A stretch of DNA of 34,050 bases from Betaproteobacteria bacterium. GTDB lineage: Bacteria > Pseudomonadota > Gammaproteobacteria > Burkholderiales > SG8-39. Positions 1 to 34,050 of the stretch are shown one piece after another. A program made the translations under genes and the position numbers. Under the pieces are notes generated by a model. The model ran no database searches. It had not been told where the DNA came from and saw nothing but the letters and a program-made list of their open reading frames with translations. The stretch spans positions 1-34,050 of the forward strand of contig JACPRN010000238.1 in the NCBI GenBank assembly GCA_016189945.1, given 5' to 3'. How positions within the stretch are numbered: position 1 is the stretch's first letter; every line of letters begins with the position of its first letter.

Positions 1-77
1 CGCTCGCCTGGCCGGTGAAGAATCCGCCGCGCCCGGCGCTCGAGGAAGCCGCGGCGAGGATCCGCACCGCCTTGTAG
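1..77 (+). CDS. Possible C-terminal end of an unidentified CDS entering from upstream (...LAWPVKNPPRPALEEAAARIRTAL*)
   Basis: Open frame from the window edge to TAG at 75-77, convergent with the next gene. Too short to assign a family. Confidence 0.25.
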   Translation, partial: LAWPVKNPPRPALEEAAARIRTAL

Positions 78-96
78 TCCAAAGGGCTGACTTGCC

Positions 97-1032
97 TTAG
101 CAGAGATCGGCGCCGAAGTGGCGGCGATAAATCGCGGCGATTTCCCCGCGGCTGGTGGCGTGATTCTGGCCGCCGCGCGAGGCGATCTTGATCGCGCCCA
201 TGACCGCGGCGATTTGTCCGGTGGTCTGCCAGTCGCGGCCGGTGGAGATCCCGTACAGGAGCCCGGCGCGGAAGGCATCGCCGCAACCGGTGGGGTCGAC
301 CACCTCGGCCGCCTTGACGCACGGGATGTCGAGGCGCCGGCCATCGGCGTAGATGTAAGAGCCCTCGGCGCCGCGCGTCACGATCAACGCCTTGACGCGC
401 TCGGCGAGCGCTTCCAGCTTCAGGCCGGTGCGCTCCTCGAGCAGTTTGCCCTCGTAGTCGTTGACCGCGACGTAGCTCGCCATGTCGACGAACTTGAGCA
501 GTTCTTCGCCCGAGAACATCGGCAGTCCCTGGCCGGGGTCGAACATGAACGGTATGCGCCGTTGATGAAGCTCAAGCGCGTGCTGCAGCGTGCCCTCGCG
601 CCCGTCGGGCGCCACGATGGCAAGGCCCACGTTCATCCCGTCCGCGACGTGGTTCAGGTGCGAGTAGTTCATCGCCCCCGGGTGAAAGGCGGTGATCTGG
701 TTGTCGTCCAGGTCGGTGGTGATGAAGGCCTGCGCGGTGAGCGTGTCGGCGAGCTGGCGCACCTGATTGCGCGGCAATTCGAGCTCGTCCAGGCGCCGGA
801 TGTACGCGGCCGCATCCTCGCCGATGGTGGCCATGATCAGCGGTTCGCCGCCCAGCATCTTGAGGCTGTAGGCGATGTTTCCCGCGCAGCCGCCGAACTC
901 GCGCCGCAGCGTGGGCACGAGGAAAGCGACGTTAAGAATATGGATCTGATCGGGCAGGATGTGGTCCTTGAAGCGGCCCTGGAACACCATGATGTTGTCG
1001 TAGGCGATCGATCCGCAAATCAGTGTGCGCAT
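97..1032 (-). CDS. PfkB-family carbohydrate/nucleoside kinase
   Basis: Starts MRTLICGSIAYDNIMVF; contains GGCAGNIAYSLKMLGG and the C-terminal PfkB signature VVDPTGCGDAFRAGLL. The reported ORF is extended upstream; ATG at 1032 is the natural start. Confidence 0.9.
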   Translation of the reverse strand: MRTLICGSIAYDNIMVFQGRFKDHILPDQIHILNVAFLVPTLRREFGGCAGNIAYSLKMLGGEPLIMATIGEDAAAYIRRLDELELPRNQVRQLADTLTAQAFITTDLDDNQITAFHPGAMNYSHLNHVADGMNVGLAIVAPDGREGTLQHALELHQRRIPFMFDPGQGLPMFSGEELLKFVDMASYVAVNDYEGKLLEERTGLKLEALAERVKALIVTRGAEGSYIYADGRRLDIPCVKAAEVVDPTGCGDAFRAGLLYGISTGRDWQTTGQIAAVMGAIKIASRGGQNHATSRGEIAAIYRRHFGADLC

Positions 1033-1042
1033 GCCATCCTCA

Positions 1043-1858
1043 TCAGGGGAAAAACAGGTACAGGCGGTAGCCGGCCGCGCCGAGCGAAGCCGCTTCGATG
1101 AATACTTTGACTGCGAGCTCGCTGTTGGCCGCAAATCGCTCGGCCGCTCCCCGGCCGAGATACTCCGGCGCGGAAAGCACGCGCCGGGCGAGCGCCTGGT
1201 CGCGGGCATCGGTGAGGGTGAGCTCCAGGGCCGGCAGGGACTGGGGGAACGCGGCCCGATTTCGGAGCGTCGCCGTGAGCACCATGACTGCCGGGTTGAC
1301 GCTGTCGGCGCGCAGGTCGGAGGACTCGATACTCATCAGCTCGACGCGCCGCGGCAGCGGCAACTCGCAGCCCAGCGCCTCGCACAGCGCCTTCATCGAC
1401 GGCTCCAGTTGCGGCACGAGCAGCGCGACTTCGCCGCGGTTGTGAAACGCGACCTGTCCCACGAGCGCCAGCCCAAGCAGCGCCGCGGCGAGCCAGCCGA
1501 GGCCTCGCCCTCGCGCCGCTACCCGCGGCTCGCCGTCGGGCTCGGGCACAGGCTCCGTGGTCGGCTGCGCCATGGCGCGAGCTTTAGGCGCCGGGGATTG
1601 CGATTTCGGGGCCGCCGCCGCGGCCGGCGAAGCCAGCGTATCGGACTTTGCCGCGGCAGGCGGCGCTTTGGCCGCCGGCGGATGGTGCGGCAACGGCTCG
1701 GCCGCGCCGCGGGCGTCCTCGGCTTTGTCGCGCAGAGAGTCCAGGGCGTCGAAAACCGCTTGGCAGTGTCCGCAGCGCACCTTGCCTTGGCGCGCCTCGA
1801 TTTGCGCCTGTGTTACGCGAAACGCGGTCAAGCAATGGCTGCAGCGGGTGATCAGCAT
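1043..1858 (-). CDS. DUF3426 protein with N-terminal MJ0042-type zinc ribbon, Ala/Pro-rich linker and a transmembrane segment
   Basis: MLITRCSHCLTAFRVTQAQIEARQGKVRCGHCQAVFDAL (CxxC...CxxC), low-complexity linker, TM helix (GLGWLAAALLGLALVGQVAF), DUF3426-like C-terminus. Start overlaps the prmA stop. Confidence 0.85.
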   Translation of the reverse strand: MLITRCSHCLTAFRVTQAQIEARQGKVRCGHCQAVFDALDSLRDKAEDARGAAEPLPHHPPAAKAPPAAAKSDTLASPAAAAAPKSQSPAPKARAMAQPTTEPVPEPDGEPRVAARGRGLGWLAAALLGLALVGQVAFHNRGEVALLVPQLEPSMKALCEALGCELPLPRRVELMSIESSDLRADSVNPAVMVLTATLRNRAAFPQSLPALELTLTDARDQALARRVLSAPEYLGRGAAERFAANSELAVKVFIEAASLGAAGYRLYLFFP

Positions 1859-2742
1859 GCGGTGTCGCTGCGCCGGCCGGCAAGCAAAACCCAGCCTTCC
1901 TCCGCTTCGGGCGGCTCGAAGCCGAACCAGCGCGCATAGGCGCGCACGACCTCCTCTGCCTGGGGCTCGAGGATGCCGCTCAGCGCGATGCACCCCCCCG
2001 GCCGCGTACGCGCCGCGAGGAGCGGCGCGAGCACTTGCAGCGGGTTGGCGAGGATATTGGCGATAACGATATCGGCCATGGGCGCAATCGGGGCTGCAGC
2101 ATCGATAAACTCGCACGCCACGCGGTTGCGCGCGGCGTTTTGCGCCGCTGCGGCGAGCGCCGGGGGATCGATATCCACCCCGGTCGCCTTTGCGGCGCCG
2201 AGTTTCATTGCGGCAATGGCTAATATACCGGATCCGCAGCCGTAATCGAGGACCACGTCCCCGCGGCGCACGTTGCGCTCGAGCCAGCGCAGGCACAGGC
2301 GCGTGGTGGCATGGCTGCCGGTGCCGAAAGCGAGACCGGGGTCAAGAACGATGTTGATCGCCCGCGCATCCGGGGGCGCGCACCAGGAGGGCACAACCCA
2401 GATCCGTTCGCCGGCGCGCAGTGGCGTGAATTGGAGGCGGGTGGCGCGCACCCAATCCTGGTCCGGAACCGGCTGCGCGGAGATTTCGAGCGCGGGCGCG
2501 ACGCCCGCGGCGGCGCAGGCCAGGCGCAAGAGGGCTTTTTCGTCCGCGCCGTCGGCAAACAGGACCTCCATTCTCACGCGCTGCCAGCCGCGGCCCTCCC
2601 CGGGTTCGTCGAACCAGGGCAGCTCCGCGGGCGTACCGGCGAGGGCGTCTTCGCTCGCCACCGAGAGGGCGCCGGCGGCGATCAGGCAATCGCCGAGCCG
2701 CTCGGCGTGCCCGGCGTCGATTTCGAAACGCAGCGATTTCAC
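1852..2742 (-). CDS. prmA: Ribosomal protein L11 methyltransferase
   Basis: DPGLAFGTGSHATTRLCLRWLE, VLDYGCGSGILAIAAMKLGA and IVIANILANPL motifs; located next to accC. Confidence 0.95.
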   Translation of the reverse strand: MKSLRFEIDAGHAERLGDCLIAAGALSVASEDALAGTPAELPWFDEPGEGRGWQRVRMEVLFADGADEKALLRLACAAAGVAPALEISAQPVPDQDWVRATRLQFTPLRAGERIWVVPSWCAPPDARAINIVLDPGLAFGTGSHATTRLCLRWLERNVRRGDVVLDYGCGSGILAIAAMKLGAAKATGVDIDPPALAAAAQNAARNRVACEFIDAAAPIAPMADIVIANILANPLQVLAPLLAARTRPGGCIALSGILEPQAEEVVRAYARWFGFEPPEAEEGWVLLAGRRSDTAC

Positions 2743-2746
2743 GGCG

Positions 2747-4111
2747 CTAACGAATCTCTTCCCGCTTTTTCTGCAGCGCCAGTTTCTGCTCCAGGTAATG
2801 GATGCCGACGCCCCCCTTGATCACGCGGTTGTCGAGCAGCAGTTCCTGGTGCAAGGGAATGTTGGTCATGATGCCTTCGACCGCCATTTCCGAGAGCGCA
2901 ATGCGCATGCGCCGTATGGCGTGCTCGCGGGTCTCGCCGTAGGCGACGATCTTGCCGATCAGCGAGTCGTAGTAGGGCGGAACGCTGTAGCCCTGATAGA
3001 CGTGGGAATCGACGCGGATCCCGGGGCCCCCCGGCGGATGCCAGGTGGTGATCCGGCCCGGCGAGGGGGTGAAGCTGAACGGGTCCTCGGCGTTGATGCG
3101 GCATTCGATCGCGTGGCCGCGCAGCTCGACCTCGCGCTGGCGATGCGAGAGCTTTTCCCCGGCGGCAACCCGGATCTGCTGCTCGACGATGTCGATGCCG
3201 GTGATCATTTCGGTGACCGGGTGCTCGACCTGGACGCGGGTGTTCATTTCGATGAAGTGGAACTCGCCGTCCGCATACAGGAATTCGAACGTCCCCGCGC
3301 CGCGATAGCCGATCCTGCGGCAGGCTTCCACGCAGCGCTCGCCGATGCGGGCACGCTGGCGCGGGCTCAGGTCAGGCGCCGGCGCCTCCTCCATGATTTT
3401 TTGATGGCGGCGTTGCATCGAGCAGTCGCGCTCGCCCAGGTAGATCGCGTTGCGGTGCTCGTCGGCCAGGACCTGGACCTCGATGTGGCGCGGATTCTCG
3501 AGAAATTTCTCCAGGTACAGGGCCGGATTGCCGAAGGCGGCGTCGGCTTCGGCGCGCGTGAGGCTCACCGCGTTCTTCAGCGCCGCTTCGGTGTGCACCG
3601 CGCGCATCCCTCGGCCGCCGCCGCCGCCGACCGCTTTGATGATGATCGGGTAGCCGATCCCGCGCGCAATCGCGAGGATTTCCTCGGGTTCGTCGGGCAG
3701 GGGACCCTCGGATCCCGGGACGCACGGCACGCCCGCCTTTTGCATCGCCTGTCTTGCGTTGACCTTGTCGCCCATCATGCGGATCGTCTCCGGGCGCGGC
3801 CCGATGAAGACAAAGCCGCTCTTCTCGACGCGTTCGGCGAAGTCCGCGCTCTCGGCGAGAAAGCCGTAGCCGGGGTGGATCGCCTCGGCGTCCGTGACCT
3901 CGGCCGCGCTGATGATGGCCGGAATGTTGAGGTAGCTCGCGCTGGAGGCGGCCGGCCCGATGCATACCGACTCGTCGGCGAGCTTCACGTATTTCGCCTC
4001 GCGGTCGGCTTCCGAGTGCACGACGACGTTCTTGATCCCCAGATCGCGGCAGGCCCTCTGCACCCGCAGCGCAATCTCGCCGCGATTGGCGATCAGGATC
4101 TTCTTGAACAT
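2747..4111 (-). CDS. accC: Acetyl-CoA carboxylase biotin carboxylase subunit
   Basis: [70 protein letters not shown]. Confidence 0.98.
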
Positions 4112-4126
4112 CGAGGTGAAATGCTC

Positions 4127-4570
<444 letters not shown>

Positions 4571-4583
4571 CACGCTTCCTCCC

Positions 4584-4602
4584 GCCGCCTCGCAGAGGCG
4601 GC
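4584..4602. other. Perfect 8-bp-stem, 3-nt-loop hairpin in the aroQ-accB gap (GCCGCCTC-GCA-GAGGCGGC)
   Basis: Read directly as an inverted repeat, 14 nt upstream of the accB start on the minus strand. Confidence 0.7.
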
Positions 4603-4613
4603 AAACGCAGGGC

Positions 4614-5087
4614 TCAATTGGGCTGCAGGGCGAACTGCAGCGCGAGGTCGTAGCCCCGGCTGCCCAGCCCGCAAATGATTCCGACGGCGATATCGGAGAA
4701 ATAGGAATGCGCCCGGAACGGCTCGCGCGCGTGGATATTGGACAAATGCACTTCGACAAACGGGATTCCGACCCCGGTGAGAGCGTCGCGAAGGGCAATG
4801 CTGGTGTGCGTATAGGCCCCCGGATTGATGATCAGGAAGGAGAATCCCTGCGCTTTCGCCGCATGTACGCGCTCAATCAGCGCCCCCTCGTGGTTGCTCT
4901 GAAAGCATTCGAGGGTGACGTCATAGGCCTGCGCCAAGCGCGCCAGGCGGTGATTGATGTCTTCGAGGGTTTCGCTACCGTAGATCTTGGGCTCGCGCGA
5001 ACCGAGGAGATTCAGGTTCGGGCCGTGGAGCACCAGGATCTTGCGTTGGACAGCTTTTCGTTGTTTGCCGGAATCCCGGGTAGCCAT
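4614..5087 (-). CDS. aroQ: Type II 3-dehydroquinate dehydratase
   Basis: [76 protein letters not shown]. Confidence 0.97.
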
Positions 5088-5157
5088 CCCGCAAGTTTGC
5101 CGCACATGGGGTCATATTGTCCAGATTTTGACGCCAATTGGCCGCAACTGGCCGAAA

Positions 5158-5694
5158 TCACTCCAGCGCCCGCCGCACCGCCCGCTCCAAGTCCGCCTCG
5201 GAAATGGCCCCGAGATGTGCCGTGACGAGCCTTCCGCCTTTGCTCATCACCAGGGTAAAGGGCAGACCCCCAGCCCGATTTCCCAGGCCGCGGACCAGAT
5301 CGACCGTTTCCAGGGCGCCGAGAAGGAGGGTGTAATTAACCCCGTACTCCTTGCCAAAATCTCGTACTTTGTCTGCAGAATCGATGGCGATGCCGACAAT
5401 TGCTAGCCCGTTAGCGGCAAATTTCGATTGGGTCCTGACCAGCGCCGGAACCTCTTCCCGGCAGGGTTCGCACCAGGTTGCCCAGAAATTGACGACCAGC
5501 GCCTGATGCGTCCATTCCTCAAGCCGGCGCGAGTTGCCGGACAGGTCCCGTAGCGGAGCTTTTCGCAGTTGCGCCAACGCCTCGGTCGATGCCGTCCGGG
5601 CTGAATAGGCTTTTGTGTAAAGCGCGTAGCCTGAGGCCACGGCGACGATCGCCACCGCGAGGACAACCGGCCAGGCGCCCGGCCGCTCAGTCAT
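5158..5694 (-). CDS. TlpA/ResA-family membrane-anchored thiol-disulfide oxidoreductase
   Basis: N-terminal TM segment, VVNFWATWCEPCREEVPAL (CxxC), GLPFTLVMSKGGRLV. Confidence 0.88.
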   Translation of the reverse strand: MTERPGAWPVVLAVAIVAVASGYALYTKAYSARTASTEALAQLRKAPLRDLSGNSRRLEEWTHQALVVNFWATWCEPCREEVPALVRTQSKFAANGLAIVGIAIDSADKVRDFGKEYGVNYTLLLGALETVDLVRGLGNRAGGLPFTLVMSKGGRLVTAHLGAISEADLERAVRRALE

Positions 5695-6328
5695 CGGCGG
5701 CGAGCAATTGCGCCAGCGCCTCGGTGCTGGCGCGCTCGATGGGCCGGCCGCAGATCGAGGTCTTCAGCGCGCCGCGTTCGTCGTTGCCGGCGTGGACGGC
5801 GACGTTGAAGGTCACCCCTTCCCACTCCAGGCGCAGAACCGAGACTGCGCGCTCGCGGTCGCCGGCAAAGTGGCGCTGCTCGGAGACCTGGTAGGGCATG
5901 TTGCGGCTGAGCAGAAAGAATTCCACCGCCTTACAGTCGTCGGTGAAGAGCTGCAGGTCGACATCGCTGTAGCGTCCGGCGGTCCCTTTCAGGACCGGAC
6001 CGGCCAGGTAAGGCCGAAACGCGGCCAGCACGCGCATCGCCGCCAGCGCCCTGGTGCGCAGAAAGCGGATGCGCACGCGCTGCTCCTCGCCCTGATAGAT
6101 CGCCTGGTAGGCGCGCAGCTCCGACTCGACTTCTTCGTTGTTCGGCAGCGCGCGGGCGTCTTCGGCGCCCAACTGGCGGGCGGCCTTGCGCTTGGCGAGG
6201 GCAAAATCGTCCACCCCGTCTTCGGCCATGATGCGGGCCGCACCGGCAGCGATCCGCGCCCGCATCTGCTGCTGTTTCGCTCTCAAGTCTTTGGGCATCG
6301 GCGGCTGGTGTTTCGAATTCAGCGCCAA
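5687..6328 (-). CDS. Nucleotidyltransferase-like conserved protein (start may be 6298, MPKDLRAKQQQM)
   Basis: Intact ORF overlapping the downstream TlpA-like gene by 8 nt. LAGPVLKGTAGRYSDVDLQLFTDD resembles a nucleotidyltransferase G(S/T)...DxD core. Confidence 0.6.
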   Translation of the reverse strand: MALNSKHQPPMPKDLRAKQQQMRARIAAGAARIMAEDGVDDFALAKRKAARQLGAEDARALPNNEEVESELRAYQAIYQGEEQRVRIRFLRTRALAAMRVLAAFRPYLAGPVLKGTAGRYSDVDLQLFTDDCKAVEFFLLSRNMPYQVSEQRHFAGDRERAVSVLRLEWEGVTFNVAVHAGNDERGALKTSICGRPIERASTEALAQLLAADD

Positions 6329-6492
6329 TCATACCGCAGCAATGCGCGAAGGGCGGCGCGGACGCGCTGACGCGAACAGCGCGCTTGTCCCGCCGATGGC
6401 GGTGCGAATCGGGGGCGCCGCCTGCTAAAATCGTGCGCCCGCTTGGCGCGCGTTGCCGATGCGCTTGCGGGCGCCATTCGGGCGACCCTGTC

Positions 6493-7842
6493 ATGCACAT
6501 TCACATCCTCGGCATTTGCGGCACCTTCATGGGCGGCGTCGCCGTGATCGCCAAGCAATCCGGCCACCGCGTCACGGGCTGCGACGCCGATGTCTATCCG
6601 CCGATGAGCACGCAGCTCGAGGCCCAGGGCATCGAACTGGTGCGCGGCTACGGCGCCGAGCAACTCGAGCTTGCGCCCGACCTGTGGGTGATCGGCAATG
6701 TCGTCTCGCGGGGCAATCCGCTCATGGAGGCGGTGCTCGATCGGGGCGATCCCTACGTGTCGGGCCCGCAATGGATCACCGACCACGTTCTAAAAAGTAA
6801 GTGGGTACTTGCAGTCGCTGGAACCCACGGCAAGACGACGACGGCTTCCATGCTTGCCTGGTTGCTTGCGGACGCCGGATTGAATCCCGGGTTTCTCATC
6901 GGCGGGGTACCTGGGAATTTCGGCGTTTCAGCCCGCGCCACCGAAAGCCGCATTTTTGTCATCGAAGCCGATGAATACGATACGGCCTTCTTCGACAAGC
7001 GCTCGAAGTTCGTCCACTACCGGCCGCGGACCGCGATTCTGAACAACCTCGAGTTCGATCATGCTGATATCTTCTCCGATCTTGGTGCGATCGAGAACCA
7101 ATTTCACCACTTCGTGCGCACCATCCCTCGCTCAGGCCTGATCCTGGTCAACGCCGCCGATGCGGCCATTGAGCGAGTGCTTATCCGCGGTTGCTGGACG
7201 CCCGTGCAGCGCATCGGGGATGCCGATGGTTGGCAGGCGCGCGACGCAGGCAGCGGTTGTTTCAGCGTACTCCTGCGCGAGCGCGAGGTGGGAACGGTAC
7301 GCTGGGCGCTTCTCGGCGAACACAACCGGATGAACGCGCTGGCCGCGATTGCAGCAGCGCACCATGCCGGCGTACCCGCCGGCCAGGCGATCGCCTCGCT
7401 GGCGCGCTTTCGCGGCGTGCGCCGGCGCCTCGAGCTGCGCGGAATCGAGCGCGGGGTCAGCGTCTATGACGATTTCGCCCATCATCCGACCGCCATTCGA
7501 GCGACCATCGCCGGCCTGCGGGAGAAGGTCGGAAGCGAGCGCATTCTGGCAGTGCTCGAGCCACGCTCCCACACCATGAAACGCGGCGTGATGAAAGACG
7601 AACTCGCGCAAAGCCTCGCCGGGGCGGAGCGGGTGTATTGCTATTGCGCCGACCTCGCCTGGGACGCGCGCGCCGCGCTCGCGCCGCTCGGCGGCAAGGC
7701 GGCCTGCGAGACCGACCTCGAGGTGCTGGTCGCTGCGCTAAGCCGCGAGGCGCAGGACGGCGACCACGTGCTCATCATGAGCAATGGCGGCTTTGGCGGC
7801 ATCCATCAAAAGCTGCTGGCCGCGCTCGCCAAGGACCGCTGA
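6493..7842 (+). CDS. mpl: UDP-N-acetylmuramate:L-alanyl-gamma-D-glutamyl-meso-diaminopimelate ligase
   Basis: MHIHILGICGTFMGGVAVIAKQSGHRVTGCDADVYPPMSTQLEAQGI, AGTHGKTTTASMLAWLL, YDDFAHHPTAIRATIAGLR. Confidence 0.97.
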   Translation: MHIHILGICGTFMGGVAVIAKQSGHRVTGCDADVYPPMSTQLEAQGIELVRGYGAEQLELAPDLWVIGNVVSRGNPLMEAVLDRGDPYVSGPQWITDHVLKSKWVLAVAGTHGKTTTASMLAWLLADAGLNPGFLIGGVPGNFGVSARATESRIFVIEADEYDTAFFDKRSKFVHYRPRTAILNNLEFDHADIFSDLGAIENQFHHFVRTIPRSGLILVNAADAAIERVLIRGCWTPVQRIGDADGWQARDAGSGCFSVLLREREVGTVRWALLGEHNRMNALAAIAAAHHAGVPAGQAIASLARFRGVRRRLELRGIERGVSVYDDFAHHPTAIRATIAGLREKVGSERILAVLEPRSHTMKRGVMKDELAQSLAGAERVYCYCADLAWDARAALAPLGGKAACETDLEVLVAALSREAQDGDHVLIMSNGGFGGIHQKLLAALAKDR

Positions 7843-7982
7843 TGCTCATCTACCTGCACGGTTTCAATTCCTCCCCGCAGTCGCACAAGGCTCAGCTTTT
7901 GGCGCGGCAAATGAACCACACGCTGCAGAGCTTCCCCGAGCACATCGCGCTGATATTGGCATTCGCCGCGCCCGGCCTCTGA
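7842..7982 (+). pseudogene. Truncated YqiA/YcfP-like alpha/beta-hydrolase esterase remnant
   Basis: ATG overlaps the mpl stop by 1 nt (TGATG). MLIYLHGFNSSPQSHKAQLLARQM matches the N-terminus of YqiA-type esterases, but the frame stops after 46 codons. The family is around 190 aa, and no catalytic serine or histidine region is visible in any downstream frame. Confidence 0.65.
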
Positions 7983-8032
7983 GGGCGCGTGCCCGATCGA
8001 TGCGCGGCGCGGTCGCGGCCCGGGCGCTCTTG

Positions 8033-8038
8033 TATAAT
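8033..8038 (+). promoter_or_regulatory. Candidate -10 box TATAAT upstream of the exoribonuclease gene
   Basis: Exact TATAAT (context cttgtataattc) in an otherwise GC-rich gap; no convincing -35. Confidence 0.35.
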
Positions 8039-8138
8039 TCACGCTTCGCTCGTCAGGCTGCCTCCGGGGTGGCGAGCCTCCATCGCGACAGCCGGCGCCT
8101 GCCCGGCGCTCCCGCAACCTTCACCGAAAGCGCATGCC

Positions 8139-9998
8139 GTGAACGTTCTCTACGAAGATAACGGTGCCTTCAGGGTCGGCACCGTTCTCGCCGACGCGGC
8201 CGCTTCGCTGCAGGTCGAGGCGCCGCACGGCAAACGCACCAAAGTGAAGGCGGCAGTGGTGCTGCTGCGCTTTTCCGAGCCGCAGCCCGCCGAGCTCCTG
8301 AGCATGGCCGAGAAGGCCGCAGAGGGGATCGACACCGATTTCCTCTGGCAGTGCTGCGGCGAGGGCGATTTCAGCTTTCTCGATCTTGCGCGCGAATACG
8401 CGGGCCACGAGCCGGGCGCGGTGGAGGCAGCCGCGATTCTGGTCAAGCTGCACTCTGCGCCCGTTTACTTCCACCGCCGCGGCAAGGGCCGCTACAAGGC
8501 CGCGCCTCCGGAAACGCTCAAGGCCGCGCTCGCCGGCATCGAGCGCAAGCGAGCGCAGCAGGAGCGGATCGACGCCTGGGCCGCTCAGCTCGCGCGCGGG
8601 GAGTTCCCGCAGGAATTCGCACCGCTTCTGGCGCAGCTTCTCTATCGCCCGGATCGGAATCGGCCCGAAACCAAGGCGCTGGAGGCGGCCTGCCATGAAA
8701 CGGGGCTGACGGCGGCGAAGCTCTTGGAGCGCACCGGCGCATTGCCCTCGAGCCTCGACTATCACCTGAACCGTTTTCTGTTCGAGTGCTTTCCGGGCGG
8801 AACCGCGTTCCCGCCGCGGGCCGACGTGCGCGAACCGGAGGACCTGCCCCTCGCCCCGGCACAAGCGTTCAGTCTGGACGATGCGGCGACCACCGAAATC
8901 GACGACGCGTTTTCGGTCGCGCCCTTGGACCAGGGGCGCTACCGCATCGGCATCCACATCGCCGCCCCGGCGCTGGGATTCGAGCCGGGCTCGGCGCTCG
9001 ACGGCGTCGCGCGAGCGCGACTGTCGACGGTCTACATGCCCGGAAACAAGTTCACCATGCTCCCGCCGGAGGTGATCAGCCGTTTTACCCTCGCCGAAGG
9101 GCGCGAGTGCCCGGCGGTGTCGCTGTATCTCGATGTGCGCGCGGAGGATTTTCAGGTCGAAAACGAACACACCTGCATCGAGCGCGTGCGCATTGCGGCC
9201 AACCTGCGCCACCCCCAAGTCGAAGCGCTCGACGCGGCGTTCCTCGCCGGCGAAATCCCGGCGGACGTGCCGTTTGCCGCCGCGCTGCACCTGCTGTGGC
9301 GCTTTGCCCTAACGCTCGAGACGCGCCGGGGCAGGCCCGCAGTGACCCAGGATCGGCCCGACTACACCTTCTACGTCGAGGGTCGCGGGGAGCAGGCGCG
9401 CGTCACCATCCTCGAGCGCCGCCGCGGCACGCCGCTTGACATGCTGGTCGCCGAGCTGATGATCGCGCTCAACAATGCCTGCGGCAAGACGCTCGACAAC
9501 CACGGCATCGCCGCGATCTACCGCGTCCAGGCCAACGGCAAAGTGCGCATGAGCACTCAGGCCGCCCCGCACCAGGGGCTCGGCGTCAGCCATTACGCGT
9601 GGGCGAGCTCGCCGCTGCGCCGCTACGTGGACCTGGTCAACCAATGGCAACTGCTCTCGCTCCTGAAGGGCGAAGCGCCGCCGTTCGCGCGCGGGGATGA
9701 GGAGCTGCTTGCCGTGCTCGCCGATTTCGAAACGACCTACGCACTCTACGCCGAGTTCCAGGCGCGCATGGAACACTACTGGAGCCTGCGCTGGCTGGTG
9801 CAGGAACGCTGCGAGGTGGCGAGCGCGGAGATCGTGCGCGAGAATCTGGTGAAATTCGACCGCTTGCCGCTCTATGCGCGCGTTCCTTCCGTTCCCGAAC
9901 TCCCGCCGGGCACCCGCGTGGAGCTGAGATTGTCCGACATCGACCTGTTCGAAATCGGCTTGAAAAGCGTATTTCTGCGCTTGGTTCCTGGCAAATAG
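8139..9998 (+). CDS. RNB-domain 3'-5' exoribonuclease (VacB/RNase II family)
   Basis: GTG start ([17 protein letters not shown]); [21 protein letters not shown] signature, [57 protein letters not shown]. Confidence 0.93.
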
Positions 9999-10050
9999 CG
10001 AGGAAATAAACGTAGAATAATTAGCCCGATTCGAAAGGATTTTAATCCGC

Positions 10051-10962
10051 TTGCTTAGGACTTCGGGATCCGCATTCAAAGCGCTGCGCTGGCCCGCGCC
10101 GCTGGCGCGGCTCGATCCATCATCGCGCACGCTGGCGCTGGCGCTCGCCATCTCGATCGCGCTTCACGCGCTGGTGCTCTCGATCCACTTCCGATTTCCC
10201 GACGCGCGGCGGCTCGCCTCCCCCCATTTGCTCGAGGTCGTTTTAGTCAACACCAAGTCGCGCTCGCGTCCGGCCAAGCCCGACGTGCTGGCGCAGGCCA
10301 ATCTCGACCGCGGCGGCAATACCGAGGTAAACCGGCGTGCGAAGACGCCATTGCCGGTATTGTCGAGCGCCGATCCCGGGGCCGAAGCCCTGGAGGCGCG
10401 CCGCCGGCAGCAGGAACTGGAGGCGCGCCAGCAACAGCTTCTCGCGCAGATGAAAGCGCAGGCGCAGGTTCCCGCCGAGAAGGCCAAACCGCAGCTCGAG
10501 CCGCGGCGCGAACCGCAGCCCTCGGGGCCGGATCTGGCGAACAGGGCGCTCGCGCTTGCGCGCCTGGAGGCGCAGATCTCGCGCAACATCGATGACTACA
10601 ACAAGCGGCCGCGCAAGCATTTCGTCGGCGCGCGCGCCGCCGAATACCGCTTTGCCCAATACGTGGAGGACTGGCGCCAGAAGATCGAACGCATCGGCAA
10701 TCTGAATTACCCGCAGGGCGCGCGCGGACGCATCTACGGGAGCCTGCGCCTGGCGGTGTCGATCAACCCCGACGGCACGCTGGCCGGCGTCGATCTGGAG
10801 CGCTCCTCGGGCCACAAGATCCTGGATGCCGCTGCCGAGCGCATCGTGCAGATGGCCGCCCCCTACAGCAGTTTTCCTCCGGACATCCGGCGCGACACCG
10901 ACATTCTGGTGATCACGCGCACCTGGCATTTCATGCCCGGTGACAGGATTTTCAGCGATTAG
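10051..10962 (+). CDS. TonB-family energy transducer-like protein (TTG start)
   Basis: N-terminal TM helix (LALALAISIALHALVLSIHF), basic/Gln/Pro-rich middle, TonB C-terminal-like region (YPQGARGRIYGSLRLAVSINPDGTLAGVDLERSSGHKILDAAAERIVQMAAPYSSFPP). Confidence 0.8.
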   Translation: MLRTSGSAFKALRWPAPLARLDPSSRTLALALAISIALHALVLSIHFRFPDARRLASPHLLEVVLVNTKSRSRPAKPDVLAQANLDRGGNTEVNRRAKTPLPVLSSADPGAEALEARRRQQELEARQQQLLAQMKAQAQVPAEKAKPQLEPRREPQPSGPDLANRALALARLEAQISRNIDDYNKRPRKHFVGARAAEYRFAQYVEDWRQKIERIGNLNYPQGARGRIYGSLRLAVSINPDGTLAGVDLERSSGHKILDAAAERIVQMAAPYSSFPPDIRRDTDILVITRTWHFMPGDRIFSD

Positions 10963-10976
10963 CGGCGCGCTCACCC

Positions 10977-11672
10977 TTGCGCCGATTCTGGAAGCTCTGC
11001 CGTTACGCGGTCCTGGCGCTGGTTGCGGCGCTTGCGGTCTACGAAGGATGGGTCCTCGCGCGCATCGCCTGGTGGATCGAGCATGATCCGGGCGCGACGC
11101 CCCTGATGGCGCGGCGCGCCGACGAGCTGCGCAGCCGCGGCTCGAAAACGGCCATCGAGCACCGCTGGATACGCTACGAGCGCATTTCGGCAAACCTGAA
11201 ACGCGCCATCGTCGTGGCCGAAGACGCGAAGTTCCTCGACCACGAGGGCTTCGATTGGGCCGGCATTCAGCAGGCGATGGAAAAGAACCGCAAGCGGGGA
11301 AAAATCGTCGCCGGCGGCTCGACCATCACGCAGCAACTGGCGAAGAACCTGTTCTTGTCGAGCGAGCGCTCGCTCGCGCGCAAGGCCCAGGAAACGCTCA
11401 TCACGGTCGCGCTCGAGGCGCTGATGAGCAAGCGGCGCATCCTCGAGATCTATCTCAACGTGGCCGAATGGGGCGAAGGGATCTTCGGCGCCGAAGCCGC
11501 GGCGCGACATTATTTCGGCGTTGGCGCGGGAGCCCTGTCCGCGGAGCAGGCGGCGCGCCTGGCGGCGATGCTGCCGCGGCCGCGCTATTACGAGCGCAAC
11601 CGCGGTTCGATTTATCTGGCGCAGTACGCGCAGAGGATCCTTGCGCGCTTGCCCTCGGCGCAGGTTCCCTGA
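10977..11672 (+). CDS. mtgA: Monofunctional biosynthetic peptidoglycan transglycosylase (TTG start)
   Basis: AIVVAEDAKFLDHEGFDWAGIQQAMEKN, GGSTITQQLAKNLFLSSERSLARKAQE, EIYLNVAEWGEGIFGAEAAARHYFG. Confidence 0.95.
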   Translation: MRRFWKLCRYAVLALVAALAVYEGWVLARIAWWIEHDPGATPLMARRADELRSRGSKTAIEHRWIRYERISANLKRAIVVAEDAKFLDHEGFDWAGIQQAMEKNRKRGKIVAGGSTITQQLAKNLFLSSERSLARKAQETLITVALEALMSKRRILEIYLNVAEWGEGIFGAEAAARHYFGVGAGALSAEQAARLAAMLPRPRYYERNRGSIYLAQYAQRILARLPSAQVP

Positions 11673-11715
11673 GGGCGATGAGCCGAAATCCGCGCTGGTT
11701 TTGCCGTTAATCAAA

Positions 11716-11762
11716 CTCCATGCTTTTGCGCAGTTGCAAAGCAACTGCGCAAAAGCATGGAG
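11716..11762. repeat. Perfect 22-bp inverted repeat with 3-nt spacer (CTCCATGCTTTTGCGCAGTTGC-AAA-GCAACTGCGCAAAAGCATGGAG)
   Basis: Read directly; every arm position is complementary. Lies between the convergent mtgA (+) and MFS (-) genes. Confidence 0.95.
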
Positions 11763-11815
11763 ACGTATTGAAAGACAAATTCTCTCCACTTCGTCAACAC
11801 TCCTCCGCCAAGCGC

Positions 11816-13126
11816 CTAAGCGCGCGAATCAGGCCCGTCCGCGCTCATCGCCGCCGCGCGCCCGCGCTCCGCGTCGATGCCGGCGAGGAGCGCCAGCCCG
11901 ACGAGAAAATAGCTGCCGGTGACCAGCATCGCCAGGCGGTGGTTGCCCTGGGAAACCCAGGTTGCCAGACCGTAGGTGATCGGGCCGAGGATCGAAGAGA
12001 GCTTCACCGCAAGACCCCAGAGCCCGAAGAATTCGGCGTGCCGGTCCGGCGGCGTCAGGTAGCCGACCAGCGCGCGTCCGGCCGATTGCGAGGACCCGAG
12101 GCACAATCCGGCGCAGTTGGCCGCCAGCCAGAACAGCGCGCGCGATTCAGCGAACCAGGCCAGGAACACGGTTGCGATCCACCCGAGCAGCGTGAGCGCA
12201 ATGGTGGGTACGTGTCCCAGGCGATCCTGCACCTGGCCGAACAGGAGCGCTCCGATGGCGGCGGTGACATTGACCGCGAGGATCAGCACGATCGAGTCGC
12301 GCGCCGAAAATCCCATGGCCTGCTGCGCATATACCGCGGCGATCGCGATGACGGCCTGCACGCCGGCCTGGTAGAACACAAGGCAGAGGAGAAATCGGCC
12401 GAGATCGCGGTACTTGGCCGCGTGCGCGATGGTGTAGGCGACGCGCGCGTAAGCGCCGCGAAGCGCGCGCGCGGCCGCAGCGCCCTGCTGCGGCGTGGCG
12501 CGCTCGCGCAGCAGCAGGAACGTGGGTAGGCTCGCCAGGGCGAACATCGCGGCGGTGATCAGCATGGTCACCGGGACAAATGACGCGGCGGGCTCGCCAA
12601 GCGCCTGCGCGCGCTCCACGTAGGCGAGGCAAAGCGCAAGGGTCGCGAGCCCGCCGACATAGCCCAAGCTCCAGCCCCAGCCGGAGACGCGCCCGAGCGC
12701 CGATCCCTTCGCCAGCTCGGGCAGGAACGCCGCAGCCAGATTCTCGCCGGTGCCGAAAAAGAAATTCGACAGCGCGACAAGCGACACCGCCAGGGCAACG
12801 TTTCCCGGGCCCACCAGCGCGAGAGCCGCGGTAAAGACGACGCAGCCCGCGGTGCTCGCCGCAAGCAGGCGTTTCTTCGCCGCGCGCAGATCGGCGTAGG
12901 CGCCCACGAGGGGAGCGGTGGCGATGATGGCGACGTAGGAAAGCGCCAGCGTCGCCGCCCAGGCAAACGTGGCCCAGGGCTGGTTGGCGGCGACCGCGGA
13001 GACGAAATAGGCGTTGAACACCGCGGTGATGACCACGGTGGTGTAGCCCGAATTGGCAAAATCGTACATCGCCCATGCGAACACCTCGCGGCGGCGCGGT
13101 TCGTCCTTGTGTCTTGGCGCTTGCAT
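11816..13126 (-). CDS. UMF1-family MFS transporter (Atg22-like)
   Basis: FAWAMYDFANSGYTTVVITAVFNAYFV, multiple TM segments, LGSSQSAGRALVGYLTPPDRHAEFFGLWGLAVKLSSILGPITYG. Confidence 0.9.
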   Translation of the reverse strand: MQAPRHKDEPRRREVFAWAMYDFANSGYTTVVITAVFNAYFVSAVAANQPWATFAWAATLALSYVAIIATAPLVGAYADLRAAKKRLLAASTAGCVVFTAALALVGPGNVALAVSLVALSNFFFGTGENLAAAFLPELAKGSALGRVSGWGWSLGYVGGLATLALCLAYVERAQALGEPAASFVPVTMLITAAMFALASLPTFLLLRERATPQQGAAAARALRGAYARVAYTIAHAAKYRDLGRFLLCLVFYQAGVQAVIAIAAVYAQQAMGFSARDSIVLILAVNVTAAIGALLFGQVQDRLGHVPTIALTLLGWIATVFLAWFAESRALFWLAANCAGLCLGSSQSAGRALVGYLTPPDRHAEFFGLWGLAVKLSSILGPITYGLATWVSQGNHRLAMLVTGSYFLVGLALLAGIDAERGRAAAMSADGPDSRA

Positions 13127-13151
13127 GCGGGTGAGCCCGGGCGTTTTTTTC

Positions 13152-13180
13152 TTGGGGAATGATACGCGCAGCGTTAGAAT
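13152..13180 (+). promoter_or_regulatory. Candidate sigma70-type promoter TTGGGG-N17-TAGAAT upstream of mgtE
   Basis: Hexamers and spacing read directly; lies in the divergent MFS/mgtE gap. Confidence 0.4.
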
Positions 13181-13253
13181 CGCCGCAGCTTGCGCGCGCC
13201 AACACGTTCAATCGCGTGCGTCAGGTGCTCGCCTGCCCACTGCTGCAAGCCCT

Positions 13254-14699
13254 ATGGTTGAAAGCGCAATCCCGACCACCGAACTGGAGCAGTTGCACCA
13301 GGAACAGCGCGAGGTGCAGGAGCTGCTGCGCCGGCGTCGCCTGGTGACCATCCTGGCCGAGGAGGAGGATGAGGCGGGGCGCACGGGCGAAGTATCGCGC
13401 GCGCTGCAACAGCTCGACGGCGAACTGGTCACCAGGCTCGAGCGCATGCATCCGGCCGATGTCGCCGCGATCCTGGAGGCGCTCCCGCTCGGGGAGCGGC
13501 TCGCGCTCTGGAACCTGGTCAAGCCCGAAGCCGAAGGCGACATCCTGCTGGAGGTCTCCGATGCGGTGCGCGAGAGCCTCATCGCGAGCATGGATTCGCA
13601 TGAGCTGGTCGCCGCGGCCGGAAAACTCGAAGCCGACGAAATCGCCGATCTTGCCCCCGATCTGCCCGCCGGCGTGGTGGCCGACGTCTTCCAGGCGCTG
13701 CCGGTCGAGGAGCGCGAGCAGCTTCGCGCGGCCATGTCCTATTCGGAGGACATGGTCGGGGCGCTGATGGACTTCGATGTGGTCGCCGTGCGCGATGACG
13801 TCACCCTCGAAGTCGTGACGCGCTATCTGCGCCGCTTGGACGAACTGCCCGATCACACCGATCAGTTGTTCGTGGTCAACCGCGAGGAGCGTTTTCTGGG
13901 CGCGCTGCCGCTCAAAGTGCTGATCGTCTCGGAGCTCTATGACACGGTGGCCAAGGTCATGGTGCGCGAGGTGGTCGCGCTCGGCCCCGATGACAAAGCA
14001 AAAGACGCGGCCAAGGCCTTCGAGCGCTACGACCTGGTTTCCGCACCGGTGGTCGACGACCAAGGCAGATTGGCAGGGCGGGTAACCATCGACAAGGTGG
14101 TCGACTATATCCGCGAGAAATCCGAGAGCGAGGCGCTTGCCCAGGCCGGTCTGCACGAAGAGGAAGATGTCTTCTCCTCGGTATGGGCGAGCGTGAAAAA
14201 CCGCTGGAAGTGGCTGGCGATCAATCTGGTCACCGCTTTCATCGCCTCGCGCGTAATCGGGCTTTTCGAGACCTCGATCGAGCGCCTGGTCGCGTTGGCG
14301 GCGCTGATGCCGATCGTCGCCGGGGTCGGCGGCAATTCGGGCAACCAGACCATCACCATGATCGTGCGCTCCATCGCCCTGGGGCAGGTGCAGCTCGACC
14401 ATGCGCGCAAGCTCTTTGCCAAGGAGATCGGCGTGGCGATGGCAAACGGATTGATATGGGGCGGAATCCTCGGGATCGTCGCCTATCTGCTCTATGGGAG
14501 CATCCCCCTGGGACTGGTGATGACCGCGGCCATGACGCTCAATCTGACCCTTGCCGCGTTGATGGGCGTGGCCATTCCGCTCGCGATGATGCGCTTCGGC
14601 CGCGATCCCGCGCTGGGCAGCTCGGTCCTGATCACCGCGGTGACCGACAGCGGCGGCTTCTTCATCTTCCTTGGCCTGGCGACGCTGTTCCTGGTTTAG
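13254..14699 (+). CDS. mgtE: Magnesium transporter MgtE (N domain, CBS pair, TM domain)
   Basis: RMHPADVAAILEALPLGERLALWNLV, CBS region, ALMPIVAGVGGNSGNQTITMIVRSIALGQ, TDSGGFFIFLGLATLFLV. Confidence 0.95.
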   Translation: MVESAIPTTELEQLHQEQREVQELLRRRRLVTILAEEEDEAGRTGEVSRALQQLDGELVTRLERMHPADVAAILEALPLGERLALWNLVKPEAEGDILLEVSDAVRESLIASMDSHELVAAAGKLEADEIADLAPDLPAGVVADVFQALPVEEREQLRAAMSYSEDMVGALMDFDVVAVRDDVTLEVVTRYLRRLDELPDHTDQLFVVNREERFLGALPLKVLIVSELYDTVAKVMVREVVALGPDDKAKDAAKAFERYDLVSAPVVDDQGRLAGRVTIDKVVDYIREKSESEALAQAGLHEEEDVFSSVWASVKNRWKWLAINLVTAFIASRVIGLFETSIERLVALAALMPIVAGVGGNSGNQTITMIVRSIALGQVQLDHARKLFAKEIGVAMANGLIWGGILGIVAYLLYGSIPLGLVMTAAMTLNLTLAALMGVAIPLAMMRFGRDPALGSSVLITAVTDSGGFFIFLGLATLFLV

Positions 14700-14730
14700 T
14701 TGGCGCCTCGCCGCCGGCGGCTCCGGCCGG

Positions 14731-16011
14731 TCAGCGTGCGGCAAACGCCGCCTCGGCCGCCGCCACGGTCTGTGCGATGTCGGCCTCGGTATGCGCGGAG
14801 GATACGAAACCGGTCTCGTAGGCCGAGGGGGCGAAATAGACACCGCTTTCGAGCATGCGGTGGAAAAAGCGGTTGAAAGCCTCGCGATCTGCGCCCATCA
14901 CCTCGGCGTAGCTCTGCGGTGCTCTGGCGCTGAAATAGACGCCGAACATGCCGCCCACGGCCTGAGCAGAAAAAGCGACACCGTGTTTTTTCGCCGCCCC
15001 TTGGAGACCTTCGGTGAGCGCGCGCGCCGTGGCTGAGAGCCGCGCGTAGAAGCCTTCGGCCTGCACCAGTTTCAGCGTCGCAAGCCCGGCGGCCACCGCC
15101 ACCGGGTTGCCCGAGAGCGTTCCGGCCTGATAGACCGGCCCGAGCGGCGCGATGCGCTCCATGATGTCGCGCCTGCCGCCGAAGGCCCCCACCGGCATGC
15201 CCCCGCCGATCACCTTGCCGAGCGTGGTCAAGTCGGGGCGGATGCGGTAGTGCGCCTGCGCGCCGCCGAGGGCCACGCGAAACCCGGTCATCACTTCGTC
15301 GAAGATGAGCACCGCGCCGTGGCGCGTGCACAGTTCGCGCGTGAGCGCGAGGAATTCAGGTTCCGGCGCGACCAGGTTCATGTTGCCCGCGACCGGCTCG
15401 ACGATCAGCGCTGCAACCGTATCGCCCGCGGAGCGGAAGCACGCCTCGAGCGCTTCGCAGTCGTTGTAGGCGAGCACGATCGTGTGCGCGGCGGTCTGCG
15501 CGGGCACGCCCGCGGAACTGGGCTGGCCAAGGGTGAGCGCCCCCGAGCCCGCCTTGACCAGCAGACTGTCGGCGTGGCCGTGATAACAGCCTTCGAACTT
15601 GACGATCGCCGAGCGGCCGGTGAACCCGCGCGCCAGGCGCAGCGCGCTCATGGTCGCTTCGGTGCCCGAGCTGACCAGGCGCACCAGCTCCATGCTCGGC
15701 ACCAGCCGGCACAGAAGCTCGGCCATCTCGATCTCGGCTTCAGTGGGTGCGCCAAACGAAAGGCCGCGGCCGGCCGCCGCGCGCACCGCGGCGATTACGT
15801 CCGGGTGGGCGTGGCCGACGATGAGCGGCCCCCAGGAGCCGACGTAATCGATGTACTCGCGGCCATCGGCGTCCCAGAGGCGGCTGCCCTGCCCGCGCGC
15901 GAAGAATCGCGGCGTGCCGCCGACTGACTTGAAGGCTCGAACCGGCGAATTGACCCCGCCGGGAATTCTCTGTTGCGCGCGGGCGAAAAGCGTGTCGTTG
16001 TGCGAAGTCAT
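14731..16011 (-). CDS. hemL: Glutamate-1-semialdehyde 2,1-aminomutase
   Basis: [77 protein letters not shown]. Confidence 0.98.
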
Positions 16012-16673
16012 GGTCGTTTGGGCGAGAAGAACGTGGAAAAAGCGGCAGCGGCGGCCTCGATGTCGGCGGCTTCGAACACGGCGCTCAGCACCGCGAGCGC
16101 GTCGGCGCCCGCGGCCACCACCGATGCGGCGTTTTCTGCGGTGATGCCGCCGATCGCCACGATCGGGACTTGCACGCGCGTGCGTGCCTGGGAAAAGAGC
16201 GCGAGGCCCGCGCGCACCGCGCCGGGTTTGGTCGGCGAAGCGAACACGCTGCCGAAGGCGACGTAGTCGGCGCCGGCGGCCTCGGCTGCGAGCGCCAGTT
16301 CGAGCCGCTCGTAACAGGAGACCCCGAGCAACATCCCCGGCCCGAGCCGGCTTCTTGCGGCGAAAGGCTCGCCATCCTCGCGCCCGATGTGCGCGCCGTC
16401 GGCGCCGACTTCGAGGGCGCACTCGATGTCGTCGTTGACGATGAGCGTGGCGGAGGCGCTCCGGCACAGCGCGAGCAACTGGCGCGCCTGTGCGAAGCGC
16501 AAGCTCCGGTCGGCGAGCTTGGAGCGGTATTGCACCAGGCGGGTGCCGCCTGCAAGCGCCAAACGGACTTTGGCCAACAGCTCGCCGGTGTCCGCCTTCT
16601 CCGGCGTGATCGCATACAGTCCGCGGATGCGGCTGCGCGCCAGGCGGGCCCGCGATGCGCCGCCCGCCGTCAC
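16008..16673 (-). CDS. thiE: Thiamine-phosphate synthase (GTG start)
   Basis: [82 protein letters not shown]. 4-nt overlaps with both neighbours. Confidence 0.95.
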
Positions 16674-17512
16674 GCTTTGCCTCCGCCCGAAGTCATCTCG
16701 CGCGCCCAGAAGAAGCGGTCGGGTATGTGCTGGCCCGCCCCCGGACGAAACGCCGCGGCCAGTGTCTGCCAGGTGTACTCCTGCGCCTCGCGCACCGCGT
16801 CGCTCAGCTCAAGACCGTTGGCAAGCGTCGCTGCAATCGCCGAGGCGAGGGTGCAGCCCGAACCATGGAAGCTGCCCGGCAGCCGTTCCCAGGCGTCGGA
16901 GCGGACGACTCCTTCGGGCCCGTAGAGCGTATTGAGCACCTGCGGGGTATCTTCGTGCGTGCCGGTGATGAGCACATGCCCGGCCCCGAGAGCGAGCAGT
17001 CGGCGCGCGCAGCGCGGCAGCTCGAGCACCTCGGCGCGCTCGCCCGCCTGGCGCGCCAGCCGCCGCGCCTCCAAGCTGTTTGGCGTCACTATCGTGGTCT
17101 TGGGCACGAGCAGCTCGCACAGCGCGGCGATCGCCGCGTCGCTCGCCATCGCGTCTCCGCGCCCCGATGCGAGCACCGGGTCGAGGATAAGCGGAATGTG
17201 CGGAAATTCCGAGACCAGCTTGGCAATGGCGGCGATGTTCTCGGCGCTGCCGAGCAGGCCGAGCTTAAACGCCGCCACCGGCACGTCCTCGAGAATCACG
17301 CGCGCCTGCTCGACGACCCAATCGGAGTCGATGGCGAGAATCCCCTGCACGCCAGAGGTGTCCTGCACCGTGATCGCAGTGATCACCGACAGCGGATGGC
17401 AGCCCAGGGCGGCAAGGGTCAGCAAATCGGCCTGAATCCCGGCGCCGCCGCTCGGGTCCGCTGCGGCGAAGGCGAGCACTGCGGCGGGCGTTTCTGTGCG
17501 GGAATGATTCAT
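16670..17512 (-). CDS. thiD: Hydroxymethylpyrimidine kinase / phosphomethylpyrimidine kinase
   Basis: [50 protein letters not shown]-type region, [21 protein letters not shown]. Confidence 0.96.
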
Positions 17513-17603
17513 TAAGTGGTTGTTGCCCCGGCACTTTCGGTGGCAGCGTCGCGGGCAACGGAGTAAGATGCGAGCGCGCATTCTAACGCATCCCTCCCTT
17601 GGC

Positions 17604-17789
17604 ATGGCTGAAACCGTTACCTCTTATAAGGTCTGGATGTGCCTGATTTGCGGATTCATCTACGACGAGAAGGCCGGACTGCCCGAAGAAGGAATTCCCC
17701 CCGGAACGCGGTGGCAAGACCTGCCGATGAATTGGGTCTGTCCGGAATGCGGCGCGCGAAAAGAAGATTTCGAGATGGTCGAGATCTAG
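17604..17789 (+). CDS. Rubredoxin
   Basis: WMCLICGFIYDEKAGLPEEGIPPGTRWQDLPMNWVCPECGARKEDFEMVEI; two CxxC iron ligand pairs. Confidence 0.97.
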   Translation: MAETVTSYKVWMCLICGFIYDEKAGLPEEGIPPGTRWQDLPMNWVCPECGARKEDFEMVEI

Positions 17790-17833
17790 CGGGCAGGTTT
17801 TGTTGCGGGCCCACGAACAGGGGGCGATAAACC

Positions 17834-18241
17834 TTGGCGGAATCCAACACCAACAGCATCGCCGGGCTCAAGGTGATGGTCATCGACGATTCGAATACCA
17901 TCCGCCGCAGCGCGGAGATCTTTCTCCTTCAGGCCGGGTGCAAGGTGATCCTTGCCGAGGACGGCTTTGACGCGCTGGCCAAAATCGCCGACCACCAGCC
18001 CGACGTGATCTTCGTCGACATCATCATGCCGCGGCTGGACGGCTACCAGACTTGCGCGCTGATCAAGAAAAGCGCGCGCTTCGCGCGCACGCCGGTGATC
18101 ATGCTCTCCTCCAAAGACGGGCTGTTTGACCGCGCGCGCGGACGCATGGTCGGATCCGACGAGTACCTCACTAAACCGTTCACTAAGGAGAATTTTCTCA
18201 GGTGCGTGGGCGCGCACGCGCCGCTACGCGAGACTCGGTAA
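17834..18241 (+). CDS. pilG: Twitching motility response regulator PilG (TTG start)
   Basis: LKVMVIDDSNTIRRSAEIFLLQAGCKVILAEDGFDALAKIADHQPDVIFVDIIMPRLDGYQT; first gene of the pil-chp cluster. Confidence 0.93.
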   Translation: MAESNTNSIAGLKVMVIDDSNTIRRSAEIFLLQAGCKVILAEDGFDALAKIADHQPDVIFVDIIMPRLDGYQTCALIKKSARFARTPVIMLSSKDGLFDRARGRMVGSDEYLTKPFTKENFLRCVGAHAPLRETR

Positions 18242-18253
18242 AGGCGCGCGCGC

Positions 18254-18619
18254 ATGAGCGTGAAGAAGATCCTGATCGTCGACGATTCCGCGACCGACCG
18301 CCAGTTCTTTCTTGAGACGCTCTCCCGGGCCGGGTACCAATGCGTGACGGCGGAAAACGGCGACGAGGCGATCGCCAAATCCAAGAGCGAACATCCGGAC
18401 CTGATCCTGATGGATGTGGTGATGCCCGGCACCAGCGGTTTCCAGGCGACGCGCGCCATCGCCCGAGACCAGGCGACGAAGGATATCCCGGTAATCATCT
18501 GTACCAGCAAGAACCAGGAAACCGACCGCATCTGGGGGCTGCGCCAGGGGGCGAAGGACTATCTTACGAAACCGATCGACGCCAGAGATCTGCTGGCGAA
18601 AATCAATGCGCTGCGCTGA
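18254..18619 (+). CDS. pilH: Twitching motility response regulator PilH
   Basis: KKILIVDDSATDRQFFLETLSRAGYQCVTAENGDEAIAKSKSEHPDLILMDVVMPGTSGFQATRAI. Confidence 0.94.
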   Translation: MSVKKILIVDDSATDRQFFLETLSRAGYQCVTAENGDEAIAKSKSEHPDLILMDVVMPGTSGFQATRAIARDQATKDIPVIICTSKNQETDRIWGLRQGAKDYLTKPIDARDLLAKINALR

Positions 18620-18704
18620 GCCGAGGGAGCCGGGGCAAGCGATGCTGTTTGTGCCGATGAGGACACGACTTTTCGCCGTCAGTACTTACACGGCAAGCGA
18701 TTAA

Positions 18705-19214
18705 ATGACCAGAAGCGCCAGACTGCAGGAATTCCAGCAGCGCCTCACCCAGCGGCTCCGGGGGGCGGCAAGCGCGGGCAGTGCGTCATTGCGAATCGCG
18801 TTGCAGGCGGGTCCCGGCCGCTGGCTGCTCAAGCTCGATGACGCCGGCGAAATCCAGCCGCTGCCCGAGCTGTCGAGCGTGCCGCTCACGCGCGCCTGGT
18901 TTCTCGGGCTGGCGAATATCCGCGGCACCCTGGCCGCGGTGATCGACTTCGGCGCTTTTGCGGGCGGGGAGCAGACCGCGCGCACGCCCGAGTGCCGGCT
19001 GGTGCTTCTGGCCGAGCGCTTCGGCGCGCATTGCGGCCTGCTCGTGTCGCGCATATCGGGGTTGCGCAACCTGGACCAACTGCTCGCGCTGGAGGACCGC
19101 GACGAGCGACCCTGGGCGGGAGCGCGTTACCGCGACGGCGACGGGTGCATCTGGAGCGAGCTGAATGCCGGCGCACTCGTGGCGCATGATGATTTCCTCC
19201 GGGTCGGCCTCTGA
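18705..19214 (+). CDS. pilI: CheW-like adaptor PilI
   Basis: CheW-like region (PLTRAWFLGLANIRGTLAAVIDFGAFAG...LLVSRISGLRNLDQL) between pilH and pilJ. Confidence 0.9.
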   Translation: MTRSARLQEFQQRLTQRLRGAASAGSASLRIALQAGPGRWLLKLDDAGEIQPLPELSSVPLTRAWFLGLANIRGTLAAVIDFGAFAGGEQTARTPECRLVLLAERFGAHCGLLVSRISGLRNLDQLLALEDRDERPWAGARYRDGDGCIWSELNAGALVAHDDFLRVGL

Positions 19215-19258
19215 GCAGCGCCACGCCGGAGCAACATGACGATTCTTCGGGAGGATGC

Positions 19259-21085
19259 ATGGCCTTGAAAATGCCGTTCCAGGGGGAGAACCCGCCCTCA
19301 GTCGCGCCGGGCGCGCAGAGCGAGCCGCGCGCCGAGGGCTTGGCCGCGCCGCTGCCGGTGATCGGAGGGCTGCCGGTAGCGCGCCAGCTCCAGGTGCTGC
19401 TCGTGATTGCCGCCGTGTTCGCCGCGTTGCTGGCGTTCGTGATATTCATCGATTACCGGCAGGTCTCCTACGGGCCGATCTACGTCGCCACCGCGGGGCG
19501 GATGCAGATGCTCTCGCAGCGCATTCCGAAGGCGTTGCAGGCCGGGCTTGCGGGCAGCGCGCCGGCGTTCCGCCAGCTCCAGGAAGCGCGCGAGCAGTTC
19601 GCTCAAGCGCTCGTCCTGCTCACGCAGGGCGGCAGCGTCCCCGGAGGCGCGGCGGTGCCGCCGACTTCCGACCGGGTGATGCCCGCGCTCGAGGAACTCG
19701 CAAAACAGTGGGAAAAGACCGAGCGCAACCTCACGCAGGTCTTGCTGCAGCAGAAGGCTTTGATCGCGCAGGGCGCCGCAAGCGCGACCGGCGGCGCCGG
19801 CGCCCAAAGCGCGGCCGAGGGGGCTGCCGCCGGCGAGCAGGCGGCAGCCGCCGCCAGGCTCGCGGCGCGGGCCGTGGTGGAGGACTCCGAGAGCCTGCTT
19901 GCCGCAACCCAGAGGCTGGGCGAAGCCTATGAACGCGAAGTGGGCGAGCGCGGCGCTATCTTCGGGTTGATCGCGGCGCTCGCCCTGGTCGTCATCGGCG
20001 CCTTGGCCCTGATGGTCAGGGCGTACAACTCCGCCGAGCGCCGCGCGCGCATCGACGCCGAACGCGAGCGCGAAAAGCTGGAGCACCGGAACAAATCCAG
20101 CCAAGAGGCGATTCTGCGGCTGATGGACGAAATGGGCCGCCTTGCAGAAGGCGATCTCACGGTGAAGGCCACCGTCAGCGAAGAGATCACCGGTGCGATC
20201 GCAGACTCGGTCAATTTCACCGTCGAGGAGCTGAGGGTGCTCGTCGGACGCATCCGCGATGCGGCGACGCAACTCGCTTCGGCCGCCGAGGCGGCTCAGG
20301 GCACCTCGAAGAGCCTGCTTGCGGCGGCAGGGCTGCAATCGCGCGAGATCGAGCAAACGAGCACCTCGGTGCTCGAGATGGCCAAAGCGATGAGCGGCGC
20401 GAGCGCGAACGCGGCGCAGTCGGCAGGCGTCGCGCGCCAGTCGCTCGCCGCGGCGCAAAAGGGCGCCTCTGCGGTGCAGAACTCGATCGCCGGGATGAAC
20501 GAAATCCGCGAGCAGATCCAGGAAACCTCCAAGCGCATCAAACGCCTGGGCGAGTCCTCGCAGGAAATCGGCGAAATCGTCGAGCTGATTTCCGACATCA
20601 CCGAGCAGACCACCGTCCTGGCGCTGAACGCGGCCATACAGGCGGCCTCGGCCGGGGAGGCCGGACGCGGCTTCAGCGTGATCGCCGAGGAAGTGCAGCG
20701 GCTCGCCGAGCGCTCGGGCGAGGCGACCCGGCACATCGGCGCCATCGTCAAGACGATTCAGACCGATACGCTGGAGACGGTCGCGGCGATGGAAAAGAGC
20801 ACTCGGGGCGTGGTGGAAGGGGCGAAGCTCTCGGACGCCGCCGGCCAGGCGCTGGTGGAAATCGGGGCGGTTTCGCAGCGGCTGGCGCAACTGATCGAGT
20901 CCATCACCGAGGCGGCAAGGCGCCAGGCTGAATCGGCCACCGCCGCGGCGAGCAGCATGCACAACATCCTGCGCATCACGCAGCAGACCACAGAGGGCAC
21001 CCAACTCACCGCCACCTCGATCGGCCAGCTCTCGGAACTGGCCGGCGAACTCAAGGGCTCGGTCTCCAAGTTCAGGATGAGCTAG
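19259..21085 (+). CDS. pilJ: Methyl-accepting chemotaxis protein PilJ
   Basis: Two TM segments; MCP signalling hairpin IVELISDITEQTTVLALNAAIQAASAGEAGRGFSVIAEEVQRLAERSGEATRHIGAIV. Confidence 0.95.
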   Translation: MALKMPFQGENPPSVAPGAQSEPRAEGLAAPLPVIGGLPVARQLQVLLVIAAVFAALLAFVIFIDYRQVSYGPIYVATAGRMQMLSQRIPKALQAGLAGSAPAFRQLQEAREQFAQALVLLTQGGSVPGGAAVPPTSDRVMPALEELAKQWEKTERNLTQVLLQQKALIAQGAASATGGAGAQSAAEGAAAGEQAAAAARLAARAVVEDSESLLAATQRLGEAYEREVGERGAIFGLIAALALVVIGALALMVRAYNSAERRARIDAEREREKLEHRNKSSQEAILRLMDEMGRLAEGDLTVKATVSEEITGAIADSVNFTVEELRVLVGRIRDAATQLASAAEAAQGTSKSLLAAAGLQSREIEQTSTSVLEMAKAMSGASANAAQSAGVARQSLAAAQKGASAVQNSIAGMNEIREQIQETSKRIKRLGESSQEIGEIVELISDITEQTTVLALNAAIQAASAGEAGRGFSVIAEEVQRLAERSGEATRHIGAIVKTIQTDTLETVAAMEKSTRGVVEGAKLSDAAGQALVEIGAVSQRLAQLIESITEAARRQAESATAAASSMHNILRITQQTTEGTQLTATSIGQLSELAGELKGSVSKFRMS

Positions 21086-21107
21086 GAGCGCGGCGGCAGG
21101 TACCGGG

Positions 21108-24100
21108 ATGAACAGCCGAACCCGCTTCGACACCGGGCCGCTCTCCTGGGTCAAGGGCGAGATCGATGCCGCGCTGGCGCGCGCGCTGGAGGCGCTGCGC
21201 GCCTACGCGGCCGACACGGGCGACGCCGAGCCCCTCGCGCTTGCCCGCGCGCAGCTTCACCAGGCGCAAGGGGCGCTGGCCATCGTCGGTCTTGAGGGGG
21301 TCACTCGCCTGGTCGAAGAGCTCGAAGCGCTGCTCGCGGACTTCGAGCGCGAGGAAACCTTGCGCGGCGCGGCGATGTTCGCCCTTGGCGAGCGCGGTTT
21401 TGCGGCGGTCCATGCCTACCTCGACCAGCTCAGCTCGGGCGCAGAGGACCAGCCCCTCAGGCTGTTTGGGCTCTACGCCGATCTGGTCGAAGCGCGCGGC
21501 AAGGGCAAGCCAGACCCGGTCGATCTGTTCTATCCCGACCTGTCCTTGCGCCCTCCGCAGCGCGACCAACCCGTGGCGGCGCTGCGCCGCGACGAGGAAG
21601 CCCGCTATCTTCAGGAGCAGCGCGCGCGCTTTCAGCGCGGGATGCTCAACTGGCTGCGCCAGGATCCGCTCGGCGTGGGCGATATGCGCGCGGCGGTCGA
21701 GGCAACCGAAGCGGTGCAGCGGGGGGCGGCGCAGCGCGCCTTTTGGTGGGTGGCGAGCGCTTTCCTCGATGCGCTGGAGAGAGACTTGCTGCCTGCCGAG
21801 GTCGATTGCAAGCGCATGTGCGGCCGCATCGAGCAGCAACTCAGGCGCCTGACCGAGGGCTCGGCTGCTGTCGCGGAACGGATGCTGCGCGAGGTGCTGT
21901 ATTGCGTTGCGCGCGCGCGGCCCGGAAGCCCGCAGGCGCAACTGGTGCAGGACGCCTGGGGGCTCAAGCGGTTGCTGCCGGAAGAACAAGGCGCCGCGGC
22001 GCCGCTCGCGCCGGCTCCGGCTGCGACCAAGGAGGCGCTGGAGGCGCTTGCGCGCTCAAAAAGCGCCTGGAACGAGTTCGCCGCCGGCACTGCGTCGAGC
22101 CTTGCCGCATTCCAGGCGGCCGCCGCGGCGCTCAGCGGCGCGAGCGGCTCCCTCGGCAACGGCGATCTGACTGCCCTGGCGCGCGAGATCGCGGGGCTCG
22201 CCGACTGGCTGGCCACAGAGCCCGCGAAGATGAGCGAGGCGATCGCGCTCGAAGTCGCGACCGCGCTGTTGCTCGCGGAGAACGCGCTCGGGGGGCCGGG
22301 GGCCCTGGGGGACGATTTTGCGCCCCAATCGCAGTTCATGCGCGGGCGGCTGCAGGCGTGCGTGCAGGGGAACCTCCTGCGCACTGCGCCGCCGATTCCG
22401 GCGCTCGACGAAATGTCGCGCAAGGCGCAAGAGCGCCTGGTGATGAGCCAGTTGGTGGCGGAAATGCAGGCGAATTTGAAGCAGGTCGAGCAAGTTCTCG
22501 ACGCTTTCTTCCGCGATAGCGCGCGGCGCGCCGAAGTGGCCGAACTCGCGCAGCCGGTGAACCAGGTGAAAGGCGCGCTGCAGTTGCTCGGCGAATCGCG
22601 GGCGCGCGCGACGCTTGAGGACTGCGACGCCCAGATCCGGCGCATGGCGCAGCCCGACAATGTCGCCGGGCAGGAGGACTTCGAGCGCCTGGCGCAGATG
22701 CTCTCCGGACTAGGCTTCTATGTCGAGGCGCTCGCTCGCGGCGAGGCCGATTTCGATGAAGCGATGCGGCCGATTGCGCCCGGCCCCGCCGAGCCCGAGC
22801 CGGTCGGGCCGATTGAACAGATCGCTCCGGCCGCCGCAACGCCGGCGCCCTCGGAGCAAACGGAGAAGCTGATCGAGGCGGGCGCCCAAGCGATCGATGC
22901 CGAAATGCTCGCCGTTTACCTGGAGGAGGCCGAGGAGGTGCTCGCGGCGATTCGGGAGCACCTGGACGCTCTGGAGGAGAACCGCGAAGATCGGGAGGCG
23001 CTCCTCGTCGTCCGCCGCGGCTTTCACACCTTGAAGGGCAGCGGGCGCATGGTGGGGTTGACGCGCCTGGGCGAAGCCGCCTGGGCGGTCGAGAAGGTCC
23101 TCAATGCGTGGCTGGATCAAAGGCGCACGGTGAACACAGCCCTGCTGCAGTTGATCGGCGCGGGGCACGGCTATTTTTGCGCGAACGTCGCGCGGCTGAA
23201 GTCGGGCGAGACAGCCACCGATGAGCGCGCGCTCGTCGAGGATGCCGAGCGCACCGCGCGCGGCGAAGCGCCGGACGGCGCGCAGGCCGCGGCGCAAGCC
23301 GCCGTCGCGCTGGCCGCCCCCGGCGAGGAGGAGCTGGTCCGTTTCGGCGAGCGCGAGCTCTCGCGCGCGGTACTGAACACTTTCATCGGCGAAGCGAAGG
23401 GACTGCTCGCGGCGCTCGCGGGCGAGCGCGAGATTCTGATCGCTCACGGGGTCGTCACCGACGCCATGATGCGCGCCGTGCATACCCTCGCCGGAATTTG
23501 CGGCACCGTGGGCGCGCACGCGGCGCGCGATCTGGGCCGGGCGCTGGAGCGCGCGCTCGCCGCGCTTGGCGCCGGCACGCTCTCGGAGTCCGAGGAGTCG
23601 CTCGCCGGCCGGGCGCTCGAAGCGTTGGAAGCGATGGTGGCGAGCATCGGCGCGCTCCAGCAGCCCACGCCGCGCGCCGATCTGATCGGCTCGCTCGAGC
23701 GCATCGCCCCGATGCCTGCGCCCGCCGGCGCGATTGCGCTCGAGTCGCCGGGCGAAGCGGTGGAGCGCGCGCCCGATTGGCGGCGTGAACGGACGCTTGC
23801 CGGCGACGCGGCGAGCGTGCCCGAACGCAAGCCACGGCGGCTCGATGACGATCTGGACCCCCAGGTGCTGCCGGCATTTCTGGAGGAGGCATCCGAGCTG
23901 GTTCCCGCCGTCGCCGCGGGCTTGCGCGACTGGCGCGCGAGCCCGCGCGAGGCCGCGCTGGGACAGGCGCTGGCGCGGCTGCTGCATACGCTGAAAGGGA
24001 GCGCGCGCATGGCCGGCGCCATGGCCCTGGGGGAGCTCACGCATCACATGGAGACGCGCGTGGCGGGCGCCCTTGCGCTCGAAGCTCCGCCTTCGGCGTG

Positions 24101-26078
24101 GTTTGACGGCATGGAAGCTTCGCTCGACCGCATGAGCCAGCTTCACGAGCGGCTGCAGCGCGCGCAACAGGGGTCATCCCCGCGCGAGGCTGCGGCAGCG
24201 CAGCCTCCGGCGGCGGCCGCGGCAGAGGCGGGCGGCGCCGGTGGGCGCGAAGCGCCGCTGCCGCGCGCGTTGCTGCGCGTGCGCGCCGAGGCCCTCGACC
24301 GATTGGTCAACGAAGCGGGCGAAGTCGCTATCGCCCGCGGCCGGATCGAAGGCGAAATGCGCGCGCTAAAAGGGGCGATGCGCGAACTGAGCGCGAACGT
24401 CGAGCGCTTGCGCTCGCAACTGCGCGAAATCGAGATCCAGGCCGAATCGCAGATGCAGTCGCGCCTGAAGGACGCGCAGGGGGCGAACCAGACCTTCGAT
24501 CCGCTCGAGCTGGACCGCTTCACGCGCTTCCAGGAACTGGCGCGGCTCATGACCGAGTCCGTTGGCGACGTGCAGACGGTGCACCAGCACCTCGCCGCGG
24601 CCGTCGACGGAACCGACGCGGCGCTTGCGGCGCAAGCGCGGCTGAACCGCGATCTGCAGCACGGGCTGATGCGCGTGCGCATGGTGGCGTTCTCAAACCT
24701 CGCCGAGCGCCTGCACCGCATCGTGCGCCAGAGTGCAAGGGAATATGGCCGGATGGCGAAGCTCGACATCCGCGGCGCGCAGGTGGAGCTGGACCGCTCG
24801 GTGCTGGAACGCATGACCCCGGCGTTCGAGCACATGATCCGCAACGCGGTGGCGCACGGCATAGAGCCGGCGCCCGAGCGGGCCGCCAAAGGCAAACCCG
24901 AAGCCGGCACGGTGAGGATCGAGGTCGCGCAGGAAGGCAACGACGTGGCCTTCACCGTGGCCGACGACGGCCGGGGTCTGGACATGCCGGCGATCCGCGC
25001 CAAGGCGCTTGCGAGCGGCCTTGTGCGCGAGGGCGCCGCGCTGCCCGAAGCCGAAATCGCCGATTTCATCTTTCTGCCCGGTTTTAGCACCGCGGCCGAG
25101 GTGACCCGGGTTGCCGGCCGCGGCGTGGGCATGGACGTGGTTCGAACCGAGGTCGCTTCCCTCGGCGGGCGCATCGAGCTCGGCTTCGAGCGCGGCCGGG
25201 GAACGCGCTTCACGGTTCACCTGCCGCTCACCCTGGCGGTCACAAGGGCGCTGCTCGCCAGGGCCGGCGCGCGCACGTACGCGATACCGGCGGTGATGGT
25301 CGAGCACGTGGCCCAGTTCAAGGCCGATGCGCTTGCCGCGGCGAGCGCCGCGGGTTATTGCGCCTGGCAGGGGCGTCGCTACCCCTTGCACTATCTGCCA
25401 CGGCTGCTCGAGGTGCCGGCGGCGGGCAGCGAACCAAGTCGCTACGTGCTGTTCCTGCGTTCGGGTGCGAGCGCCGTCGCGCTGCACGTCGATGCGCTGC
25501 ATGGCGCAGGCAGCCAGGAGATCGTGGTCAAGGCGATCGGCCCTCAGCTCCAGCGTGTGGCAGGGGTGATCGGGGCCACGGTTCTCGGCAGCGGCGAGAT
25601 CGCTCTCATCGTCGATCCGGCGTCGCTGCTTGCGCAGCGTGCGCTGCGCCTTGCCCGGGCGGGCGCGCCGGCTCCCGCGCGCGAGCCGCAGCCGCCGGCG
25701 CGGCCGTCGGTGATGGTGGTCGATGACTCGCTTACCGTGCGCAAGGTCACCGGCCGGCTGCTTGCGCGCGCCGGATACGAGGTGGTTGCGGCCAAGGACG
25801 GCGTCGAGGCGATGGAGAAGCTGCGCGAGAGGGTGCCCGACCTGATGCTGGTCGATATCGAAATGCCGCGCATGGACGGCTTCGACCTGACGCGCAACGT
25901 GCGCTCGGATGAAAGGCTGGCGCAAATCCCGATCATCATCATCACCTCGCGCAGCGCCGACAAGCACCGGAACTATGCGCGCGAAATCGGCGTCAACGTC
26001 TTGCTCGGCAAGCCGTTCCAGGAAAGTGAGCTGCTCGGCCACATCAGCGGCCTGCTTGAGGCCAGGGCGGGGCGTTGA
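21108..26078 (+). CDS. chpA: Hybrid chemotaxis histidine kinase ChpA/PilL (Hpt-like modules, CheA kinase core, CheW-like domain, receiver)
   Basis: 1656 aa. Hpt motifs [12 protein letters not shown] and [12 protein letters not shown] plus variants; kinase core [11 protein letters not shown] and [24 protein letters not shown]; receiver [19 protein letters not shown]...[16 protein letters not shown]. Confidence 0.95.
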
Positions 26079-26164
26079 GGTTCGCGGCGCCGAAATACCC
26101 GCCGGCGGGGCGCGCGGGCAAGCACCGAGCGCGCTGAGGAATCCATGCCGGTTACAGATTTCGA

Positions 26165-26194
26165 TTGGTATCGGGGCAGGGCGCGGATTACAAT
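26165..26194 (+). promoter_or_regulatory. Candidate promoter TTGGTA-N18-TACAAT upstream of yqgE
   Basis: Hexamers and spacing read directly, 18 nt upstream of the yqgE ATG. Confidence 0.45.
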
Positions 26195-26211
26195 GTGGCG
26201 AGCCTAAGCCG

Positions 26212-26772
26212 ATGGCCCAAGTCGATCTGACCCATCATTTCCTGATCGCCATGCCCAACATGGCCGATCCGTATTTCGCGCGCACGCTCACCTACATCTG
26301 CGAGCACAACGAGCAGGGAGCCCTTGGCCTGGTGGTCAACCGCCCCATCGACATGACCCTCGGCGCGCTGTTCGAGCGCCTGGAACTGGCACTCTCGCCG
26401 CAGGGGCCGGGCAGCGAACCGGTGTATTTCGGCGGACCGGTGCAGACCGAACGGGGTTTCGTGCTGCATCGGCCCATCGGGCAGTGGCAGTCGACCCTTG
26501 CGGTCAGGGGCGATGTCGGTCTGACCACCTCCAAGGACATTCTCGAGGCCGTGGGCAGCGGCCTAGGTCCGTCCAAAATGCTGGTCACCCTGGGCTATTC
26601 GGGCTGGGCCGCGGGCCAGCTCGAAAACGAAATCAAGCAGAACGCCTGGCTCACGGTGGAGGCGCAAGACGCCATCATTTTCGACCTGCCTGCCGAGCAG
26701 CGGCTGCCGGCGGCGATGCGGCTGCTGGGGGTGAACTACGCGACGCTCTCCGACGAGGCGGGGCATGCATGA
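26212..26772 (+). CDS. yqgE: YqgE/AlgH family protein
   Basis: [66 protein letters not shown]. Confidence 0.95.
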
Positions 26773-27286
26773 AGAGGCCGGGGAGCAGGGAGTGAGCAGC
26801 AAGGCGTCAGCCGCCGGCGGAAAGCGTTTTTCTCACCACCCCTCGTCCCTCGCTCCTCACCCGGCCACCATCCTCGCTTTCGATTTCGGCGCCAGGAGAA
26901 TCGGCGTCGCGGTCGGCGACAGCGAAACCGGCACGGCCAATGCGCTCGCGCTGGTGTGCGCGGCGAGCTTTGCCGGGCGCATGGAGAAGATCGAAGCGCT
27001 GGTGCGCGAGTGGCGACCGCAGCGGCTGGTGGTAGGGCTGCCGGTGACGCTCGCGGGCGCCGAAAGCGAAACGAGCAGGGATGCGCGGCGCTTTGCGCGG
27101 CGGCTCGCCGCGCGCTTCGCGCTGCCGGTCGATCTTGCCGACGAGCGCCTGAGTTCGGCCGCCGCCGAAGAACGGCTGCGCGAATGCGGGCGCGGCGGAC
27201 AAAAACACAAGGATCTGGTGCACGCGGAGGCTGCGCGCATCTTCCTGCAGAGCTACCTGGACGAGCAACATGCTTCCCGACGCTGA
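26765..27286 (+). CDS. ruvX: Holliday junction resolvase-like RuvX/YqgF, with atypical N-terminal extension
   Basis: [66 protein letters not shown]. About 35 residues precede ILAFDFG. Starts could be ATG 26765 or GTG 26792. Confidence 0.92.
26780..26863. repeat. Opposed purine/pyrimidine heptad repeats flanking about 40 nt inside the ruvX 5' region
   Basis: Left: GGGAGCA-GGGAGTG-AGCAGCA on the + strand. Right, read on the - strand: GGGTGAG-GAGCGAG-GGACGAG-GGGTGGT. Confidence 0.6.
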
Positions 27287-27794
27287 AAGCCTGATCGAGC
27301 GCTTGCTGCGGCAACTGCGAGCGCACGTGAGCAGCGAAACCGGCATGGTCGGCATCGTCACCGGAGGGGCGTGGCTGGCCGAGCGGCTGCACCGCTCGCT
27401 CGGGCTGGCAACCCCGCTTGGCCGGCTCGATATCTCCTTCTACCGCGACGACTTCGACGAAGCCGGACTGCATCACCAGGTCAAGCCGTCGCAGATCCCG
27501 TTCGACGTCCAGGGCCGCAAGATCCTGCTCGTCGACGACGTGCTCTACACCGGGCGCACGGTGCGCGCGGCGATGAACGAACTGTTCGACTACGGCCGGC
27601 CCGCGGCGATCGAACTTGCCGTGCTCGTCGATCGCGGCGGCCGCGAACTCCCGATCGCGGCGCAGTACACCGGGGAGACGGTGGCGGTGCCTCCGGGGAA
27701 GATACTGGTCCTCGATCGCGACGACAATGGCGCCTTGAGCCTGCATCTGTCCGACCGGCGGCGGGAGCGCACCACGGGGGACGCGAGGCGATGA
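27270..27794 (+). CDS. pyrR: Pyr operon regulator / uracil phosphoribosyltransferase PyrR
   Basis: [64 protein letters not shown]. Overlaps ruvX by 17 nt. Confidence 0.94.
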
Positions 27795-28741
27795 ACCGCA
27801 ATCCGCAACTCGACGAAAAGGGCGCGCTGCAGCACCTGCTCACGATCGAAGGACTGCCGCGCGAAATCCTCACCCATATCCTCGATACCGCCGCTTCGTT
27901 CATCGGCGTCGCCGACCGCGAGGTGAAGAAGGTCCCGCTCCTGCGGGGCAAAAGCGTGTTCAACCTGTTCTTCGAGCCCTCCACGCGCACCCGCACCACC
28001 TTCGAGATCGCCGCCAAGCGCCTCTCGGCCGATGTCATCAACCTGAACATCGCGACCTCCTCGCAGACCAAGGGCGAGACGCTGCTCGATACCGTGGACA
28101 ATCTCTTGGCGATGCATGCCGACATGTTCGTCGTGCGCCATGCACAATCGGGCGCCGCGCACCTGATCGCCCGCCACATCGGCCCGCGCGGCCACGTGAT
28201 CAATGCCGGCGACGGCCGCCACTCCCATCCGACCCAGGGGCTGCTCGACATGTACACCATCCGCCACTACAAGCGCGATTTCTCGCGCCTGTCGGTCGCG
28301 ATCGTCGGCGACGTGCTGCATTCGCGCGTGGCGCGCTCGCTCATTCACGCGCTGACCACCCTGGGCACGCCCGACGTGCGCGTGATCGGACCCAAGACGC
28401 TGCTCCCGACCGGTGTGGAAAGACTCGGCGTGAGAGAGTTCCACGACCTGCGTCGCGGGATCGCCGATTGCGACGTGGTGGTGATGCTGCGGGTGCAGAA
28501 CGAACGCATGAGCGGAGCGCTGCTGCCCTCGGCGCAGGAGTTCTTCAAGTCCTGGGGGCTCACGGCGGAGAGGCTCGCCCTCGCCAAACCCGACGCCATC
28601 GTCATGCATCCGGGCCCCTTGAACCGCGGCGTCGAGATCGACTCCGCGGTTGCAGACGGCGTGCAATCGGTGATCCTTGCACAGGTCACCTTCGGCATCG
28701 CCGTGCGCATGGCGGCGATGAGCATCCTGGCCGGTAACTGA
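27791..28741 (+). CDS. pyrB: Aspartate carbamoyltransferase catalytic subunit
   Basis: [77 protein letters not shown]. Confidence 0.98.
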
Positions 28742-28761
28742 GACACGCAGTCTCCTTGCCC

Positions 28762-30036
28762 ATGAAAATCCTGATCAAGAACGGCCGGCTGATCGATCCG
28801 GCCAGCGGCGCCGACGAGCGGCGCGACGTGTATATCGCGGCCGGGAAGATCGCCGCCATCGGAACCGCGCCCGCGGGATTTTCGCCCGCGCGCACCATCG
28901 ACGCGAAAGGTCTCATCGTGTGCCCGGGCCTGGTGGACCTCGCCGCACGCCTGCGCGAGCCCGGCTTCGAGTACAAGGCCACCCTCGAATCGGAGATGCG
29001 CGCCGCCGTTGCGGGCGGCGTCACCAGCCTCGCCTGCCCGCCGGACACCGACCCGCCGCTCGACGAAGCGGGGTTGGTGGAAATGCTCACCTTCCGCGCG
29101 CGCAGCCTGAACCAGGCGCGCGTCTATCCGGTCGGCGCGCTCACCCTGGGACTCGCGGGCGAGCGGCTCACCGAAATGGCGGTGCTCCATGACGCCGGCT
29201 GCGTCGCGTTTTCGCAGGCCGATACGCCCGTGGCGGACACGCAGGTGCTCTGGCACGCGATGCAGTACGCCTCCACACTTGATTTTGCGGTGTGGCTGCG
29301 GCCGCAGGACGGCTACCTTTCGCGCGACGGCGTCGCGCACGACGGCGAGGTCGCTGCGCGCCTCGGGCTACCCGGGATACCGGCCTTTGCCGAGACCATC
29401 GCGCTTTCGACCATTCTGCAGCTCGCGCGCGCCTGCGAAACGCGGCTGCACCTGTGCCGGCTCTCGACCGCCGAGGGGGTGGCGATGGTGAGGCGCGCCA
29501 AGGCCGAGGGGCTGAAGGTCACCTGCGATGTCGCCGCGCACCACGTGCATCTCTCGGAGATGGACTTGGGCTACTTCGATTCGCACTGCCACCTGGTGCC
29601 GCCGCTGCGCTCGGAGCGTGACCGCGACGCGCTCAGGGCGGGCCTGGCCGACGGCACCATCGACGCCATCTGCTCGGATCATGCGCCGGTGGACGAGGAC
29701 GCGAAACAGATCCCGTTCGGCGAGTCCGAGCCGGGAGCGACCGCGCTCGAGCTGCTGCTCTCGCTCGCGCTGAAGTGGGCGCAGGAGACAAAGCAGCCGC
29801 TCGCCAAAGCGCTGGCGATGGTCACCTCGCGGCCTGCCGCTGTGCTTGGCATCGAAGCCGGTGCGATCGCGCTCGGCCGAGCGGCGGACATCGCCGTTTT
29901 CGATCCCGAGGATCACGTGCGCGTGACGCCGGAGTTTCTGCGCAGCCAGGGTAAGAACACGCCCTTCTTGGGCTACGAGCTTCCGGGGCGGGTGCGCTAT
30001 ACGCTGGTCAACGGGCTGGTGGTGCACGAAAGCTGA
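28762..30036 (+). CDS. Dihydroorotase-like protein, probably the non-catalytic PyrC' (PyrX) type
   Basis: Dihydroorotase fold sequence (LIKNGRLIDPASGADERRDVYIAAGKIAAIG; AICSDHAPVDEDAKQIPFGESEPGATALE), but DLAARLREPG replaces the DxHxHLREPG metal motif. Follows pyrB. Confidence 0.9.
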   Translation: MKILIKNGRLIDPASGADERRDVYIAAGKIAAIGTAPAGFSPARTIDAKGLIVCPGLVDLAARLREPGFEYKATLESEMRAAVAGGVTSLACPPDTDPPLDEAGLVEMLTFRARSLNQARVYPVGALTLGLAGERLTEMAVLHDAGCVAFSQADTPVADTQVLWHAMQYASTLDFAVWLRPQDGYLSRDGVAHDGEVAARLGLPGIPAFAETIALSTILQLARACETRLHLCRLSTAEGVAMVRRAKAEGLKVTCDVAAHHVHLSEMDLGYFDSHCHLVPPLRSERDRDALRAGLADGTIDAICSDHAPVDEDAKQIPFGESEPGATALELLLSLALKWAQETKQPLAKALAMVTSRPAAVLGIEAGAIALGRAADIAVFDPEDHVRVTPEFLRSQGKNTPFLGYELPGRVRYTLVNGLVVHES

Positions 30037-30064
30037 CCGAGCTGGTCCGCTGCTCATCCGCTCA

Positions 30065-30358
30065 TCACGACTGCTGCGTGAGCAGCCCTGCCGGATCGGC
30101 GCGCGGATCGGCCACGCGAACAAGCTTGTCGCGCGAGGTTTCTCCCTTGATTACGCTCAGCGATCGTCTGGGAACGCGAAGCGCCTCGGCAAGAAACGCA
30201 ATCAAGGCAGCGTTCGCTTTGCCCTCCACGGGCGGAGCGGCGATGCGGATCTTGAGAGAATCGCCGTGCAAGCCGGCGACTTCGCTTCGCTTCGCCCCGG
30301 GTTGCGCGTGGATCGCGAGCAGCCAGCCTTGAGCGTCTTTTCGCAGCCAGGCGCTCAG
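30065..30358 (-). CDS. yggU: DUF167/YggU family protein (inferred CTG start)
   Basis: LLAIHAQPGAKRSEVAGLHGDSLKIRIAAPPVEGKANAALIAFLAEALRVPRRSLSVIKGETSRDKLVRV. No ATG/GTG/TTG lies near the expected N-terminus; CTG at 30358-30356 follows GAGG with 5-nt spacing. Confidence 0.8.
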   Translation of the reverse strand: MSAWLRKDAQGWLLAIHAQPGAKRSEVAGLHGDSLKIRIAAPPVEGKANAALIAFLAEALRVPRRSLSVIKGETSRDKLVRVADPRADPAGLLTQQS

Positions 30359-30927
30359 AAGAACCTCGACACCGACTGCGAAAGCGTCCCCACCGCGATC
30401 AGCAGCACCTGCGCGACGACAAGCACGACCAGAGGCACGATGTCGATGCTGCCGATCGGCGGGATGAAACGGCGAAACGGGCGGTAGAAGGGCCGCGTCA
30501 ACGCGTCGAAGACGGGCGCAAGCGGCGTGTACGGATTGACCCAGCTCAGCACCACCTGCACCAGCACCACGCCGACGAGCAGATAAAGCGACAGGCGCAG
30601 CAGCTCGACTGCCGCAAGCGCGGCAATCGCCCCCGTGGCGATCCCCGCGGTGCCGGAGAGCGCCATGCCTTTGACCCACAGCACGAGCACCCAGCTCAGG
30701 GCTTCGGCGAGCCACGCAAGCAGCAGCGTCGCGAGGTCCAGCCCGAACATCCCGGGAATGACGCGGCGCGCCGGCAGCACTATCCAGTTGGTGAGCACGG
30801 TGACGAACTCGCCCACCGGGTTGCGAAACGGCGCGCGCAGCCGTTGCATGTAAAAGCGCAGCAGCAGCAGGAAGACAAAAGACCCGAACACCGTTTCGAT
30901 CAGGAACTGGCCGATCTGGCTGAACAT
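30355..30927 (-). CDS. yggT: YggT family membrane protein
   Basis: MFSQIGQFLIETVFGSFVFLLLLRFYMQRLRAPFRNPVGEFVTVLTNWIVLPARRVIPG; second half VLSWVNPYTPLAPVFDALTRPFYRPFRRFIPPIGSIDIVPLVV. Confidence 0.95.
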   Translation of the reverse strand: MFSQIGQFLIETVFGSFVFLLLLRFYMQRLRAPFRNPVGEFVTVLTNWIVLPARRVIPGMFGLDLATLLLAWLAEALSWVLVLWVKGMALSGTAGIATGAIAALAAVELLRLSLYLLVGVVLVQVVLSWVNPYTPLAPVFDALTRPFYRPFRRFIPPIGSIDIVPLVVLVVAQVLLIAVGTLSQSVSRFF

Positions 30928-30935
30928 GGATTGCC

Positions 30936-31751
30936 CTACCCGTCCTTGCCCAGTTGCTCGCCCAGCGCCCGGGCGCGCGCGTCGGCGGCGCGGATCGCGC
31001 GCACGATCGCTTCCTTGACCGCTTCGGCCTTCATCGAGGCGAGCGCCGCTTCGGTGGTACCGCCCTTGGAAGTGACCCGCTCGCGCAGCAGCCGAACGTC
31101 CTCGCCGCTTTCCTCTGCGAGGCGCGCCGCGCCGGCGAACGTCGCAAGCGCGAGCGCTCGCGCCTGCTCGGGAGCAATTCCCAGCTCGCGCGCAGCCTCT
31201 TCCAGCGCCTCGATGAAATAGAACACGTAGGCCGGTCCGCTGCCGGAGACTGCAGTGACCGCATCGAGCAGGGCCTCTTCTTCGACCCACACCAGAGCGC
31301 CCACGCTCTCCAATACCTGCGCCACCAGGGCGCGCTGCTCCGGCGTGACCTGCTCGACACAGTAAGCGGCGGTGATTCCGGCGCCGACGAGCGCCGGGGT
31401 GTTGGGCATGCAGCGCGCGAGCAGCTTGTGGCCGCCGAGCCAGCGCGAAAGATCGGCAAGCCGTATTCCCGCGGCGATCGAGAGCACCGGCTCGCCGCGC
31501 AGCAGCGGCGCCACCTGCTGGGCGGCTTCCCTCATTTGCTGCGGTTTTACCGCCATCACCACCAGGTCGCCGAAAGGCGCGGCTTCGCCCGGCGCGGAAA
31601 ACGTGCGCAGCGCGAACGCTCGCCCCAGGCGCTCGCGCGCCGCGGGCGCGATTTCGGCCACGCCGATTCCGGCCGCATCGAAGCCGCGCTTCACCAGGCC
31701 GCCGATGATCGCCGTGGCCATGTTGCCGCCGCCGATGAAGGTGATTCTCAC
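30936..31751 (-). CDS. proC: Pyrroline-5-carboxylate reductase (GTG start)
   Basis: RITFIGGGNMATAIIGGLVKRG, RCMPNTPALVGAGITA, AVSGSGPAYVFYFIEALEEAA. GTGA overlap with the yggS stop. Confidence 0.96.
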   Translation of the reverse strand: MRITFIGGGNMATAIIGGLVKRGFDAAGIGVAEIAPAARERLGRAFALRTFSAPGEAAPFGDLVVMAVKPQQMREAAQQVAPLLRGEPVLSIAAGIRLADLSRWLGGHKLLARCMPNTPALVGAGITAAYCVEQVTPEQRALVAQVLESVGALVWVEEEALLDAVTAVSGSGPAYVFYFIEALEEAARELGIAPEQARALALATFAGAARLAEESGEDVRLLRERVTSKGGTTEAALASMKAEAVKEAIVRAIRAADARARALGEQLGKDG

Positions 31752-32437
31752 GCGCTTTTCCTCTCGCCGAAGATCGCCGCGCCCACGCGCACGATGGTCG
31801 CGCCCTCGGCGATCGCGGCCTCCAGATCGGCCGACATGCCCATCGACAGGGTGTCCAGCGCAAGTCCGTCTCGATTCAAGTCGTCGCGCAGCTCGCGCAG
31901 CATGCGGAAGCGCCTTCGCGCAAGCGCCATGTCGGTGCTCGGCTCGGGGATCGCCATCAGGCCGCGCAGCTTGATCCGCGGCAGCGCGCAAACCGATTTT
32001 GCGAGGGCGCCGAGCGCCTCGGGCGCAACCCCGCTCTTCGTTTCTTCGCCGCTCACGTTGACCTCGATGCACACCTGAAGCGCGGGCAGGTGCTCGGGGC
32101 GCTGATCGGAGAGGCGCACGGCGATTTTCTCGCGGTCCACCGTATGCGCCCAGCGGAAATTTTCCGCAATCGCGCGCGTCTTGTTGCTCTGAATCGGGCC
32201 GATGAAATGCCAGGCGAGCGCCGCATCGGCGAGTGCGGCGATCTTCCCGAGCGCCTCCTGAACGTAGTTTTCGCCGAAATCGCGCTGCCCGGCGCGAACC
32301 GCCTCGCGCACCGCCTCGGGCGGATGAGTCTTGCTCACCGCTACCAGCAGCACCTCCCCGGCGCTGCGCCCGGCCCCGGCGCAGGCCGCGGCAATGCACA
32401 TTTTCACGGCTTGCATGTTCTTCTCGATTGTTGCCAT
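31748..32437 (-). CDS. yggS: YggS-family PLP-binding homeostasis protein
   Basis: LLVAVSKTHPPEAVREAVRAGQRDFGENYVQEALGKI, WHFIGPIQSNKTRAIAENFRWAHTVDR, LSMGMSADLEAAIAEGATIVRVGAAIFGER. Confidence 0.96.
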   Translation of the reverse strand: MATIEKNMQAVKMCIAAACAGAGRSAGEVLLVAVSKTHPPEAVREAVRAGQRDFGENYVQEALGKIAALADAALAWHFIGPIQSNKTRAIAENFRWAHTVDREKIAVRLSDQRPEHLPALQVCIEVNVSGEETKSGVAPEALGALAKSVCALPRIKLRGLMAIPEPSTDMALARRRFRMLRELRDDLNRDGLALDTLSMGMSADLEAAIAEGATIVRVGAAIFGERKSA

Positions 32438-32465
32438 AATGAATCAAAGCGTTAGCTTCGAGAGG

Positions 32466-32483
32466 GGCGGCGTTCGTGCCGCC
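32466..32483 (+). other. Small hairpin in the pilT leader, potentially with a UUCG tetraloop (GGCGGCG-TTCG-TGCCGCC)
   Basis: Read directly: 6-bp perfect GC stem plus a possible closing G-U pair, 45 nt upstream of the pilT ATG. Confidence 0.5.
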
Positions 32484-32527
32484 AGCCGCGCAGCGCACCG
32501 AGACCAAAGCCCAAGGGCAAATTATAT

Positions 32528-33583
32528 ATGGACATTTCCGAACTGCTCGCCTTCGTGGTCAAGAACAAGGCCTCCGACCTGCATCTATCCTCGGGCCTGC
32601 CGCCGATGATCCGCGTGCACGGCGACATTCGCCGCATCAACCTGCCGCCGATGGAGCACAAAGACGTGCACGGCATGATCTACGACATCATGAACGACGG
32701 CCAGCGCAAGCACTACGAGGAAAATCTCGAGATCGACTTCTCCTTTGCCATACCGGGGCTGGCGCGCTTTCGCGTCAACGCCTTCGTGCAGAACCGCGGC
32801 GCGGCGGCGGTGATGCGGACGATTCCGTCCAAGATTTTGTCGCTGGAGGACCTCAAGGCGCCGAAGATATTTCAAGAAATATCCGATCAGCCGCGCGGCA
32901 TCGTGCTCGTGACCGGCCCGACGGGCTCGGGCAAGTCGACCACGCTCGCGGCGATGGTCAACCACAAGAACGAAACCGAGTACGGCCACATCCTCACCAT
33001 CGAGGATCCGATTGAATTCGTTCATGAATCCAAGAAATGCCTGATCAACCAGCGCGAAGTGGGGCCGCACACGCTGTCGTTTTCGAACGCGCTCCGAAGC
33101 GCCCTGCGCGAGGACCCTGACGTGATCCTGGTGGGCGAGATGCGCGATCTGGAAACCATTCGGCTGGCGCTCTCCGGCGCCGAAACCGGCCATCTCGTGT
33201 TCGGCACTCTGCACACGAGTTCGGCCGCCAAGACCATCGACCGGATCGTCGACGTGTTCCCGGCGGCCGAAAAAGAAATGGTGCGGGCCATGCTCTCGGA
33301 GTCGATCCGCGCGATAATCTCGCAGACGCTCCTGAAGACCAAGGATGGTTCGGGCAGGGTCGCGGCGCACGAGATCATGATCGGCACCCCGGCCATCCGC
33401 AACCTGATCCGCGAGGCCAAGATCGCGCAGATGTACTCGGCGATCCAGACCGGGATGCAGTTCGGCATGCAAACGCTGGATCAGAATCTCACGGAGCTGG
33501 TCAAGCGCAACGTCATTTCCAATGACGAGGCGCGCAGCAAGGCGGCCAACAAGGAAACCTTCGGGGGCTCGAAGGGAGCGTGA
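32528..33583 (+). CDS. pilT: Type IV pilus retraction ATPase PilT
   Basis: MDISELLAFVVKNKASDLHLSSGLPPMIRVHGDIRRI, Walker A GPTGSGKSTTLAAM, REDPDVILVGEMRDLETIRLALSGAETGHLVFGTLHTSSAAKTIDRIVDVFP. Confidence 0.98.
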   Translation: MDISELLAFVVKNKASDLHLSSGLPPMIRVHGDIRRINLPPMEHKDVHGMIYDIMNDGQRKHYEENLEIDFSFAIPGLARFRVNAFVQNRGAAAVMRTIPSKILSLEDLKAPKIFQEISDQPRGIVLVTGPTGSGKSTTLAAMVNHKNETEYGHILTIEDPIEFVHESKKCLINQREVGPHTLSFSNALRSALREDPDVILVGEMRDLETIRLALSGAETGHLVFGTLHTSSAAKTIDRIVDVFPAAEKEMVRAMLSESIRAIISQTLLKTKDGSGRVAAHEIMIGTPAIRNLIREAKIAQMYSAIQTGMQFGMQTLDQNLTELVKRNVISNDEARSKAANKETFGGSKGA

Positions 33584-33613
33584 AATCCCCGCGGCGCGAT
33601 AAGGAGCTGACTC

Positions 33614-34050
33614 ATGGAACGCGAACAGGCAACCAAGTTCATGTACGACCTTCTGCGGCTCCTGCTGCAGAAGAAAGGCTCGGATCTTTTCATCACGGTG
33701 GGATTCCCGCCGGCGATCAAGGTGGACGGCAGAATGACGCCGGTGTCGAGCCAGGCGCTGACCGGGCAACACACCGCAGAGCTGGCGCGCTCGATCATGA
33801 ACGACAAGCAGGCCGGGGAGTTCGAGGCGAAGAAAGAATGCAATTTCGCCATCGCGCCGGCCGGGATCGGCCGCTTTCGCGTCAACGCCTTCGTGCAGCA
33901 GGGCAACATCGGCATCGTGCTGCGGGTGATCACCACCACCATCCCGAAATTCGAGGACCTCGGCATTCCGGCGGTGCTGAAGGACGTCATCATGACCAAA
34001 CGGGGCCTGGCGATCATGGTGGGCGGCACCGGCTCGGGCAAGTCCACCAC
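33614..34050 (+). CDS. pilU: PilT-paralogous ATPase PilU, 3' truncated by the window edge
   Basis: MEREQATKFMYDLLRLLLQKKGSDLFITVGFPPAIKVDGRMTPV...GLAIMVGGTGSGKSTT, continuing off the end. Confidence 0.93.
   Translation, partial: MEREQATKFMYDLLRLLLQKKGSDLFITVGFPPAIKVDGRMTPVSSQALTGQHTAELARSIMNDKQAGEFEAKKECNFAIAPAGIGRFRVNAFVQQGNIGIVLRVITTTIPKFEDLGIPAVLKDVIMTKRGLAIMVGGTGSGKST

Follow-up and report, generated by a model that had tools for sequence, protein, structure and literature searches.

The window, meaning the whole stretch of 34,050 nt that was analysed, holds a long palindrome in the gap between two convergent genes, mtgA and an MFS transporter gene. As an initial annotation of this DNA had claimed, the arms of 22 nt each are 100% complementary around the loop AAA. 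This perfect 22-bp stem is real and far beyond chance, with a predicted fold of -44.9 kcal/mol where shuffled sequences average -22.4 (z -7.0). It is the sole perfect long inverted repeat within the window, which holds no second copy of the hairpin, in agreement with the earlier reading. The stem is followed by ACGTATTG on the + side and by TTTGATTA on the - side; neither flank had been considered a convincing U-tract, a judgement that holds, and copies average about 3 T in 8. The - side, with 5 T in 8, was listed as terminator-like by a loose scan and represents the upper end of the family for T, and some weak termination there is conceivable.

The hairpin forms the central part of an oriented, non-coding repeat of 152 bp that fills the gap between the two genes, as outlined in Table 1. 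Alignments of copies reveal conserved sequence for about 48 to 57 nt beyond the stem on each side, in one orientation. In a young subfamily of G002, a same-genus MAG (JACQTO01, Betaproteobacteria NC_groundwater_1413), the ends of conservation are sharp (CCTAAGCCGGACGAGCCGGAACCAAGGAAGCTGG-TTTTGCCGTTTATCAATCTCCCC...GGGGAGACG-AATTTAGAAACCAAATCTTCGCCAAATTTGTCAACAGTAAACTTGTAAGTGACTAA). The repeat ends, CCTAAGCCGG and AAGTGACTAA, are not inverted repeats of each other. The parts that stay fixed are the flanks, the stem foot (TCTCC/GGAGA) and the apex (GTTGC/GCAAC in the window's genus), and the stems of copies are mostly 21 to 25 bp with loops mostly of 2 nt.

Table 1 Features of the repeat copy and its neighbouring genes in the window. 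A1, alignment within G000, the window's own genome.
Feature	Positions	Strand	Basis
Whole repeat copy, 152 bp, CCTGA (consensus CCTAA) to CCTAA (consensus GACTAA)	11668..11819	+	Alignment with consensus CCTAAGCCGGACGAGCCGGAACC...GTAAGTGACTAA; sharp end of conservation in young G002 copies
Left flank with conserved box GGTTTTGCCGTTAATCAA(T/A)	11668..11715	+	Alignment A1, pattern searches, flank scoring in other species and genera
Left arm of palindrome, CTCCATGCTTTTGCGCAGTTGC	11716..11737	+	Arm found in the window copy only
Loop AAA	11738..11740	.	Loops of other copies occur with the reverse complement at similar frequency
Right arm of palindrome, GCAACTGCGCAAAAGCATGGAG	11741..11762	+	Complementarity to left arm
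Right flank, ACGTATTGAAAGACAAATTCTCTCC...AAGCGCCTAA	11763..11819	+	Alignment A1, consensus
mtgA stop codon TGA, inside the repeat's left terminal pentamer	11670..11672	+	Left-side stop distances cluster 44-48 nt from stem
MFS gene stop codon TAG, inside the repeat's right terminal CTAA	11816..11818	-	Right-side stop distances cluster 54-56 nt
mtgA, monofunctional transglycosylase, ends at repeat	10977..11672	+	Pfam PF00912, E 1.9e-54
MFS / Atg22-like transporter gene, convergent, ends at repeat	11816..13126	-	Pfam PF11700 and PF07690

A dispersed palindrome of REP or MITE type was among the options initially proposed, and it is supported by the many intergenic copies that a search of the genome, the check suggested at the time, brought up, by a patchy occurrence in relatives and by orthologous sites that lack young copies. 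The window's own genome is a MAG of 3.55 Mb in 328 contigs, 80% complete. Allowing up to 3 mismatches to the arm gave 20 matches there, every one part of a hairpin's two halves, and a looser pattern gave about 48 hairpins. From regions of this genome 54 hairpin copies were extracted, and later searches added others (C11, C145, C8, C107, C108, C77:12078 and C281:4714), for a total of at least 60, mostly intergenic. G002 holds more than 100 copies, most of them fetched via a left-flank pattern, a route that biases the sampling of retention rates and of copies without a hairpin.

A covariance model of the stem plus flanks (R1) matches in 30 of the 98 genomes of the family and in 13 of its 26 genera, including G001 and G003, the other two genomes of the same genus. 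A restriction to two species, drawn from a plain sequence pattern, was therefore wrong. Across 300 genomes sampled from the order only 2 match, both in the same family, and about 290 genomes that belong to other families yielded no instance of the R1 architecture; within the genomes sampled, the repeat is confined to one betaproteobacterial family. The R1 matches inspected have differing, mostly perfect stems of 21 to 27 pairs (e.g., TCTCCCGATTTCGGGAAGTTGC, TCGCCGCCTTTCCGCGAGGTCGCC and TCTCCCGAGTTTGCGTCCGGGCG) within a shared frame, TTTTGccTTTcATCAA-TCTCC...GGAGA-C..ATAtAAAcCCAAAtTC, and among 25 hairpins taken from other species and genera, 17 have flanks whose score exceeds that of 99.9% of random positions. 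No match to the repeat was found in plasmids (blastn) or in IMG/VR (pattern search), and Rfam returned nothing above the gathering score, with only sub-threshold hairpin matches, mostly to microRNA models. The left-flank pattern also has matches in unrelated taxa, among them Vibrio, Zoogloea and Clostridia, but these lack a hairpin and are chance. In G026, hairpins that are perfect or nearly so form clusters of as many as four (L302:822-1233 and L301:970-3277), spaced about 110 to 130 nt apart; their orientation alternates, as do two stem types, and the arrangement recalls REP clusters (BIMEs). Another motif, GTTGCAAAATGAATTTTGCAACGGCCCGATATAGGGGAG, recurs at several places in G017, G025 and G001 and probably represents a separate repeat family.

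Using a simple codon-based gene finder, the 51 copies with two neighbours fall into 37 tandem, 11 convergent and 3 divergent contexts, compared with 167 tandem, 30 convergent and 29 divergent pairs in the background of neighbouring genes (n=226), so that divergent placement stands at 3/51 versus 29/226. Across two genomes, a coding stop lies within 160 nt in 76 of 84 copies, and the commonest stop distances (left side 44-48 nt, right side 54-56 nt) are those of the repeat's own terminal CTAA motifs; the repeat ends can thus supply the stop codon. Copies are mostly intergenic and 3' of genes, in both orientations, and with their rarity between divergent genes this is a REP-like position. The place behind genes seems somewhat better explained by tolerance of insertion there, or by entry at CTAA or stop-codon-like sites, than by a needed terminator.

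Comparing gene pairs between G000 and G002 can reveal how individual copies have fared. The hairpin is kept in both genomes at five orthologous sites (L058:3001, L058:6725, L080, L058:10440 and L070:9971) and has been lost or replaced at four others (window/L115, L073/L152, L064/L231 and L086/L207). Relics occur in which the flanks persist without the hairpin. At the mtgA site, for instance, G002 keeps the left box GCTTGGTTTTGCCGTTA and no hairpin, and none is present in G001 or G003. Conserved pairing between the same genes had been suggested as a sign of a terminator; this was not seen at the mtgA-MFS site, where the closest relative has lost the hairpin, and it did appear at the five other sites, which kept the hairpin with compensated changes. 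Young G002 copies are absent at several orthologous G000 sites (L192, L242, L149 and L108:1965), and therefore the repeat moves. The family is both inherited and mobile, and old copies often lose the hairpin. Mobility is based here on absence at orthologous sites together with a young, homogeneous subfamily, neither a transposase nor a clear target-site duplication having been found. CTAA stands at both repeat ends, and the cleanest empty site (L192/L262) has CTTAG, which would agree with a target duplication as well as with simple insertion. Y1_Tnp domains are present in G000 to G003, and no copy was found nearby at seven such loci, searched for about 1.5 kb on each side in these fragmented MAGs.

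A second subfamily (CTCGTGTTTTCGCGC...CACGAG) occurs at L083:683, L083:4846, L075:4726 and L069:5722 and has GCCGGATTNNTCGCCGGAATCGTCAA as a differing right flank, related to the sequence that stands without a hairpin at the G002 mtgA site. One copy in the window's genome (G000:C145:1190-1251) is of the young G002 type (CTCCCCTTTTCGTGC...), which suggests recent transfer, a shared active lineage or MAG contamination. At L222:3636, L229 (reverse strand, about 1581) and L192 (about 1576), the hairpins are interrupted by another repeat with AAAATGGGGTCAGAGTAAC(A/T)TTTCC or a close variant.

The two arms of the palindrome change together. Most arms are private to one copy (43/54 in G000 and 59/104 in G002), yet nearly every stem is perfect. 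Comparison of the five G000-G002 ortholog pairs gives 15 double substitutions plus 6 symmetric indels of a single pair, with 0 mismatches in the ten hairpins; the two arms thus co-change at orthologous sites. These orthologous arms differ by scattered single pairs rather than by whole-arm replacement, and 9 of the 10 have no other carrier among the sampled copies of the same genome, the exception being L080. In an alignment of 35 sequences from two species (A2), 99.2% of cells are paired and 13 of the 22 pairs vary, each on both sides, with 98 doubly changed cells versus 1 changed on one side; cells changed on both sides number 17 +/- 3 in shuffles and no more than 9 in slid versions. The same two-sided variation is seen within G000 in A1. 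Since arms are also shared by descent, paralog counts such as these are not independent events. G-U pairs are rare, occurring in 1 of 768 A2 cells; the 54 G000 copies have 10 GU and 6 AC among 1134 pairs, and when pairs are oriented by transcript in tandem contexts there are 2 GU and 5 AC of 777. Loops appear in both orientations at similar frequency in oriented G002 copies (AA 34/TT 27, AC 6/GT 9 and GA 6/TC 4), and two orthologous pairs have TT versus AA. Symmetric variants of stem length are also found among paralogs. Homogenised arms and inverted loops are the pattern of template-switched inverted repeats.

Taken together, the hairpin is best read as the core of a single copy of a dispersed repeat, about 150 bp long, that is non-coding and non-autonomous, has its place behind genes and is REP- or MITE-like in behaviour, a reading to which we assign a probability of roughly 0.8. 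Its arms are probably kept perfect at the DNA level by template switching, judging from the patterns between two species and among paralogs. Replication, or the processing of a hairpin or cruciform, would switch template at the long palindrome and one arm would be recopied from the other, a process that would also invert the loop. Template switching is known to homogenise the arms of inverted repeats and to invert spacers (PMC8604942), and a role in the origin and upkeep of hairpins has been proposed for it (PMC8794818). As the means of upkeep it is favoured because the scarcity of G-U, the symmetric indels and the loop inversion would all be explained by it. Such copying need not imply a host function, and part of the pattern could also arise if Watson-Crick pairing, in DNA or RNA, were under very strong selection. 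On a rival reading the hairpin would be an RNA element acting at the 3' ends of mRNAs (an exonuclease barrier, an RNase III site or a Rho-linked end), its stem kept by selection for RNA pairing. The 3' location, a perfect duplex of at least 22 bp and covariation at every variable pair of A2 would all suit it. We consider it unlikely because under RNA selection one would expect G-U intermediates, no sensitivity to single-pair indels and loops that keep their orientation, and the data are opposite on all three: RNA pairing tolerates G-U, yet a single A2 cell has it and GU does not outnumber AC in the transcript, symmetric indels of one base within a 22-bp stem would make no difference to RNA, and an inversion of the loop has no RNA reason. 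The persistence of hairpin-less relics also counts against it. Some 3'-end role of the window's hairpin other than intrinsic termination, such as that of an RNase barrier or a Rho-linked end, is conceivable.

Explanations that invoke termination, recombination or a dedicated enzyme must be weighed as well. The unusual bidirectional terminator of the initial annotation would be an intrinsic (Rho-independent) one, shared by convergent genes and multiplied for working well. Copies do lie directly behind stop codons, between convergent or tandem and rarely between divergent genes, the stem is very stable and the - side of the window copy is comparatively rich in T. The GC-rich stem followed by a U-tract that defines such terminators was not found, however, and it is the family's lack of a U-tract on either strand (median 3 T in 8 over 74 to 75 copies, a run of 4 at most) that makes an intrinsic terminator very improbable; G-U is not favoured over A-C in the transcript, the same gene pair stands without the hairpin in G001, G002 and G003, and the flanks of about 50 nt per side are conserved too. 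A protein-binding site had also been offered, and a dimeric one is unlikely because the arm sequence varies freely, which leaves recognition of the hairpin by its shape as something that may occur. Ectopic gene conversion, in which copies swap whole hairpins for another perfect one, could draw on the many similar copies and on one hybrid stem, L164:293 in G002, whose left arm is of the CTCCCC subfamily and whose right arm and flank come from the CTCGTG/CACGAG subfamily, which looks like the product of recombination between two copies within the hairpin. It is nonetheless improbable as the general explanation, given how many arms are private, how few orthologous arms have another carrier and how single-pair differences are scattered between them. 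Simple copying of ready-made stems is excluded because orthologous sites show double substitutions and symmetric indels and no mismatch. Two further candidates were rejected. Uptake-sequence pairs, as in Neisseria, were dismissed when the first pattern searches found the arm almost only as both hairpin halves. Integron attC sites were dismissed with no attC-type R/L boxes seen and the copies being dispersed singletons.

How the repeat moves is a separate matter from how its arms are kept perfect. A HUH (Y1) single-strand transposase that reads the shape of the hairpin and places the repeat beside CTAA, as happens with IS200/IS605 and REPs, would concern movement and be compatible with upkeep by template switching, and it is a possible, if somewhat doubtful, candidate. 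The repeat has no terminal inverted repeats, CTAA and stop codons stand at its ends and Y1 domains exist in G000 to G003. On the other hand, no copy lies close to any of the examined Y1 genes, such genes are common, and those of G000 differ from those of G002. IS200/IS605 elements also have two end hairpins, unlike the single central hairpin of the repeat. More speculative, and rather unlikely, is a family-wide class of mobile repeats in which the hairpin would be recognised by shape alone, with the stem sequence nearly free, its perfection renewed by arm-to-arm copying and only the flanks, stem foot and apex fixed; the copying might even be part of the element's own single-strand or hairpin cycle.

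A functional RNA helix is conventionally proved by compensatory changes. In the present case textbook compensation runs through an entire repeat family, with the marks of DNA copying, namely Watson-Crick pairs only, symmetric indels and inverted loops. The family can serve as a natural test bed for template switching versus RNA selection, and as a caution when RNAs are sought by covariation. To a groundwater betaproteobacterial lineage it further contributes a REP-like class of elements with unusually long perfect palindromes, and it raises the question of which enzyme moves the repeat.

Among known systems, REPs are the closest in behaviour. These comprise the superfamilies GTAG and CGTC, and REP ends that supply stop codons have been described (PMC3733652). 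Like them, the repeat is a dispersed, oriented, non-coding palindrome behind genes, between convergent or tandem and rarely divergent ORFs, with stop-supplying ends, restriction to a family and 20 to over 100 copies (PMC3733652). Unlike them, it has a stem of 21 to 26 bp rather than 5 to 13 and a unit of about 150 bp rather than 20 to 40, and G-T pairs, frequent in GTAG REP stems, are nearly absent from its own (PMC3733652). It has no conserved GTAG at the foot of its stem of about 22 bp, where GTAG REPs pair the tag with a 5- to 13-bp stem, and no RAYT (Y1 transposase) gene flanked by repeats was found at the seven Y1_Tnp loci of G000 to G003, in fragmented MAGs. The CGTC tag, which should be unpaired at one stem end, is matched in part: reversed copies read ACGTC-TCC with the last C in the paired stem, and many copies have GACC, GACA or GACT at this position. 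CGTC REPs have stems of 8 to 9 bp, loops of 4 to 5 nt and a CCA tail, and assignment to this superfamily fails on stem length (mostly 21 to 25 bp, with loops mostly of 2 nt), tag and tail. The repeat is REP/MITE-like in behaviour and fails REP membership on stem length, tag and RAYT. Palindromes of the form CGTCATTCCCGCG.../...CGCGGGAATC at L112 and L266, in the same genus, resemble CGTC-tagged REPs.

MITE-like bacterial repeats include ERIC and Correia. As in these and in RU, the repeat belongs to a size class of 100 to 170 bp, is intergenic and non-autonomous, and has young and old subfamilies; unlike them, it lacks terminal inverted repeats, its palindrome is central and no TA or other duplication is proven. 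RU is presented as a MITE-like bacterial repeat in PMC2759123. The CTAA at both ends of our repeat, in ends that are not inverted repeats, would suit a HUH-type enzyme, with no linked gene in support. PATEs, derivatives of IS200/IS605, have ends without inverted repeats, a fixed terminal tetramer and a hairpin. The repeat shares all three, and differs in having one central hairpin where PATEs have one per end and in having no TnpA found adjacent to it. In the homogenisation of its arms and the inversion of its spacer it resembles template-switch (quasipalindrome) homogenisation at short inverted repeats (PMC8604942, PMC8794818 and, for E. coli, PMC7202029). Those works treat single sites, coding genes or rRNA, whereas here the process would apparently extend to a whole dispersed repeat family, symmetric indels included.
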